A DNA stretch of 64,000 nt from Psychrobacter raelei (GTDB lineage Bacteria; Pseudomonadota; Gammaproteobacteria; Pseudomonadales; Moraxellaceae): NCBI RefSeq assembly GCF_022631235.3, contig NZ_CP093310.2, positions 1,054,001-1,118,000 on the forward strand. The letters run 5' to 3'. The notes under the pieces were generated by a model that was not told where the DNA came from, searched no databases, and saw only the letters and a program-made list of their open reading frames with translations. Positions within the stretch are counted from its first letter, which is position 1. Every line of letters starts with the position of its first letter. This document shows positions 1 to 64,000 of the stretch, in pieces. Both the position numbers and the translations under genes were made by a program.

Positions 1-416
<416 letters not shown>

Positions 417-494
417 TTATGGGTTGTAAATTGTAAGCGGGGTTATCCGTTGAAAGTTAAATATCTGGCGTAAAATGATAAAAGGCGTGGGTGA

Positions 495-758
495 TTAGCC
501 GTTTACCATTTCATCTAGTTTACCGCTTTGGTTAAGCTGATTTAACTGATCAAAACCACCCACGAACGTGTCGCCAATGAAGATTTGAGGGACAGTTCTG
601 TAGTTATTGGTTTTTTTCATAAGCTCCATACGCTCATCCGAGCTGATATCATGCATACCAATTTCTTTGAATTCAATACCTTTTGATTTCAAAAGTTGTT
701 TGGCATTAGAGCAGTAAGGGCAAATGGGGGTGGTATATACAGTAACAGGAGCAGTCAT
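495..758 (-). CDS. grxC: Glutaredoxin 3
   Basis: Small dithiol glutaredoxin of 87 residues that uses glutathione to reduce protein disulfides and mixed disulfides in the cytoplasm. The active site is Cys13-Pro-Tyr-Cys16 right after the first beta strand. The cis-proline loop TVPQIFIG and the glycine pair in VGGFDQL, which bind glutathione, are both present. Length equals the usual GrxC. It lies 93 bases upstream of secB on the same strand and probably shares a transcript with it. Confidence 0.95.
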   Translation of the reverse strand: MTAPVTVYTTPICPYCSNAKQLLKSKGIEFKEIGMHDISSDERMELMKKTNNYRTVPQIFIGDTFVGGFDQLNQLNQSGKLDEMVNG

Positions 759-972
759 GTCATAATCCTTTTTGTTATTTATTAAAATAGGCCAATCATT
801 AAATCAGCAAAATAGGGTAAGGTGATACAATCCTTGATTTTACTAAACTGAGCCTGGTTTATAATGGGTTATTTAACTGTTTTTTGTATTCAATGTATTA
901 CTTAAGATACCAATCTGACACAAGGGTGGTCTATAGGTGTCAATAGGCAGAGCGACTTCTTATGCTAGTCAA

Positions 973-1428
973 TTAACGCGCTTTGGCTTTGCCATTTACA
1001 GTTTTAGTGGTTTTTACGGTGCCACCCACTAAAGGCATGCCGGCTGCCTGCCAACCGCCGATACCGCCATCTAGGCGAAATACATTAGGTTTGCCAATCA
1101 TTTGTACGGCAGCTCCTGCTTGAAGCCCCATATCACAGACGATGACCACAGGGGCTTCAATGGCACGAATCTCTTCTAGACGGTCTTTAAGCTGAGTAAA
1201 AGGAATGTTGCGGCTGCCTTGAATGTAACCGGTTTCAAATTTCTTCTTGGCACGAACATCAATGATTTGTGCATTTTGTGAGTTCACTAAGGTGCCCAAA
1301 GTATTGGGAGACACCTTTTTACCACTGCGTTGGTTTTCTACAGTGAAGAACAAAAAGATAAGCACGGCCAATGTGCCGAATAAAAACGGGTGGTGGGCCA
1401 TGAACTCAAGCCAGCGATCTAAAGACAA
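973..1428 (-). CDS. Membrane-anchored rhodanese-like protein (YibN type)
   Basis: A 151-residue protein with one N-terminal membrane helix (about residues 13-30, FLFGTLAVLIFLFFTV) followed by a single rhodanese domain (about 40-135). The sulfur-carrying cysteine is probably Cys98 in the loop VCDMGLQAG, and the domain ends with the usual LDGGIGGWQAAG. Family members move sulfane sulfur or act as scaffolds; the true substrate is unknown. The neighbours grxC and secB match the E. coli yibN locus, which supports the call. The tail after residue 135 is short, basic and probably disordered. Confidence 0.85.
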   Translation of the reverse strand: MSLDRWLEFMAHHPFLFGTLAVLIFLFFTVENQRSGKKVSPNTLGTLVNSQNAQIIDVRAKKKFETGYIQGSRNIPFTQLKDRLEEIRAIEAPVVIVCDMGLQAGAAVQMIGKPNVFRLDGGIGGWQAAGMPLVGGTVKTTKTVNGKAKAR

Positions 1429-1526
1429 AACACTTCTCCAATAAAATTTTTATGGCAATTATTATAACGTGATAAGGCTATAAATGCATTAACGACTGTA
1501 GACTATTGCTACTAGGGCACTCATAC

Positions 1527-2651
1527 TTAATAAGTGGGGGTATCGGCCTCAGCTTGCAAGGTCACCAAGCTCTCTACCCGGCGCTGTAGCACCCTACCTT
1601 CAGCGACCGCCTCCCAAAGTGCGCAGCCTTTACTGTTATGGGTATGCTTGCAATCTCTAAACTGACAATCTGCCGCTAAGGCAGAGAGCTCAATGAAGCC
1701 TGCAATAATATCATCAGGGGTCAAATGCCAGATACCATATTCACGAATACCAGGCGTATCGACAATGCCGCCTTGGGTCAAGTCGTCACGATTAAAGGGC
1801 AAAAGGCGACTGGTCGTGGTGGTGTGCTGGCCAAGCTTAGAGTTGGTGGATATGACGTTCACGCTTTGCTCAGAGTCTGGCAATAACGCATTGACCAAGG
1901 TACTTTTACCGACCCCAGATTGACCGGCGAAGATAACCAACTTATCTTTAATTTTTTGCTGCAAGTCCGACAAGCCCAGCTGAGCTTTAGGCTGATCCTC
2001 ACTTTGGGCACCATGTAAGATATTTTCAGGACAAGGCGCGGCGGTGAGTACCGTCTCATAACCTAGGTTTTGGTACTCATCTAGCAAGGCTTGGGTAAAC
2101 GCATAATCTTCAATGGATAATAAGTCAGCTTTATTGAGCACCAATAGCGGCTTAACATCGGCATGATGACAGACCACCAAGTAGCGGTCAATCAAATTAG
2201 GCGCAGCTGCTGGCAAGGGAGCAAAGACGATGGCTAAGATATCTACGTTGGCGGCCACAGGCTTAAGCTTATGATAGCGATCGGGGCGTGATATTAGTGA
2301 GGTTCTAGGCTGCACCGACTCAATGCGACCAAAGCCGGTATTGGGATCGGCCACCCAGCGTACTTTATCGCCTGTGGCTATCATAGGTAGATTGGTACGC
2401 ACATGACAGCGCCAGATATCACCCAGCTCAATGGCCTGCCAAAATGGTTCAGGCTCTCCTTCGACCACTTCAGGTCGCTCAGGTATGAGGGTAGGCAATG
2501 AGGTCACTTGCACCTCTAATTGCTTACCATAATGGGCCATTACTACGCCATCCATCAAGCTGCCATCTATCGATTCTTGTTGCTGAGCTTGCTGTTTATC
2601 AATGCGTCTTAGTTGTTGTTTGGTCAGCTTACGTTGTCGTATTAAAGCCAT
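1527..2651 (-). CDS. rsgA: Ribosome small-subunit GTPase RsgA
   Basis: Circularly permuted GTPase that helps the late maturation of the 30S subunit and releases from it on GTP hydrolysis. The motif order shows the permutation: NKAD (G4) at 173-176 comes before GQSGVGKST (G1) at 243-251 and DTPG (G3) at 298-301. An OB-fold domain precedes (about 35-115). The C-terminal zinc site is Cys329, Cys334, His336 or His338, and Cys343. The first 25 residues are basic and glutamine-rich, as in other RsgA proteins. Total 374 residues, somewhat longer than the E. coli enzyme. It is divergent from orn; the two are also neighbours in E. coli. Confidence 0.95.
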   Translation of the reverse strand: MALIRQRKLTKQQLRRIDKQQAQQQESIDGSLMDGVVMAHYGKQLEVQVTSLPTLIPERPEVVEGEPEPFWQAIELGDIWRCHVRTNLPMIATGDKVRWVADPNTGFGRIESVQPRTSLISRPDRYHKLKPVAANVDILAIVFAPLPAAAPNLIDRYLVVCHHADVKPLLVLNKADLLSIEDYAFTQALLDEYQNLGYETVLTAAPCPENILHGAQSEDQPKAQLGLSDLQQKIKDKLVIFAGQSGVGKSTLVNALLPDSEQSVNVISTNSKLGQHTTTTSRLLPFNRDDLTQGGIVDTPGIREYGIWHLTPDDIIAGFIELSALAADCQFRDCKHTHNSKGCALWEAVAEGRVLQRRVESLVTLQAEADTPTY

Positions 2652-3193
2652 AAATTCAAATTACCTGTGGTTTGTTCTAAAAGAAGTTTTTTGTAATATC
2701 TGGATGGTCAATGAGGGTGAATGCAGTCTGGCTCAAGGGCTATTAGCATATCGCTTAATGACCGGCTATACAATAAAGTGACAGTTTACGCCTTCTAGGC
2801 GCACAATAGTTACGGCCAAAGCGTCGAAATTTGTTACCATAGAGGGCTGACGAGCTGGCAGCTTAAATCGATAGCGCCAAACCGGATATCAAGCGGCAGT
2901 GATGCCGCATAGCGTGATGTCTCTTGTCGTGTGTCCTTGATGGTGCACCCTAGGCAATGTGCCCTGTATTGTACCCTGATTTGACGCGTTGTTTTGCCCC
3001 ATTGTTTTGACCCTATGCGGCTAGTGTCTAAAATAACTAGTGGCTAAACAGATGGCCAAATGGGTGGCCAAAATAAGAGGCGCAGCGGGCTCGTGATGTT
3101 TTACAGGCTATCTATAATAGTTTATTACCGTGATTTACGCTTTAAATTAGCAGCGTTTATGTTTTTTGTATATTGGCAGGTTTAGGAAAAATT
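2652..3193. other. Intergenic region between rsgA and orn, no gene seen
   Basis: About 540 bases without a convincing reading frame, between divergent genes, so it must hold both promoters. A TATAAT at 3113-3118 lies 76 bases before the orn ATG and could be its -10 box, but the -35 region is poor. The stretch around 3040-3075 repeats a GGCTAAA/GGCCAAA/GGCCAAAAT pattern without clear structure. I see no RNA gene or long palindrome. Confidence 0.4.
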
Positions 3194-3775
3194 ATGAGTG
3201 ACCACCCCAACAAAATTAGAATTAAGAATCAAGGCAAAAAAGGGCTTATCTGGATCGATTTAGAAATGACCGGCCTAGACACAATGAATGATGACATCAT
3301 TGAAATTGCGACCATAGTCACCGATGAGGATTTAAACATATTGGCAGAAGGTCCAGTATTTGCCATTAAAGTCTCAGACCAAAAGCTAAACGCGATGGAT
3401 GACTGGAATACCAAGCAGCATGGGCAGTCAGGCTTAATTGATAGGGTGCGCCGTAGCAGCGTAACTTTAGAGCAAGCCGAGCAAGAAACCATTGCCTTTT
3501 TGAATAAATGGGTCGATGAGGGTAAATCCCCAATGTGTGGCAACTCAATCTGCCAAGACCGCCGTTTTTTAGCGCGTCAGATGCCGCAGCTAGAGCGCTT
3601 TTTTCATTACCGAAACCTAGATGTGTCCTCTATCAAAGAGCTGTGCTATCGCTGGCGACCTGATATCTTAAAGGGTGTTGAAAAAACGGGCAGCCACTTA
3701 GCGATGGATGATATTCGTGATTCTATTCGTGAGTTGAAGCACTATCGTCAGCATTTTTTCAAACTGTTGGATTAA
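3194..3775 (+). CDS. orn: Oligoribonuclease
   Basis: 3'-5' exoribonuclease that degrades RNA fragments of two to five nucleotides, including linear pGpG from cyclic-di-GMP turnover. It has 193 residues from the ATG at 3194. That start is chosen because an AGGA lies just upstream and the frame before it only continues to a TTG at 3173. DEDDh catalytic residues are visible: Asp22 and Glu24 in [10 protein letters not shown], Asp122 in CQDRRF, His168 and Asp172/173 in SHLAMDD. Length and motif order match the family. It is divergent from rsgA and converges on lpxH with a gap of 23 bases. Confidence 0.96.
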
Positions 3776-3798
3776 GCACTTAAATAAAGGGCAGCGGC

Positions 3799-4689
3799 TT
3801 AACGGGTTGGCCACTCAAACGTAACCAGCTCAAAGCTTGAGCTAATCTGAGTGTCCAAAGCCAAGCCAATCACCGCTTGTACTTGTTCACAGCGGGTATC
3901 TGGGTCTAGGATACGCCAATCCCCGAGCACATAGCGTTTTTTAAACTCAAGGGTTTGAGAGCGGGCTTTGGCGTTTAACGCCAGGTGAGTTTGATGGCAG
4001 GCTGGGCGGTGGGTGTGACCATGAATGAGGCCATCGACTTTTTTAAGAGCACAGGTGACCGCCTGCTCATTTACATCCATAATTTGTAACGATTTGGCTG
4101 ATTTATCGAGCGCACTTTGACTGCGTATCTTTTGTGCTAAGGCTTGGCGCTTATGTAGCGGCTGCTTAAGTAATAGCCACTGTACCAATGGATTACGCAT
4201 CACCTTACGAAAGCGCTGATAGCGCTTATCATCTGTACACAAGGCATCGCCATGCTCTAGCCGATACGTCATCTTGCCAAGCTTTAATAGATAGGGCTCA
4301 TCAATCAGCTGTCCACCGAAGCTGTCACAAAAATCTTGACCGATTAAAAAGTCGCGATTGCCATGCATGACAAAGCTTTGGCAGCCTTTATTTTTAAGCT
4401 CAGTAAGCTTGGTTATGAGGGGAGTTAGCCAATGGCGTTTTTGCTCTGTAGCAGACAATGACAAATACGCATCGTCGCCAATCCAAGCATCAAACCAGTC
4501 GCCTAAAATATATAGCTGATGTACATTGGGCAGCACCAACACATCATCAAGTAAAGCCAAAAAAGCCTGCACTAAGGCAGGCTCATCAGCGGATAAATGC
4601 AAATCACTGATAACCACCCGATTGATATCATAGGGTCGGGTGGTTATCAGGTGATGATAGCTGCTAATAGCAAAATCTTGATTAGACAT
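3799..4689 (-). CDS. lpxH: UDP-2,3-diacylglucosamine hydrolase LpxH
   Basis: Peripheral inner-membrane metallophosphoesterase of lipid A synthesis. It cleaves UDP-2,3-diacylglucosamine to lipid X and UMP. Metal-binding motifs are in order: SDLHL (Asp29, His31), GDWFDAW (63-69), GNRDF (110-114), HGD near 195 and GHTHRP near 225. With 296 residues it is longer than E. coli LpxH (about 240); the extra length is an N-terminal stretch of about 24 residues and a C-terminal extension. No clear ribosome site precedes the ATG, so the start is not certain. The following cyclophilin gene gives the same lpxH-ppi pairing as in E. coli. Confidence 0.9.
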   Translation of the reverse strand: MSNQDFAISSYHHLITTRPYDINRVVISDLHLSADEPALVQAFLALLDDVLVLPNVHQLYILGDWFDAWIGDDAYLSLSATEQKRHWLTPLITKLTELKNKGCQSFVMHGNRDFLIGQDFCDSFGGQLIDEPYLLKLGKMTYRLEHGDALCTDDKRYQRFRKVMRNPLVQWLLLKQPLHKRQALAQKIRSQSALDKSAKSLQIMDVNEQAVTCALKKVDGLIHGHTHRPACHQTHLALNAKARSQTLEFKKRYVLGDWRILDPDTRCEQVQAVIGLALDTQISSSFELVTFEWPTR

Positions 4690-4707
4690 AAATCAGCTAA
4701 AACTTAC

Positions 4708-5346
4708 TTATTCGCTGACCACAACCGCAGAGTTGATAATCACAGGCTCTTTTGGTACATCAGCGTGCATGCCATAACGGCCAGTAGGTACGCCTTCAAT
4801 TTTCTTAACCACGTCCATACCGCTGGTTACTTTACCAAATACGGTATAGCCCCAACCTTGCATGTTTTTGCCAGAATGGTTTAAGAAAGCATTGTTTTTT
4901 ACGTTAATAAAGAACTGGCTGGTGGCTGAGTGTGGATCTTGAGTACGCGCCATAGCAATGGTGCCTTCCTCGTTCTTCAAACCATTGTCTGCTTCGTTTT
5001 CGATAGGCGCGTTGGTGCTTTTTTCATTCATGTCAGCATCCATACCGCCGCCTTGAATCATGAAATCTGGAATAACGCGGTGAAAAATCGTGCCGTCATA
5101 ATGGCCTGATTTTACATAAGACACAAAGTTTTCAACAGTTTTAGGTGCTTTTTCAGCGTTAAGTTCGATTACGATCTCACCCATAGAGGTGTTTAGTTGT
5201 ACTACTGGCATATCGCTCATTTGTGTATCCTTAGAATTTGTAGTGATGTTGGTACTGGGGGTTTGAGTAGCAGTGGTATTGGTACAGCCCATCAAAAAAA
5301 GAGGCAAAATTAAGCTACCAAAACCTAACGTTTTAAGTGTGCTCAC
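4708..5346 (-). CDS. Peptidyl-prolyl cis-trans isomerase, cyclophilin type, probable lipoprotein
   Basis: Cyclophilin of the PpiA/PpiB group that speeds prolyl isomerisation during folding. The GTG-started protein of 212 residues begins with a lipoprotein signal whose lipobox is LMGC (Cys21), then a Ser/Thr/Asn linker to about residue 42. The cyclophilin domain (about 46-210) follows, with [13 protein letters not shown] and ATSQFFINV segments. The GTG at 5344-5346 has an AAGGA upstream. A second in-frame ATG, at Met43 (5218-5220), also has an AAGGA seven bases before it and would give a cytoplasmic PpiB-sized protein. It lies 18 bases upstream of lpxH and is probably co-transcribed with it. 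Confidence 0.88.
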
Positions 5347-5509
5347 AGGGTGTCCTTATCGGATGAAATGGGCTGGTTATTGGTTAAACTACCCGTTATG
5401 TCCTAAATATAAGTGATGAGGCAACCGGCAAAATACCAAAAAGGTAGGGTTTATCACCTGTGATTAGCGAGTGAGTTCTCGCCAGCTAGGCAACAAAATG
5501 GTCAGTTAT

Positions 5510-5569
5510 CCCCTTGTTTAAGAGCACAATGGGCTCTATATAGAGCAGATGCTCTTAAATTTAAAGGGG
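5510..5569. repeat. Nested 60-base palindrome upstream of glnS
   Basis: Three concentric inverted repeats share one centre region: CCCCTT/AAGGGG (5510-5515 and 5564-5569), TTAAGAGCA/TGCTCTTAA (5518-5526 and 5550-5558), and the perfect palindrome GCTCTATATAGAGC (5533-5546). As RNA it would form a long interrupted hairpin. A run of eight T follows at 5582-5589, 12 bases after the stem, so it is not a textbook terminator. It lies between the divergent cyclophilin and glnS genes. It could be a small mobile palindrome, a regulatory stem or a cruciform site. Confidence 0.7.
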
Positions 5570-5609
5570 TAGTCTAACCTCTTTTTTTTGGGTTGTCATG
5601 TGTCTAGCT

Positions 5610-5638
5610 GTTACAGGGTTTGGTAAACCTGATAGAAT
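5610..5638 (+). promoter_or_regulatory. Probable sigma-70 promoter of glnS
   Basis: GTTACA at 5610-5615 and TAGAAT at 5633-5638 are separated by exactly 17 bases. They match the -35 and -10 consensus at four and five of six positions. This places the transcript start near 5645, about 47 bases before the chosen glnS ATG. Confidence 0.5.
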
Positions 5639-5691
5639 GGGGCAAAATTATGAATGATACCCCCAAGTTTTATAATAGGAGAAGTAATTCG

Positions 5692-7443
5692 ATGAGCACT
5701 GAAAATAATAAAGCGAATGCCTCAGCTGAGCACAAAGAGGATCAAAAAAACGATTTTATTCGTCATATTATTCGTGAAGATTTGGCCCAAGATAAATACA
5801 ATCAAATCGTGACCCGATTTCCACCTGAGCCAAATGGCTACTTGCATTTGGGTCATGTCAAATCTATCTGTCTAAACTTTGGAATTGCCAAAGAGTTTGG
5901 CGGTATTTGTAATCTGCGCTTTGACGATACCAACCCCACTGCCGAGAAGCAGGATTATATTGATAACATCAAAAACGACGTACAGTGGTTGGGCTTTGAG
6001 TGGGCCGATCAGCCTTATTATGCGTCAGGCTACTTCGATCAGCTACATGAATGGGCCATTAAACTGATCAAGCAAGGCGATGCCTATGTTGACTTGCAAA
6101 CACCGGAGCAAATTAAAGAAAACCGTGGTTCATTTAATGAGCCAGGTAAGCCGTCGCCACAGCGTGATACCAGCGTAGAAGAAAACTTGCAGCGCTTTGA
6201 TGATATGAAAAATGGTAAATATGCCGAGGGTGAGGCAGTACTGCGTGCCAAGATTGATATGGCAAGCCCCAATATGAATATGCGTGACCCTGTTATTTAT
6301 CGTGTTATGCATCAAGCACATCACCAAACCGGTGATAAATGGTGCATCTATCCGATGTATGATTATGCGCATCCCTTATCGGACGCCATTGAAGGGATTA
6401 CACACTCCTTATGTACGCTAGAGTTTGAAGATCATCGTCCGTTTTATGACTGGGCTGTAGAGAAGATTGGCTTTGATGTACCACCACATCAGTATGAGTT
6501 TAGCCGTCTAAACGTCGATCACACCATGACCAGTAAGCGTAAGCTTAAGCAGTTGGTTGATGAGCACATTGTCAGCGGCTGGGATGATCCACGTATGCCG
6601 ACCATTGCTGGCATGCGTCGCCGTGGCTATACGCCAGAAGGCTTACGTGATTTTTGTGACCGTGTTGGTGTGACCAAAGCCGATAGCGTGGTAGATTTCC
6701 GTTTGCTTGAATTTAGTATTCGTCAATCGCTTGAGAACACCACCGCGCGTGGTATGGCGGTATTAAAACCTCTAAAAGTGACCATCACTAACTTTGATGA
6801 GGCGTTAAGTGAGTGGGAAAGCCTAAAAGATGACGGCGTTAATGCGCGCTGGGATGAGGCGAGCAAGACCTTATGGATCAATCAGCCCAAGCACCCAAAT
6901 ATTGATATGGGCGAGCGTGAGATTCCTTTTACTGAAACCATCTATATCGATCAAGGTGATTATGAGCTTGAGCCGCCAAAAGGTTATAAGCGACTGTCTC
7001 CTGAGAAGCCAGAGATTCGTCTGCGCAATACCTATGTATTGGCCGTGACGGAGCATGTGCTAGATGATGCAGGCAATGTGGTAGAGCTAAAAGCCACTAT
7101 CGATAAGACGACGCTGGGTAAAAACCCAGAAGACCGCAAAGTAAAAGGTGTGATTCACTGGGTATCAGCCACGCAAGGCGTACCCGCAACCGTGCGTTTG
7201 TATGAGCATCTGTTTGCAGCAGAGAACCCAAGTGCGGTAGAGGACGTACATCAAGCACTTAATGATCAGTCTTTAGTTGAGCTAGAGGCAGTCGTTGAGC
7301 CCGCTTTGGCCAATGCTGAGCCGGGCACTCGCTTCCAGTTTGAGCGTGAAGGCTATTTTGTGTCGGATGAGGTAGAGCACAGCAGTGATAAGCCTGTGTT
7401 CAACCGCACTGTGACGTTACGCGATAGCTTTAAGCCAGAATAA
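5692..7443 (+). CDS. glnS: Glutaminyl-tRNA synthetase
   Basis: Class I synthetase that charges tRNA-Gln. It has 583 residues from the ATG at 5692, which has AGGAG upstream; the open frame extends back to a TTG at 5620, inside the likely leader. The HIGH signature appears as [11 protein letters not shown], and the KMSKS counterpart as MTSKRKLK. After the Rossmann domain come the GlnRS-type anticodon-binding beta barrels, with [11 protein letters not shown] typical of the C-terminal part. The first 25 residues are Asn/Glu/Lys-rich and not conserved. Length is slightly above the E. coli enzyme (554). A strong terminator follows 35 bases after the stop. Confidence 0.97.
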
Positions 7444-7478
7444 AATAAATAGCCTGGTAATCTTTGATAGACTAAAAG

Positions 7479-7509
7479 GCGCTAACGACATCTCGTTAGC
7501 GCTTTTTTT
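7479..7509 (+). terminator. Intrinsic terminator of glnS
   Basis: A perfect 10-base stem GCGCTAACGA (7479-7488) pairs with TCGTTAGCGC (7493-7502) around a four-base loop. Seven T follow. Confidence 0.92.
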
Positions 7510-7541
7510 GGGGTGGTAGCAGTAACATAAACGCCAGCATT

Positions 7542-9176
7542 TTACCCTAAACTATCAGTACCATACTGTTTGCGCTTGTTGCTGAAGAATCTGTCCAATC
7601 TGTCCATAGCATCTTCTAAATCTAATAAGTTAGGTAAGAACACCACACGGAAGTGATCGGGCGCATCCCAGTTAAAGCCCGTGCCTTGTACCATCAGCAC
7701 TTTTTCTTCGATTAATAAGTCCATCATAAACTGCATGTCATCTTCAATAGGGTAGATGCTGCGGTCAATTTTTGGGAAGCAATAAAAGGCGCCTTGCGGC
7801 ATGGTGCATGATATACCTGGGATGGCATTTAGACGCTCTACCGCCAATTGGCGCTGCTTGTATAAGCGGCCTGTTTCGGCCGTTAAGTCCTGCATGCTTT
7901 GATAGCCGCCTACTGCAGTTTGGATGGCATGCTGAGCTGGCACGTTAGCACACAAGCGCATCGAGGCGAGCATGTCTAGGCCTTCAATGAAGTCGCTGGC
8001 ATGTTCTTTATTACCAGAGAGCATAAGCCACCCCGCTCTAAAGCCGGCAATCCTATGTGACTTTGACAGACCATTGTAGGTCAAAATCAGGACATCTTGC
8101 GCTAAGGTACACATGGGGGTGTGCACTGCATTATCATATAAAATGCGGTCGTAGATTTCATCTGCCATCAGGACTAAATTGTACTCACGTGCCAGATCGA
8201 TAATTTGTAGCAGCACATCGTTAGAGTAGAGCGCGCCGGTGGGGTTATTGGGGTTAATCACCACTATGCCACGGGTCTTATCGGTAATTTTTGCACGGAT
8301 ATCTTCAATATCAGGCTGCCAGTTATTCTCCTCATTACAGCGATAATGTACCGCGGTGCCGCCAGCAAGATTGGCTGCGGCTGTCCATAGTGGATAATCT
8401 GGCATAGGGATAAGCACCTCATCACCATCATTCATCAAAGCTTGCATGGTCATTACGATAAGCTCTGATACGCCATTGCCTAGGTACACATCACGCACAT
8501 CAACCGCTGATAACAGCCCCTTTGATTGGTAATATTGTAAGACGGCCTTTCGGGCTGAGAAAATACCTTGTGAGTCTGAATAACCGGTCGCATTGTGCAA
8601 ATTTAGCGCCACATCTTGCAAGATTTCATGCGGGGCATCTAAGTTAAATGGCGCGGGGTTGCCGACATTAAGCTTTAAGATGCGCTGACCTTGAGCTTCC
8701 ATTTGCATTGCTGTTTTAAGGAGCGGGCCTCGGATGTCGTAGCAAACGTTTTGTAATTTATCAGATTTTTTTAAGGGCTTACGGGTAGGGGCGGTGTTTT
8801 TCATGATGCTGTTACTCGTACTTAGGTGAGAAGAAGGGGTCTGGATAACGCTTGGAGTAGCATTGGTGCTTGAGTTAATAGAGGGTGGGTTACTGGCAAG
8901 GCTTGAGCGTTGAGTACTATTATCTGGCTCAGCGTTGTCTGCTGGCTCACCACGCAATAAATAGCCCTCAGAGCAGCCTAAGATATGAGCCAAAGCGGGC
9001 AGCTTGGAGGAGACAATCCCATTTATGCCACGTTCCCAATTAGATATGGCGCCACGACTGACTTTAGAACCGGACGCTGTCATTGCCGCAGCCAATTGCT
9101 CAGCCGTAAGACCCTTGGCCTTACGCAGCTTACTGAGCCTTGCGCCTTGTGCCTTAAATTCAGATTGCTCACTCAT
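7542..9176 (-). CDS. alaA: Xre-type HTH domain fused to alanine aminotransferase AlaA
   Basis: A 544-residue two-part protein. Residues about 12-72 are a Cro/Xre helix-turn-helix (KLRKAKGLTAEQLAAAM, then SRGAISNWERG). Residues 76-136 are a Ser/Thr/Asn-rich linker. From about 138 on the sequence closely follows E. coli AlaA, the glutamate-pyruvate aminotransferase: NVCYDIRGP, KLNVGNPAPF, NPNNPTGA and SLRLCANVPAQHA-like segments. The PLP lysine is Lys372 in LSKSHRIAGFRAGW. It is not a MocR/GntR-type fusion, because the DNA-binding part is Xre-like rather than winged-helix. The natural inference is that the enzyme reports on alanine or pyruvate and controls its own gene; two inverted repeats sit on its promoter. 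An internal Met125 could start an enzyme-only form but has no clear ribosome site. Confidence 0.9.
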   Translation of the reverse strand: MSEQSEFKAQGARLSKLRKAKGLTAEQLAAAMTASGSKVSRGAISNWERGINGIVSSKLPALAHILGCSEGYLLRGEPADNAEPDNSTQRSSLASNPPSINSSTNATPSVIQTPSSHLSTSNSIMKNTAPTRKPLKKSDKLQNVCYDIRGPLLKTAMQMEAQGQRILKLNVGNPAPFNLDAPHEILQDVALNLHNATGYSDSQGIFSARKAVLQYYQSKGLLSAVDVRDVYLGNGVSELIVMTMQALMNDGDEVLIPMPDYPLWTAAANLAGGTAVHYRCNEENNWQPDIEDIRAKITDKTRGIVVINPNNPTGALYSNDVLLQIIDLAREYNLVLMADEIYDRILYDNAVHTPMCTLAQDVLILTYNGLSKSHRIAGFRAGWLMLSGNKEHASDFIEGLDMLASMRLCANVPAQHAIQTAVGGYQSMQDLTAETGRLYKQRQLAVERLNAIPGISCTMPQGAFYCFPKIDRSIYPIEDDMQFMMDLLIEEKVLMVQGTGFNWDAPDHFRVVFLPNLLDLEDAMDRLDRFFSNKRKQYGTDSLG

Positions 9177-9261
9177 AACGGCTACTCTTTGTTGTTTGGT
9201 TTATATGCTTTTAGCCACCGTCTAACCTAGGTGTGCTAAACAATTTAATGTAGTAATTCTC

Positions 9262-9284
9262 TAATGCAAGATATTATTGCATTA
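9262..9284. promoter_or_regulatory. Candidate operator 1 of the Xre-alaA gene
   Basis: Inverted repeat TAATGCAA (9262-9269) / TTGCATTA (9277-9284) with a seven-base spacer. It covers the -10 box of the minus-strand promoter. The half-site AATGCAAG recurs in the second repeat 45 bases upstream. That the fused Xre domain binds here is an inference. Confidence 0.6.
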
Positions 9285-9299
9285 AATGGTTTTTTTCAA
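9271..9299 (-). promoter_or_regulatory. Promoter of the Xre-alaA gene
   Basis: Read on the minus strand, TTGAAA (9294-9299) and TAATAT (9271-9276) are separated by exactly 17 bases and resemble the sigma-70 consensus. The transcript would start near 9264 and have a leader of about 88 bases before the ATG at 9176. Confidence 0.6.
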
Positions 9300-9307
9300 T
9301 GGGCTAT

Positions 9308-9328
9308 AATGCAAGTAAATCTTGCATT
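9308..9328. promoter_or_regulatory. Candidate operator 2 of the Xre-alaA gene
   Basis: Inverted repeat AATGCAAG (9308-9315) / CTTGCATT (9321-9328) with a five-base spacer, just upstream of the -35 box. It shares its half-site with operator 1; centre-to-centre distance is 45 bases, roughly four helical turns, which would suit two dimers on one face. The rest of the gap (9329-9609) shows nothing further. Confidence 0.6.
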
Positions 9329-9609
9329 GTGAGAGGTGCGTTTGAAATCACAGAGGCGTCTAATAACAGGTTGTTTGTAAAAAGTATTTAAAATTAATGG
9401 CTTAACTATGATTAATGAGCCAGGCGCGTCTGCTAAAGGTATCCTATTGTCACGCCTATCTTTGATGATAAGAAGTTTTATGATTATGTAATCAAGCTCT
9501 ATATTTGGTAAGATTAGGCAAAGGGGTGATTGAAGTTATCAAGGATGCCCGCATAATTGACAGTAGCGCACTCAAATAACTGATGATAAAAATACCAAAA
9601 GGACATGTT

Positions 9610-10032
9610 ATGCAAGACTCACAATTGACCCCAGAAGAAATCGCCCAATTAACCGAAGCAGACTGGCGGGCTCGCTTAAGCGATGAGGAGTATCGTGTGC
9701 TGCGTCAAAAAGGCACAGAGCGCCCTTTTACCGGCATCCATAATGACATGAGCGAGCAGGGCGTGTATCGCTGTAAAGGCTGCGGTGCCAAATTATTTGA
9801 TTCAAGCAATAAGTTTGATGCCGGCTGTGGTTGGCCAAGCTTCGATGCCACCTTAGATGAGTCGGCCGTAGATGAGCACTTAGATACATCGCATGGCATG
9901 CGCCGCGTTGAGGTCACTTGTCGTAATTGTGGCGGTCATTTGGGACATGTGTTTCCTGATGGCCCAAGAGAAACCACAGGGCTGCGCTACTGCATTAATT
10001 CAGTGGCCATTGACTTGGAGCCAAAACCCTAA
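9610..10032 (+). CDS. msrB: Peptide-methionine (R)-S-oxide reductase MsrB
   Basis: Repairs the R form of methionine sulfoxide in proteins, using thioredoxin. It has 140 residues from the ATG at 9610, which has AAGGA upstream; the open frame also runs back to an ATG at 9583 without a ribosome site. Two zinc CxxC pairs are visible ([10 protein letters not shown] and [11 protein letters not shown]). The catalytic cysteine is in [10 protein letters not shown] near the C terminus. The N-terminal [18 protein letters not shown] is typical. There is no MsrA domain. A hairpin terminator follows. Confidence 0.95.
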
Positions 10033-10153
10033 GTTCAAGGGTAGCGATTGCGGCTAAAATCTAGTAACTGAGGCTCTACATTTAAGGACTGAGCTTCTAT
10101 TAATGATTGAGTAATGATTGAGCGTCAAGTCTTGGGCCGCCATTAATTTAAAC

Positions 10154-10193
10154 AATGGGTAACACTGACAGGTGTTATCCATTTTGTTTTTTG
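10154..10193 (+). terminator. Intrinsic terminator of msrB
   Basis: AATGGGTAACAC (10154-10165) pairs with GTGTTATCCATT (10172-10183) over 12 positions including one G-T pair. The T-rich stretch TTGTTTTTT follows. Confidence 0.75.
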
Positions 10194-10261
10194 TCTATAG
10201 TGGTAAACTATGGCGTAATATCGAAAAAACCTATTGACTCTAAGTTTTAGTGAGAATAATC

Positions 10262-10855
10262 ATGCGAATACGTAAGCTGTTTAAATTTGAAAACGCCCAT
10301 ATTGTGCGTAACTGCAGCTCGGATAGATGCAAGCGCTCTATTCATGGACACAGCTATCAAATTGAGCTGATTTTGCAAGCAGACAGACTAGATAATGGTC
10401 AAATGGTATATGACTTTGGCCTTTTAAAATCCTCTATCAAAGACATTATTGATAGCTTTGATCATGCCATTTGTTTTTGGAACAAAGATGATCCTGAATA
10501 CATTGCAATGTGTAAAAAATTCAGCGCCCGCTGGATCAGCTTGCCGGTATCACCTTCAGCGGAGCAGTTTTCTCGGGTCATTTTCTTTTGGGCCCAAAGT
10601 ATTTTAGAGCAGACTAAAATGGCCAATGGCGAGGCAGATGTCAGCGTGTATTCGGTGATTGCTCATGAGACGGCAACTGGCTACGCTCAGTGCTTTGCTG
10701 AAGATGTGAGCAACGAGCACATGGGTAAATTGGCGCTAGAGGATTTTGAATTTAGCGATCAAATCAAGCAAGAGTGGAGTGATCCGGCGATGTATGACAA
10801 GCTAAAAGCAGGTGAAGCTTTTATAAATCCTGAAGTGGCACTGCAAGTAAAATAA
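10262..10855 (+). CDS. queD: 6-pyruvoyl-tetrahydropterin synthase family protein (QueD-like)
   Basis: The family converts 7,8-dihydroneopterin triphosphate; the QueD branch makes 6-carboxytetrahydropterin for queuosine. The zinc histidines are in FENAHIV and IHGHSY, and the conserved Glu is in HETATGYAQC. The protein has about 197 residues, against roughly 120 for E. coli QueD, with an insert in the middle and an acidic C-terminal extension. The catalytic-type cysteine is in RCKRSIHGH, with four residues before the HGH instead of the three of E. coli QueD, so the exact reaction is unsure. The start at 10262 is chosen over a GTG at 10250; both have weak ribosome sites. Confidence 0.7.
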   Translation: MRIRKLFKFENAHIVRNCSSDRCKRSIHGHSYQIELILQADRLDNGQMVYDFGLLKSSIKDIIDSFDHAICFWNKDDPEYIAMCKKFSARWISLPVSPSAEQFSRVIFFWAQSILEQTKMANGEADVSVYSVIAHETATGYAQCFAEDVSNEHMGKLALEDFEFSDQIKQEWSDPAMYDKLKAGEAFINPEVALQVK

Positions 10856-10917
10856 TAATCAGCAGCTGATAACCAGTCATCAACCTATGGGCTACAAAGA
10901 GAATAAAAGGAGTGCCA

Positions 10918-11403
10918 ATGACGCGCCGCAATGTACAGCTTACGCTAACCTCTGAGAGCGATACTCAGGCCTTGGCCAAACAGTTGGCCAAAGCCCACAT
11001 CAAAGGTAGTGTCTGGCTATCAGGAGATCTGGGTGCCGGAAAGACCACTTTAACCCGCTACTGGCTGCGTGCCCTAGGCCATGAGGGCGCGGTAAAAAGC
11101 CCGACCTATACTTTGGTTGAGCCTTATGAGCTAAAAAATAGCACGAATGTGGCGGTTGATCGGGTATATCATGCCGACTTGTATCGTCTACAAGACCCAG
11201 AAGAGCTGTCATTTATAGGCTTTGAAGAGTATTTGGAGGATGAGCGGGCGTTGGTAATTATCGAATGGGCCAGCCGTGCTGAGGCGTATTTGCCGCCGCC
11301 GGTAATGACAGTCATCCTTACTGTGGTCAGTGATGAGCAAGGCACACGCCGAGAGGTGATCGTGGACTTTGATGATGCTATTGATTTTGTTGCCCCAGAT
11401 TAA
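10918..11403 (+). CDS. tsaE: tRNA threonylcarbamoyladenosine synthesis ATPase TsaE
   Basis: P-loop ATPase that works with TsaB and TsaD to put the t6A modification on tRNAs reading ANN codons. The Walker A motif is GDLGAGKTT, followed by SPTYTLVEPY and HADLYRL, all family hallmarks, and IIEWASRAE near the end. It has 161 residues from the ATG at 10918, preceded by AAGGAG; a GTG six bases earlier is too close to that site. The order tsaE-mutL-miaA-hfq follows the known gammaproteobacterial cluster; the amidase gene often found between tsaE and mutL is missing. Confidence 0.93.
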   Translation: MTRRNVQLTLTSESDTQALAKQLAKAHIKGSVWLSGDLGAGKTTLTRYWLRALGHEGAVKSPTYTLVEPYELKNSTNVAVDRVYHADLYRLQDPEELSFIGFEEYLEDERALVIIEWASRAEAYLPPPVMTVILTVVSDEQGTRREVIVDFDDAIDFVAPD

Positions 11404-11503
11404 TGACTTGATCTTTTGCAGTGATTTGGATGCTCATATCCTTAATTATTTGCCCTAATTTATTGGTCCTCATTTATTTATCGTCCAGCTTTGAGCTTTA
11501 TAC

Positions 11504-13456
11504 ATGATGTTTCGCCGTAACCCGCTCGATGGCTTAGCCGACACTGGCCTACAGGTCAGCACTCAGGCTCAGCATAGCAATCGCATAAAAAAACTGCCGC
11601 CTTTATTGGTCAATCAGCTGGCAGCAGGCGAGGTGGTGACTCGGCCTGCCTCAGTGGTCAAAGAGCTGATTGAAAATGCGCTCGATGCTGGCGCGCGCCA
11701 AATTGATGTGCGCATTACTCAAGGCGGTATGGGCATTATTGAGGTGGCCGATGATGGCTGCGGCATTCATCCTGAGGATATGGTAATGGCGGTGACGCGC
11801 TTTGCCACCAGTAAAATCGCTGATGTGGCGCATTTGCAAGGCATAGCCACTTTGGGGTTTCGTGGTGAAGCACTGGCCGCTACAGCCGCTGTGTCCCGAC
11901 TGAGCTTAACCAGCTGCTGTGATGACAGCGGTATTGGCCGACAGCTTAATGTGGCCGGTATTTTAGAGGACACGCCGCAATTGGTGCCGGTAGTTCATCG
12001 CCGTGGCACCACAGTAAGCGTAAAGGACTTGTATTTTAATGTGCCGGCAAGACGTGGCAATCTAAAGGCCATCTCGACTGAGTTTATGCACATCGAGACG
12101 GTGGTCAAACAGTTGGCATTGGTAGCAAGTGATGTCAGCTTTAGCCTTTGGCATAATGACAAACGTCGTTTTAATTTTGCCGCCATCCATGCTGAGCCGT
12201 CATCGCCGTTAACCGTATCTTCGTCTAACCTTGCCTCAGAAGCCTTATCTACCCAAGTGATGCAAGCCTTGCTGACACGATTAAAATCGGTGCTACCCCC
12301 AAGTCATGAGCAAGCAAGTTTATTACATGACAACAACTTGCAGGTGTTATCCTTAGATTTAGAGGCGCTGCGTGTGCAATATGAGGGTATGCGCGGCATC
12401 AACAGCAGCCAAGAGCCACTAGGCATTGAAGGGCTGATAATTCCAAGTACAAAGGCACTGGCCAATCATCCTTATAAGCTGATTTATATCAATGGTCGCT
12501 TGGTCAAAGACAAGCGTATTGCCCAGAGCCTACGTGAGAGCATTAATGGCTTTGATCACATTGCCAGCCTAGGCTACGTGCTGTTTTTTAATCTGCCCAA
12601 GGCGTGGCTAAATCTTAATGTGCATCCCTCGAAGCTGTGCATAAAAATCCAAAATCTTGCCAATGTCATGGCGCACTTTGAGGTGGGCGTGCGTGAGGCC
12701 TTGCAGCGTTGGCAGAAGCGTCAGCCGATAATACAGCCGATAGTGCAGCCGCCGCAATACCAGATCAACGCCCAAGCATCAGTGCAAGTGGCGCAGTCCC
12801 ACTCTCACCAGATATCTGTCAGCCAAGGCTCTAAGCGGATTGCACCATCTAATCACATAGACTACCCGCACAATAGCAGTGCTACAGCGTCTGAGACGAC
12901 AGTACCTCAGTTAAAACAGCCGGTACAGACAAATGAGTCGATAGCCTATTATCAGACACGGGGCCACCACGGCCAGTATACGCAAATCCACCCCCATGTC
13001 GTCTCTGATTCACGCTTATCAGGTTTTGACACTGTAACAGACTTGCCTCCTGTGTCTTTGACCCAAAAAGATGGCCCAGTGCAGTGCTTATATTTGTTAA
13101 AGGACAGTCTGTTGAAGGAGAGTCTGTTGAGTGACAGTCTTTTAAGTGATCAGCAGCTGGCGTTATTACAAATACAGCACACCCTGTATGTCTTTTTAGA
13201 GACTGAGTTGATACGGTGGCTACAGGCTAGCTTCTGTACGCTGCTAGAGGGCGAATGGCAGAGACACTATAAAGACTATCAAGCCTGCGTGAGTCAAGGG
13301 CAAAAACTAGCCTGGATAAACACCCAGCTACAAAACCTAGCTAAAGCGGCTCAAAACCAATGGAAGCAGCCTTGGAGCAAGCAACTGGCCGACCAAGCGC
13401 TTGGCGAGCTGCCTTTATCGCAGCTGATTCAATTAATACTAAAAAACGACCCGTAA
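11504..13456 (+). CDS. mutL: DNA mismatch repair protein MutL
   Basis: GHKL-type ATPase linking MutS recognition to strand removal. It has 650 residues. The N-terminal ATPase carries IENALDAGA, DDGCGI and GFRGEALAA; the first box reads NQLAAGEVV instead of the usual NQIAAGEVV. A long glutamine- and serine-rich linker (about 405-520) joins the C-terminal dimerisation domain. I do not see the DQHAxxER endonuclease motif, so it is probably of the non-nucleolytic E. coli type. The linker-to-domain junction contains four copies of a 15-base repeat. The first 28 residues are unlike other MutL proteins and no ribosome site precedes the ATG, so the true start could lie slightly downstream. Confidence 0.95.
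   Translation: MMFRRNPLDGLADTGLQVSTQAQHSNRIKKLPPLLVNQLAAGEVVTRPASVVKELIENALDAGARQIDVRITQGGMGIIEVADDGCGIHPEDMVMAVTRFATSKIADVAHLQGIATLGFRGEALAATAAVSRLSLTSCCDDSGIGRQLNVAGILEDTPQLVPVVHRRGTTVSVKDLYFNVPARRGNLKAISTEFMHIETVVKQLALVASDVSFSLWHNDKRRFNFAAIHAEPSSPLTVSSSNLASEALSTQVMQALLTRLKSVLPPSHEQASLLHDNNLQVLSLDLEALRVQYEGMRGINSSQEPLGIEGLIIPSTKALANHPYKLIYINGRLVKDKRIAQSLRESINGFDHIASLGYVLFFNLPKAWLNLNVHPSKLCIKIQNLANVMAHFEVGVREALQRWQKRQPIIQPIVQPPQYQINAQASVQVAQSHSHQISVSQGSKRIAPSNHIDYPHNSSATASETTVPQLKQPVQTNESIAYYQTRGHHGQYTQIHPHVVSDSRLSGFDTVTDLPPVSLTQKDGPVQCLYLLKDSLLKESLLSDSLLSDQQLALLQIQHTLYVFLETELIRWLQASFCTLLEGEWQRHYKDYQACVSQGQKLAWINTQLQNLAKAAQNQWKQPWSKQLADQALGELPLSQLIQLILKNDP
13094..13153 (+). repeat. Four 15-base tandem repeats inside mutL
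   Basis: Four in-frame units starting at 13094, 13109, 13124 and 13139, each close to CTGTTGAAGGAGAGT, encode LLKDS-LLKES-LLSDS-LLSDQ. Unit length is a multiple of three, so copy-number change would keep the frame. Confidence 0.8.
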
Positions 13457-13540
13457 AATCAGTTAGGTTTATGACAGTGTCCAAGCCGTTTATAACCGCT
13501 AATCCAATCAAAAAAAACCATAACCATAAGAGTAGATACC

Positions 13541-14638
13541 ATGGGTGATGTTGATAATTTAAGCTTGCCAACAAAGCTGCCAGACAATGCGGTGGTGTGC
13601 TTAATGGCTCCCACAGCCAGCGGTAAAACCTCGTTGGCTTATGAATTGTATGAGACCGGACGCTTTGAGATTATTTCGGTCGACTCTGCGCTTATTTATA
13701 AAGACATGAATATAGGTACCGCTAAGCCCACACAAAGTGAGCTTGAGCAATATCCGCATCATTTGGTGGATATCATCGATCCGACGCAAAGCTATAGTGT
13801 GGCAAACTTCGTCAGCGACACACAGCAGCTTATCGAGCAAATTCATCAGCGCGGCAAAATTCCGCTATTGGTTGGTGGTACCTTGATGTATTACATGGCA
13901 CTGTTCAACGGCTTATCTCCAATTCCCGATACCGACCCAAACGTTCGTGCCCAAGTAGAGGCTCAGCGTCAGCAGCAAGGGATTGAAGCTTTGCATGACT
14001 ATTTATCTAAGATAGATCCACCGCTGGCTGAACGCTTACCTATAGGCGATACCCAAAGAATTACCCGCGCCATCGAGGTATATCAACAAACCGGTAAACC
14101 CTTAAGCTATTGGCAGCAACTTCCCAAACAGGCCTTATCAGACAATCCTCAGCAGTACTGGCTAGGCTTAGCGGTCATGCCAGATAGAGCGTGGCTCCAT
14201 GAGCGTATTGCCTCAAGGCTTGAGATGATGTGGGCAGATGGTTTTTTTGATGAGGTGGGGCAGCTGCTTACCAATTATTCGTTGGATGCGCAGATGCCAT
14301 CGATGCGCTGTGTGGGCTACCGCCAAGTCATTGATTACCTGATAGCCACCGATCATCCTCTGATTAGTCGGCTGAAAATAAACGGCCAATCTGTTGATAA
14401 TAAAGGGCTAGAAGTGAATGAGGCGCACAAGTCAATTGCTTGTCAAGATATGAAAAATAAGGCATTATATGCGACGCGACAGCTGGCTAAGCGCCAATAT
14501 ACCTGGCTTAGAAACCTGGTAGCAAGCCATCAGCCCTCTGATACGCTGCAGACAAGCGGTGCACAAACTGAGCAAAAAGTGGTGCACAGCTTCGATACCA
14601 TACAAGACGCTAAGGCCTATTTATTCTCCCGTCTTTAA
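13541..14638 (+). CDS. miaA: tRNA dimethylallyltransferase MiaA
   Basis: Adds the isopentenyl group to A37 of tRNAs that read codons starting with U. The P-loop is APTASGKTS (residues 23-31), followed by SVDSALIYKDMNIGTAKP, HHLVDIIDP and GGTLMYYMAL, and later the tRNA-contact region MRCVGYRQ and the C-terminal ATRQLAKRQYTWLRN. It has 365 residues, about 50 longer than E. coli MiaA; the extra length is an insert (about 275-305) before the last helix and a C-terminal tail. It sits 84 bases after mutL and is followed by hfq, the standard order. Confidence 0.95.
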   Translation: MGDVDNLSLPTKLPDNAVVCLMAPTASGKTSLAYELYETGRFEIISVDSALIYKDMNIGTAKPTQSELEQYPHHLVDIIDPTQSYSVANFVSDTQQLIEQIHQRGKIPLLVGGTLMYYMALFNGLSPIPDTDPNVRAQVEAQRQQQGIEALHDYLSKIDPPLAERLPIGDTQRITRAIEVYQQTGKPLSYWQQLPKQALSDNPQQYWLGLAVMPDRAWLHERIASRLEMMWADGFFDEVGQLLTNYSLDAQMPSMRCVGYRQVIDYLIATDHPLISRLKINGQSVDNKGLEVNEAHKSIACQDMKNKALYATRQLAKRQYTWLRNLVASHQPSDTLQTSGAQTEQKVVHSFDTIQDAKAYLFSRL

Positions 14639-15007
14639 TAAAAGCACAATAAAAAGTGTCACAAAAGATGTCAAAGGCAATGTAGCCGATGCGTAAGTAA
14701 TATATCTTGAGCGTAGTTCGCTATAAAGGGTATGGACTGGATTTTGAGAGTGAAAATAGCCCGCTTAATATTGTGAACGTCAAATATAAGCCAGCCAAAC
14801 GTATATAAAACCTGTGCTTCACTTTTTTTGTAAGACGAAGAGCAAAAAAAATGCTATGGTAAAGACAACTTAAGTATTGACAACTTCTTTTAGAAATACA
14901 ACCAATTAATAACGAAACGTAATAGCTATTTTGGGATTACAGTATTACCCTAATTACTTATTTGTCATCCATCTATAATAAATTAAAAAATTCAGGAGAC
15001 ATACCTC
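14639..15007 (+). promoter_or_regulatory. hfq upstream region
   Basis: About 370 bases without a gene. It probably contains the hfq promoter: TATAAT stands at about 14972-14977, some 30 bases before the start codon, and a TTGACA near 14876 could belong to another start. Neither has a good partner box at 17 bases. The CAGGAGA before the ATG at 15008 is a strong ribosome site. No RNA gene was recognised. Confidence 0.35.
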
Positions 15008-15607
15008 ATGTCAAAAGGACAAACGCTTCAAGATCCATTTTTAAATTCTTTGCGCAAAGATCGCATACCCGTATCTATCTTTTTGGTAAATGGTATTAAA
15101 CTACAAGGTCAAATTGAATCTTTTGACCAGTATGTGGTGTTGTTAAAAAACACGGTCAGCCAAATGGTATATAAGCATGCCATATCAACAGTAGTACCTG
15201 CCCGCAATCCACGTAGCAGTGGAGCAACACCTGGCGGCTCTATTCAACAACCTGCAGGCTACCCTAGTGCAGGCGGCTTTAGTGCACCGCCAGCTGCAGG
15301 GGGATTTGATCGAGGCGCGCCTGGTTTTGAGCCGGGCGGTTTCGCCAGTAAGCGCAGCGGCTTTAATCGTGGTGGCTTTGCCGATCGCGGTTTTAATCAA
15401 GAGCGTGGCGGCTTTGCCCAAGAGCGTGGTTTTGGGGTAGAGCGTGGCTTTGAAGGCGATCGTGGTTTTGATTCTGATAGAAGCTTTGGCGCCAGTCGTC
15501 CACAGCGCGGCTTCGATGAGCGTAGCTTTGAAAAGCGCGGCTTTGCAGCGCCCAACCAGGTCGATAATGATGAAGACTTAGGTGGTGGTTTTGGCAGTGA
15601 TGATTAA
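15008..15607 (+). CDS. hfq: RNA chaperone Hfq with long glycine-rich tail
   Basis: Hexameric Sm-like protein that pairs small RNAs with mRNAs. The Sm core (about 8-68) is clear: [23 protein letters not shown] and then Sm2 [12 protein letters not shown]. At 199 residues it is twice the length of E. coli Hfq. Residues about 70-190 are a low-complexity region of repeated GGF, RGF and ERGF units rich in Gly, Phe, Arg and Ser, ending in an acidic tip (DNDEDLGGG). Long glycine-rich tails are known in Moraxellaceae Hfq. The RGF pattern resembles RGG-type disordered RNA-binding regions. CAGGAGA precedes the start; a terminator follows. Confidence 0.96.
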
Positions 15608-15681
15608 CTGTTGATGCTGATTTCAAGAGCAATACTCAACAGCCGCCCATTTAAATCTAACGGCTTTGAGTCAACAATAAA

Positions 15682-15708
15682 AAAACCTGCTTTCTGGCAG
15701 GTTTTTTT
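15682..15708 (+). terminator. Intrinsic terminator of hfq
   Basis: AAAACCTGC (15682-15690) pairs with GCAGGTTTT (15697-15705) around a six-base loop, in a run of seven T. Confidence 0.9.
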
Positions 15709-15898
15709 ATGCCTAAAATCGGATAAGGTTAGATATTATTACATTCTATTGACATCTAGAGCTGCTCGTAGCTTGGTGGAATATGCTAAACTTACCCATT
15801 ATAGTAAGCTATGAAATAGACCCTGAAGCGTAAGGGTTAAAAAAGCCATATTCTAATAAAAAATTACATTCCAATAACTCATAAAGCCTGATTTTATT

Positions 15899-16897
15899 AT
15901 GCAAACACAACTGCCACCGCCCACTTATGAACAGTATATCAAGTATGCGGTAGATGCCATCCGCACTGAGCAAGCTGCATTACAGTTACTAATTGAGCAG
16001 CTTGATGAGCGTTTTGTCGAAGCGTGCGAGCTGATTCGCAATTGCAAAGGCCGAGTGGTGGTCACTGGTATGGGCAAGTCAGGCCATATTGGCCGTAAAA
16101 TTGCTGCCACCTTTGCCTCAACCGGTTCTCCCTCCTTTTTTATGCATCCTGGGGAGGCCGGCCATGGTGATTTGGGCATGTTGGTGGCAGGGGATGTGCT
16201 GCTGGCCATCTCAAACTCTGGTGAGTCTGATGAGATTAAGACCTTGTTGCCTGTGGTCAAGCAATTGGCCATTCCTTTAATCAGTATCAGCCGTGATAAG
16301 CGCGGTATGCTGCCTAAGTCTGCAGATGTGGCGCTCACTTTGGGTGCTTCTGAAGAGGCTTGTCCCTTGGGGCTGGCTCCCACTTCAAGTACCACAGCGA
16401 CTTTGGCCTTAGGCGATGCTATTGCTGTGGCATTGGTACATGCGCGTCATTTTACCTCAGAGGATTTTGCGCTGTCACATCCAGCAGGTGCGCTAGGACG
16501 TAAGTTATTGATGCGAGTTAGTGACTTGATGCATCAAGCCCAAAAAGATTTGCAGCTGCCCTTGGTATCGACCGATACCACGTTACATCAGGCACTATTT
16601 GTCATGACCAATGGGCGCTTAGGCATGGCGGTGGTTATGGATGAGGCGCACAAGGTAGTGGGGATTTTCACCGATGGTGATTTGCGCCGTGCACTTGAAA
16701 AACACATTGATTTGCAAACCCCTATGTCACAAATTATGACCCCCAATCCCAAACAAATCTCAAAAGATATGCGGGCCTCAGATGCTTTAAGTTTAATGAA
16801 CGAAAAAGCCATCAGCCAGCTACTGGTAGTCGACGAGCAGCAGCAGCTTGAAGGGGTGATTAGCATTCATGACTTATTACAAGCAGGCGTGAGTTAG
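15899..16897 (+). CDS. kdsD: Arabinose-5-phosphate isomerase KdsD
   Basis: Converts ribulose-5-phosphate to arabinose-5-phosphate, the first step of Kdo synthesis for LPS. The N-terminal SIS domain (about 40-185) has VTGMGKSGHIGRKIAAT, AISNSGESDE and ALGDAIAVAL, and GALGRKLL at its end. Two CBS domains follow (about 205-332), with GIFTDGDLRRALE and GVISIHDLLQAG. Total 332 residues, normal for the family. It begins the kdsD-kdsC-lptC-lptA-lptB cluster. Confidence 0.95.
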   Translation: MQTQLPPPTYEQYIKYAVDAIRTEQAALQLLIEQLDERFVEACELIRNCKGRVVVTGMGKSGHIGRKIAATFASTGSPSFFMHPGEAGHGDLGMLVAGDVLLAISNSGESDEIKTLLPVVKQLAIPLISISRDKRGMLPKSADVALTLGASEEACPLGLAPTSSTTATLALGDAIAVALVHARHFTSEDFALSHPAGALGRKLLMRVSDLMHQAQKDLQLPLVSTDTTLHQALFVMTNGRLGMAVVMDEAHKVVGIFTDGDLRRALEKHIDLQTPMSQIMTPNPKQISKDMRASDALSLMNEKAISQLLVVDEQQQLEGVISIHDLLQAGVS

Positions 16898-17026
16898 GCG
16901 TGATCATAAGCTTGTTATCTTAAATCATAAAAGGCTGTGCGCTTTTTACAGCTGTTGAGCCACTAAATACTGTCTTATTTTTTAATACATTTCAATTCGC
17001 GACGACACATAGGGTAAGTAGATATT

Positions 17027-17554
17027 ATGCAAGACTTAATCCAAGCTGCAGGCAAAGTAAAATTGTTGGTGCTCGATGTAGATGGCATCTTATCTAATGG
17101 CTATATTATTTATGATGGCGAAGAGATAGAGACCAAGTGTTTTAATGTGAAAGATGGCATGGGTATTAAAGCAGTAAAATGGGCCGGCGTTAAAACGGCC
17201 ATTATCACAGGTCGCTCAAGTCCTATGGTCAATAAAAGGGCCAAAGAGATGGGTATTGATTATGTAATCCAAGGCCGTGATGATAAGCTTGAAGCGCTTA
17301 ATCAGCTACTATTAGACTTGCCAATAAGCTTAGAACACTGTGCTTATATGGGTGATGATCTGCCAGATATTAAGGCCCTGCAGTCGGTGGGTTTCTCTGC
17401 TACAGTAGCTAATGCCCATGCTGAGGTATTAAGCCGAGTGATGATGGTCACCACGCGCGCAGGTGGAGAGGGTGCCGTACGTGAGGTTTGTGATTTGATT
17501 TTAAAAGGTCATGGCAAGTACGAGCAATATATTAGCCAGTATGTGCTTGATTAA
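17027..17554 (+). CDS. kdsC: Kdo-8-phosphate phosphatase KdsC
   Basis: HAD-family phosphatase that removes phosphate from Kdo-8-phosphate to give free Kdo. Motif I is VLDVDGILSNG, with the nucleophile Asp in DVDG. Motif II is AIITGRSS, and the last motif is YMGDDLPD. At 175 residues it is the compact, cap-less tetrameric form typical of KdsC. It sits 129 bases after kdsD and 48 before lptC. Confidence 0.95.
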   Translation: MQDLIQAAGKVKLLVLDVDGILSNGYIIYDGEEIETKCFNVKDGMGIKAVKWAGVKTAIITGRSSPMVNKRAKEMGIDYVIQGRDDKLEALNQLLLDLPISLEHCAYMGDDLPDIKALQSVGFSATVANAHAEVLSRVMMVTTRAGGEGAVREVCDLILKGHGKYEQYISQYVLD

Positions 17555-17602
17555 TCAGCACTTAACACCATTTATTTTTTGTTATGGTCATAAAGAGGTG
17601 TA

Positions 17603-18190
17603 ATGAATACCCGATTTTTATTTATCCTATCCTTGCTTGTGGCAGTGTTTGCGGTATGGTTTTATCGCAATCAGGGCGAGCTTGACTCGATTATCAACTT
17701 ATCTACTACCAATATTGAGTATGAAGCTACCGATATTTTGGCAGTTCAGACCAATGATGATGGGGTGGCTGAGTATTCATTAGCTGCCGATACTTTGACC
17801 CATTATGCCGATCAAAACTTGGATAAATTGGAGGCGATGAAGCTTAACTGGCGCCCCAGTCCCAATCGCAGTGTGTTGATTAATGCTGACGAAGCGGTGA
17901 TGTATCATGAACAATCCAAAGTGGTGATGACCAATAATGTGTTGTTCTCGAGCCAAACTGCCGCAAATAATCTGGACAATAAGCCGCCTATGAAATTAGT
18001 GGCTTCAGAGCTTATAGGCGATTTGGAACAAAAAAGGGTTTATAGCAACACGCCCATTAAAGTGACCCAAGGACAAAACAGCTTTGAATCTTCAAGATTT
18101 TTGGCAGATGTGAACACAGGTGATTACGAGTTTGCCCAAGTGGCGGTTACCTTCATGCCACCGGCCCGCAAAGACGTGCCCTTATTTTAG
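17603..18190 (+). CDS. lptC: LPS export protein LptC
   Basis: Bitopic inner-membrane protein that takes LPS from LptB2FG and passes it to LptA. One N-terminal membrane helix (about 5-20, FLFILSLLVAVFAVWFY) is followed by a periplasmic beta-jellyroll (about 35-185). Recognisable pieces are YSLAADTLTHYADQ, VMTNNVLFSS and NTPIKVTQGQNSFESS. Length 195 is normal. The position between kdsC and lptA confirms the assignment, since LptC proteins are weakly conserved. Confidence 0.92.
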   Translation: MNTRFLFILSLLVAVFAVWFYRNQGELDSIINLSTTNIEYEATDILAVQTNDDGVAEYSLAADTLTHYADQNLDKLEAMKLNWRPSPNRSVLINADEAVMYHEQSKVVMTNNVLFSSQTAANNLDNKPPMKLVASELIGDLEQKRVYSNTPIKVTQGQNSFESSRFLADVNTGDYEFAQVAVTFMPPARKDVPLF

Positions 18191-18300
18191 ATAGCTGTCT
18201 ATTTTAAATGACGACTTATTTTTGATAGCTACTTATTCATTATTGTAGATAGCTACTGACTTTAAATAATTACTTTAGGCCATAATTTAGGAAAAACATT

Positions 18301-18885
18301 GTGAATAAACGCTCAAATACGCTAGCGCCAATACTCTCTACCCCGCACTCACCAAGCTTGATACCGGTGCTGAGCAAAATCACGCTTTTTGCCGCCACTG
18401 CTTTGGCGTCTATGGTCTCATTTAATGCCAATGCTTTGCCCTCTGATGCGCAGCAACCTATCCATCTGTTGGCGGATAAAGCCACTTATAGTGAGCGCAC
18501 CGGTGTCACCTCCTACTCAGGCAATGTCACCATTACTCAAGGTACTTTAAAGCTTGCAGCAGATAATATTACCGTGAATTTATCTAATAGCCGAAGTATC
18601 TTATCCGCTGTCGCCACAGGTCGCCCAGCCACCATGCAGCAAGTGGTCACCAAAGAAAAAGGCTTGGCTCGCGGTCAAGCCAACAAGATTGATTACAATG
18701 CCCAAAATGGTATTGTGACTTTGACCGGTAACGCCAAGCTTACCCAAAATGGCGCAAGTTTCGCCGGCAACGTTATTCGCTATAGCTTAAAAGTGGGTGA
18801 CGTTGAGGCTACGGCAGGCGGCAGTCAGCGTGTTGAGCTTGTTTTCCCGCCCAGTGAATCCAATAGTCGTACAGGAATTAGGTAG
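18301..18885 (+). CDS. lptA: LPS transport periplasmic protein LptA
   Basis: Periplasmic bridge protein that carries LPS from LptC to LptD. The GTG start at 18301 has AGGA eight bases upstream. A long signal peptide with a Ser/Pro-rich front and a hydrophobic core near 30-44 probably ends after FNANA (about residue 46). The OstA-type jellyroll follows, with ADKATYSERTG, YSGNVTITQG, GQANKIDYNAQNG and LTGNAKLTQNG. Total 194 residues. It ends three bases before the lptB ATG, so the two are translated together. Confidence 0.93.
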   Translation: MNKRSNTLAPILSTPHSPSLIPVLSKITLFAATALASMVSFNANALPSDAQQPIHLLADKATYSERTGVTSYSGNVTITQGTLKLAADNITVNLSNSRSILSAVATGRPATMQQVVTKEKGLARGQANKIDYNAQNGIVTLTGNAKLTQNGASFAGNVIRYSLKVGDVEATAGGSQRVELVFPPSESNSRTGIR

Positions 18886-18888
18886 GTT

Positions 18889-19704
18889 ATGAGTAACTCT
18901 GCATCGAATGCCCCAAAGCCTGAAGTGATAAGCCCTTTAGAGAAAACCCCCGTGTCGATAGCGCAGCCGGTTAGCTCGGATACTGCGTTGACCATGCTTA
19001 ATCTGGCCAAGCGCTACGGTAAGCGCTGGGTGGTAAAAGATGTGTCATTTAGCGTGGAGCCAGGTCAGGTTGTGGGTTTGTTAGGCCCGAACGGCGCTGG
19101 CAAGACCACCAGCTTTTATATGGTGGTTGGGCTGGTGAATATGGATAAAGGCATGGTAAAGCTTGGCAATCAAGACCTGTCTAAATACGCCATGCATGAG
19201 CGCGCGCGTGCCGGTATTGGTTATCTACCCCAAGAGGCTTCTATTTTTCGTAAGCTGACCGTACGAGAAAACATTCTTGCGATTTTACAAACCCGAAAAG
19301 ACTTAGATAAAGCGGCGCAGGAGCAAGAGCTTAACAAACTCATCGCTGATTTTAGCTTAGAGCATGTGTGCCATTCACTCGGTATGAGTGTGTCAGGGGG
19401 TGAGCGTCGGCGCTGTGAGATTGCACGTGCACTGGCGGCCAATCCGAAGTTTATTTTATTGGATGAGCCCTTTGCTGGTGTTGATCCTATCTCAGTGAGC
19501 GACATCAAAGAAGTGATTGTGGCGCTAAAACGCCGCGGTATTGGGGTGCTGATTACCGACCATAACGTGCGTGAGACGCTGGCGATTTGTGAGCATGCGT
19601 ATATCGTAAGTGAGGGCGCTATTATTGCCCATGGTACCTCAGAGGAGGTGTTAAATAACGAGCTGGTGCAAGAGGTGTATTTAGGCCGCGACTTCCAGGC
19701 TTAG
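18889..19704 (+). CDS. lptB: LPS export ABC transporter ATPase LptB
   Basis: Cytoplasmic ATPase that powers LPS extraction through LptFG. Walker A is [12 protein letters not shown], the Q-loop region has [15 protein letters not shown], the signature is [15 protein letters not shown] and Walker B is [13 protein letters not shown]; the switch His is in [10 protein letters not shown]. At 271 residues it has about 30 extra N-terminal residues compared with E. coli LptB. In many gammaproteobacteria rpoN and hpf follow; here radA follows instead after a 300-base gap. Confidence 0.96.
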
Positions 19705-19878
19705 TCGTCACCTATTGTCAGCGGGGGGTCAGCCGGTGGCATCACTATTAAACACAGCCTTTTAGACAATCCGTTATAGATTAAATCAGGCAGATGTCGT
19801 AGACGCATAGGCTTTTTAGCCCGTTGTTTATGGCATGTCCATACTTATTGCTATTTTCATTCTCCTCGCATCCTAAAG

Positions 19879-19908
19879 ATAGCTGGCTGTTACAGGCTGG
19901 CTATTTTT
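19879..19908 (+). terminator. Possible terminator after lptB
   Basis: ATAGCTGGCT (19879-19888) can pair with GGCTGGCTAT (19895-19904) with three wobble pairs, followed by TTTTT. It is 175 bases after lptB. The remainder of 19705-20005 shows no gene. Confidence 0.45.
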
Positions 19909-19958
19909 AACGCCAAAGTTTGTCGCAATCGGCGCATCTTTATTAATCAACCATTTTG

Positions 19959-19978
19959 CATATGAGACGCCTCATATG
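19959..19978. promoter_or_regulatory. Perfect inverted repeat just upstream of radA
   Basis: CATATGAG (19959-19966) and CTCATATG (19971-19978) flank a four-base spacer, ACGC. The repeat ends 27 bases before the radA ATG. It could be a repressor operator or a leader hairpin next to the ribosome site (AAGGGTAG). Confidence 0.6.
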
Positions 19979-20005
19979 TAGCATCACTTACTAAGGGTAG
20001 CGGTT

Positions 20006-21454
20006 ATGGCCAAATCAAAATCAAGTTATGTCTGCCAAAATTGCGGCGCCTATTTTGGTAAATGGGCCGGACAATGCTCTGACTGTGGGGAGTGGAATAC
20101 TCTTGTTGAGGCGCCCAATGTCAGCCTACCGCATCACAATAAGTCGGCGGCTAAAGGCGCTATGGCAGCACATACAGGCCCTAAGGTGTTGGCTGGTGCA
20201 AAGTCTGATCGTATGAATTATTCAGGCTCACAAAGCGGCGTTGTCACGTTAGGCTCAGTCAATGTCACCTTCGATACCCGTCTGCCTACTGGGATTAGTG
20301 AATTTGACCGCGTCCTTGGTGGCGGCTTAGTGGCCGGCTCAGTGGTGCTTATTGGTGGTGACCCTGGTATTGGTAAATCGACCATTTTATTGCAGACAGC
20401 GGCCAATATGGCAGACCCTGAGTCTTTGTCCGGCAGTGCATTGTATGTGACCGGAGAGGAGTCGTTATCGCAAGTGGCCATGCGGGCGCAGCGCTTAGGG
20501 TTATCCAGCGATCACTTAAAGGTCATGACAGAGACCAATGTGGAGACCATCTGCGCAGCACTGACCCAAGAGCAGCCTGCGGTGGCTATTATTGACTCTA
20601 TTCAGACTATTTATACCGATGCCATAAACTCGGCACCCGGGGGCGTCAGTCAAATTCGAGAGTCAGCAGCAATGCTCACCCGCTATGCCAAGCAAACCGG
20701 TACGGCCTTATTCTTGGTAGGTCATGTGACCAAAGAGGGTACGTTGGCTGGGCCACGCGTGCTTGAGCACATGGTGGATACGGTGTTGTATTTCGAGGGT
20801 CAGTCTGATTCTCGCTTTCGTATGATACGTGCAGTAAAAAACCGCTTTGGCGCGGTCAACGAGCTGGGTATTTTTGGAATGACAGATACCGGCCTAAAAG
20901 AAGTGGCCAATCCTTCAGCCATATTCTTAAGTCGTTATGATAAGCCGATATCTGGATCCATTGTCATGGTTAGCCGTGAAGGCACTCGGCCGCTATTGGT
21001 AGAGGTGCAAGCGTTGGTCGATGATTCTGCGGGGCAGCCCAGACGTATGGCATTAGGCCTAGATCCTCAGCGCTTGGCGATGCTACTGGCGGTCATGCAC
21101 CGTCATGGCGGTATACATACCAGCGGACAGGATGTGTATGTCAACGTGGTGGGCGGGGTAAAAGTGATGGAGACCGGCTCAGACTTGGCGGTACTGTTAG
21201 CTTGTGCCTCAAGTATTAAGGAGCGGCCGTTGCCCTCATCTTTGGCGGTATTTGGTGAGGTGGGGTTATCGGGCGAGATACGCCCGGTTCCCAACGGTCA
21301 AGAGCGCCTAAAAGAGGCAATGAAACACGGCTTCACCCACGCCATCGTACCCAAAGCCAATGCCCCAAAAAACCTTATGGGGCAGTTTAAGGGTATGACA
21401 GTGATAACGGCTGATCGCTTGGATGATGCCATTGACCGAGCGTTTGAAATTTAA
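20006..21454 (+). CDS. radA: DNA repair protein RadA
   Basis: RecA-like helicase that drives branch migration during recombination. The N-terminal C4 zinc finger uses Cys10, Cys13, Cys24 and Cys27. Walker A is GGDPGIGKST (117-126), and the RadA-specific KNRFG motif is followed by AVNELGIFGM. The C-terminal third (about 310-482) is the Lon-protease-like domain, with MLLAVMHRHGG, VYVNVVGGVK and AVFGEVGLSGEIRPV. Length 482 is slightly above the usual 455-460. It converges with thiD with only 18 bases between stops and no visible terminator. Confidence 0.96.
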   Translation: MAKSKSSYVCQNCGAYFGKWAGQCSDCGEWNTLVEAPNVSLPHHNKSAAKGAMAAHTGPKVLAGAKSDRMNYSGSQSGVVTLGSVNVTFDTRLPTGISEFDRVLGGGLVAGSVVLIGGDPGIGKSTILLQTAANMADPESLSGSALYVTGEESLSQVAMRAQRLGLSSDHLKVMTETNVETICAALTQEQPAVAIIDSIQTIYTDAINSAPGGVSQIRESAAMLTRYAKQTGTALFLVGHVTKEGTLAGPRVLEHMVDTVLYFEGQSDSRFRMIRAVKNRFGAVNELGIFGMTDTGLKEVANPSAIFLSRYDKPISGSIVMVSREGTRPLLVEVQALVDDSAGQPRRMALGLDPQRLAMLLAVMHRHGGIHTSGQDVYVNVVGGVKVMETGSDLAVLLACASSIKERPLPSSLAVFGEVGLSGEIRPVPNGQERLKEAMKHGFTHAIVPKANAPKNLMGQFKGMTVITADRLDDAIDRAFEI

Positions 21455-21472
21455 GGCGCTGAGTGTTTTAAA

Positions 21473-22267
21473 TTAGCGCTCATAATACGCGTAAAAATGA
21501 TGCACCGGACCATGGCCATGACCGACATTAAGCTCATCTGCATGCGCTAGAGCACCCGTCAGATAAGCTTTGGCCTTAGCACAAGCTAGGCTTAAGCTGT
21601 CTCCTTGACTCCAAAAAGTCGCGATGGCGGCAGATAGGGTGCAGCCAGTGCCGTGGCTGTTTTTAGTAGCGATACGCGCCGCCTCCAGCCACTGACTTTG
21701 ACCCTCTACCCATAACAGATCTGGAGAGTCTGGCTGATTAAGCAGGTGACCGCCTTTTAAAAAGGTGGCGACCCCTAAACGCTCTGCCTGCTCGAGCATC
21801 TGTTCTCGGGTGGTGGCCTCAGCTTCACCCAGTAAATCAGCGGCTTCTGGCAGGTTGGGGGTAATCAGCCCCACTTGGGGCAATAATAGCTCACGCAAGG
21901 CCGCCACCGCATCACTGTCCAGCAATCTATCGCCGCTTTTAGCAACCATGACCGGGTCTAGCACTACCTTGGTGGGTTGGTAAGTCTGAAGCGCTTCTGC
22001 CACACAGCGGATGACCTCAGCGGTACCTAACATTCCAATTTTTACCGCATCGACCTGTACATCGCTAAATACAGAATCTAATTGAGCACGAATTAAGTCA
22101 GTTGGCATCATCTGAATTTGCTGCACACCTTGGGTGTTTTGTGCCACCACGGCGGTGATGACACTCATCGCATAGCTACCATTGGCGCTAATGGCCTTAA
22201 TGTCGGCTTGAATACCGGCGCCGCCTGTACAGTCTGTACCAGCAATAGTTAATACATTTTTAATCAC
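21473..22267 (-). CDS. thiD: Hydroxymethylpyrimidine (phosphate) kinase ThiD
   Basis: Ribokinase-fold enzyme that phosphorylates HMP and HMP-phosphate to the pyrophosphate used by ThiE. Typical segments are LTIAGTDCTGGAGIQADIK, VKIGMLGT, VLDPVMVAKSG and the active-site GTGCTLSAAIA near the C terminus. The GTG start at 22265-22267 has AAGGAG seven bases upstream. Total 264 residues. It is the last gene of thiM-thiE-thiD. Confidence 0.95.
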   Translation of the reverse strand: MIKNVLTIAGTDCTGGAGIQADIKAISANGSYAMSVITAVVAQNTQGVQQIQMMPTDLIRAQLDSVFSDVQVDAVKIGMLGTAEVIRCVAEALQTYQPTKVVLDPVMVAKSGDRLLDSDAVAALRELLLPQVGLITPNLPEAADLLGEAEATTREQMLEQAERLGVATFLKGGHLLNQPDSPDLLWVEGQSQWLEAARIATKNSHGTGCTLSAAIATFWSQGDSLSLACAKAKAYLTGALAHADELNVGHGHGPVHHFYAYYER

Positions 22268-22315
22268 CGCTACGCTCCTTAAAAATTAGGATGGTTATTG
22301 ATAGCCTATCTTATG

Positions 22316-22957
22316 TTATCGCTGTGCTATCAGCAGCTCAGCTGCTTGCTTTGGATCATCGGCTGCACAAATCGCAGAGACTACAGCGATCCCATGACAG
22401 CCTGTTTGGTACACTTGTCTGGCATTAGCATGGTTAATGCCGCCAATGGCCACTGTGGGCAATACGCTGGCCTTGGATAAAGTGCTCAATCCCTCTAAGC
22501 CTATAGGCTCGGCATGATCTTGTTTGGTAGCGGTAGCGAATACAGGGCCTAGTCCGACATAATCGAGCAGATCAAGGTGATGGTGGTGCGTCTGCTGTAA
22601 CTGCGCTAAAGTATTAATAGACAGCCCCAGCCAAGCATCATGGCCTAAAATATTTCGGGCCTGTTCAACACTCAAGTCACCTTGACCGATATGAGCACCA
22701 TCGAGTTTGGCTTTATGTGCAATCTGCACTTTGTCATTGATAACCAAAGGAACACGACCAGCAATGGCCTCTTTAAGCTCACAGGCTGTGGTATACAAGG
22801 CCTCATCGCTGGCGTGTTTGTCACGCAACTGCACTAGGGTCACGCCGCCATCGATGGCAGCAAGCACCGTCTCAATCAGTCCCTTATCAGCGCATAGAGC
22901 GCTATCGGTGACCAAATATAGCGATAAGGCATCGGCAGATTTATTATGTTTATTCAT
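22316..22957 (-). CDS. thiE: Thiamine-phosphate synthase ThiE
   Basis: TIM-barrel enzyme joining HMP-pyrophosphate to thiazole phosphate to make thiamine phosphate. Key segments are LVTDSALC, TLVQLRDK, LVINDKVQIA, DGAHIGQGDL, DYVGLGPVFATATK and VAIGGINHAN. Total 213 residues. Its ATG overlaps the end of thiM by eight bases, so the two are translationally coupled. Confidence 0.95.
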   Translation of the reverse strand: MNKHNKSADALSLYLVTDSALCADKGLIETVLAAIDGGVTLVQLRDKHASDEALYTTACELKEAIAGRVPLVINDKVQIAHKAKLDGAHIGQGDLSVEQARNILGHDAWLGLSINTLAQLQQTHHHHLDLLDYVGLGPVFATATKQDHAEPIGLEGLSTLSKASVLPTVAIGGINHANARQVYQTGCHGIAVVSAICAADDPKQAAELLIAQR

Positions 22958-23750
22958 AAAGCGTTACTCGTGCTTGTTGAGAGACATCGGTTGCCTGTAG
23001 GGCATACAAACTATCGAGGAAGTGGATATAAAAGCTGCCAGGCCCTTGAGCAATCTGCATGGCGTGCTCAGCGGCCTGTCCGTAATAACATAAGGCGGTG
23101 ACAGCCGCTTGTGCCATAGCCTTCTTATTGGCGCCTACAAAGCCGGCTATGAGCGCCGTTAAGGCACAGCCAATTGCGGTGACTTGAGTCATCATAGGAT
23201 GGCCATGATTAATAGCCCAGCGGTTCATGCCATCGGTCACCCAGTCAATCTCTCCGGTAACCACCACTACCTTGGCATATTGGGTCAAGGCTTCAGCTGC
23301 TGCATGGGCTGCCGCCACGCTATCGCCGCTATCGGTGCCCCTGCTTTGACTACTCATACCCGCCAGAGCCAATATTTCTGAAGCATTGCCGCGAATGACA
23401 TCAGGCTGTAGTGACAGTAGCTGCCGGCAAGCTTGTTGCCGAAATGCAGTGGCACCCACAGCGACTGGGTCTAGCACCCAAGGAATGCCTTTGCTGTGTG
23501 CCATCTCGGCCGTGGCCAGCATGCTGTTTAGACGAGTTTGGGTCAGCGTACCGATGTTAATGGCTAGGGCATCAGATAAGCACACAAAGTCAGGGGCTTC
23601 TTGAATGTCATGTACCATAGCAGGCGAGGCGCGACAGGCCAAAAGCACATTGGCAACCGTATTATGGGCAACATCATTGGTGAGGTTATGGACCAAAGCA
23701 GATTGGTCTTTAAAGGCGTGAAAACAAGACTCGATGAATGGTAACTGCAT
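22950..23750 (-). CDS. thiM: Hydroxyethylthiazole kinase ThiM
   Basis: Phosphorylates salvaged 4-methyl-5-hydroxyethylthiazole for ThiE. The start at 23750 has a very strong ribosome site (GGAGGGAAG directly before the ATG) and gives 266 residues; the open frame continues to 23831, but that is riboswitch leader. Recognisable parts are LVHNLTNDVAHNTVANVLLA, WVLDPVAVGAT, VIRGNASEILAL and VTAIGCALTALI with the catalytic Cys. ThiM with ThiD and ThiE but no thiC or thiG nearby indicates that this operon can serve salvage. Confidence 0.94.
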   Translation of the reverse strand: MQLPFIESCFHAFKDQSALVHNLTNDVAHNTVANVLLACRASPAMVHDIQEAPDFVCLSDALAINIGTLTQTRLNSMLATAEMAHSKGIPWVLDPVAVGATAFRQQACRQLLSLQPDVIRGNASEILALAGMSSQSRGTDSGDSVAAAHAAAEALTQYAKVVVVTGEIDWVTDGMNRWAINHGHPMMTQVTAIGCALTALIAGFVGANKKAMAQAAVTALCYYGQAAEHAMQIAQGPGSFYIHFLDSLYALQATDVSQQARVTLYE

Positions 23751-23865
23751 CTTCCCTCCGAATAGGATAAGAGGGCGTTTAGAAACACACAGCATGACGG
23801 CACGCTTATGATAAAGGTGGCAAGTTAACAATCAACCCTTACCCGAAGATGCCGTTATCGCTATA

Positions 23866-23931
23866 CACTCCCTACGCCAGTATAATCTGGATCAGGTTCA
23901 AAGGGTACATCTCAGCCCAAGGGCGCCCCTG
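23866..23931 (-). promoter_or_regulatory. TPP riboswitch (THI element)
   Basis: On the minus strand the aptamer starts with CAGGGGCGCCC (23931 downward). It carries the invariant CTGAGATGTACCC and ACCTGATCCAGATTATAC pieces and ends with GGCGTAGGGAGTG (about 23866-23878). These are the conserved helices of the thiamine pyrophosphate aptamer. About 115 bases separate it from the thiM ATG. I see no strong terminator in between, so control is more likely by blocking the GGAGGG ribosome site. Confidence 0.95.
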
Positions 23932-23963
23932 TGATAACTTAAAAACAAATAAAACAGCTGCTT

Positions 23964-23992
23964 ATCATAGCTAAGATGGCTTTTTTTCACAA
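23964..23992 (-). promoter_or_regulatory. Promoter of the thiM operon
   Basis: Minus-strand TTGTGA (23987-23992) and TATGAT (23964-23969) are 17 bases apart. Transcription would begin near 23957, about 25 bases before the riboswitch. Confidence 0.6.
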
Positions 23993-24066
23993 GGGTTTGA
24001 GCGGCCTATCTTGCTCAGCTTTTTTAAACTTAGAGCTTTGAAGTTGCCGACTCAAAAATTGGGCAT

Positions 24067-24100
24067 AAAAAAAAGACCTGCCGTTTACGGTGCAGATCTT
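24067..24100 (-). terminator. Intrinsic terminator of rlpA
   Basis: Read on the minus strand, AAGATCTGC (24100-24092) pairs with GCAGGTCTT (24081-24073) with one wobble pair. A run of eight T follows. It lies about 115 bases after the rlpA stop. Confidence 0.8.
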
Positions 24101-24216
24101 CTTTTGATCCTGGTTTTAGCCCACCAGGCCGCTTATCGACAAGCGTAAATTTATCACCCTGACTTGATTTAGCAACTGTACTTTTAAAAACCAGCAGCTT
24201 ACTAAGATTAGCAGGA

Positions 24217-24813
24217 TTAAGGTGAACCCACTCTTTCAATGGTCACATTGGCAATACCACGGCTTACCAAACCGATCTGCTTAGCAGCAGCATAAGATAA
24301 ATCCAACACACGGTTACCATGGTAAGGACCACGGTCATTCACTTTGACTACCACGCTCTTACCGTTACCTTTGTTGGTGACACGTAAGTAAGTATTAAAA
24401 GGCAAAGAGGGGTGTGCTGCGGTTAATGAGTTCATATCAAAGCGCTCACCACTGGCAGTCTTTCTGCCATGGAACTTGCCACCGTACCAAGAGGCACGAC
24501 CACTTTGTTTGAATTTGTTAACAGCATTTGAGGCTACTAACGTTAAATGAGATAACACATCATCGTTATCTTGGCTAACTTTACTACCTTTGGCATCCAT
24601 CAATGAGCTGCTGGCAGCTAAAGAGGAGGGCTCAAAGGAGGTTTGTAATAAAGAGGTGGGTTGGCTTTTTTTGCGTGCTAACTCGTTGAGTACACTGTCG
24701 ATATCGCTTGGGCTTTTAACGCTGATAGTTTGCTTAGAATCCGTAGCGTGAGCCAGATTAGTGGCTCCTACCATGCATGCTAGCGCACATAGAGCTGATG
24801 TGAATTTCTTCAT
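24217..24813 (-). CDS. rlpA: RlpA-family double-psi beta-barrel protein
   Basis: Exported protein of 198 residues. The signal peptide MKKFTSALCALACMVGATNLAHA probably ends after AHA (residue 23); a Cys at 14 makes a lipoprotein form possible but the lipobox is poor. After a Ser-rich linker (about 30-100) comes the RlpA domain (about 105-195): GRASWYGGKFHGRKTASGE, AAHPSLPFNTYLRVTN, VKVNDRGPY and LDLSYAAAKQIGL. The Asp in NDRGP and the His-containing loop are those linked to glycan cleavage in the RlpA family. There is no SPOR domain, unlike E. coli RlpA. Its substrate here is not known. Confidence 0.85.
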   Translation of the reverse strand: MKKFTSALCALACMVGATNLAHATDSKQTISVKSPSDIDSVLNELARKKSQPTSLLQTSFEPSSLAASSSLMDAKGSKVSQDNDDVLSHLTLVASNAVNKFKQSGRASWYGGKFHGRKTASGERFDMNSLTAAHPSLPFNTYLRVTNKGNGKSVVVKVNDRGPYHGNRVLDLSYAAAKQIGLVSRGIANVTIERVGSP

Positions 24814-25054
24814 AATTGCCTCGTAAGCATTTATCTTAAGTAATGGAAACTCAAAAGATTATGCATTTACTATAAAAATACTACTTAATTAAATAGCTTA
24901 AATAAAAATGGGTTAAATAAAAAATACTTACCTAAATTGTTAACATTGGCTATAAAACCATAGGAGGTAAAGATACACACGAAGTGTCACATTTAGATTT
25001 GCCAATGTTATATTTTTGTAACTTAACATTAAGCAAAGGGGATTTGCAAGTGAC

Positions 25055-25124
25055 GCTAGAGTTCAACTTTATAGATAATAGACCATTTTTTGATCTATGA
25101 ATAGTAAAAATATTGAACTCTAGC
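25055..25124. repeat. 70-base palindromic element after greA
   Basis: Perfect 12-base terminal inverted repeats GCTAGAGTTCAA (25055-25066) and TTGAACTCTAGC (25113-25124) enclose 46 AT-rich bases that contain a smaller ATAGA/TCTAT pairing. It starts 42 bases after the greA stop and has no T-run, so it is not a normal terminator. No target duplication is visible at the ends. It could be a miniature mobile palindrome or an mRNA-stabilising stem. The other bases of 24814-25165 show no gene. Confidence 0.7.
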
Positions 25125-25165
25125 TAAATAAAGGACGCAATAAATTAAAATTTATTGGTTAAGCT

Positions 25166-25642
25166 TTACTGATAAATAACTTCGATAATTTCAAATTCTA
25201 CCAGGCCGCTTGGGGTCTCAATACGTGCCTCATCACCCTCTGATTTACCGATTAAACCTCGAGCAATAGGGGAGTTGACGGAGATTTTGTTGTTCTTAAA
25301 GTCTGCCTCATCATCGCCCACAATCTGATAGCGCTTTTGCTCTTCAGTGTCTAGGTTTTCGATAACCACAGTCACACCAAATACGACGCGGCCCTCACGT
25401 GGTAAGGTAGCCGGATCAATAACTTGAGCGCCAGAGAGTTTGGCTTCAATGTCACGAATACGGGCTTCACAAAAACCTTGTTGCTCACGGGCGGCGTGGT
25501 ATTCTGCATTTTCTTTTAAGTCGCCATGTTCGCGCGCTTCAGCAATCGCAGCCGTGATGCGCGGACGATCTACGCTTTTGAGTTGCTTAAGCTCGGCTTC
25601 TAACGCAGCATGTCCTTGCGGAGTCATTGGGTAACGTTGCAT
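25166..25642 (-). CDS. greA: Transcription elongation factor GreA
   Basis: Enters the RNA polymerase secondary channel and stimulates cleavage of backtracked RNA. The N-terminal coiled coil (about 1-75) includes [17 protein letters not shown] and [21 protein letters not shown], whose acidic tip holds the Asp and Glu that act at the active site. The C-terminal FKBP-like domain has [24 protein letters not shown]. Length 158 is standard. GAGGAAG lies five bases before the ATG. It is downstream of carA-carB, as in many proteobacteria. Confidence 0.97.
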
Positions 25643-25797
25643 ATCATCTTCCTCATATACATATATGGATGAATAAATTAATAAACAAAAAACACCCCAG
25701 CACTCATCACTAAGAGGGTGCTGTTGGTGTCAGGCTTAGGTTAAGTTGTGTGTCGACATTCTATTTTCAGCGCTGAGCTAAAAAAAGACGACTTATA

Positions 25798-25840
25798 ACA
25801 AAAATTGCTAACCGAAGCTGTCGATTAGCAATTAAAAAAA
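25798..25840 (-). terminator. Terminator, probably of carAB
   Basis: ATTGCTAA (25804-25811) pairs with TTAGCAAT (25825-25832) over eight bases. On the minus strand a T-run of five follows; the A/T runs on both sides could also allow termination in the other direction. It lies 390 bases after carB. The gap 25643-26219 otherwise holds no gene that I can see. Confidence 0.65.
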
Positions 25841-26141
25841 ACATAAGGTGGTACGTTATCAAGCCAGTATATTAATGTTGAACAAAAAGCGACTGCTTAA
25901 TAACAAGCCTAGAGTTATTAGCCTAAACTTTTTAGGGCAATAAGTCCACTTTTATATCAGGGTTTTCACATCAATAACGGTATCATATAAATGATAAGAG
26001 GTCTTATTATAAAAGCTCATCTTGGTTTGTATCGCTAAATTTTGTTACCGGCGACTGCCATGAGCTGTGACAATTTAGAGCCATCACAACACACAACAGC
26101 CACCCGCGAAACTGACGTTTTAGCTTTCAGTTTATAGTAGT

Positions 26142-26167
26142 CAAGCAGCTCACTTAATAGCTGCTTG
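26142..26167 (-). other. Hairpin in the carB 3' region
   Basis: CAAGCAGCT (26142-26150) and AGCTGCTTG (26159-26167) form a perfect nine-base stem with an eight-base loop 53 bases after the carB stop. No T-run follows, so it is more likely an RNA-end stabiliser than a terminator. Confidence 0.5.
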
Positions 26168-26219
26168 CAACCCGTTGGCTTTATAAGTCTACTTTTGGCA
26201 GCTTTAATCAGACCAGTGA

Positions 26220-29200
26220 CTAAAGTGCGGCTTCGTGTAACGCTTGTAATTTATAGACATCAAAAGGCAAGTCGATGGCATAAGACTTACATACCGCATC
26301 GGCTGCGCCTAAAGTGGTGACATAGAACACCTTGCTTTGAAGGGCATTGCGGCGAATTGAGAACGAGTCCTCTTGCGCTTGCTTACCTTCGGTTGTATTG
26401 ATAATAAGGTCGATTTCACCATTTTTCAAGGCATCAACGACATGAGGACGACCTTCGGTCACTTTATTAATGCGTTTGCACTCGATGCCTTGCTCGGTGA
26501 GATACTGCTCAGTACCTGCGGTGGCCACCAATTTAAAGCCAAAATCAATGAGCTGTTTGGCGATAGGTGCAATGTTAGGCTTGTCGCTATCACGCACTGA
26601 GATGAATACCGTCTTGGTCTCGCCCTGTTTTGGTAGGCCTGGTAGACGCTCATTAGAGCCGATAATGCCTTTATAGAAAGCTTCACCGAAGGTTTTGCCA
26701 ACGCCCATCACTTCACCGGTTGACTTCATTTCAGGGCTTAAGATAGGGTCCACACCTGGGAATTTAGCGAATGGGAAGACCGACTCTTTCACTGCAAAGA
26801 AAGTGGGCTTAATTTCTTGGGTGAATTTTTGATCCTGTAGGGAGGTACCAGCCATACAGCGAGCCGCTACTTGAGCCAGTGACTTGCCAATGCATTTAGA
26901 AACAAAAGGCACGGTACGCGCAGCACGAGGGTTCACCTCTAAGATGTAAACGGTGCCATCTTTTACCGCAAACTGTACGTTCATTAAGCCTACCACGCCA
27001 AGCTCTTTGGCCATGGCCACGGTTTGAGCGCGCATCTCATCACAAATCTCATCAGATAGGGAATAAGGCGGTAATGAGCAGGCTGAGTCGCCTGAGTGAA
27101 CACCCGCTTGTTCGATGTGCTGCATGATCCCGCCGATAACCACTTCATTGCCGTCACTAACACAGTCTACGTCCACCTCAATGGCGTCATCTAAGAAGCG
27201 ATCTAACAGTACTGGTGCTTCATTAGAAGCTTGTACCGCAGTGCGCAAATAGTGCTTAAGCTCTTCTTCGTTGTAGACAATTTCCATGGCACGGCCGCCG
27301 AGCACATAAGATGGGCGAACGACTAATGGATAGCCGACGCTGCTGGCCTTCATTAAGCCATCTTCCATGCTGGTGGCTAGGGCGTTTGGTGGCTGAATCA
27401 GATTTAGCTGCTGAATCATGTGCTGGAAGCGCTCACGGTCTTCTGCGCGGTCAATGGCATCAGGGGAGGTACCAATGATGTTAACGCCAGCAGCTTCTAA
27501 TGCGCGCGCTAATTTAAGTGGTGTTTGTCCACCGAATTGCACGATAACCCCTTCAGGTTTTTCGATACGGACGATTTCTAGCACATCCTCTAGGGTGATT
27601 GACTCAAAGTACAAGCGGTCTGAGGTGTCATAGTCGGTTGAGACCGTTTCTGGGTTACAGTTCACCATGATGGTCTCATAGCCGTCTTCACGCATGGCAA
27701 GGGCTGCGTGCACACAGCAGTAATCAAACTCAATACCTTGACCAATACGGTTTGGGCCACCGCCAATAACCATGATTTTTTTGTTATCGGTTGGGTTCGC
27801 CTCGCACTCTTCATCATAGGTTGAGTACATATAAGCGGTAGAGGTGGCAAATTCAGCGGCACAAGTATCCACACGCTTATAAACCGGATAGACCTGTAAG
27901 TCCCAGCGCTTTTTGCGCAGCTGCTTTTGAGATACGCCAAGCAGTTTGGCCAAGCGCAAATCAGATAGGCCTTTGCGCTTAAACTTGCGCAGATTTGCGG
28001 CATTAAGACCACCGAAGCCTAGCAGCTTAACCTGCTCTTCGGTTTTTACAATGTCTTCAATTTGCACCAAGAACCAAGGGTCGATATTGGTCAGTTTAAA
28101 TACTTCATCAACACTCATACCTAAGCGGAAGGCATCTGCGATATAGAAGATACGCTCAGGAGTAGGGACGGTTAAGCGGTTTTTAATCTCAGCCTTTACT
28201 TTGTCCTCGCTGATTTTGCCGGCTTTTAGAGCGGCAAAGTCGATTTGCTCATCAAAACCATCAGCACCCGTCTCAAGGCCACGCAGCGCTTTGTGCATCG
28301 ACTCTTGGAAGTTACGGCCGATAGCCATGACTTCACCCACAGACTTCATCTGGGTTGATAAGATGTTTTCTGCTTGTGGGAATTTTTCAAAGTTAAAGCG
28401 TGGAATCTTGGTGACAACATAGTCAATAGATGGCTCAAAGCTGGCTGGTGTTTTACCGCCAGTGATGTCGTTTTGCAGCTCATCAAGTGTATAACCCACG
28501 GCCAATTTGGCAGCGATTTTAGCAATTGGGAAGCCGGTTGCTTTTGAGGCCAGAGCCGATGAGCGAGATACACGAGGGTTCATCTCAATCACCACCATAC
28601 GGCCGGTTTTTGGGTTCACCCCAAACTGAACGTTAGAGCCACCGGTTTCCACACCAATCTCACGCAGTACGGCCAGTGACGCGTTACGCATGATTTGGTA
28701 TTCTTTGTCGGTAAGTGTCTGAGCAGGGGCAACGGTGATTGAGTCGCCGGTGTGCACGCCCATTGGGTCGACGTTCTCAATGGCACAGATAATGATACAG
28801 TTATCATTTTTGTCGCGTACCACTTCCATCTCATATTCTTTCCAGCCGATTAATGATTCATCGATTAACAGCTGATGGGTGGGCGATAGGTCAAAGCCAC
28901 GCTCACAAATCTCGATAAATTCATCACGGTTATAAGCGATACCGCCACCTGAGCCGCCCATGGTAAAGGAGGGACGGATGATACATGGGAAGCCAAGTTT
29001 GGCTTGGATTTCAAAGGCCTCTTCCATGCTCTCAGCAGTTTCGGCGCGTGGACATTCAAGGCCAATACGCTTCATGGCTTGGTCAAACAGTTCGCGGTCT
29101 TCGGCCATCTCGATGGCATCTTTGGTTGCCCCGATGAGCTCAACGTCGTATTTTTCTAAGACGCCGTTTCTATCCAAGTCTAATGCACAGTTAAGTGCCG

Positions 29201-29480
29201 TCTGACCACCCATGGTCGGCAAGATAGCGTCTGGGCGCTCTTTGTCAATAATTTGCTCAACCGTTTGCCAAGTAATTGGCTCGATATAGGTGGCATCAGC
29301 CATCACAGGGTCAGTCATGATGGTGGCGGGGTTTGAGTTGACTAAGATAACGCGGTAGCCTTCCTCGCGAAGTGCTTTACAAGCTTGTGCGCCTGAGTAG
29401 TCAAACTCACAAGCTTGACCGATAACGATAGGGCCGGCGCCAATAATTAGGATGCTTTTAATATCAGTACGTTTTGGCAT
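26220..29480 (-). CDS. carB: Carbamoyl-phosphate synthase large subunit
   Basis: Makes carbamoyl phosphate from bicarbonate, ammonia and two ATP for pyrimidine and arginine synthesis. It has 1086 residues with the two homologous ATP-grasp halves. The first opens with [22 protein letters not shown], the second with [22 protein letters not shown]. The oligomerisation domain lies between (about 400-555), and the MGS-like allosteric domain at the end (about 945-1075) includes [10 protein letters not shown] and INTTEGKQ. Allosteric control by UMP, IMP and ornithine is known for the family. It follows carA by 79 bases. Confidence 0.98.
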
Positions 29481-29559
29481 AAGTCTCTCTTTTTTATATA
29501 TTTAGTTCTGTGTCTATGGGTGACAATCAGCAAAATGCGTCGAGCGTATTGGCTGGTGA

Positions 29560-30816
29560 TTAAGCCTGTTTGTTCTGCTGCATTAAGTCAGCAAATCTCT
29601 TAAATAAGGGCGCCGCATCTTGAGGGCCAGGGCTTGCCTCTGGGTGACCTTGGAAACTAAATACAGGTTTGTTGGTCAGCTCAATACCTTGGTTGGTGCC
29701 ATCAAATAATGAGCGGTGCGTGGCTTTGACATTGTCTGGTAAGGTGGATTCGTCTACGGCAAAGCCATGGTTTTGAGAGGTAATCATCACCTTTTTGCTG
29801 GCCAAATCCTGTACAGGGTGGTTGGCACCGTGGTGACCGGTTTTCATTTTCATGGTCTTGGCACCGCTGGCAAGGCCGACCAGCTGGTGACCTAAGCAGA
29901 TACCAAAGGTTGGGATGTCTGTCTCTTCAATGATGTGACGTACCGCATCGATGGCGTAATCACAAGCGGCAGGGTCACCAGGGCCATTTGATAAGAAAAT
30001 ACCGTCTGGGTTTTGCGCCAAGACATCAGCAATAGGCGTTTGCGCCGGTACCACAGTCACTTTACAGCCCAAATCTACTAACATGCGTAGGATATTGGTT
30101 TTGGTGCCAAAATCGTAAGCCACCACGTCATATTGATGATCAATATGTTCGCCAAGTTTTTTGTAATAGCCGCCGGTTTGGCTCTCGGTTACCCCATGTA
30201 CGCCGCGGTCTGCCAGCTCCCAAGTGCCTTCTGTCCACTCAAAGCCTTCAGGGTTGCAGCACTCTTTGGCTAGGTCCATACCTTCTAGGCCTTCCCACTG
30301 CTGGGCAATTTCGATGGCTTTTTGGATATCTTCTTCACTGATGGTCGCGCCATTGCTGGCAGTCATGATACAGCCATTTTGAGCGCCTTTCTCACGCAGG
30401 ATACGGGTCAGTTTGCGGGTATCAATCTCAGCGATAGCCACAGTCTGCTGGCGCTGTAAATAATCGCTTAAGCTTTCTGAATTGCGGAAGTTTGAGGTGG
30501 TCATAGTGGCATCACGAATGATTAAGCCCTCTGCCCAAACTTGATTGTTTTGATAGATGTTGCCAGATTCGGCATCTTCAACGTTGGTGCCTGTATTACC
30601 GATGTGTGGGTAGGTTAGGGTAACGATCTGTTTGGCATAACTTGGGTCAGTCAGGATTTCTTGATACCCAGTCATTGAAGTATTGAAGACCACTTCACCT
30701 ACGCGGCTACCTGCTGCACCAATTGAGATGCCACGAAAAATATTACCATCGGCCAAAGCCAAAATAGCTTCAACTTCATTAGAGATATTGTGTGTTGTGT
30801 CTTGTTGTACGCCCAT
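29560..30816 (-). CDS. carA: Carbamoyl-phosphate synthase small subunit
   Basis: Glutaminase subunit that hydrolyses glutamine and channels ammonia to CarB. The class I amidotransferase domain has [13 protein letters not shown] with the nucleophilic Cys and [11 protein letters not shown] with the catalytic His/Glu. The CPSase small-chain domain has [21 protein letters not shown]. It has 418 residues, about 35 more than E. coli CarA. The ATG at 30816 is preferred because GGTGG lies just before it; the open frame runs ten codons further upstream. Expression probably depends on the leader at 30908-31009. Confidence 0.97.
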
Positions 30817-30907
30817 ATTACCACCCTTATAATTCGTGTTTATCATGACCTAGTAATTGTGAAGGTTGCGGCTATGTTGTGACCTAAAAACCGCTAAGGC
30901 ACAAATT

Positions 30908-30997
30908 CTAGTCGCAAAAAAAGCGAGTAGCACGATAACAGAAAACAACAATATCACTAAAAGAAAAGTCATTAGTGAACGTTGCAAACTGTGTCAT
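30908..30997 (-). CDS. Putative carAB leader peptide (29 codons)
   Basis: An ATG at 30995-30997 opens a frame of 29 codons ending in TAG at 30908-30910, rich in Phe, Thr and Asp (it begins MTQFATFTND). Its last codons, Arg-Ala-Thr-Arg-Phe-Phe-Cys-Asp, read straight through the right arm of a terminator stem and its T-run. The layout resembles the pyrL leader of E. coli pyrBI, where UTP-dependent RNA polymerase pausing decides between read-through and termination. The ribosome site is weak (GCGAG). Not too sure that it is translated; the arrangement is the main support. Confidence 0.55.
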   Translation of the reverse strand: MTQFATFTNDFSFSDIVVFCYRATRFFCD

Positions 30998-31009
30998 GTC
31001 TACTCGCTT
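30916..31009 (-). promoter_or_regulatory. Attenuator-like stem and T-run in carAB leader
   Basis: On the minus strand AAGCGAGTAG (31009-31000) pairs perfectly with CTACTCGCTT (30930-30921), which runs into TTTTT. The loop of 69 bases contains a second stem CACTAA/TTAGTG (30977-30972 with 30960-30955) followed by a U-rich stretch, as expected for a polymerase pause site. The left arm overlaps the ribosome site of the leader peptide, so ribosome loading there would prevent the terminator. Confidence 0.6.
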
Positions 31010-31026
31010 AGGTACAGATTTTGCGT

Positions 31027-31032
31027 ATTATA
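31027..31032 (-). promoter_or_regulatory. -10 box of the carAB promoter
   Basis: A perfect TATAAT on the minus strand, placing the transcript start near 31020, about 205 bases before carA. The -35 region is not clear; TTGCCT is 22 bases away, which is too far. Confidence 0.45.
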
Positions 31033-31086
31033 CAAAACCTGACTGCAAATGGCTAGGCAATCCTAAAAATATTACATAAAACAAAG

Positions 31087-31635
31087 TTAGAATTGATAGT
31101 GAACCGCCAATTGATAAGACTCAGGGGCTAAATTGGCACTGATTAATAAGTCGTCATTGTGATAGCTTTTGGTTAAAAACATGCTGCTGGCTATCCCAAG
31201 CGCTGCGCCAGCCAGCACATCTGAGGTATGATGTTTGTCTGACTCTACGCGGCTGTAGCCCACAAATGTTGCACCAACATAGGCGGGTATACTGTACTCA
31301 AGTCCATAGCGCTTGTGAATAAAGCTTGCTCCCTGAAAAGCAATGGAGGTATGTCCTGACGGAAATGAGTCATTGTCACTGTGATCAGGGCGCTCTCTAT
31401 CAATGCTCTTTTTTAATCCATACGTCACCACAGCATTGGTCGCAAAGGATTTATAAAATTGACTGCGCCCATCAGGGTCATCCATATAATAGGTAGAGCC
31501 ATAAGCCAGGGCGGGAATTGTGATGGCGATAACATCACCTGCAGTTTCGATGTCTGATTTTGCATACGCGGGGCTGGCAGCCAAAGCTGAGCCTGAAAGT
31601 AGTAAAGCGGCGGTAAGGTGCTTGTGATGCATCAA
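31087..31635 (-). CDS. PAP2-family phosphatase, exported
   Basis: Type 2 acid phosphatase of 182 residues. A signal peptide (about 1-25, ending ASPAYA) is followed by the three PAP2 motifs: KKSIDRERP, FPSGHTS and SRVESDKHHTSDV. Family members dephosphorylate lipid phosphates such as undecaprenyl pyrophosphate or phosphatidate, or soluble phosphoesters; the substrate here cannot be told. It has few strong membrane helices, so it may be periplasmic. It is monocistronic. Confidence 0.8.
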   Translation of the reverse strand: MMHHKHLTAALLLSGSALAASPAYAKSDIETAGDVIAITIPALAYGSTYYMDDPDGRSQFYKSFATNAVVTYGLKKSIDRERPDHSDNDSFPSGHTSIAFQGASFIHKRYGLEYSIPAYVGATFVGYSRVESDKHHTSDVLAGAALGIASSMFLTKSYHNDDLLISANLAPESYQLAVHYQF

Positions 31636-31952
31636 AGAAATCCTAAATTAAGGGACAATATTTAACTAAAAAGTGACAGATAAGCTGAACTGGCTCTATA
31701 GTACTATGCCAGCTTTGTATGACAGCGATATATCTTTGTCGTTTTTTGTGAAAAATTTGCTAATAACAGCTTAAAGCATTGATAATAGCACGGGATGAAA
31801 TCTCAATGCACGAGCTCGTATAGGGTTGGATAACATTGTACTTAATGACGTTAAAAATATATGTAATTAATGCTAGCCTAGTCAGAAAACTGACATCAAG
31901 GTAGGGTCAGCAATAACCGCAGAGAAATAACTTAAAACAAAGGATGTCACCG
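31636..31952. other. Divergent intergenic region, PAP2 gene to carbonic anhydrase-like gene
   Basis: About 317 bases without a gene. A small hairpin CTGGC/GCCAG (31690-31694 and 31708-31712) encloses the palindrome ATAGTACTAT in the region where the PAP2 promoter should be. A clear promoter could not be picked for either side. Confidence 0.4.
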
Positions 31953-32489
31953 ATGATTTATAAATTTTTGGACAAAGCCCCGCAGTTTGCCACCCCTTTT
32001 CAAGGCTGGGTTGCCGATAGCGCCCGCGTGATTGGGGATGTGTATTTAGGCCATCAAGCCAGCGTTTGGTTTGGTGCGGTAATCCGTGGTGATAATGAGC
32101 GCATTCATATTGGTGATTACAGTAATGTGCAAGAAAATGCGGTGATTCACACTGATGCTGGCATACAGGTCACTATCGGTGAGTATGTCACCATAGGGCA
32201 CTTGGCCATGTTGCATGGTTGCACAGTCGGTGATAATAGCTTAATTGGCATCGGCGCTGTGGTATTAAACAATGCCAAAATTGGTAAAAACTGTATTATT
32301 GGTGCCAAGGCCTTGGTGACTGAAGGTAAGGAGATTCCTGACAACTCATTGGTGATGGGCGCGCCGGCCAAAGTGGTTAAAACCTTAACTGAAGAGCAGG
32401 TGGCTTTTTTAAAAATGTCAGCGCTGCACTATGCAAAAAAGTGTCAACAATTTAAAGCAGGCTTAGAGCCAGTGAGCGCACCTGAATAA
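31953..32489 (+). CDS. Gamma-carbonic anhydrase family protein
   Basis: Left-handed beta-helix protein of 178 residues with hexapeptide repeats ([48 protein letters not shown]). The three metal-ligand histidines of the gamma-CA family fit His in [16 protein letters not shown] (two). Family members such as YrdA and PaaY are often of unclear activity. The ATG at 31953 has AAGGA nine bases upstream; an earlier ATG at 31944 overlaps that site. Confidence 0.85.
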
Positions 32490-32611
32490 TGAAATGAGCA
32501 TAAATACCACACACCAAAACGACGCTAAACACAACATATAAAACGATGGGCAGCTTTTACAGTGTTTAAGTATGGCCCATCCACTTATGACCCATGCACT
32601 AAGGAAAATAC

Positions 32612-33307
32612 ATGCAGCAAAGTGATGCCCAGCAAAAAGAATTGGCCTTGTTCGACTTAGACCATACCTTACTTGATGTCGATAGTGACTATCTGTGGGG
32701 CGAGTATATTGTAAAAAATGGCTTGGTCGATGAGGCGCAGTACCGCACTGCCAATCAAAAATTTTATGAGCAGTACATAGAAGGTACCCTAGATGCGACT
32801 GAATACAATGAATTTGTGGCTCAGTTTTTAACCAGTTTGCCTCTTGATGAGCTGTGTCAAATCCGTGAGGCGTATATACAAACGGAGATTGAGCCACACA
32901 TACGGCCAAAAGCCATTAGTGCCATCCAGCATCATATCGAAGCGGGGCATGACGTGGTCATTATTTCAGCCACCAATGACTTTGTGGTATCTGCTATCGC
33001 TCAGCGCTTCGGTATCGAGCCGGTCAATGTGCTGGCCACGCCGCTTGAGGTGCAGGATAATCGTTATACGGGCAAATTAACCGACAAACCCAACTTCAAA
33101 GAAGGTAAAATATATCATCTAAATAAGTGGTTAGAGGCCAAGCACGCACAAGGCACTCGTTACAGTAAGACTTATGCTTATTCTGACTCAAAAAATGATC
33201 TGCCTTTATTACAATGGGCAGATATACCAGTGGCAGTTACCCCAGATGAGGTGCTGCACGCGCATGCTTTAGCGCACCGCTGGGCAGTTGAGGACTGGAA
33301 ATTATAA
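32612..33307 (+). CDS. HAD-IB family phosphatase
   Basis: HAD-superfamily hydrolase of 231 residues. Motif I is ALFDLDHTLLDVDSDYLW, motif II VIISATNDF, motif III with the Lys in KEGKIYHLNKW, and motif IV YSDSKNDLPLL. The helical cap between motifs I and II is of the SerB/CicA type. Members dephosphorylate phosphoserine, lysophosphatidate or similar small compounds; the substrate is not evident. It lies between the carbonic anhydrase-like gene and prfB. Confidence 0.85.
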   Translation: MQQSDAQQKELALFDLDHTLLDVDSDYLWGEYIVKNGLVDEAQYRTANQKFYEQYIEGTLDATEYNEFVAQFLTSLPLDELCQIREAYIQTEIEPHIRPKAISAIQHHIEAGHDVVIISATNDFVVSAIAQRFGIEPVNVLATPLEVQDNRYTGKLTDKPNFKEGKIYHLNKWLEAKHAQGTRYSKTYAYSDSKNDLPLLQWADIPVAVTPDEVLHAHALAHRWAVEDWKL

Positions 33308-33460
33308 CCTCTTGTCCCCAGTATGACGCCTTCACGATATTTATATGGTTGATAGGCTCATTAGAGGGGTAGGTCGATTTATGACACTTATCTACTTAAT
33401 GAGCGCTATCCATTCATTCTTTTTTATTCCTTATAGCTGACAAACAACCGCGGAAACCCT

Positions 33461-34556
33461 ATGGAAATTAACCAATATCAAGAACAAATCAAAGATTTAA
33501 GCGAGCGCTCACAGGACATGCGGAGGTATCTTTGACTTCGATGGTAAGTCAGAGCGCCTAGAGGAGGTTAATCTTGAGATGGCGTCGCCAGAGCTTTGGA
33601 ATGACCCAGAGCGCGCGACCAAAATCAGCAAAGAAAAAAGCCAGCTTGATGCAGTGATTACTACCATTACCGGTCTAGACACTACTCTTGAAGATGCCGC
33701 TGCCATGCTTGAGCTGGCGGTAGAGGCCGATGATGAAGGCTTGCTTGAAGAGGTGCAAAATGAGCTTAATGCTGCCCAAGCTTTGGTAGAGGACTTAGAG
33801 TTTAAGCGCATGTTCGATGGCGAGATGGATGCCAATAACTGCTTCGTTGATATTCAATCAGGCAGTGGGGGTACCGAGGCGCAAGACTGGGCAGAGATGC
33901 TGCTACGCATGTATACCCGTTGGTGTGAGTCACATGGGTTTAAGGTTGAGATTATTGAGGTGTCAGCGGGTAGTGTGGCTGGCGTGAAATCAGCCTCATT
34001 TAAAGTCAGCGGTGATTATGCCTTTGGCTGGCTGCGAACCGAGACAGGCGTACATCGCTTGGTGCGCAAATCACCCTTTGATAGCAATAATGGCCGTCAT
34101 ACCTCGTTTGCTGCGGTGTTTGTGTCGCCTGAGATTGATGATGATTTTGAGATTGATATTAATCCGGCTGATTTACGTATTGATACCTATCGCTCAAGTG
34201 GGGCAGGTGGTCAACACGTCAACACCACCGACTCTGCGGTGCGTATTACCCACGTACCGACGGGTACCGTGGTGCAGTGTCAAAATGAGCGCAGCCAACA
34301 CGGCAACAAAGCCACGGCCATGAAGATGCTACGCGCTAAATTGTATGAGCTTGAGATGCAAAAGCGTATGGAGCAGCAGCAAGCCGTTGAAGATAATAAA
34401 TCTGATGTGGGCTGGGGCAGTCAAATTCGCTCGTATGTGCTTGATGACTCTCGTATTAAAGATTTACGTACTGGTGTTGAGACCTTTAATACAGGTGCAG
34501 TACTAGATGGTGATTTGGATCAATTTATTGAGGCAAGTCTTAAAGCAGGATTATAA
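33461..34556 (+). CDS. prfB: Peptide chain release factor 2, with programmed +1 frameshift
   Basis: Recognises UAA and UGA stops. The coding sequence is joined from 33461-33532 and 33534-34556, giving 364 residues. The first frame reads 24 codons to an in-frame TGA at 33533-33535; skipping one base continues as Asp-Phe-Asp-Gly into the long frame. The stop-recognition tripeptide SPF is in RKSPFDSNN and the peptidyl-transferase GGQ in [17 protein letters not shown]. The short first part explains why a simple frame search would begin this gene at 33579. Control is autogenous: low RF2 favours the shift. Confidence 0.97.
33521..33536 (+). promoter_or_regulatory. RF2 programmed frameshift site
   Basis: CGGAGGTATCTTTGAC: an internal Shine-Dalgarno-like GGAGG, then the slippery CTT and the TGA stop followed by C. 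This is the conserved prfB signal: CTT shifts by +1 when release at TGA is slow. Confidence 0.96.
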
Positions 34557-34828
34557 ACAGGCTCATCAGGCCCTAGGCGAACAGCAGTAAATAGGTACTA
34601 TTCTTAAACAACTCTTAAACATTTTTTATTTGGTAAAATTTTACTTATCAATGTAGGCTAAGTGTCGTTCAGATTTTTTGGGCCAAGCGCCCAATAATGA
34701 AAGATCTTTAAGCATAACGATGCAGTAGGATGTCTTGAGCTTTTGATGATGGTTTTGTCTATTCATCAAAGCGCACCACAGAGTACTTAATGTTAATCAT
34801 GATAAGAAAACAGTTTAAGGAGCGGTCT

Positions 34829-35263
34829 ATGAGAGTGTACTTTAGTCCTATGAGTCGTTTTGAGCCTTATGTATTAGCCGTCTTACGCATTGTCACCGCG
34901 TATGCTTATTTATTAAACGGCACAACTAAGCTATTTGGTATTCCCATGAGTGAACACCCCATGCCTGAGGTGTTCTCATTTATGTGGACAGGCAGTGTGC
35001 TCGAAGTGGTGTTGGGTGTGATGTTATTAATCGGTTTTCAGACCAGATTGGCGGCGTTTATCAGCTCGGGTATGATGGCTGTTGCTTATTTTGGCTTTCA
35101 TGCCCAAGTAGATAACTTCTGGTTGCCGCTGAATAATGAAGGGGAAGCGGCCGTTTTATATTGCTTTATTTTCTTATATCTATGGGTGCGAGGCTCGGGT
35201 GCTTGGGCGGTGGATAAAGAGACTTATTTGCCAGCAACGCACACGGATACGCGCGGCCACTAA
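34829..35263 (+). CDS. DoxX family membrane protein
   Basis: Integral membrane protein of 144 residues with four predicted helices (about 12-32, 50-70, 72-90, 105-125). The family pattern LRIVTAYAYLLNGTTKLFG, then GSVLEVVLGVMLLIGFQTRLAAF, is typical of DoxX/YphA proteins, whose biochemical role in most bacteria is unknown. The ATG at 34829 is chosen because AAGGAG lies six bases before it; an open frame extends back to 34790. It stands alone between prfB and a convergent HAD gene. Confidence 0.8.
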   Translation: MRVYFSPMSRFEPYVLAVLRIVTAYAYLLNGTTKLFGIPMSEHPMPEVFSFMWTGSVLEVVLGVMLLIGFQTRLAAFISSGMMAVAYFGFHAQVDNFWLPLNNEGEAAVLYCFIFLYLWVRGSGAWAVDKETYLPATHTDTRGH

Positions 35264-35325
35264 GCTTAGCGTATGAATGACCCTAAGGGCTAATGGTTTG
35301 TAACATATCGCACATCACACCACTT

Positions 35326-36147
35326 TTAGTCTAAAAGGTGGCGTACTGCTGCCTGTATTCCATACTCTTCAATGGTGCCTGTCACCCAGTCTGCCCTTTG
35401 TTTAAGTGCAGGCTGGGCATCTCCCATGGCCACACCAAAACCTACCACATCGAACATCTCTAAGTCATTAAAGCCATCTCCAATGGCCATTGCGTCACTA
35501 ACATCAATACCAAAGTAATGGCAAACGTCCCGAACCCCGCGCTCTTTTGAAGCTTCAATCGGCAAAATATCACCGCCAATTTTATGCCAGTGCACCAGCT
35601 TTAATCCAAACTCTGCGAAATCCACGTGTTGCATTTTGTCTTTTTTGCTTTCAAAAAAAACCGAGCATTGATAGACCGGATGCGTTTTGTAATAGTCAGG
35701 GTCAATGATTGAGCTGGGATTATTGGCAATAAAAGCCCGTATATTCTCGTTATCATTGGCCCAAGCCAAGTGGGTCGCTGAATCAAATTTGTGAATAAGA
35801 TGGTCTTGGCGACACAATTGATCGATATTACTGGCCTGCTCAAGTGTGAGTGGATAATGACTGATGATGCCGTGCTTATCAAAGCTGTATTGACCATTGG
35901 TACAGACAATGGCGTCAAAAATATGTGATTCAAACAGTGCCATAATATCTTTGGGAATGATGGACTTTGAGCGGCCGGTGGCGATGACTAACTTAATATC
36001 TGTTTTGGCAAGATCTTCTAAAGTGGCTTTGTTGTGCGGCGCGATGCTCCCATTGCGGCTTAAGGTATCGTCAATATCAAAGAATATAATCTTTGGGATA
36101 AATATAGGCTGAGTGGGCGTTACGTCGGTTGCCAAAATCTGAGTCAT
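35326..36147 (-). CDS. Cof-type HAD phosphatase
   Basis: HAD hydrolase of subfamily IIB, 273 residues. Motif I is IIFFDIDDTLSRNGSI, motif II is LVIATGRSK, the motif III Lys is in IEASKERGVRDV, and motif IV is AIGDGFNDLEMF; then VAMGDAQPALKQRADWVT. Such enzymes dephosphorylate sugar phosphates, flavin precursors or PLP; the particular substrate is unknown. It is convergent with DoxX, and its upstream gap holds the start of the next gene's control region. Confidence 0.85.
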   Translation of the reverse strand: MTQILATDVTPTQPIFIPKIIFFDIDDTLSRNGSIAPHNKATLEDLAKTDIKLVIATGRSKSIIPKDIMALFESHIFDAIVCTNGQYSFDKHGIISHYPLTLEQASNIDQLCRQDHLIHKFDSATHLAWANDNENIRAFIANNPSSIIDPDYYKTHPVYQCSVFFESKKDKMQHVDFAEFGLKLVHWHKIGGDILPIEASKERGVRDVCHYFGIDVSDAMAIGDGFNDLEMFDVVGFGVAMGDAQPALKQRADWVTGTIEEYGIQAAVRHLLD

Positions 36148-36489
36148 GACGGTCCTATTTTTGAGTTATCTGTTTTATCAGGTATCTGTATTTTTACGAA
36201 TTTACGAACATGGCGGTATCAATTTGTTGTCTATGCTGGTGCACAAGCCACCGAGCAACAACTTATTGTACTTAAGTATATGCAAGAGTATACGCAAGTA
36301 TAGACACAGTAATTTTTCATAGCAACCATATAGAGAAATAGAGGATTGAACAGCAGAGGGTTACAAATCAAAGGCTGATGACGGGCTTTTGTACAGTCAA
36401 GGTTATAGACAATTTTTGTAGATGATTTTAAACTTATTTGTGTTTCATCTAAAATATACACGGTAAAAATCATTTATTTGGAGAAGTAG
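36148..36489. other. Intergenic region with a short direct repeat
   Basis: About 340 bases. Two 12-base direct copies AGTATATGCAAG and AGTATACGCAAG lie at 36275-36298. TTAAAC and TAAAAT, 16 bases apart near 36428-36455, could form the promoter of the small membrane protein that follows. No coding region is convincing here. Confidence 0.35.
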
Positions 36490-36777
36490 ATGCCCGCTTT
36501 CGCTTTGGTTTGTGTTGTCATAGGTTTTATTATTCTATGGTTTTATGGTATTCAGCTTATCATTATCGCGTTTAGAGAGTCGATAGTGTGGGGCCTGATG
36601 TATTTATTTGTGCCTTTTGCTAACCTTTATTATGTGATTAGCCGCTGGGATAAATGTAAATCTCCTTTTTTAAAGTCGCTGTTGGCCTTGCCTTTTATTA
36701 TCCTAGGTTTTTATTTGCTCAATACCAGTATAGCTGGCCCAGGCTATGAAATGATTGACGGTCTAACTCAGCTCTAA
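36490..36777 (+). CDS. Small hydrophobic membrane protein
   Basis: Protein of 95 residues with three likely membrane helices (about 2-28, 33-52 and 64-80), separated by a short polar loop SRWDKCKSPF. The first helix is rich in Ile and Val. GGAGAAG lies three bases before the ATG. I do not recognise a family with certainty. It is a single gene without an evident partner. Confidence 0.65.
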   Translation: MPAFALVCVVIGFIILWFYGIQLIIIAFRESIVWGLMYLFVPFANLYYVISRWDKCKSPFLKSLLALPFIILGFYLLNTSIAGPGYEMIDGLTQL

Positions 36778-36922
36778 GCGCTTAAAGTGGTGACAACCTC
36801 AGTGGCTCGCCTGTATATAAGGTATAATCAATAACACACTCATTTTTAGCAAGTTTTTAGCCAATGGCTTGCCGCTGCAAGGGCGGCTATTGAGCGTTAT
36901 TCATCCCCACTAAGGCCCATTT

Positions 36923-37345
36923 ATGATTAATACAAAAATATATCGCGCAATTTATAATTTAGCTGAAGACTTATTAGAGGCCGATAGCAAAAACGATCAA
37001 GCCCGCTTTGATAAGCTGTATGCTGAGCTTAAAGCCATTTGTGACGACAATGAAAATAGCGATAAAGACCATCCGGAGCAGTGGGAAACGTTGGCGGACT
37101 TTACCGCCGATCTGGATCAGGCATTGGTCATCTATGACAAAGCCTTGACCAAAGCCACTGCCATTAATTCCAAAGATCATATGTCCTCCATCGCTTTTTC
37201 GATGGCAGAGCTGCAGTTAGAATTGGGTCAGACTGAGGCGGCCATTAAGAGTCTAAAGCAGGCCAAAATTACGGCCAATAAAATTGAAGACAAAGAATTT
37301 AAGCAAGAGATTGATACGCTGCTGACCAAGTTGTTAACTCATTAA
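36923..37345 (+). CDS. TPR-like helical protein
   Basis: Cytoplasmic acidic protein of 140 residues, entirely helical. Two or three tetratricopeptide-like units are visible: AEDLLEADSKNDQARFDKLYAELKA, then DLDQALVIYDKALTKATA and SMAELQLELGQTEAAIKSLKQA. Such repeats make protein-binding surfaces; no partner is indicated. It lies 25 bases before cobT and could be co-transcribed with it. Confidence 0.7.
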   Translation: MINTKIYRAIYNLAEDLLEADSKNDQARFDKLYAELKAICDDNENSDKDHPEQWETLADFTADLDQALVIYDKALTKATAINSKDHMSSIAFSMAELQLELGQTEAAIKSLKQAKITANKIEDKEFKQEIDTLLTKLLTH

Positions 37346-37370
37346 TTTGTTAGATCGATAAGGATGTACC

Positions 37371-38480
37371 TTGGACTGCTTAAACTTCCCCGCTATTGCT
37401 AATATCGATAATCCTCAATTGGCAGCTGATCTACAGCAGCTTCTGGATAACAAAACCAAGCCACTTGGTGCACTGGGCCGGCTAGAAACGCTAGCGCTAA
37501 AAATCGGGCTTATCCAAGGGACAACGCAGCCAAAGATTGTTAGCCCGCACATTCGAGTGTTCGCCGCTGATCATGGGTTAACCAAACATGGTACCTCGGC
37601 TTTCCCTAGTGAGGTAACGGCGCAAATGGTGCTCAACTTCTTAAAAGGGGGCGCGGCAATTAATGTGCTGGCTCGTCAGCATAATATTGAGCTCAAGGTG
37701 GTCGATGCGGGCGTGGCCACTAACTTTGCTGAATATGGGGTAGACCATCATCCGCAGCTTTTGGATTACAAAGTGCGCCTGGGGAGCCGTGATGCGCTCA
37801 CTGAACCGGCCATGAATAGTGAAGAATGTATCGAAGCGCTTAAGGCAGGTATGCAGGTTGCCAAGTCTCTAAAAGGTAATCTGTTTATTGCAGGTGAGAT
37901 GGGTATCGGTAATACCTCAGCAGCAAGCTTACTGCTCGCCAAGCTAGAAGATATACCTATTGCCCAGTGTGTTGGCCGTGGTACGGGACTTGATGATGCT
38001 GGCTTACAGCACAAAGTTGACGTGCTAAGCCAAGTATTGCAGCGTTATGAGCACGTGACCACGCCACTTGAAGTGTTGGCGGCTGTGGGCGGGCTTGAGA
38101 TTGCCATGATGGCCGGCGCCTTTATCCAAGCGGCCAGTGACCGACGTATTTTATTAATAGATGGTTTTATTGCCAGCAGTGCGCTACTGGTCGCAGAGCG
38201 TTTGGTACCCGGTGTGGCCCAATTTGCGATATTTGCCCATCAGTCGGTAGAGCCTGGCCACAGCAGGATGTTGGCGGCGCTAGATGCTGAGCCCCTACTG
38301 GGCTTTGAGTTGCGATTGGGCGAGGGCAGTGGTGCGGCGCTGGCGTATCCTTTATTGCAATCAGCGTGCGCCATTATCAATGAGATGGCAAGCTTTAGTG
38401 ATGCGGGGATTAGTACGCAAAGTGAGCCAGGTTCACAAGCCAATATAGCTGCAGTTGTGGCCACTAGTGATGGGCAATAA
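37371..38480 (+). CDS. cobT: Nicotinate-nucleotide-dimethylbenzimidazole phosphoribosyltransferase CobT
   Basis: Activates the lower ligand of cobalamin as alpha-ribazole phosphate. The start is a TTG at 37371 with AAGGA six bases before it. Family segments are TKPLGALGRLE, VFAADHGLTKHGTSAFP, FIAGEMGIGNTSAAS, GRGTGLDD, and the catalytic Glu near the C terminus in IINEMASFSDAGI. It has 369 residues. Followed five bases later by cobS. CobT-CobS-CobC are the nucleotide-loop steps; no ring-building genes are in the window. Confidence 0.95.
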   Translation: MDCLNFPAIANIDNPQLAADLQQLLDNKTKPLGALGRLETLALKIGLIQGTTQPKIVSPHIRVFAADHGLTKHGTSAFPSEVTAQMVLNFLKGGAAINVLARQHNIELKVVDAGVATNFAEYGVDHHPQLLDYKVRLGSRDALTEPAMNSEECIEALKAGMQVAKSLKGNLFIAGEMGIGNTSAASLLLAKLEDIPIAQCVGRGTGLDDAGLQHKVDVLSQVLQRYEHVTTPLEVLAAVGGLEIAMMAGAFIQAASDRRILLIDGFIASSALLVAERLVPGVAQFAIFAHQSVEPGHSRMLAALDAEPLLGFELRLGEGSGAALAYPLLQSACAIINEMASFSDAGISTQSEPGSQANIAAVVATSDGQ

Positions 38481-38485
38481 CACCA

Positions 38486-39280
38486 ATGTCTGTTAAGCAC
38501 GAGTGGCGCTTATTACAGGTTGCTACTCAGTTTTTGACCCGTATTCCTGTAAAAATGGATGATTATCAGCCTGACTGGTTACATCAAAGCAGCCGTCATT
38601 TTTCGGGTGTCGGGCTATTGGTGGGCATACTTTGCGCCGCTGTGTTTTGGGCAGTGAGCTTGGGGTTTCCCCCTTTGGTAGCAGCCATCGCCAGCACCAC
38701 CTTTGGCATTAAACTGACGGGCGCTTTTCATGAAGATGGGCTGGCGGATACTTGTGATGGGCTTGGCGGCGGGCTTACTCGAGAACGCACCTTAACCATT
38801 ATGAAAGACTCTCGTCTTGGTACTTATGGCACCCTAGGCTTGGTGTGTGCTTTGTTATTAAAAGTGAGTCTGCTTGCGGCAATGCCGGTTATGACAGCCG
38901 TGGTGGCTTTGATTGTCGCCCACAGTGCCTCGCGCCTGTTGTGTACCTCGCTGATAGTGCTGCTGCCTTATGGCGGTGAAATAGAGCACGCCAAGGCCAA
39001 GCCCATGGCGCAGCAAATGACATTTAAGCAGTGGCTGGCAAGTGCGCTGTGGCTGATACTTATTGGTCTGCTACTGCCTTTGTTGCTGCCACAAGCTATG
39101 CACAGTATCAGCTTAAAGCAATGGGTGCTGGCATTCATATTTGCCCTACTTGGGGTGACCCATATGTACCGTTTGCTTAAAAGACGCTTGCAAGGCTATA
39201 CCGGTGATGGCTTAGGAGCCACTCAGCAAATCACTGAGATTGCTATTTATGCTGGTCTAGCGGCCAATTTTACCGGATAG
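38486..39280 (+). CDS. cobS: Adenosylcobinamide-GDP ribazoletransferase CobS
   Basis: Integral inner-membrane enzyme that joins adenosylcobinamide-GDP to alpha-ribazole (phosphate). It has 264 residues with six or seven membrane segments. The conserved FHEDGLADTCDGLGGG is the metal-binding active site; SRLGTYG and the C-terminal GYTGDGLGATQQ are also family marks. N-terminal FLTRIPVK is typical. It is separated from cobT by 5 and from cobC by 11 bases. Confidence 0.95.
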   Translation: MSVKHEWRLLQVATQFLTRIPVKMDDYQPDWLHQSSRHFSGVGLLVGILCAAVFWAVSLGFPPLVAAIASTTFGIKLTGAFHEDGLADTCDGLGGGLTRERTLTIMKDSRLGTYGTLGLVCALLLKVSLLAAMPVMTAVVALIVAHSASRLLCTSLIVLLPYGGEIEHAKAKPMAQQMTFKQWLASALWLILIGLLLPLLLPQAMHSISLKQWVLAFIFALLGVTHMYRLLKRRLQGYTGDGLGATQQITEIAIYAGLAANFTG

Positions 39281-39291
39281 ATGTTTCTCTT

Positions 39292-39903
39292 ATGCAATTA
39301 TACATCTGGCGCCATCCTAAACCAAAGCAGGTGCAAGGGCTGTGCTTTGGTCAACATGAGGTTATGGTTGATAGGCGCAAATTAAAGCGACTGGCGCATC
39401 AAATTCTGCGCTTTGTTAGAGTCAATCAATTGCCTAAGCGAATTTGGGTGAGTCCCTTACAGCGCTCCAAGCAAGTGGGTGAGTATTTAGCAGCACAAGG
39501 CTTTGAATGTCACGTCGATGCTCAACTGCTCGAGACCCATTTTGGTGCTTGGGAAGGTAGGCTTTGGTCAGACATTAGCAAAGATGAGATTGATCAGTGG
39601 TGTGAGCATTTTGCGGATTTTGCACCCCCAGGCGGTGAGAGCCTACGCCAGTTATTTGAGCGAGTGGCGGCTTGGATTGAGCAGCAAAAGCAGACCCAAG
39701 CTGAGCTGAATATTGATGTTACTACTCATGCTAGGCTTAATGTCACGCACCAGACAGTCTTGCATCAGGCAGTCTTAGTCGTGGGGCATGCTGGCTGGAT
39801 TAGTAGCGCAAAATTTATTCAACAAGGTCAACAGCCGCCTACTCAAGCAGCACACTGGCCGCGGTCTGTCGGTCACGGCCAATTGAGCTGTTTTAAGTTT
39901 TAA
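39292..39903 (+). CDS. cobC: Alpha-ribazole phosphatase-like histidine phosphatase
   Basis: Histidine phosphatase expected to remove the phosphate from alpha-ribazole-5-phosphate or adenosylcobalamin-5-phosphate. The catalytic His is in YIWRHPKPK, so the usual RHG reads RHP. Then come WVSPLQRSKQ, ETHFGAWEGRLW and, near the C terminus, VVGHAGW. It has 203 residues. Its place after cobS supports the role. Its TAA overlaps the stop codon of the convergent HPP gene by four bases, so there is no intergenic space there. Confidence 0.82.
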   Translation: MQLYIWRHPKPKQVQGLCFGQHEVMVDRRKLKRLAHQILRFVRVNQLPKRIWVSPLQRSKQVGEYLAAQGFECHVDAQLLETHFGAWEGRLWSDISKDEIDQWCEHFADFAPPGGESLRQLFERVAAWIEQQKQTQAELNIDVTTHARLNVTHQTVLHQAVLVVGHAGWISSAKFIQQGQQPPTQAAHWPRSVGHGQLSCFKF

Positions 39904-40547
39904 CCTTGACGGCGCATTTGAGGTTGTGGGTTTTGTGCCTCAATTTGCTCTTCGATAAAGTGAGTGTCTGCATGATGCTCAATGTGATGTTCAATGCGGG
40001 TTTTTACTAAGGCAAACCAGTAAGCCGGCCATTTTTGATTGGGTTTGATATTGTTCACAATAAGAGCCACGACAATGAGCGCTACAGAGCCTGCCAAGAC
40101 GGGCATGATTAAAAAGCCCCAGTCATAATGCGTGGTTTGCGCGGTCAATAGCACCACTAAGGTGGTGGCGCCAGCAGGGGGATGGATGCATTTAAAATAG
40201 TGCATCAATGAGATCGATAAGCCAACGGCGAAGGCGATGGCAAAGATAGAGGTGCCAATATATTTTAAGAATACCAATCCCACAAAGGCTGCAATCAAAT
40301 GACCAAATATGACGTTACGCGGCTTGGCCAAAGGGGAGTGAGAGACAGCAAAGAGTAAGACGCAGGTGGCACCAAAGGGGGCCATAATCATTAGGTTGCC
40401 GGTATATTGGGTAAGTAACAATAGGATTAAAATCCCTAAGGTGCCGCCTATTAATGAGCGTAATAAATCTATGGCACTGGCATTTTCAGGTAGTTTTTCG
40501 GCCCTATCAAATAAAAAATGCATACACACCCCTAAAACAAACATCAT
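39900..40547 (-). CDS. HPP-family membrane protein
   Basis: Integral membrane protein of 215 residues with four or five helices in the first 165 residues and a polar, His-rich tail. The name-giving HPP motif is in KCIHPPAGATTLVVLL. NirA-type plastid nitrite transporters and many bacterial proteins carry this fold; transport function here is not shown. It converges on cobC with overlapping stops. Confidence 0.8.
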   Translation of the reverse strand: MMFVLGVCMHFLFDRAEKLPENASAIDLLRSLIGGTLGILILLLLTQYTGNLMIMAPFGATCVLLFAVSHSPLAKPRNVIFGHLIAAFVGLVFLKYIGTSIFAIAFAVGLSISLMHYFKCIHPPAGATTLVVLLTAQTTHYDWGFLIMPVLAGSVALIVVALIVNNIKPNQKWPAYWFALVKTRIEHHIEHHADTHFIEEQIEAQNPQPQMRRQG

Positions 40548-40740
40548 GCGCTAAGCTTTTAATTAAAACGCTTTCAAATTGAAATATTTTCAGATTAAAA
40601 AATTTCATCGTAATAGGTATAACCTGAAATATTTTTAACTGGGTGGCAAATATTAGCACAACACATCAAGGCGCAGTAGATGGATAAATATGCCTTAATG
40701 GGAGCATAAAAGTCACTTATGGAATAATAATGGACACATA

Positions 40741-40764
40741 GGCAGCATAGCGCTGCTTTTTTTT
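40741..40764 (+). terminator. Short hairpin with T-run in the HPP-marC gap
   Basis: GCAGC (40742-40746) and GCTGC (40752-40756) with a five-base loop, followed by eight T. There is no plus-strand gene before it. The stem is short, so this may be chance. Confidence 0.45.
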
Positions 40765-40912
40765 GTTATTATTTCAGCCTGAAAATGGGCATAAAAATAG
40801 GGCAGATAGCTGCGTGCATGGCTCAAAATATTGAGATTTTTATTGGCTTATGAGCACATGCTTTTTATCCAAAAGCCGAAGCGCGACTATCTATTTAATG
40901 CCTAAACAAGCA

Positions 40913-40951
40913 ACAGCGGTCTTAGATTAAGATCTAAGACCGCTGTTTTTG
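40913..40951 (+). terminator. Strong terminator directly ahead of marC
   Basis: A perfect 15-base stem, ACAGCGGTCTTAGAT (40913-40927) with ATCTAAGACCGCTGT (40932-40946), has a four-base loop and ends in five T. It lies 30 bases before the marC ATG, but no plus-strand gene precedes it; the gap 40548-40979 holds nothing that I recognise as coding. It should end either an unknown short RNA or the marC leader itself. Confidence 0.85.
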
Positions 40952-40979
40952 CCGGTTATAAAGAACACTAAGGAGCAGT

Positions 40980-41570
40980 ATGGAGATTTACGCCACCGCA
41001 CTAACTTTGTTTTTGATTATGGATCCATTGGGGAATATTCCCATTTTCTTATCGGTACTTGATAAGGTGCCAGAGCAAAGGCGCAGATTTATTATTATCA
41101 GAGAGCTACTGATAGCCTTAGTGCTTATGGTCCTGTTTTTATTTGCAGGTGGCAGTATTCTACATACCTTGGGGCTTAGTACTGAAGCGGTTGCTATTGG
41201 TGGCGGTTTGGTGATGATGATTATCGCCATTCGTATGATTTTTCCGAACCGTGGTTCAGTCATGGGCGATGAAGATGACGTAGACGGTGAGCCATTTATT
41301 GTGCCTTTGGCCATTCCCTTAATTGCTGGGCCTTCTATTTTGGCCACGCTGATTTTATTGACTGAAAAAAACCCAGAGAGTATCCCGAAGGCGTTAGTGG
41401 CCCTACTTTTGGCGTGGTTTGTCTCGGCAGTTATCTTGTTCTTTTCAACCAAGCTGTACAAAGTGCTGGGTAATCGTGGTCTAAAAGCCATTGAGCGCTT
41501 GATGGGGATGATTCTAATCTCAATTTCGGTACAGATGTTATTAAATGGCTTTGCGTCATTTATGAACTAG
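40980..41570 (+). CDS. MarC-family (UPF0056) membrane protein
   Basis: Integral membrane protein of 196 residues with six helices. Typical segments are FLIMDPLGNIPIFLSVL near the start, VAIGGGLVMMIIAIRMIF, IVPLAIPLIAGPSILATLILL, and GLKAIERLMGMILISISVQMLLNG at the end. MarC was once linked to multiple antibiotic resistance, but a role is not established. AAGGAG precedes the ATG by five bases. Confidence 0.9.
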   Translation: MEIYATALTLFLIMDPLGNIPIFLSVLDKVPEQRRRFIIIRELLIALVLMVLFLFAGGSILHTLGLSTEAVAIGGGLVMMIIAIRMIFPNRGSVMGDEDDVDGEPFIVPLAIPLIAGPSILATLILLTEKNPESIPKALVALLLAWFVSAVILFFSTKLYKVLGNRGLKAIERLMGMILISISVQMLLNGFASFMN

Positions 41571-41612
41571 TTGATAACCAGCATTTATGAACTAACTGAG
41601 AGTCAGTTAAAT

Positions 41613-41648
41613 AAAAACCTCGCTAATACTCATTAGCGAGGTTTTTTT
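41613..41648. terminator. Bidirectional terminator between marC and hutI
   Basis: CCTCGCTAAT (41618-41627) pairs with ATTAGCGAGG (41632-41641), extended by A and T runs on both sides (five A, seven T). It can end marC on the plus strand and the hut operon on the minus strand. Confidence 0.9.
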
Positions 41649-41712
41649 ATTAGAGAGCTGATTGTCGGTATGACCGTCTCACGCTCTGTCTCTATAAATA
41701 TAAGACCGAACT

Positions 41713-43065
41713 TTAAGCCAAGTTCGTTGACTTCACCTGACCATTTATCACAGTCATCTCTAATGGATTTAGGCCCATTTGATAGGCAAGGTCAGCAGGG
41801 CGTTCGATATCCCATAAGGTTAAGTCGGCATCTAGACCGATTTCAATCCGGCCTTTGTTGTCTAAGCCTAATGCTTTAGCAGCATGCGTAGTAATCCCTG
41901 CTAATGCTTGCTCGGGAGTCATAGCAAACAAGGTACAGCCCATGTTAAGAGTCATTAGTAGCGATGTTAAGGGGGAGGTCCCTGGGTTACAGTCTGTTGA
42001 GAGTGCAATTGCCACATTGTGCTTATATAGCGCCTGCATAGGCGGCAGCTGGGTTTCTTTTAGGGTATAAAATGCCCCAGGTAGCAGCACTGCCACCACG
42101 TCATGCTCGGCCATCTTCTGTACATTTTGTTCAGATAAATACTCAAGATGGTCGGACGATAAGCCATTATAGTCAGCAACCAAGCCGCTACCATCCATAT
42201 CGCTGAGCTGCTCAGCATGTAATTTAACCGGTAGGTTTAATGACTTGGCCACATCAAATACTTTAGCCATTTGCTCAGTGGTGAAGCCGATATTTTCAAC
42301 AAAGCCATCGACCGCATCGATTAAGCCCTCGTTATGCAAAATAGGCAGCCACTCACACACCGCATTAATGTACTCATCAGAGCCGTTTTCTTTGTCTTTA
42401 TACTCAGTCGGTAAGGCGTGAGCAGCAAGATAGGTGGTCTTGACTGTGATGTTGTAATCTTCACCCAGTTGACGTGCTACTTGCAGCATTTTACGCTCAG
42501 TATCCAAATCAAGGCCATAGCCTGATTTAATTTCAATCGTAGTCACACCTTCAGTAAGCAGTGCTTGCAAGCGGCGCTCAGTTTGGGCGTACAATGTATT
42601 AAAATCCGCCTCACGAGTAGCGGTTACCGTTGCCACAATACCGCCGCCATTGTCAGCGATTTCTTTGTAGCTGACACCTTGCAGACGTGCTTCAAATTCA
42701 TTGCTGCGGTTGCCGCCGTATACCAGATGCGTATGGCAGTCGATAAGACCAGGCAATAACCATTGGCGATTGGCATAAATGATTTTGTCATCAGCATCGG
42801 GCTGCATAATGGCGTGATGATAAGCTGTGCTGTTTAAGGCACTTTGACTGTCGCCAATCCAGCTGATTTTGCCCTCTTTAATCGTCAATGCACCATCTAT
42901 GATCTGACCATAAGGGCTATGCGGTTTTGAGGACGCTGATGGGTCAGCGTTGGCCACTGCCAATGCTCTATCAAAACCATATTGCTCCGAGAACGTGGCA
43001 ATATTGGCATGTAAAATCAGGGTATCAAAATCTTCTGGAAAATCTTTAATCATTGAGGATGCCAT
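41713..43065 (-). CDS. hutI: Imidazolonepropionase
   Basis: Third enzyme of histidine breakdown; opens imidazolone-5-propionate to N-formimino-glutamate. Amidohydrolase fold, 450 residues. Metal site LIDCHTHLVYGG; further TTIEIKSGYGLDLDTE, KLHAEQLSD with metal His, and STDCNPGTSP with the catalytic Asp. The ATG at 43065 is chosen because GGAG lies seven bases before it; the frame opens back to a TTG at 43077. It is the last gene of the hut operon. An 8-base tandem repeat lies 11 bases upstream of the ribosome site. Confidence 0.96.
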   Translation of the reverse strand: MASSMIKDFPEDFDTLILHANIATFSEQYGFDRALAVANADPSASSKPHSPYGQIIDGALTIKEGKISWIGDSQSALNSTAYHHAIMQPDADDKIIYANRQWLLPGLIDCHTHLVYGGNRSNEFEARLQGVSYKEIADNGGGIVATVTATREADFNTLYAQTERRLQALLTEGVTTIEIKSGYGLDLDTERKMLQVARQLGEDYNITVKTTYLAAHALPTEYKDKENGSDEYINAVCEWLPILHNEGLIDAVDGFVENIGFTTEQMAKVFDVAKSLNLPVKLHAEQLSDMDGSGLVADYNGLSSDHLEYLSEQNVQKMAEHDVVAVLLPGAFYTLKETQLPPMQALYKHNVAIALSTDCNPGTSPLTSLLMTLNMGCTLFAMTPEQALAGITTHAAKALGLDNKGRIEIGLDADLTLWDIERPADLAYQMGLNPLEMTVINGQVKSTNLA

Positions 43066-43075
43066 GTGAGACTCC

Positions 43076-43130
43076 AAATGGATAAATGGATAAATGGATA
43101 AATGGATAAATGGATAAATGGATAAATGGG
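43076..43130. repeat. GATAAATG tandem repeat between hutG and hutI
   Basis: Six exact copies of the 8-base unit GATAAATG (43081-43128) and a partial copy at each end fill almost the whole space between the hutG stop and the hutI ribosome site. Eight is not a multiple of three and such runs change length by slippage. The run lies outside both genes, so it would alter spacing rather than frame. Confidence 0.92.
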
Positions 43131-43145
43131 TTTGTATACGACTTA

Positions 43146-44240
43146 TTAAGTGGCAGGCAATAACAAATGATGTTGAATCATCAGCGCCAACAGACGTGCT
43201 GTTACTTTACAGCTGCGACCATCAATGTCATAAGTGGGGTTTATTTCAGCAAAATCAGCCATTTTTACTTTACCGCTTGTAAATATAACCTCAAGACAGC
43301 GTTCGGCAAAGTCAAGAGAGATGCCTTTGGCCGCAGGGGCGCTCACGCCAGGCACAATGCTGGCGGGGAAGGCGTCCATATCAATGGTGACGTATAGCAC
43401 ATCTACTTGATCGATAAACTGCTTAAGCTGCTTATCAATCGTATCCCAACTGTCTCGCGCACAGGTGTCGTCACTAATAATGGTGACGCCAAGCTCATCG
43501 GCTCTGTCAAATAAAGCCGCGGTATTAGAGAACTGACTAATACCAATAGCGCAGTAATAAAAGGGCTGATCATGTGCTTGATTGTGCTCGGCAATTTGGC
43601 GAAACGGTGTACCAGAGGTGCCGTTTGGTGCATTGCGAATATCTAAATGCGCATCGAAGTTAATAATACCAATCTTAGGGCTATTTGATTCTTTAGGGCT
43701 ATTTGACTCAGACTGACCATTTAATGCCTGCCATAATCCCATATAACTGGCATAAGCAATGGCGTGCCCTCCACCTAAACCTATGGCTAGGCTGCCTTGA
43801 TTGATAATCTTGGCAACCTGCTGGCTATACAGGGCTTGCGTTTGCTCAAGCACATGAGGCATTAAAGTGTCATTGTCGTAACAGACAATGTCACCAGCAT
43901 CAGCCAGTAATGTACCATAGTCAGCCTTGTCAAACGTGTCTTGCAGCACAGGCGTGATAGGCAGCTTAGCAAACGCTTGACGAATGGCAGGCGGCGCATG
44001 GCGAGCACCGACACGGCCTAAATTACGGCGCACGCCTTGATCGCAAGCAAAACCGACTAAGGTTACTTTTGAGTGATTCTCACTGTTATCGGCTGCTTGA
44101 CTGGCAACCACGACTTGATACCAGTATAGTGCCCGCTGTGACTCGTCTGGCTCAGCACGTCCGGTCCATAGGCTGGCATCAAAAGGTATATGCTCGGCAC
44201 CAAGGTTAACATCATCAGTGCTAGGGTGTGAGGTCGACAT
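43146..44240 (-). CDS. hutG: Formimidoylglutamase
   Basis: Arginase-fold enzyme that splits N-formimino-glutamate to glutamate and formamide; this is the four-step route of histidine breakdown. Mn-binding motifs are GLGGGHAIAYA, INFDAHLDIR and YVTIDMDAFP, then VPGVSAPAAKG. It has 364 residues from the ATG at 44240; the frame opens back to a TTG at 44255. A loop carries a doubled ESNSPK (18-base repeat). It is followed by hutI and preceded by hutH. Confidence 0.92.
   Translation of the reverse strand: MSTSHPSTDDVNLGAEHIPFDASLWTGRAEPDESQRALYWYQVVVASQAADNSENHSKVTLVGFACDQGVRRNLGRVGARHAPPAIRQAFAKLPITPVLQDTFDKADYGTLLADAGDIVCYDNDTLMPHVLEQTQALYSQQVAKIINQGSLAIGLGGGHAIAYASYMGLWQALNGQSESNSPKESNSPKIGIINFDAHLDIRNAPNGTSGTPFRQIAEHNQAHDQPFYYCAIGISQFSNTAALFDRADELGVTIISDDTCARDSWDTIDKQLKQFIDQVDVLYVTIDMDAFPASIVPGVSAPAAKGISLDFAERCLEVIFTSGKVKMADFAEINPTYDIDGRSCKVTARLLALMIQHHLLLPAT
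43674..43710. repeat. 18-base direct duplication within hutG
   Basis: Two adjacent copies of an 18-base unit (TTAGGGCTATTTGA core at 43675 and 43693) encode ESNSPK twice in a surface loop. The frame is kept. Confidence 0.7.
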
Positions 44241-44295
44241 AATCAGTACTCGCAAAAGTCAGTATAAGGGTTAAAGCAGTGCCTGCTAACACGCT

Positions 44296-45855
44296 TTAGT
44301 CTTGCAAAAACCAGTCAGCTCGCAGCTCAGACCAGTGCGTATTGAGCGCAGCAGACAACACCAGTTGTTTGGCCGCTTCGATATCAGGGGCAAGATAGCG
44401 GTCTTTGTCATAAAAGCTTACTTTTTCACGCAGCAGCTGATATGCTTTGGTCAACAGCTCTGAGGTTTGCAGCCCTTTATGAAAATCAATCCCTTGTCCA
44501 GCGGCCAACAGCTCGATGCCGACGATGGTGGCGGTATTTTGTGCCATGTCATATAGACGGCGACCAGCAAAGGTGGCCATAGACACATGGTCTTCTTGGT
44601 TGGCAGAGGTCGGAATGCTGTCGACGCTGGCAGGATGGGCCAAAGATTTGTTCTCTGAGGCCAGTGCAGCTGCGGTCACATGCGCAATCATAAAGCCTGA
44701 GTTGACGCCTGGGTTATCGACTAAGAAAGGCGGCAGGCCACCATTTAGTGTGGCATCGATCAATAGTGCCACACGGCGCTCAGACATTGAGCCAATCTCA
44801 GCGATAGCAAGCGCTAAGGTATCTGCGGCAAAAGCAACTGGTTCGGCGTGGAAGTTACCGCCTGAAATGGCAACTGGCCCATCTTCATTTCTAAATATTA
44901 GGGGGTTATCGGTGACCGCATTGGCTTCGATAAGTAGGGTATTGCCTGCTTGATTAATAATATCTAGACACGCACCAACCACTTGAGGTTGGCAGCGCAG
45001 ACAATAAGGGTCTTGTACACGGTCGTCATTCTCGGTATGTGAGGCACGAATTTCACTGCCAGCGATTAAGCGGCGGTGTGCTTTGGCAACCTGGATTTGG
45101 CCGTGGTGGCCACGCACCTCATGGATACGGGCATCAAAGGGTGAATCAGAGCCACGCGCAGCATCGACCGATAATGCCCCAACCACAGTGGCTGTTGCCA
45201 CTAAGTCACGGGCCAAGAAATAACCACGCAAGGTCAGCGCAGTCGATACTTGGGTACCGTTAATTAGGGCCAAGCCCTCTTTGGCTGCTAACGTGACAGG
45301 CTCAAGGCCTGCTTGTGCCAGTGCGTCTTTAGCAGACATCTCTTTGCCATTGATATAACACGTTCCTTGACCTAGCAGTGTCAGGGTCATGTGTGATAAC
45401 GGGGCTAAATCGCCTGACGCGCCCACTGAGCCTTTGGCAGGAATATGCGGAATAATATCGTGATTAATCAGCCCGATTAAACCATCAATCACCTCACGGC
45501 GCACGCCAGAGAAGCCTTGGGCAAGGCTGGCCACTTTCATGACCATAATCAGACGTACCACACCATCTTCTAAGCGCTCACCGGTGCCGACAGAGTGCGA
45601 CACAATCAAGTTGTATTGCAATAAGCCCAATTGATCATCACTGATACGCGTTTTGGCCAGCAGTCCAAAGCCGGTATTGATACCATAAGCACTCTTGTCA
45701 CGGGCAATGATTTCTTTGACGCAATCATGCGAGGCATCTATGTCTTTGTATGCACTGTCATCAAGACTGACTTGTACCGGTGAATCATAAACCTGGCGCA
45801 GCTGAGCGAAGGTAAGCTTGCGCGGGATGAGGCTTAGGGTTTGAGTGGAGGGCAT
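44296..45855 (-). CDS. hutH: Histidine ammonia-lyase
   Basis: First enzyme of histidine breakdown; removes ammonia to give urocanate. The self-made MIO cofactor comes from Ala146-Ser147-Gly148 in [15 protein letters not shown]. Other segments are YGINTGFG with the active Tyr, [22 protein letters not shown] and the C-terminal region with [17 protein letters not shown]. It has 519 residues. AAGGA precedes the ATG. The upstream gap to the transporter carries a hairpin. Confidence 0.97.
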
Positions 45856-45935
45856 GAGAAAATCCTTTATAAATTGTTATCGCTTGGCATTAATACCAAG
45901 CTTTATTTTTTATTTATTTTGCAAGACAAATTAAT

Positions 45936-45969
45936 TTTAGGCCATCCAAATACAAGGAGTTGGCCTAAA
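45936..45969 (-). other. Hairpin between the transporter gene and hutH
   Basis: TTTAGGCCA (45936-45944) and TGGCCTAAA (45961-45969) form a perfect nine-base stem with a 16-base loop, about 80 bases before the hutH ATG. No T-run follows. It may set mRNA processing or stability within the operon. Confidence 0.5.
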
Positions 45970-46018
45970 TTACGCAGGGAAGCTTAGCGCATTATGGTCA
46001 TGCATGCTGTGTTACAGT

Positions 46019-47410
46019 TTAAGCTATCCATCCGGCAGCAATAGCAATATGAGCAAAGGCAGCAGCCAATAATATGCTTAAAATAGTTCGCTGAAGCCAA
46101 ATGATGAGCATTTTTGGGATAGATAACGGAATTTTTGTCGCCAATATACAAGGAATCATCGCCGAAAAGAACAGCACACTACTAATAGAGACCACACCGG
46201 CAACGTAGCGGGTTATCACATCTGTCTCGCTAAGTAGTAATGCCGGTAAGAACATTTCAGCTAAGCCGGCTGATATGCCTTTGGCCGCAAGCAAAGGATC
46301 AGGCAAACCACCAACCAAAGTAAATGGATACAACAATAAGCCTAATACCTCAAAGACTGGAGTATATTTATCTAATAGTAAGCCGGCCAATCCCACAGCA
46401 ATAATAGAGGGGACAATAGCGGCGGCCATCTCTAAGCCATCTTTAAAGTTTGACCAAAATATCTTGGGGATATTGCTTGAGCGTCTTGAGGTTTGGATGC
46501 CTAATTCAAGGGCTGCACTTAAGCGGTTTTCCTTAATATCTACGACAGCTTGCGCCGAAGGGTCAGCATCATCATTACGCTCTTGGCTAATGGGTGGAAT
46601 ACGGGCGGTAATGGCAGTGACTATGAAGGTAATGACCAAGGTAGACCAAAAAAATAGGTTCCAAAGCTCCATTAAGCCTAAGGTTTTGGCCACAATTACC
46701 ATAAAGGCGGCTGATACGGTTGAAAAGCCGGTGGCAATGATAATGGCTTCACGAGTAGAGTAGTGGCCTTGAAGATAGACGCGGTTAGTGATCAGAAGAC
46801 CAATTGAGTAGCTGCCCACAAAGGAGGCAACAGCATCAATAGCAGAGGTTCCTGGGGTACGCCAAATGGGCTTCATAATCGGCTGCATTAACACCCCAAT
46901 CATCTCAAGCAAACCAAAGCCAATCAGTGAGGCTAAAATAAGAGCCCCAATAGGTACAATCATACCCACAGGTAACGCCAACTTCTCAAACAAGAAGGGC
47001 ATCATGTCTTTTTCCATAATGACATCGGGCGCCATACCCAGTACATACAAGCTGCCTAATATTAATCCGGCAATCTTTGCAGCGCTTAAGATAGCATGTG
47101 TCAAGTTTTCCTTATATTTACCAGTGACAATAGGCTTGATGGCGCCATAAGCCATGAGTAAAAATAATAATGCGACTGCAACAGCGTGTAAGTCATTGAC
47201 CAAATACGAGGCGGCATGATCAAACAAAATGGTGCTTTTATCATTAATGGTAAATGGAATAAAAAACGTAGTAATACCAATAATACTAAAAACAATCAGC
47301 TGCAGGATGCCCCGTGACCGAGATAAAATTGGGTCGTCACTGATTAACGAGCCTGGCTGTAATTCTTGCTGATCTACGGTAAACATTTCAACGTTTTTAT
47401 CGACTTCCAT
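46019..47410 (-). CDS. YjiH-type membrane transporter, probable histidine or urocanate permease
   Basis: Integral membrane protein of 463 residues with about eleven helices and two Gate (nucleoside-recognition-like) halves: GMIVPIGALILASLIGFGLLEMIG and later EMAAAIVPSIIAVGLAGLLL. The family is called YjiH and its substrates are mostly unknown. The place inside the hut operon, between hutU and hutH, makes uptake of histidine or urocanate the natural guess. It is not an APC-type HutT. AAGGA lies nine bases before the ATG. Confidence 0.75.
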   Translation of the reverse strand: MEVDKNVEMFTVDQQELQPGSLISDDPILSRSRGILQLIVFSIIGITTFFIPFTINDKSTILFDHAASYLVNDLHAVAVALLFLLMAYGAIKPIVTGKYKENLTHAILSAAKIAGLILGSLYVLGMAPDVIMEKDMMPFLFEKLALPVGMIVPIGALILASLIGFGLLEMIGVLMQPIMKPIWRTPGTSAIDAVASFVGSYSIGLLITNRVYLQGHYSTREAIIIATGFSTVSAAFMVIVAKTLGLMELWNLFFWSTLVITFIVTAITARIPPISQERNDDADPSAQAVVDIKENRLSAALELGIQTSRRSSNIPKIFWSNFKDGLEMAAAIVPSIIAVGLAGLLLDKYTPVFEVLGLLLYPFTLVGGLPDPLLAAKGISAGLAEMFLPALLLSETDVITRYVAGVVSISSVLFFSAMIPCILATKIPLSIPKMLIIWLQRTILSILLAAAFAHIAIAAGWIA

Positions 47411-47550
47411 GATGACAAATCCTTGTCTGTAGCAATAAGTTAAAAATTGTTAGACTCACTGGTTTATAAGAAGCTGTTGGTTAGCAGCTTAGCGGCGTAA
47501 TAACGGACGCTAACCAGAAAGCTTGTTTGCTTAATTTGCATACTTAGTTT

Positions 47551-47582
47551 TGTATACAGAGGTTTGTATAATTTGTATAAAT
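47551..47582. promoter_or_regulatory. TGTATA-rich site upstream of the transporter gene
   Basis: The palindrome TGTATACA (47551-47558), followed by two direct TTTGTATAA copies (47563-47580), lies about 140 bases before the transporter start. Half-sites match the palindrome in front of hutU, so it may be a second HutC site. Inference from similarity only. Confidence 0.5.
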
Positions 47583-47653
47583 AGTCGCTTAACTTGCCTA
47601 TGTCTATAGACAAATTAAGCTTAGAGTATGAAGGCATAGGTCGATAAAAATAG

Positions 47654-49375
47654 TTATTTAATCATTGGTAGCTTTAAGCCGTAGTCTTTGGCAGTTTTGA
47701 TGGCAAGCTCATAGCCGGCATCTGCATGACGCATGACACCTGAGCCGCAATCATTGACCAAGACGCGTGCCAGACGTTTGGCAGCGGCATCAGTACCATC
47801 AGCAACAATCACCATGCCAGAGTGCTGTGAGTAACCCATACCCACGCCGCCGCCATGATGTAGTGATACCCAAGTAGCGCCGCCAGCCACGTTTAGCATA
47901 CCGTTAAGTAGCGCCCAGTCTGATACCGCATCACTGCCATCTTTCATGCTTTCTGTCTCACGGTTTGGACTGGCCACAGAGCCGGTATCTAAGTGGTCAC
48001 GGCCAATGACGATGGGGCCTTTTAACTCACCATTTTTGACCATCTCATTAAAGGCAAGGCCGGCTTTATCACGCTCACCTAAGCCAAGCCAGCAAATACG
48101 GGCGGGCAGGCCTTGGAACTTAATACGCTCATTGGCCATATCTAACCAGTTATGCACGTGTTTGTTCTCTGGGAACAGCTCTTTGATTTTTTGATCTGTT
48201 TTGTAGATGTCTTCTGGGTCACCAGATAAGGCTACCCAGCGAAAAGGTCCCTTACCTTGGCAGAATAACGGACGCACATACGCAGGTACGAAGCCTGGGA
48301 AGTTAAAGGCATCTTTGACGCCCTCATCAAAGGCAACTTGGCGAATGTTGTTGCCGTAGTCGGTCGCAGGGATCCCCATTTGTTGGAAATCAAGTATGGC
48401 CTGCACATGAATCGCACAAGACTCTGCTGCTGCTTTGGCCAATCTTGGGTGCTGCGTGTCATCGGCTGCAGCGGCTTTCCACTCATCTACTGTCCAGCCT
48501 GCTGGCAAGTAACCATTAATTAAATCATGTGCTGAGGTTTGGTCAGTGACCAAATCTGGTTTAATCTCGCCATCTTTAGCACGTTTTACCATCTCAGGTA
48601 GGATTTCGGCAGCGTTACCAAGTAGTGCAATAGAAACTGCATCACCGGCTGCGGTGTGCTTTTTGATGAGCTCGTAAGCGTCATCTAAATCTTTGGCCTG
48701 CATATCGACGTAGCCGGTACGCAGACGAAAATCAATGCTGGTTTGTTGACATTCGATGTTTAGAGATACTGCGCCAGCAAAAGTGGCTGCCAGTGGCTGA
48801 GCGCCGCCCATACCGCCAAGACCAGCGGTCAAAATCCAGCGACCTTTCCAGTTATCTGGACTTGCAGTTTGTGCACCTGAGCCATAATGCTGACGACCGG
48901 CTTCAGCAAAGGTCTCATAAGTGCCTTGGACAATGCCTTGGGTGCCGATATAAATCCAGCTGCCTGCAGTCATCTGCCCGTACATCATCAAGTCTTTACG
49001 GTCAAGCTCATTGAAGTGCTCCCAAGTTGCCCATTTAGGCACTAGGTTTGAGTTGGCAATCAATACACGAGGCGCGTCTTCATGAGTCTGGAACACACCG
49101 ACTGGTTTGCCGGATTGAACCAATAAGGTTTGATCATCTTCAAGCTGTTTTAGAGACTCTAAAATTTGATCGTAGCATTCCCAGTTACGCGCAGCACGGC
49201 CAATACCGCCATATACCACCAAACTTTTTGGGTTTTCGGCAACATCGGGGTGCAAGTTGTTTTGAATCATGCGAAACGGTGCTTCGGTCAGCCAGCTTTT
49301 GCAGCTTAACGTTGATCCGGTAGGGGAGGCAATTTCACGGCTTTCGTCAGTGCGGGTAAATTTATAGTCAGTCAT
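47654..49375 (-). CDS. hutU: Urocanate hydratase
   Basis: Second enzyme of histidine breakdown; adds water to urocanate using tightly bound NAD. It has 573 residues, near the family norm of 555-560. Recognisable are [22 protein letters not shown] at the start, [19 protein letters not shown] around the nucleotide site, [13 protein letters not shown] with the catalytic Cys region upstream, [10 protein letters not shown] and [17 protein letters not shown] segments. AAGGA is six bases before the ATG. It is the first gene of the minus-strand hut operon and divergent from hutC. Confidence 0.97.
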
Positions 49376-49412
49376 GGTCAGTCCTTTGGTTCTGGAACAA
49401 TAGATTTTAGAT

Positions 49413-49426
49413 TTTGTATATACAAA
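49413..49426. promoter_or_regulatory. Probable HutC operator between hutU and hutC
   Basis: Perfect palindrome TTTGTATATACAAA 38 bases before the hutU ATG. It resembles the TTGTATATACAA-type sites known for HutC in Klebsiella and Pseudomonas. On the minus strand TTGTAT within it is followed, 17 bases on, by TATTGT, so the operator may overlap the -35 box. Confidence 0.75.
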
Positions 49427-49622
49427 TTATCAGGAAGGAAAACAGGATGCAAGTTTTTTTTATGGCCAATTTAAGAGTGCCTTTATTTTTATAGTAAAAT
49501 TTTTTATAACTAAGTTTGTTGTGATTGGCTAAATTGTATTATTATCGCTATATCAATGTTTATGGATGTTCACTCATTGTGATGAGTATTCTTTACTTTC
49601 CTTAATAAATAAGTCTTTTATC

Positions 49623-50414
49623 ATGTCAAAAAAGAAAACAATGGTGCCAAAGTCTAATTCAAGAGCGAAGCCTGCCTATCAGCGTATTAAAGACAGCATT
49701 TTAAAAAATATTCATTCGGGAAAATGGCAGGCAGGAGAAGCCATTCCGACGGAACACGCTTTAGCAGATAAATTTTCTGTATCACGAATGACTGTCAATC
49801 GTGCGTTAAAGGAGCTTAGTGAGGAGCGAGTATTACATCGCAGGCAAGGTTCGGGCACCTTTGTGGCGCAGCAGCAATACAACCATACGGTGGTAGAAGT
49901 GCGCAATATCGCCGCTGATATTAAAGCCACAGGCAAGCAGTATAGTGCGCAAGTCATCAGTCAGCGCCGGGTCGCTGCCAGTGAAGTCAGTCCGCGAATC
50001 TTGGCATTATTAACCCAGCCGATGCTGGATATCTCTCCGACACCGACCACAGGTCTTGAGCGGCGAGAGGACACCGATCTTATTGATGAGGTAAAGCTGG
50101 TACATATCGCCAATGGTAAGCCGCTACAATACGAGGAGCGCTGGGTAGATGCCTCATTAGTGCCGCAATTTATCGAGCAAGACTTCAGTGTGGTCAATAC
50201 CAGCGACTATCTGATACAGCAGGCTCCACTACAAGGGGGTAGCTATACCATTCGTGCGGTGGCGGCGCCCAAGCCGGTGGCTAAGGCTCTAGATTTGGCA
50301 GTGGGTGCCCCTGCATTATTGCTCAGTCGTCAGACTTTCTCAGCCGGCCGCGTGGTTACCTTTGTTAATATGTGGCATGCCGGTGACAGTTATCAGATCT
50401 CTGGCACCTTGTAG
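49623..50414 (+). CDS. hutC: Histidine utilisation repressor HutC
   Basis: GntR-family repressor that releases DNA on binding urocanate. The winged helix (about residues 15-80) has AYQRIKDSILKNIHSGKWQAGEAIPTE-type start and LADKFSVSRMTVNRALKELSEERVLHRRQGSGTFVA. The UTRA ligand domain (about 95-250) contains YEERWVDASLVPQF and TSDYLIQQAPLQGGSYTIRAV. It has 263 residues from ATG 49623; the frame continues to 49566. The long basic N-terminus is unusual. Divergent from hutU, with the palindrome at 49413 in between. Confidence 0.93.
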   Translation: MSKKKTMVPKSNSRAKPAYQRIKDSILKNIHSGKWQAGEAIPTEHALADKFSVSRMTVNRALKELSEERVLHRRQGSGTFVAQQQYNHTVVEVRNIAADIKATGKQYSAQVISQRRVAASEVSPRILALLTQPMLDISPTPTTGLERREDTDLIDEVKLVHIANGKPLQYEERWVDASLVPQFIEQDFSVVNTSDYLIQQAPLQGGSYTIRAVAAPKPVAKALDLAVGAPALLLSRQTFSAGRVVTFVNMWHAGDSYQISGTL

Positions 50415-50500
50415 CTACTTTAGCGTTTGGCTTTGCTGACATTTATATCTGCCAGTGTCAGCTCTTTTAAGCCAAAATAAGTAACGCTTCGGCTGACTTT

Positions 50501-50537
50501 GACCTTGTGGGTAATCGGGTTAAGGTCGGCCTTTTTT
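50501..50537 (+). terminator. Terminator of hutC
   Basis: GACCTT (50501-50506) pairs with AAGGTC (50522-50527), and six T follow at 50532. Moderate stem strength. Confidence 0.55.
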
Positions 50538-50652
50538 AGTCAAATAAAGCCGTTACTAACCTGTCTATTGGGTTGTAAAAAGTCTGAGGCATAAATAATT
50601 TAGCGATACATATAGTCAAAGAGCATATAGTTATGCAATAATAGTATATAAA

Positions 50653-50697
50653 ATTATATAATATATTTCTGTGTAACCTGAGTGGGTTGTATATAAT
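50653..50697 (+). promoter_or_regulatory. Promoter and possible operator of the ArsR gene
   Basis: TATAAT at 50692-50697 lies 35 bases before the GTG start, with AAGGAG between. The AT-rich palindrome ATTATATAAT (50653-50662), just upstream of the -35 position, could bind the ArsR protein itself. The -35 box is weak, which would suit regulation. Confidence 0.45.
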
Positions 50698-50732
50698 ACT
50701 TCTTTGATTGGTCTACGAAGGAGATATTAACT

Positions 50733-51104
50733 GTGTCAAATGCAATCGAACATGAGGCATCCAAACAAGATGACCGTACCAACGTGCTTAACCTAGATAC
50801 AGGCAAATTAGATATAGCAGCGCTCAAGGCTTCAGCGACCAAAGCCTCAGCCTTACTTAAGTCGTTATCGCATTCAGATCGCTTATTGTTGTTGTGTCAG
50901 TTGGTGGAATCAGAAGCTTGTGTGCGTGACTTAGAGCAGGCAACGGGTATTAAGCAGCCAAGTCTTTCACAGCAATTGGGTGTATTACGTGATAACGGAT
51001 TGGTGAGTACCCGCCGTGAGGGTAGGCAGATTTTTTATAGTATTGCCAGTGAGGATGCGCTGGCCGTCATGCAAGTCTTGTATCAGCGCTTTTGTGCCAA
51101 ATAA
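50733..51104 (+). CDS. ArsR/SmtB-family regulator, sulfide/persulfide-sensing (BigR/YgaV-like)
   Basis: Winged-helix repressor of 123 residues, GTG start with AAGGAG. The recognition helix region is IKQPSLSQQLGVLRDNGLVSTRREGRQIFYSI. Cys55 (LLCQLVE) and Cys121 (QRFCAK) stand at the positions of the redox cysteine pair of BigR and YgaV; a third, Cys63, is extra. BigR-type proteins derepress on oxidation or persulfide formation. The following YeeE/YedE genes are usual targets of such regulators, which supports sulfur sensing. No metal site of the ELCVCDL type is present. Confidence 0.8.
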   Translation: MSNAIEHEASKQDDRTNVLNLDTGKLDIAALKASATKASALLKSLSHSDRLLLLCQLVESEACVRDLEQATGIKQPSLSQQLGVLRDNGLVSTRREGRQIFYSIASEDALAVMQVLYQRFCAK

Positions 51105-51209
51105 GCACAGCAATGTGCAGATTAAAGCGATATTTTAACGCAAGATATGTCAGTCAAAGCAGTCACCTATACACAACTCAAGCGCACGACTTTAGGAGTA
51201 TCACATAAA

Positions 51210-51638
51210 ATGCACACGTGGATAGATATGGCAAACTTTACGCCGTGGAGCGCCTTGATTGGCGGTATTATGATTGGTCTAGCAGCGTCTATTCTGATTG
51301 TCGGTATTGGTAAAATCATGGGTATGAGCGGTATTTTAAAAAGCAGCCTAGTGAGCTTACCTCGCTTTAGCTGGCAGTTGATGTTTGTCATTGGGATGGC
51401 TATTACCACTTGGGTTTATAGCTTATTGGTTGGATTTCCAGAGCTTGAGATGGGGCAGCCGCTTTGGAAGATTATAGTAGCAGGATTATTGGTTGGCTTT
51501 GGTACACGTCTGGGCTCAGGCTGTACCAGTGGTCATGGTATCTGCGGTATTTCACGTCTGTCAGGTCGCTCAATTACCGCAACCGTTTTGTTTTTATTCA
51601 GCGGTATTGTCACAGCCACTTTATTTGCGATGGTGTAG
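51210..51638 (+). CDS. YeeE/YedE-family membrane protein
   Basis: Membrane protein of 142 residues with four helices. It contains the family's conserved GTRLGSGCTSGHGICGISRLS, whose Cys and surrounding residues are the thiosulfate-binding site in characterised YeeE. The start is placed at ATG 51210 (TFT-PWSALIGG region follows) with AGGAG 11 bases before it; an upstream ATG at 51147 is possible. It is half the length of YeeE; the second half is the next gene. Confidence 0.82.
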   Translation: MHTWIDMANFTPWSALIGGIMIGLAASILIVGIGKIMGMSGILKSSLVSLPRFSWQLMFVIGMAITTWVYSLLVGFPELEMGQPLWKIIVAGLLVGFGTRLGSGCTSGHGICGISRLSGRSITATVLFLFSGIVTATLFAMV

Positions 51639-51703
51639 CTAAGACTTTTATTCCCATTGTAAAACCTATCTGTATCTATGTATCTATGTATCGAGATAAT
51701 ACT

Positions 51704-52153
51704 ATGAGCACATCAAATAAAACCAATCCAATGACGTTAATTATCAGCCTATTATCGGGCGCTGTATTTACCGTCGGCCTTATTGTGTCGGGCATGGTTA
51801 ATCCAGAGAAGGTGCTTGGGTTCTTACGCCTATTTCATGGCTGGGATCCGTCACTCGGTCTGGTGATGGGCGGTGGTATTGCCGTTGCCATGCCGACTTT
51901 CTTTTATGTCAAATCACGTATTGCTAAAGGTGAGAGGGCGCTCGATAAAGGCAATTTTGATTTACCTACGGCGACCAAGATTACACCGCAACTGGCTATT
52001 GGTAGTCTTATTTTTGGTATCGGCTGGGGTATGCTTGGATTTTGTCCTGCACCTGTATTGGTGACGGCATTTGCAGGTTATATTGAGTCGATGATTTTTG
52101 TGGTCGCGATGCTGGCAGGTTTTTGGTTACATGCGAAGTTAATTAAAAGCTAG
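51704..52153 (+). CDS. YeeE/YedE-type second half (DUF6691-like)
   Basis: Membrane protein of 149 residues with four helices (about 8-28, 40-62, 88-108, 118-138). It has SGMVNPEKVLGFLRLFHGWDPSLGLVMGGG and GWGMLGFCPAPVLVTAFAG, with the Cys matching that of the partner gene. The frame starts at ATG 51704; longer upstream frames lie across the previous gene and are not real. Together with the previous gene it would form a split sulfur-compound channel. A persulfide dioxygenase, often part of BigR operons, is not in the window. Confidence 0.8.
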   Translation: MSTSNKTNPMTLIISLLSGAVFTVGLIVSGMVNPEKVLGFLRLFHGWDPSLGLVMGGGIAVAMPTFFYVKSRIAKGERALDKGNFDLPTATKITPQLAIGSLIFGIGWGMLGFCPAPVLVTAFAGYIESMIFVVAMLAGFWLHAKLIKS

Positions 52154-52311
52154 GTGCTAATCAAGTGGTCGTCAATTTTCCAACTACAGGCAGCACTTGA
52201 ATGGTTCTGATAGGGTATGCCCTATTAGTTAATCATCACTCTGAATAAAAAATATTTACGAATATATTGTTTATGGCTACCCCCCAGTAATAGCATTTTT
52301 GAGAATAGATT

Positions 52312-52698
52312 ATGATCTTTACGTTCTGCTATTTTAAACTTCCTGACTCTGAGAGTTTGCATGCAACAATTCTTCCTAACAGAATAGAAGATGATATGGA
52401 AAGTTTAATTGCATCATATTTAGTAGACAATGGAGGGGCTTCTCTAAAATCACATATTGAATATTTGAAAGGATGCTTGAGAGCGCTAGAAAGCCCTTCG
52501 ACGTATGAGGCTGATATAAGTAGTAATTCTTATTCTGCTGAAATACGTAACGATGGGGTGAGATTAAGTTTTTTATATGATGAATTTCAGAGTATTAAAG
52601 TAAGTCGTACTAAACTGCAAGACATTACGAAGGCTTGGATTTTATTTTTAGAAAGAGAGCCTATAGCAGGGTATATAGAAACTATGCGTATTGTTTAA
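52312..52698 (+). CDS. Unrecognised small protein
   Basis: Acidic protein of 128 residues without signal peptide or membrane helix. It has a predicted alpha-beta pattern. The last third reads ITKAWILFLEREPIAGYIETMRIV. No family was recognised. The base composition is AT-richer than the neighbours, with codons such as AGA and ATA. Size and isolation resemble immunity proteins of toxin systems, but no toxin is nearby. It lies between the sulfur genes and an equally AT-rich gene on the other strand. Confidence 0.5.
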   Translation: MIFTFCYFKLPDSESLHATILPNRIEDDMESLIASYLVDNGGASLKSHIEYLKGCLRALESPSTYEADISSNSYSAEIRNDGVRLSFLYDEFQSIKVSRTKLQDITKAWILFLEREPIAGYIETMRIV

Positions 52699-52831
52699 AA
52701 CTGTTATATCTAACAATTATTAAATTGTTTTGAGCAAGCGAAGCTAAATATGACTTATGCTTTCAACCCTATAATTATCAGATAGATGCTTGTATAGCAC
52801 TCCAAACCCGAATAGGATATTCAGATAAATC

Positions 52832-53224
52832 CTAAAAAAATGTAGTCATTCTTAAGCTGGAGGGAGTGCTTTCAATTACATTATTATTTTTTGGGATGAA
52901 TATCCATGTATCAAAACTTACAGCTGTAACATCATCAAAAACCTTTACTATACTTCCAACAGTCGTCTCTATAATCGGGTGTGCTGCATCATTCCAGATA
53001 ACAAAACAACTATCTGATAAGGTAAGGTTTATTTGATTGCTAATCTCTTCTATACAGCTTAATAACACTTTTTTCTCAACCTTGTTCCAGTCGATTCCTC
53101 CGCTACCACTAGTTCGTATCGGAAATGAGCTAACAAACTGATCCATTACTTTCCTAGACTCATCATCTGCTAACACTCTAACTTCTTTAAGAGCATCTAA
53201 AGCTTCGTCGAATAAAACACTCAT
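52832..53224 (-). CDS. Unrecognised small protein, possible immunity-like
   Basis: Protein of 130 residues. The first half is helical (ALDALKEVRVLADDESRKVMDQF) and includes GSGGIDWNKVEKK; the second half looks beta-rich with two Trp-containing strands (CFVIWNDAAHP, FDTWIFIPKNNNVIE). The look is that of small immunity proteins of contact-dependent systems, but this is only an impression. Its codon use is AT-rich, like the neighbour on the plus strand, hinting at acquisition. Confidence 0.5.
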   Translation of the reverse strand: MSVLFDEALDALKEVRVLADDESRKVMDQFVSSFPIRTSGSGGIDWNKVEKKVLLSCIEEISNQINLTLSDSCFVIWNDAAHPIIETTVGSIVKVFDDVTAVSFDTWIFIPKNNNVIESTPSSLRMTTFF

Positions 53225-53506
53225 ACAAGTGACCTGTTAAATTGTTTAAGATAATTAAGAGTAATTAGATTAAATCTTGAAAAGCTCGCTTTATGTACAT
53301 CATCAAGTACACTGCAATTATTTAGATAACTCAAGCCATTGGTTCTACTACCCTACAGCCTAATATTCAAGTCCTCACTAGGGACTTAAATCTTCACTAA
53401 GTACACTAAGACTATCTTATTAAAACCATTGTAGCTATTAGCTTAACTTATACCATATTCAAGATAGCATTTTAGTACAAACCTTTAAGCTCAGCTCATC
53501 ATCAAT

Positions 53507-53535
53507 TTGCGGTTAACTTGATTGTCCCGTATAAT
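53507..53535 (+). promoter_or_regulatory. Promoter of a short unit upstream of rtcB
   Basis: TTGCGG (53507-53512) and a perfect TATAAT (53530-53535) stand 17 bases apart. Downstream at 53564-53577 ATACAC/GTGTAT forms an inverted repeat with a two-base spacer, in operator position. The bases from 53532 also match 14 consecutive bases of the T7 phage promoter core (TAATACGACTCACT). Confidence 0.55.
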
Positions 53536-53604
53536 ACGACTCACTTTATCAACCCACGCCATGATACACGTGTGTATTTGGCCACAACCTACGGAGGAAT
53601 CAGT

Positions 53605-53691
53605 ATGTATTTGTTTCAAAAAACTGTGTTACAGATGACGCAAAACACAATGAGTGATGACCTCGGTACGGTTGTTGTTAGCTTGAGCTAA
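53605..53691 (+). CDS. Putative 28-codon small protein or leader peptide
   Basis: ATG at 53605 with GGAGG seven bases before it; 28 codons to TAA. It begins MYLFQKTVLQ and ends VVVSLS. The good ribosome site, the promoter 70 bases upstream and a hairpin with T-run at 53766 make a complete small unit. I do not recognise the peptide; it may be a leader controlling the downstream transcript. Confidence 0.45.
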   Translation: MYLFQKTVLQMTQNTMSDDLGTVVVSLS

Positions 53692-53765
53692 GCTTATCCT
53701 ACCTCGATCATTTCTCTAGGCCAACTACTGGTCACATTTCAATTTGCATTGTCTTAACTCATTGA

Positions 53766-53786
53766 CCATTAGGTTAGTGGGCTTTT
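53766..53786 (+). terminator. Weak terminator after the small unit
   Basis: CCATTA (53766-53771) pairs with TAGTGG (53775-53780), including one wobble, then GCTTTTTG follows. Short stem. Confidence 0.35.
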
Positions 53787-53860
53787 TGCGTTTGTTATTT
53801 AGCACAGTCTCACCCTCTTTATTGTGACTTACGTTACGCAAAGCACAGTATTTAATATTT

Positions 53861-53933
53861 AGAGGCGACTGGGTGTATTTTGTGAAGCCTCTGGAACTAC
53901 CGTACAGCAAGCGAACAAATAATACCCAGTCGC
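53861..53933 (+). ncRNA. Possible structured RNA or leader element before rtcB
   Basis: GCGACTGGGT (53865-53874) and ACCCAGTCGC (53924-53933) are perfect ten-base arms around a 49-base loop. AGAGGC/GCCTCT (53861-53866 and about 53887-53892) offers an alternative pairing for the left arm, so two exclusive folds can be drawn. It ends about 100 bases before rtcB. It could be an rtcB leader switch or a separate RNA. I looked for a tRNA-like T-loop as in YrlA-type Y RNAs and did not find it. Confidence 0.4.
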
Positions 53934-54036
53934 GATAACGCTTAATACAAAAAACATATTCAAAACGCATAAGTTTGGTTGAACAAGTCTATGGCTCTAA
54001 ACCGCTTATTCGACTAAAAATAAAGGTAATAACAAA

Positions 54037-55251
54037 ATGGGCATACAGCTAATTTTGAATGAAAACAGTAAAAAGGGTGTACCCGTTAAGGTATATACCC
54101 AAGATATCGCACAAGAGGCGATACAGCAATTACGTAATATGGCGCAGCTAGAATTTGTGCATTCACACATTGCAGTGATGCCAGATGTACACGTGGGCAA
54201 AGGCGCAACGGTGGGCAGCGTGATTCCGACCAAATCCGCCATTATCCCTGCAGCAGTGGGTGTCGATATCGGCTGTGGTATGAATGCGGTGCGTACTTCG
54301 CTAACTGCCAGAGACTTGCCAGACAGTCTAAGAGCGGTGCGCTCAGCGATTGAGAAGCAAGTGCCGGTTGGCTTTAATATGCACAATCAAATCACAGCCA
54401 AAGCCTCAACCCTTGATCCGTTAGGTAAACGCTTAAAGCCAATTACCGATAAGCACCCGGGGTTGCTTAAAATGCTCAAGGGTTTTGAGCGGACTTGGGC
54501 CAAACAGCTGGGTACACTTGGCGGTGGTAACCACTTTATCGAGATTTGTCTTGATGAAAACAACGATGTGTGGGTGATGCTGCACTCAGGTAGCCGAGGT
54601 ATTGGTAACTGTATCGGCCGCTATTTTATTAATTTGGCCAAAAAAGAGCATCAATCACGCTTTGGTCATGTGCCTGACAAAGATTTGTCTTATTTTGCTG
54701 AAGGTTCAAGCAGCTTTGATGACTATGTCGAAGCGGTGCAGTGGGCGCAGGATTATGCGGTACAAAACCGTAAAGAGATGATGCGCTTGGTGTTAAATGC
54801 GATGCAGTCGAAGCAGGCAGGATTACCGCCCTTTACCCTGACCAAAGAAGCCATTAACTGTCACCACAACTATGTGGAGCAAGAGACGCATTTTGGCGAA
54901 AACGTCTATGTCACTCGCAAAGGCGCTATCAGTGCTTACGAGGGTGAGCTGGGTATTATTCCAGGCTCTATGGGTGCTAAGTCGTTTATTGTGCGTGGTC
55001 TTGGTAATGAAGAGTCGTTTTGCTCATGCTCACATGGGGCAGGGCGTAAGATGAGTCGAACCAAAGCGTCTAAAACCTTCACCGTTGATGAGCTTAAAGC
55101 GCAAACTGACGGCGTTGAATGCAAAAAAGACAAAAGCGTACTCGATGAAATACCGGGTGCTTACAAAGACATCGATGAGGTAATGGACAATCAAAAAGAT
55201 TTGGTTGAAGTGGTGCATACGCTAAAGCAGGTACTTTGTGTGAAGGGATAG
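54037..55251 (+). CDS. rtcB: RNA ligase RtcB
   Basis: GTP- and Mn-dependent ligase joining 2',3'-cyclic-phosphate or 3'-phosphate RNA ends to 5'-OH ends. It has 404 residues, the shorter bacterial form. Metal and guanylate residues are visible: VDIGCGMNAVR (Cys), LGGGNHFIEI, LHSGSRGIGN and SHGAGRKMSRTKA near the C terminus (His that is guanylylated). Neither rtcA nor the sigma-54 regulator rtcR is in the window. AAGG precedes the ATG. Confidence 0.95.
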   Translation: MGIQLILNENSKKGVPVKVYTQDIAQEAIQQLRNMAQLEFVHSHIAVMPDVHVGKGATVGSVIPTKSAIIPAAVGVDIGCGMNAVRTSLTARDLPDSLRAVRSAIEKQVPVGFNMHNQITAKASTLDPLGKRLKPITDKHPGLLKMLKGFERTWAKQLGTLGGGNHFIEICLDENNDVWVMLHSGSRGIGNCIGRYFINLAKKEHQSRFGHVPDKDLSYFAEGSSSFDDYVEAVQWAQDYAVQNRKEMMRLVLNAMQSKQAGLPPFTLTKEAINCHHNYVEQETHFGENVYVTRKGAISAYEGELGIIPGSMGAKSFIVRGLGNEESFCSCSHGAGRKMSRTKASKTFTVDELKAQTDGVECKKDKSVLDEIPGAYKDIDEVMDNQKDLVEVVHTLKQVLCVKG

Positions 55252-55270
55252 TTATTCATACTCTTTCATC

Positions 55271-55335
55271 CTGCTACGTTGTCAATCTCGCTTGAAGTAC
55301 TCGGCGTACATCAGCACTCGATTTCCTCGTAGCAG
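55271..55335. repeat. Imperfect palindromic element after rtcB
   Basis: CTGCTACG (55271-55278) and CGTAGCAG (55328-55335) are exact arms; inside, AGTACTCGGCGTAC makes a second foldable part. It starts 20 bases after the rtcB stop. The pattern looks like dispersed intergenic palindromes of Moraxellaceae, but only one copy is in this window, so repetition cannot be shown here. Confidence 0.5.
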
Positions 55336-55480
55336 AATAAAATAGTAGCGAATAAGCCTCTATAAAAAGGAGTAGCCTCTTCCATTACAAAAAGGAAGTT
55401 AGGAGGGGTTGAAGGCTTTTTTAAAGTTAGTCAGAAAAAGTAAGCAAAATAGGTCGCTCAACATATTAAGGAGAATAAAA

Positions 55481-55606
55481 ATGTCATCAACTAAAAAACA
55501 AAACAACCAACCAAATAAAAAATTAGAAGATTTAGGACAAAACTATGAGCTTAAAACAAACCTTAAAGCTGGCGAAACAGCTAGAGAGTCAAACCAAAAA
55601 GAGTGA
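55481..55606 (+). CDS. Small Lys/Gln/Asn-rich protein (41 residues)
   Basis: Begins MSSTKKQNNQPNKKLEDLG with AAGGAG seven bases before the ATG. Highly polar and probably disordered. It overlaps the next small gene by 62 bases in another frame. The excellent ribosome site suggests translation, perhaps to couple the following gene; conservation is unknown. Confidence 0.45.
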   Translation: MSSTKKQNNQPNKKLEDLGQNYELKTNLKAGETARESNQKE

Positions 55607-55799
55607 GGGTAGCCTGAATAATGCGGCGAACCTGAGCGCTCTAAAAGACGCCACCAAACCACGTAATCATGCTGCGTTTAACCCGCTACTTAAAAAAGGC
55701 GGCGTGCATGAAAAAGACAATATCGAAGCGGTGCGTAAGAAAAAGCGCCGTGAGACCAAGAAAATTCTGCGTCAAAAGGATTGGTTGTCAGAAATATAA
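55545..55799 (+). CDS. Small basic protein (84 residues)
   Basis: Strongly basic and mostly helical, with a compact HAAFNPLLKKGGVHEKDN segment in the middle and RKKKRRETKKILRQKDW near the end. The ATG at 55545 has AGGA seven bases upstream. The central segment has the look of a conserved motif. The position behind rtcB suggests, without proof, an RNA-related job such as nucleic-acid binding. Confidence 0.6.
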   Translation: MSLKQTLKLAKQLESQTKKSEGSLNNAANLSALKDATKPRNHAAFNPLLKKGGVHEKDNIEAVRKKKRRETKKILRQKDWLSEI

Positions 55800-55950
55800 A
55801 GGGTTTGGTTTAAACTGTCTTAGAAGGAGCCCATTCTATGGATATAGGATGGGTGTTGATCACATAGTAGTTTATTGCACAGACTGTAGATGATGTTACT
55901 GTTTATAATATGTATTCTAAATTAAATCACAATAAGGACAACACAATAAA

Positions 55951-56451
55951 ATGGATGAATATCACCCGACGAAACTTACGCAGCCTCAGCAACATTTTTT
56001 AAATCAATACTTATCAACATTAACCAGTGAAGAAAGAAAAAATATTCCCAATTTAGATGATATTCCTGCTGAGCATTTCTGTGCTGATGAGGTTAATGCT
56101 AATGAGTGCGCTAGACTGGTTGAGCTAGGTATCAAAACAGCTTCCTGTAGCTTAAAAGATGGATGGGACTATGACAGTGAACCTTTGCCTAACATTGGTT
56201 CACTAACGATTGTAACAGACTGGGAGGGCAGACCCATTTGTATCACCCAATTGACCGATATCAGGATTGAGAAGTTTAAAGACGTTACTGAGGATTTCGC
56301 TCAAGCTGAGGGGGAGGGAGATGGTACTTATGATTGGTGGCGAGATGCGCATATCTCGTTTTTTACTGACTACGCACAATCAGTTGATAGTCATTTTACA
56401 CAAGATTCTGATTTGGTGTTAGAGCGGTTTAAAAAGGTCTATCCCTTATGA
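55951..56451 (+). CDS. ASCH-domain protein
   Basis: Protein of 166 residues. The ASCH fold, related to PUA and EVE, is seen from about residue 55: LGIKTASCSLKDGWDYD, then GSLTIVTDWEGRPICITQLTDIRIEKF and AQAEGEGDGTYDWWRDAHISFF. ASCH proteins bind RNA or hydrolyse modified nucleosides (for example N4-acetylcytidine). The N-terminal 50 residues form a helical extension. AAGGA precedes at some distance. Confidence 0.8.
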   Translation: MDEYHPTKLTQPQQHFLNQYLSTLTSEERKNIPNLDDIPAEHFCADEVNANECARLVELGIKTASCSLKDGWDYDSEPLPNIGSLTIVTDWEGRPICITQLTDIRIEKFKDVTEDFAQAEGEGDGTYDWWRDAHISFFTDYAQSVDSHFTQDSDLVLERFKKVYPL

Positions 56452-56607
56452 TATCTATCTATGTAAATGTTATTTGAATGTAGCTAACAGTTTAAAAAGT
56501 CTAATTTAGTCCCATTAAATAATCAGCATTATTTGCCTAATAATCTAAAAGGTTATTTAATAAGTAACTTCCTCAGTTAGTATCTCATACTGCCACTAAG
56601 GAGCCTC

Positions 56608-58473
56608 ATGAGCCTATTTTTCGAAAAACTCGTCAATCCATTTCCCAAAATTGATAATCAAACCCCGCCAAATACCTTGTGGGGCTTTATTCGTTATCAT
56701 AATCAGGGGTATGGCTGGGTATTTCTTGCATTAGGTGTATTAGAGGCACTGTCGGCAATGAGTGAAATTGCCATTTATGCCTTTATGGGGCAATTGGTTG
56801 ATTTGCTCAGTGAGCATGACAAAGCGACCTTTTTGCAAAGTGAGATGCCAACCTTATTGGGTTATTCAGCCTTGCTGCTCATAGCCATGCCACTCATTAA
56901 CTATCTGCGCACCTCGCTTAGAAGCCGCACTTTAAATGGTAACTTGCCAATGAGTGTGCGCTGGCGCTCGCACCGCTACTTGCTCAATCAAGGCATGTCA
57001 TTCTTCCAAGATGAGTTTGCAGGGCGGGCGGCGACCAAGGTGATGCAAAGCAGTATGGCGGTGCGTGAAGTGACCTTGATTTCGGTATCTGTGATGGTTT
57101 ACGTACTGGTTTATTTCGGCAGTATGCTATACGTATTAACCAATCTAAATACCTGGTTTTTGGTGCCGATGCTGGTGTGGCTGGGTATTTATACCGCGCT
57201 GCAATTTTATTTTAATCCTAAAGTGCGTCAGTACTCACAAGCGCAGTCTGATGCCCGCTCGACCATGACTGGCCGTATTGTGGATGCCTATACCAATATT
57301 AATACCGTCAAGCTGTTTGCCCATACTGACAGCGAAGCAGAATATGCGCGCGATAGTATGGATACCTATTTGCAGACGGTGTATAAGCAAATGGGCACGT
57401 TATCAACCTTGATGATAACCATGACCATTTTGAACTATATCCTTATTTTTGCGACCAGTGCGCTGAGTATCTATCTGTGGCTGCATGACTTAGTTGGCCT
57501 TGGTGCGATTGCGGTTGCGGTGTCTATGGCGCTGCGCCTGCTGGGTATGTCACGCTGGGTGATGTTTGAGCTGACTGACTTGTTTGAAAGCTTAGGGACA
57601 GTGCGTGATGGGATGAGTTTGCTCACCAAACCCTTGACCCTAACTGATAAAGCAGATGCTCAGCCGTTAGCGGTACAAGGCGCACAAGTTGATTTTAATA
57701 ACGTCCGATTTAGCTATCACAGAGCAGGCATTAATGATGGCGACAGTGAGGCCGATAAAGAATTAAGTATATTCAAAGATTTGGATTTGCACATCAAGCC
57801 AGGCGAGCGTATTGGTCTGGTCGGTCGCTCGGGTGCGGGCAAGTCAACCTTGGTGAATTTGCTGCTGCGGTTTTATGATGTGCAAGGCGGTAGCATCTGT
57901 ATCGACGGGCAGGATATCAGCAAAGTGGCGCAAGAAAGCTTGCGCGAACACATTGCGATGGTGACGCAAGATACCTCGCTATTGCACCGCACCGTTCGTG
58001 AAAACATCATCTATGGTAAGCCCGATGCCACAGAAGAGGAGCTTGAGCGTGCCATTAAGCAAGCCAATGCCGATGAGTTTATTGATTCATTGGTAGATTT
58101 AAAAGGCAATACGGGGCTTGATGCGCAAGTGGGTGAGCGCGGTGTGAAGCTCTCAGGCGGTCAGCGTCAGCGTATCGCCATTGCCCGTGTGCTATTAAAA
58201 GATGCACCGATTTTAATTCTGGATGAGGCAACCTCAGCACTTGATAGTGAGGTCGAAGCGGCGATTCAAGAAAGCTTAGATAATCTGATGCAAAATAAAA
58301 CAGTAATTGCCATTGCCCATAGATTGTCGACCATTGCATCGATGGATAGACTGGTAGTGATGGATCAAGGGCGCATTATCGAGCAGGGCACGCACCAAGA
58401 GCTGCTTGCAAAACAGGGTGTTTATGCCAGCTTGTGGGAGCGTCAAACCGGCGGCTTTTTAACCGATGAATAA
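56608..58473 (+). CDS. ABC exporter, fused membrane and ATPase domains
   Basis: Half-transporter of 621 residues that should dimerise. Residues about 35-335 hold six membrane helices; about 350-600 form the ATPase: Walker A GLVGRSGAGKSTL, Q-loop MVTQDTSLLHRTVRENI, signature LSGGQRQRIAIARVLL, Walker B ILILDEATSALDSE, switch His in AIAHRLSTIASMDRL. It resembles MsbA-like and multidrug exporters; the cargo cannot be told. AAGGAG precedes the ATG. It is a single gene. Confidence 0.9.
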   Translation: MSLFFEKLVNPFPKIDNQTPPNTLWGFIRYHNQGYGWVFLALGVLEALSAMSEIAIYAFMGQLVDLLSEHDKATFLQSEMPTLLGYSALLLIAMPLINYLRTSLRSRTLNGNLPMSVRWRSHRYLLNQGMSFFQDEFAGRAATKVMQSSMAVREVTLISVSVMVYVLVYFGSMLYVLTNLNTWFLVPMLVWLGIYTALQFYFNPKVRQYSQAQSDARSTMTGRIVDAYTNINTVKLFAHTDSEAEYARDSMDTYLQTVYKQMGTLSTLMITMTILNYILIFATSALSIYLWLHDLVGLGAIAVAVSMALRLLGMSRWVMFELTDLFESLGTVRDGMSLLTKPLTLTDKADAQPLAVQGAQVDFNNVRFSYHRAGINDGDSEADKELSIFKDLDLHIKPGERIGLVGRSGAGKSTLVNLLLRFYDVQGGSICIDGQDISKVAQESLREHIAMVTQDTSLLHRTVRENIIYGKPDATEEELERAIKQANADEFIDSLVDLKGNTGLDAQVGERGVKLSGGQRQRIAIARVLLKDAPILILDEATSALDSEVEAAIQESLDNLMQNKTVIAIAHRLSTIASMDRLVVMDQGRIIEQGTHQELLAKQGVYASLWERQTGGFLTDE

Positions 58474-58673
58474 AGAGGCTGACTGACGGCGAGTAAGTGA
58501 TGAGTGCAAAGCGCTCACAAGCTTGGTATGACAGGTTAACCCAGCGTTCAGATGTGCACCTTAAAGTGCCATCTAAGTGGGTGTATCATCGATGGGTATT
58601 GCCAAGACCCTGTAAATCCTGCTATAACACTTTGGTGTCATTGCCCTTCAATTTTTAAATCTAAGGATAATCT

Positions 58674-58958
58674 ATGCCAAGCGTGAACCAGTATTTTGAT
58701 AATAAAGTTACTTCAATTGCCTTCCAAACCGCAACCAAGCCAGCAACTGTGGGTGTAATGGAAATCGGTGAGTATGAGTTTGGTACCAGCGAATTTGAAA
58801 CCATGACAGTCGTCAGCGGTGCATTAACCGTGAAGCTGCCAGGCTCAGATGAGTTTGCGACTTATGATGCCGGTCAAAGCTTTACCATTGATGCCAATCA
58901 GAAGTTTCAGGTAAAAGTTGCGGTTGAGAGCGCTTATCTGTGTACTTATGGCAAATAA
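58674..58958 (+). CDS. ppnP: Pyrimidine/purine nucleoside phosphorylase PpnP
   Basis: Small cupin-like enzyme of 94 residues (formerly YaiE, DUF1255) that splits many nucleosides with phosphate. The family pattern is complete: [66 protein letters not shown] and the ending AYLCTYGK. A terminator follows 40 bases on. Confidence 0.92.
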
Positions 58959-58998
58959 GAAGCCGCGGTAACTAAAGATAAAAAAAGATAAAAATAGC

Positions 58999-59029
58999 AA
59001 AGCAGCAGACCTAAGTTTGCTGCTTTTTT
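58999..59029 (+). terminator. Intrinsic terminator of ppnP
   Basis: AAGCAGCA (59000-59007) pairs with TGCTGCTT (59018-59025) around a ten-base loop; the T-run continues to 59029. Confidence 0.9.
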
Positions 59030-59197
59030 GTTTGGTATGTATCAGGCATATTCACTGCTTTGTATTAATGATACATTTTGTATTGAAATAAAAAGGTAAA
59101 TCGGTTAATAATAGACAGGTTAATAGGATGTTAACTTAACTCTTATCCCCCAGCGCCCAATATAGGGCATGCTAGAAGATGCTAAAGGAATAGCGAC

Positions 59198-60862
59198 ATG
59201 TCACTTACTACCACCACATCACTGAACTCTATCAGTTACGCTGAATTTTATCAGCAGTTTGACCAACAAGACCTACTAAAACAAATATTCCAAGATCATC
59301 CTGAGGACGCGCTGAATGCTTATTTGGCATGCTGCGGCAGGCATGTGCGTAATGGCTTAGGTGATAAAGTGGCCTTGGTACATGAAGATACTAAGCAAAA
59401 AATTACTCAGCTTAGCTTCAATGAGCTAGATCAAAGAAGCGCCCAAGTGGCCAACTTGCTCAAAGCCTATGGCGTCAAAGCTGGTGATAGAGTAGCGACC
59501 ATGCTACCGCGCACCCCAGAGCTGCTTATTGTGGTGTTGGCCACCTGGCGTGTCGGGGCAATTTATCAGCCTCTATTCACCGCCTTTGGAGTGGAGTCTA
59601 TCGCTTATCGACTCGATAAAGCGGACACCAAGGTGGTATTTACCAATTTGGACAACCGCTCAAAATTTGATGAGATTGAAAACTTGCCTACGATGGTGTT
59701 GATTGAAGCGCAAGCCGCCGCGGATGCTAGTGGTTACAGCGATGATATCTTTGCCAAAGCCGAGCAGTATTCTGAGGTGTGTGAGCCGGTACTACTGACC
59801 CCCGATGCGCCATTTTTACAAATGTTTACCTCAGGTACTGTGGGCAAGTCAAAAGGTGTTAGTGTGCCTTTGGCCGCTTTGCCAACTTTTTATCTGTACA
59901 TGCGCTATGCCATTGACCTGCAACAAACAGATCACTACTGGAACATGGCCGATCCTGGCTGGGCTTATGGCTTGTATTATGCCATTACTGGTCCGTTATT
60001 GATGGGCATTACCACTTACTTTAATGAGATGGGTTTTGATGCCCAGAACACCCTTGATTTCCTAGTCCGACATAAAATTAGCAACATAGCTTCCTCGCCA
60101 ACTGCATTTAGAATGATGAAATCCAGTGGGGTCTTTGAAGGTGTGGCGGACCAATTGTCGTTACGTGTGGCCAATTCAGCAGGTGAGACACTCAATACCG
60201 AAGTGGTGGGCTGGGTGAGCGAAAACCTAGGCTGCAAGGTCTGCGATCAATATGGTCAGACTGAGACGGGTATGACCTGCTGCATGCATCATGCGTTGCA
60301 GCATGAGGCGCCCACAGGCAGCATGGGAATGCCACTACCAGGACATAAACTGGTGGTATTAGATGCCGATATGCAACCGGTAGAAGATGGGGTGCAAGGG
60401 CAATTGGCAGTAGTGGTTAGTCAGTCGCCAGCCTTTTATTTTAATGGCTACAGCTGGAATGAAAAACAGGCCTTTTTCGATGACTATTATTTGACTGGTG
60501 ATGTGGTTGAGCGTCATCAAGATGGCACGTTCTGGTTTGCCGGTCGTGATGATGATATTATCATTACCGCAGGCTACCGCATTGGGCCCACCGATGTGGA
60601 AAACTGTGTGATGGAGCATGAAGCTGTGGCAGAATCGGCTGCTGTGGGGGTTCCGGATGAGATGCGTGGCCATGTCATCAAATCTTATGTGGTGTTAAAA
60701 GAGGGCATTGATGGCTCAGAAGATTTGGTCAATCAAATAAAGTCTTTGGTACAAAAGCGGCTGTCAGCTCATGCTTATCCGCGTTATGTGGAGTTTGTGA
60801 CGGCATTGCCGAAAACACCCAGTGGCAAAATACAGCGTTTTTTATTGCGTCAATCAAATTGA
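59198..60862 (+). CDS. AMP-forming acyl-CoA synthetase
   Basis: Adenylate-forming enzyme of 554 residues that activates a carboxylic acid with ATP and CoA. The P-loop-like motif is MFTSGTVGKSKGV, then YGQTETGMTCC, the hinge region TGDVVERHQDGTFWFAGRDDD with GYRIGPTDVE, and the catalytic Lys in TPSGKIQRFLL. It is close to the acetyl-CoA and medium-chain synthetase groups; chain length cannot be told. AAGGA lies eight bases before the ATG. The SDR gene 94 bases downstream suggests joint work in fatty-acid breakdown. Confidence 0.88.
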   Translation: MSLTTTTSLNSISYAEFYQQFDQQDLLKQIFQDHPEDALNAYLACCGRHVRNGLGDKVALVHEDTKQKITQLSFNELDQRSAQVANLLKAYGVKAGDRVATMLPRTPELLIVVLATWRVGAIYQPLFTAFGVESIAYRLDKADTKVVFTNLDNRSKFDEIENLPTMVLIEAQAAADASGYSDDIFAKAEQYSEVCEPVLLTPDAPFLQMFTSGTVGKSKGVSVPLAALPTFYLYMRYAIDLQQTDHYWNMADPGWAYGLYYAITGPLLMGITTYFNEMGFDAQNTLDFLVRHKISNIASSPTAFRMMKSSGVFEGVADQLSLRVANSAGETLNTEVVGWVSENLGCKVCDQYGQTETGMTCCMHHALQHEAPTGSMGMPLPGHKLVVLDADMQPVEDGVQGQLAVVVSQSPAFYFNGYSWNEKQAFFDDYYLTGDVVERHQDGTFWFAGRDDDIIITAGYRIGPTDVENCVMEHEAVAESAAVGVPDEMRGHVIKSYVVLKEGIDGSEDLVNQIKSLVQKRLSAHAYPRYVEFVTALPKTPSGKIQRFLLRQSN

Positions 60863-60956
60863 TAAATATGACTAAACCTGTTTAAATAAATGCTAAAGTT
60901 GTTTGACTGTTTGTTCGAGTAATAACTCATAATTTAACCATAAAAAAGGATTTTAA

Positions 60957-61733
60957 ATGAAGATTGCATCACAAGCTTTTATCGTAACCGGCGGCGCTTC
61001 AGGATTGGGTGCGGCCACCACACGTGAATTGGTCCAACGCGGTGCCAAAGTGGTTGTTGCAGATCTAAATGCACAAGCCGGTGAGGCACTGGTTAGCGAG
61101 CTTGGTGACAGTGTGCGCTTTGTGGCCTGTGATATTACAAAAAGTGAAGATGTGGAGCATGCCGTACAGACTGCCGAAAAAGAGTTTGGCGGGCTAGCTG
61201 GCAGTATCAACTGTGCTGGTATCGCTATCGTTCAAAAGCTGCTTGATCGTGATAATAACCCTGCTGACCTTGAGCAGTTTAACAAAGGGGTTCAGGTCAA
61301 TTTGATCGGTAGCTTTAATGTGGCGCGCTTAGTGGCAGCAAGTATTGCCAAACGTGTGGCGGCCAGCGGCGGTCCTAACAATGAAGATCAAGGTATTATT
61401 ATCAATACCGCATCTATCGCCGCCTTTGATGGCCAAGTGGGACAAGGCAGCTATGCCTCCTCAAAATCTGGGGTAGTGGGCTTGACCCTGCCTTTGGCAC
61501 GTGAGCTGACTCGCCATGGTATTCGTGTGATGACCATTGCACCAGGTATTTTTGAAACCCCCATGATGGCAGGTTTACCAGAAAAGGCGCAAGAGCAGCT
61601 TAAAGCAAGCGTACCTTATCCCAAACGTTTGGGCATGCCTGCTGAGTACGCCAATTTGGTCGCTCATATTATTGAAAATGCCTACCTTAATGGTGAGGTA
61701 ATTCGTCTTGATGGTGCCATTCGTATGACCTAG
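60957..61733 (+). CDS. SDR dehydrogenase, likely 3-hydroxyacyl-CoA type
   Basis: Short-chain dehydrogenase of 258 residues. The cofactor loop is TGGASGLGAATTREL; Asp in VVVADLNAQAG after the second strand favours NAD. The catalytic set is Ser in NTASIAAFDGQVGQGSYASSKS with the Tyr-x3-Lys in SYASSKSG. APGIFETPMMAGLPE is characteristic of the type II 3-hydroxyacyl-CoA dehydrogenase (HSD10-like) branch. The neighbouring acyl-CoA synthetase fits that role. A strong terminator follows. Confidence 0.85.
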   Translation: MKIASQAFIVTGGASGLGAATTRELVQRGAKVVVADLNAQAGEALVSELGDSVRFVACDITKSEDVEHAVQTAEKEFGGLAGSINCAGIAIVQKLLDRDNNPADLEQFNKGVQVNLIGSFNVARLVAASIAKRVAASGGPNNEDQGIIINTASIAAFDGQVGQGSYASSKSGVVGLTLPLARELTRHGIRVMTIAPGIFETPMMAGLPEKAQEQLKASVPYPKRLGMPAEYANLVAHIIENAYLNGEVIRLDGAIRMT

Positions 61734-61808
61734 TTTTTCTTTATTTTCTTTCAAGCTTCTATAGTTTTAATGTCTTAGTGCTTATGCTGAGTATTAAAGC
61801 ATGTTGCT

Positions 61809-61840
61809 AAGCTGCATTCTTAACGGGTGCAGCTTTTTTT
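61809..61840 (+). terminator. Intrinsic terminator of the acyl-CoA synthetase-SDR unit
   Basis: AAGCTGCA (61809-61816) pairs exactly with TGCAGCTT (61828-61835); T-run to 61840. Confidence 0.9.
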
Positions 61841-62015
61841 ATTTACACTGAGTAACAGTTTTATAGCGGCTCACTACTGTTTTAGAGGCTGTAAGCTATT
61901 TAGAATAAACGATACCCTGACTAAAAATTTCATCAATAATGATTTGACTATTTAACCATTACAATAAGAAGAAATTAGGGATTAATAATTAGCCATAAAC
62001 CGTTAGGAGCCATTA

Positions 62016-63125
62016 ATGACCACATCGCGTTTACCGAGCACAAATGCTGCGTCCAATATAGGACAGACAGATTTGCGCCATGATTATCAAGCACTGGCAG
62101 CACGTGCCCGCCTTCGTTATGTGAGCGATGAGCAGCCTGGCTTCACTCGCAAACGCTGGGGCAAAGGCTTTACTTATAAAGATGCGCTGGGCAATACGGT
62201 AAAAGACCCATCACTACGCAGCCGTTTTGATGCTTTGGCCATCCCGCCCATGTGGTCTGAGGTGTGGATTTGTGAGTATGAGGATGGGCACCTGCAATGT
62301 ACAGGCCGTGACGAGAAAGGTCGTAAACAGTATTTATATCACGAGCAGTGGAATCAGGTACGCGATATGGCCAAGTTTGATGCGGTAATGGGATTTGGTG
62401 ACGTGCTGCCTAAGCTGCGCGCACAAGTTGAGCAAGATCTTGCGGCGCCAGCGCTTAGCCGTGCTAACGTATTGGCGGCGGTAGTAAAACTACTTGAAAC
62501 CACCTTAATTCGTATCGGCAATGACCGCTATGCTAAGCAAAACAACAGCTATGGTCTGAGCACTTTGCGCAGCCGTCATGTCACTGAGACTGAGGAGGGG
62601 CTTGCTTTTGACTTTGTCGGAAAAAGCTCTAAAGCGCATCATATTGAGCTGCAAGATGAGCGTTTAGTTGACATTGTTCAGGCGTGTTCTGATTTACCAG
62701 GCTATCGCATTTTTAAATATATCGATGAAGCTGGTGAGAAGCAGGTGGTCGAGAGCGGTGATATCAATGAGTATCTGCGTACCCATACTGGTTATGAGTA
62801 TAGCGCTAAAGACTTCCGCACTTGGATGGCGACGGTGCTGGCGGCCGCTTATCTATATGAGTATGCCGATGATGAGGTGCTGGCAAGTGAGCCTGACAGT
62901 AAGCTGCGTCAACAATTGGTGGTTGATATGGTTAAAGAGGTGGCGCGTAATTTGGGCAATACGCCAAGTGTCTCGCGCACCTCTTATATTCATCCCAAAA
63001 TTATTGAGCGCTTTTTACAAGACAGCTTTATGGACGCTTATAAGCAGGGGCGGCGTGGCCGTAGCAAAAAATATCAATCGCTTGATGAAAAAGCAGTGTT
63101 GGCATTGTTAACCACAAACGAGTAA
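62016..63125 (+). CDS. Type IB DNA topoisomerase
   Basis: Poxvirus-like topoisomerase of 369 residues that relaxes supercoils through a 3'-phosphotyrosine bond. The order is as usual: RLRYVSDEQPGFTRKRWGKGF at the N-terminus, IPPMWSEVWIC, the first catalytic Arg in a GNDRYAKQNNSYGLSTLRSRH region, the KSSKAHHIEL strand, DFRTWMAT with the second Arg, and the nucleophile Tyr324 in SRTSYIHPKI. AGGAG lies before the ATG. Many proteobacteria carry one copy; its role is accessory. Confidence 0.92.
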   Translation: MTTSRLPSTNAASNIGQTDLRHDYQALAARARLRYVSDEQPGFTRKRWGKGFTYKDALGNTVKDPSLRSRFDALAIPPMWSEVWICEYEDGHLQCTGRDEKGRKQYLYHEQWNQVRDMAKFDAVMGFGDVLPKLRAQVEQDLAAPALSRANVLAAVVKLLETTLIRIGNDRYAKQNNSYGLSTLRSRHVTETEEGLAFDFVGKSSKAHHIELQDERLVDIVQACSDLPGYRIFKYIDEAGEKQVVESGDINEYLRTHTGYEYSAKDFRTWMATVLAAAYLYEYADDEVLASEPDSKLRQQLVVDMVKEVARNLGNTPSVSRTSYIHPKIIERFLQDSFMDAYKQGRRGRSKKYQSLDEKAVLALLTTNE

Positions 63126-63216
63126 TCTATCTCACTTTAATCTTGAATAGTTAGGCGTTTATAGATCAGCGCAGTACATCTTCTTTTAATGGCATTAATT
63201 TTTTAGACACTCGACC

Positions 63217-64000
63217 ATGACTCGCTTTATTTTTGTCCCTGCGACATCGACTTCCACGTATCCGGCTTTAAGCGAAGAGCTTGAGGCGGCATCTGTGTGG
63301 CTACAGACCGTGTCGGCGGGCGACTGGGCTTGGCTTGGGGTCGCTATTCATATCACCCTAACGGTGTTTATGATCGTGCGTATCTTATCTACTCAGCGCA
63401 ATAATGGGATTGCCATTGCGTGGTTGGTATTGTTATTTGCCATCCCTTTTTTGAGTATTATTGCTTATGTCTTGGTGGGTGAACCCTATTTGGGAAAAAG
63501 CTATAAATCACGTAACTCACAAGCCCAAAAAATGCTAAAGGCTGTCGCCAAACGTGAAGCGATTCAGTTGGCCAAAGTCGATGATACTTTGCCGCAGCGC
63601 TATCAAGGAGTCAGTCGTATTGGTACTTTTGATACTGGATTTGGGGTGTATGATAAGCACAAGATGCAGCTACTGACCTCAGCACAGGCCACGTTTGAGT
63701 CGCTAATTTCTGATATTAATCATGCCACCACCTTAATTTTGATGGAGTTTTATATCATTTATCCCAAAGGCCGGGTCCAAGAGGTCTTTGAGGCTTTAAT
63801 TGCCGCAGCACAAAGAGGCGTGGAGTGTCAGATATTAGCAGATAGTGTGGGCAGTTTTAGCTTCTTTACTGATGACTGGCATAAGCGGCTAACGCAAGCA
63901 GGTGTGACCATCCATCAGTCGCTGCCAGTGGGGTTATTTAAGACCTTATTTAAACGTACGGACCTACGCAATCACCGCAAGATTGTGGTTATAGATGATG
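63217..64000 (+). CDS. cls: Cardiolipin synthase-like phospholipase D protein (3' end cut)
   Basis: The frame from ATG 63217 stays open to the window edge (261 codons). Two membrane helices (about 45-65 and 70-90) are followed by the PLD_N-type stretch and the first PLD domain with LMEFYIIYPKGRVQEVFEALIAAAQRGVE. The first HKD motif appears as NHRKIVVIDD at the very edge. This matches ClsA-type cardiolipin synthases, which join two phosphatidylglycerols. The second HKD half lies outside the window. Confidence 0.88.
   Translation, partial: MTRFIFVPATSTSTYPALSEELEAASVWLQTVSAGDWAWLGVAIHITLTVFMIVRILSTQRNNGIAIAWLVLLFAIPFLSIIAYVLVGEPYLGKSYKSRNSQAQKMLKAVAKREAIQLAKVDDTLPQRYQGVSRIGTFDTGFGVYDKHKMQLLTSAQATFESLISDINHATTLILMEFYIIYPKGRVQEVFEALIAAAQRGVECQILADSVGSFSFFTDDWHKRLTQAGVTIHQSLPVGLFKTLFKRTDLRNHRKIVVIDD

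Follow-up and report, generated by a model that had tools for sequence, protein, structure and literature searches.

The alanine aminotransferase AlaA of Psychrobacter raelei carries a DNA-binding head of the Xre family, and the arrangement of operator-like palindromes on the alaA promoter makes it likely that the fusion protein represses its own gene. The gene lies in a 64,000-nucleotide stretch of the chromosome, the whole of which we call the window, and the features discussed below are collected in Table 1. We propose that the AlaA homodimer would bring two Xre heads together, and that the heads would bind one palindrome lying over the -10 box and a second one upstream of the -35 box. The bound heads would block RNA polymerase and so hold alaA expression at a set level, while substrate occupancy, most simply by high L-alanine, may alter the pairing of the two heads and hence DNA binding, giving end-product feedback; a head-less enzyme would probably also be made, from an in-frame ATG that is conserved close to where AlaA originally started. 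A sequence-only reading of the same DNA had already suggested that the protein regulates its own gene, an idea that now has good comparative support from palindromes that sit on the alaA promoter, are conserved and are exchanged together with the head. The palindromes are an addition to what that reading had observed, and the finding is larger than first noted.

Table 1. Features of the xre-alaA locus, in window coordinates.
Feature	Position	Strand	Basis
xre-alaA fusion gene, 544 aa	7542..9176	-	ORF reading, Pfam and 4cvq match; ATG start at 9176
HTH_3 (Xre) DNA-binding domain, residues 15-73	8958..9134	-	Pfam E 9e-8
Variable polar linker, residues 78-131	8784..8945	-	low conservation
AlaA aminotransferase core, residues 132-533	7578..8783	-	PDB 4cvq E 2e-174
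Plug residues Y146, I148, R149 of the mobile N-terminal arm	8730..8741	-	conservation; role from PMC4094517
Codon of PLP lysine K372 (E. coli Lys240)	8061..8063	-	Lys in 147/147 aligned loci
Met125, in-frame ATG close to the ancestral start of AlaA; candidate internal start of translation	8802..8804	-	
Proximal operator-like palindrome AATGCAA-N7-TTGCATT, over the -10 box	9263..9283	.	
Distal operator-like palindrome AATGCAA-N7-TTGCATT; its start and the proximal start lie 45 bp apart	9308..9328	.	
Promoter-like TTGAAA-17-TAATAT (-35 at 9299-9294, -10 at 9276-9271)	9271..9299	-	consensus scan and aligned loci
Terminator-like hairpin 3' of alaA, between alaA and glnS	7479..7502	-	consensus scan only

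An Xre head on a complete AlaA enzyme

The fusion had been read from the letters as an Xre-type domain, a polar linker of 60 residues and a complete AlaA with its PLP lysine at position 372, and this description holds up. The HTH_3 match to residues 15-73 scores 32.4 bits (E 9e-8; curated cut-off 23), HTH_3, HTH_31 and HTH_19 being the Pfam domains listed for the head, and Aminotran_1_2 covers residues 166-516 (E 1e-58). Residues 27-427 of E. coli AlaA (PDB 4cvq) align with residues 132-533 of the fusion (E 2e-174), K372 falls at the position of the PLP lysine, and the linker, at about 54 residues (78-131), is close to the length first given. A Pfam search of the fusion protein at E 0.001 returned no GntR winged-helix head.

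The active-site residues described for E. coli AlaA, namely Lys240, Arg378, Asn179, Asp207, Tyr210, Tyr129, Tyr15, Ile17 and Arg18 (PMC4094517), have as their counterparts, in the same order, K372, R510, N311, D339, Y342, Y261, Y146, I148 and R149, and all nine of these catalytic and plug residues are invariant in the alignment of 47/47 Psychrobacter loci. The core of the fusion is an AlaA orthologue that has kept its catalytic residues, and transaminase activity is predicted for it. It is the only AlaA found in the source genome, where the next match has 25% identity. The fusion may explain how alanine synthesis is controlled in Psychrobacter, Moraxella and Acinetobacter, where the product names among those listed are only aminotransferase or alanine-synthesizing transaminase. 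One g5 genome (G118) has a second, divergent AlaA copy (L097) in which Arg replaces the plug Tyr. A literature search confined to open-licence papers (titles and starts of abstracts) found none that describes AlaA with a DNA-binding head, and the main text of a study of the Acinetobacter regulome (PMC5382811) has 0 occurrences of aminotransferase or AlaA.

The Xre fusion is conserved across Psychrobacter and is also present in Moraxella and three further genera. All 100 genomes of the same genus that were searched match the fusion protein, the best match starting at residue 1-9 in 96, including one (G076) in which the fusion gene is split into two frames; in G030, G034, G054 and G059 it begins at residue 85-119, within open frames of 566-618 aa. 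At the family level 148 of 149 genomes match the protein, with or without the head, and a one-contig g10 (Moraxella-type) genome rated 100% complete (G146) has no match to the fusion protein at E 0.001. Residues 1-135 used as the query found 916 proteins, and an aminotransferase domain is also present in all 120 among the matches listed. The N-terminal head was read in 147 loci, a chosen set and not a random sample: 74 carry an Xre head, 27 a StbA-like head, five the g13 type, three the Cro type and two the g11 type, and 36 have no recognised head. Among the group labels used here, g1 is Psychrobacter, g7 Moraxella atlantae and g10 Moraxella (M. oblonga), while g8 and g16 correspond to assemblies labelled no further than Pseudomonadota or Moraxellaceae bacterium; g15 is assigned to Acinetobacter on the strength of a 55-residue fragment that bears that name and is identical to part of the L081 head.

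A degenerate HTH in the orthologues, which the sequence-only reading had named as the sign that would speak against regulation, is not what the alignment contains. Across 75 rows, made up of the window and the 74 Xre loci with the window's own copy (L012) included, the mean top-residue fraction is 0.81 for HTH residues 12-72 and 0.21 for linker residues 78-126, and S40, N46, W47, E48, N52, G53 and I54 are invariant. Top-residue fractions along the recognition helix are 1.0 for S40, 0.99 for R41, 0.88 for G42, 0.97 for A43, 0.99 for I44 and 1.0 for N46. Both the contrast between HTH and linker and the seven invariant residues tell against the head being a non-functional leftover of gene fusion, a reading that we consider very improbable even though 9 of the 33 Acinetobacter (g15) loci read have no head, so that it is dispensable there. 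By analogy with the 434 repressor, position 42 would be one of the residues of this helix that face the DNA. Gly occupies it in the rows of Psychrobacter and of Moraxella type, Ala in those shown for g7, g8, g14 and g16.

Operator-like palindromes, promoter and internal start

In its own genome the palindrome AATGCAA-N7-TTGCATT occurs exactly at two places, both upstream of alaA, and no further copy is found at one mismatch or fewer; at two mismatches there are nine more places, compared with eight for the reversed control. Within one mismatch the palindrome is matched by 95 of 100 same-genus genomes, a whole-genome count that is weak because by our count the reversed control also matches in 49 genomes, and it is position and conservation that carry the argument. 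The core TGCAAG-N5-CTTGCA, at one mismatch or fewer, precedes alaA in 46 of the 47 Psychrobacter loci, the 47th being cut by a contig end, and in 17 of 18 Moraxella-type loci, while 0.2-0.3% of dinucleotide shuffles match at this threshold. By the same measure the core is present in 3/6 g7 loci and in 0/3 Xre loci of g8, g14 and g16. Four of the six g7 sites have TGTAAG in one arm and CTTGC in the other, and one more has TGTAAG with a poorer arm; the change at position 42 of the head and the change in the g7 sites may represent recognition covariation. In 17 of 18 g10 (Moraxella-type) genomes TTGCAA-N7-TTGCAA occurs 1-6 times each, against 0-1 for the reversed pattern; this may reflect additional targets of the Moraxella head or another role for the motif.

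Two sites at one mismatch or fewer precede alaA in 72 of the 77 usable loci of named genomes (those with at least 250 bp upstream, out of 80, leaving out L235, which was not parsed, and L160 and L174, which were too short); the loci without two sites are L159, L162, L167, L213 and L238. When the 72 loci are aligned, TAATAT within the proximal site is kept in 68-72 of them at each position, and the TTG of the -35 box, 17 bp before TAATAT, in 71-72. The consensus promoter scan is weak alone, since it finds nine sites in the stretch where shuffled sequence gives 4.7. In 42 of the 72 loci, with flanks less than 70% alike, TGCAATAATATCTTGCA shows no variation at 16 of its 17 positions, a count for which the arms were part of the row selection and the spacer was not. 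The distance from site to site ranges from 30 to 92 bp, with a mode of 64 bp (24 of 72 loci).

These positions also bear on the sign of regulation. Activation by the heads, for example from the distal site, would suit the window, where the distal palindrome lies just upstream of the -35 box, and would suit the variable distance between the sites; the most conserved site, however, lies over the -10 box, where repressors usually bind, and we regard activation as unlikely and repression as the better account. Across window 9177-9582, alaA lies head to head with a gene named by eye as msrB-like, whose start is about 255 bp from the palindromes, and an effect on that gene is possible. At the other end of alaA, the terminator-like hairpin is the only one in the stretch, against a shuffle mean of 2.4, which by count is not above chance.

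A further feature concerns the junction with the enzyme. In 72 of the 74 Xre fusions the 14 codons ahead of the core include an in-frame ATG, which in 50 of them stands five codons ahead of it; judged by how dense Met is in the remainder of the linker, 11% would be expected. The other two frames have ATGs in 21/74 and 0/74. The signal is weak in the StbA-like fusions (17/27, 72% expected), and an in-frame ATG is present in 5/5 fusions of the g13 type, 2/2 of the g11 type and 1/3 of the Cro type. This conserved ATG near the old AlaA start suggests that an additional, head-less enzyme may be made.

Other heads and other promoter motifs

In other lineages of the order, AlaA seems to have acquired different DNA-binding heads. 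In Acinetobacter and g9 the head is StbA-like, judged by sequence and fold similarity to the DNA-binding domain of StbA, and the promoters of these loci contain AAGTAAGCA direct repeats: at least two copies in 24 of 27 StbA-headed loci (0.5% of shuffles) and at least one in 27/27, compared with 0/9 head-less g15 (Acinetobacter) loci. The paired repeat lies before alaA in all 16 head-bearing genomes scanned; the nine head-less Acinetobacter genomes have no paired repeat before alaA, and four of them have a one-mismatch match elsewhere. StbA of plasmid R388 is described as binding 9-bp direct repeats spaced by two (PMC3098194). PMC9723621 concerns ArdK and not StbA. A repeat-like match kept in nine Acinetobacter genomes (L239-L247) falls within a 920-aa coding sequence, and its conservation is that of the encoded protein. 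For one protein (P0121) the precomputed annotation of the StbA-like head is PF28167.1, a family absent from the Pfam results for similar heads in this analysis.

The g13 head is divergent and resembles a lambda-repressor-type HTH by fold, the match being weak. The motif ATAGG-N6-CCTAT occurs once and no more in seven of nine g13 genomes, in front of alaA, and the head itself was read in five of these seven; the exceptions, G147 and G162, are 82% and 59% complete, and the search for AlaA in them gave either a partial match or none that is close. Family f25 carries a P22-Cro-like head (Pfam E 4e-7 with 30.0 bits, the cut-off being 30.2; PHROG 1e-9), and GTCAAT-N4-ATTGAC occurs in two of three f25 loci, a count without a control in which the two are close relatives. 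For the g11 head (L072 and L137; MYFVNKKN type), a fifth extension, no convincing match was obtained in Pfam, PHROGs or PDB sequences, and neither a fold nor an operator was found.

Since the operators are inferred from position and conservation only, the palindromes could be sites of another alaA regulator, the fused head doing something else, such as tethering. We think this improbable: the motif changes with the head (Xre goes with a palindrome, the StbA-like head with direct repeats and the g13 head with a different palindrome), the nine head-less Acinetobacter have no repeat, and the sites are at alaA only, both in the own genome (one mismatch) and in seven g13 genomes. Self-repression by the fused heads remains our preferred reading.

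How often it arose was addressed with trees. The first, built by a quick method and with many weak branches, covers 93 of the 147 loci, after removal of near copies (38 of 47 Psychrobacter and 16 others), and needs 12 changes among six labels (Xre 2, StbA 7, plain 10, and one each for g13, g11 and Cro). The second is a DNA tree of 36 Acinetobacter/g9 loci, whose bootstraps yield 5-7 changes and one firmly supported independent pair; the association of head and repeat in Acinetobacter is perfect in counts, yet the trees support only that one independent pair. Neither tree tells gain of a head from loss. The best reading of these comparisons is that AlaA became its own repressor several times. 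On balance we favour a joint reading, in which AlaA would have been made its own repressor at least four separate times within one order through unrelated or very distant heads (Xre, StbA-like, a divergent lambda-repressor-like HTH and P22-Cro-like), each with its own operator at the alaA promoter; head and operator would have been lost together in some Acinetobacter, and the gene of the Xre lineage would yield two products, a long form that represses and, from the conserved internal start, an enzyme without the head. If true, this would be a replicated natural experiment in turning an enzyme into its own regulator, in which a single enzyme has several heads with matching operators and some lineages have neither head nor operator, and it would make substrate sensing versus sensing of the enzyme's own amount directly testable with homologous pairs.

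Substrate sensing and comparison with known systems

In E. coli AlaA the N-terminal arm is part of the dimer interface and acts as a plug over the active site (PMC4094517). Substrate sensing by the fusion enzyme is plausible because the head is joined to this mobile arm, and we put it forward tentatively, as something close to an even call. Self-repression might also be plain level control, with repression following the AlaA concentration and showing no substrate response, which we judge possible though somewhat doubtful. The operator and head sequences fit such level control equally well, and the long, unconserved linker disfavours tight coupling between active site and head; on the other side, the head sits at the substrate-responsive arm (PMC4094517), and repeated fusion to one enzyme suggests a gain from physical coupling.

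E. coli AlaA (4cvq) shares with the fusion an orthologous core and all tested active-site residues, but its chain has no part matching the HTH or the linker. StbA of plasmid R388 (PDB 7pc1) has a DNA-binding domain similar in sequence and fold to the Acinetobacter-type head, which is, however, a domain of a chromosomal enzyme and not a plasmid stability protein. The MocR/GabR regulators are alike in that a DNA-binding head is attached to an aminotransferase domain of fold type I through which the dimer forms (EnuR, PMC8739950), but they are a sub-family of GntR-type factors whose aminotransferase domain is said to lack activity (PMC8739950), whereas here an HTH_3 head is joined to an AlaA orthologue. 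Because the head is of another family and the AlaA orthologue has its catalytic residues, the fusion is not a MocR, in agreement with the contrast drawn from the sequence at the outset. The operators suggest that it may regulate as a trigger enzyme. The head of PutA is a ribbon-helix-helix. PutA resembles the fusion as a metabolic enzyme that directly represses its own operon (PMC6978683), although enzyme and head are both different and, in the AlaA fusions, the head varies between related lineages while the enzyme stays constant. Most likely, the fusion works like the PutA-type self-repressing enzymes.
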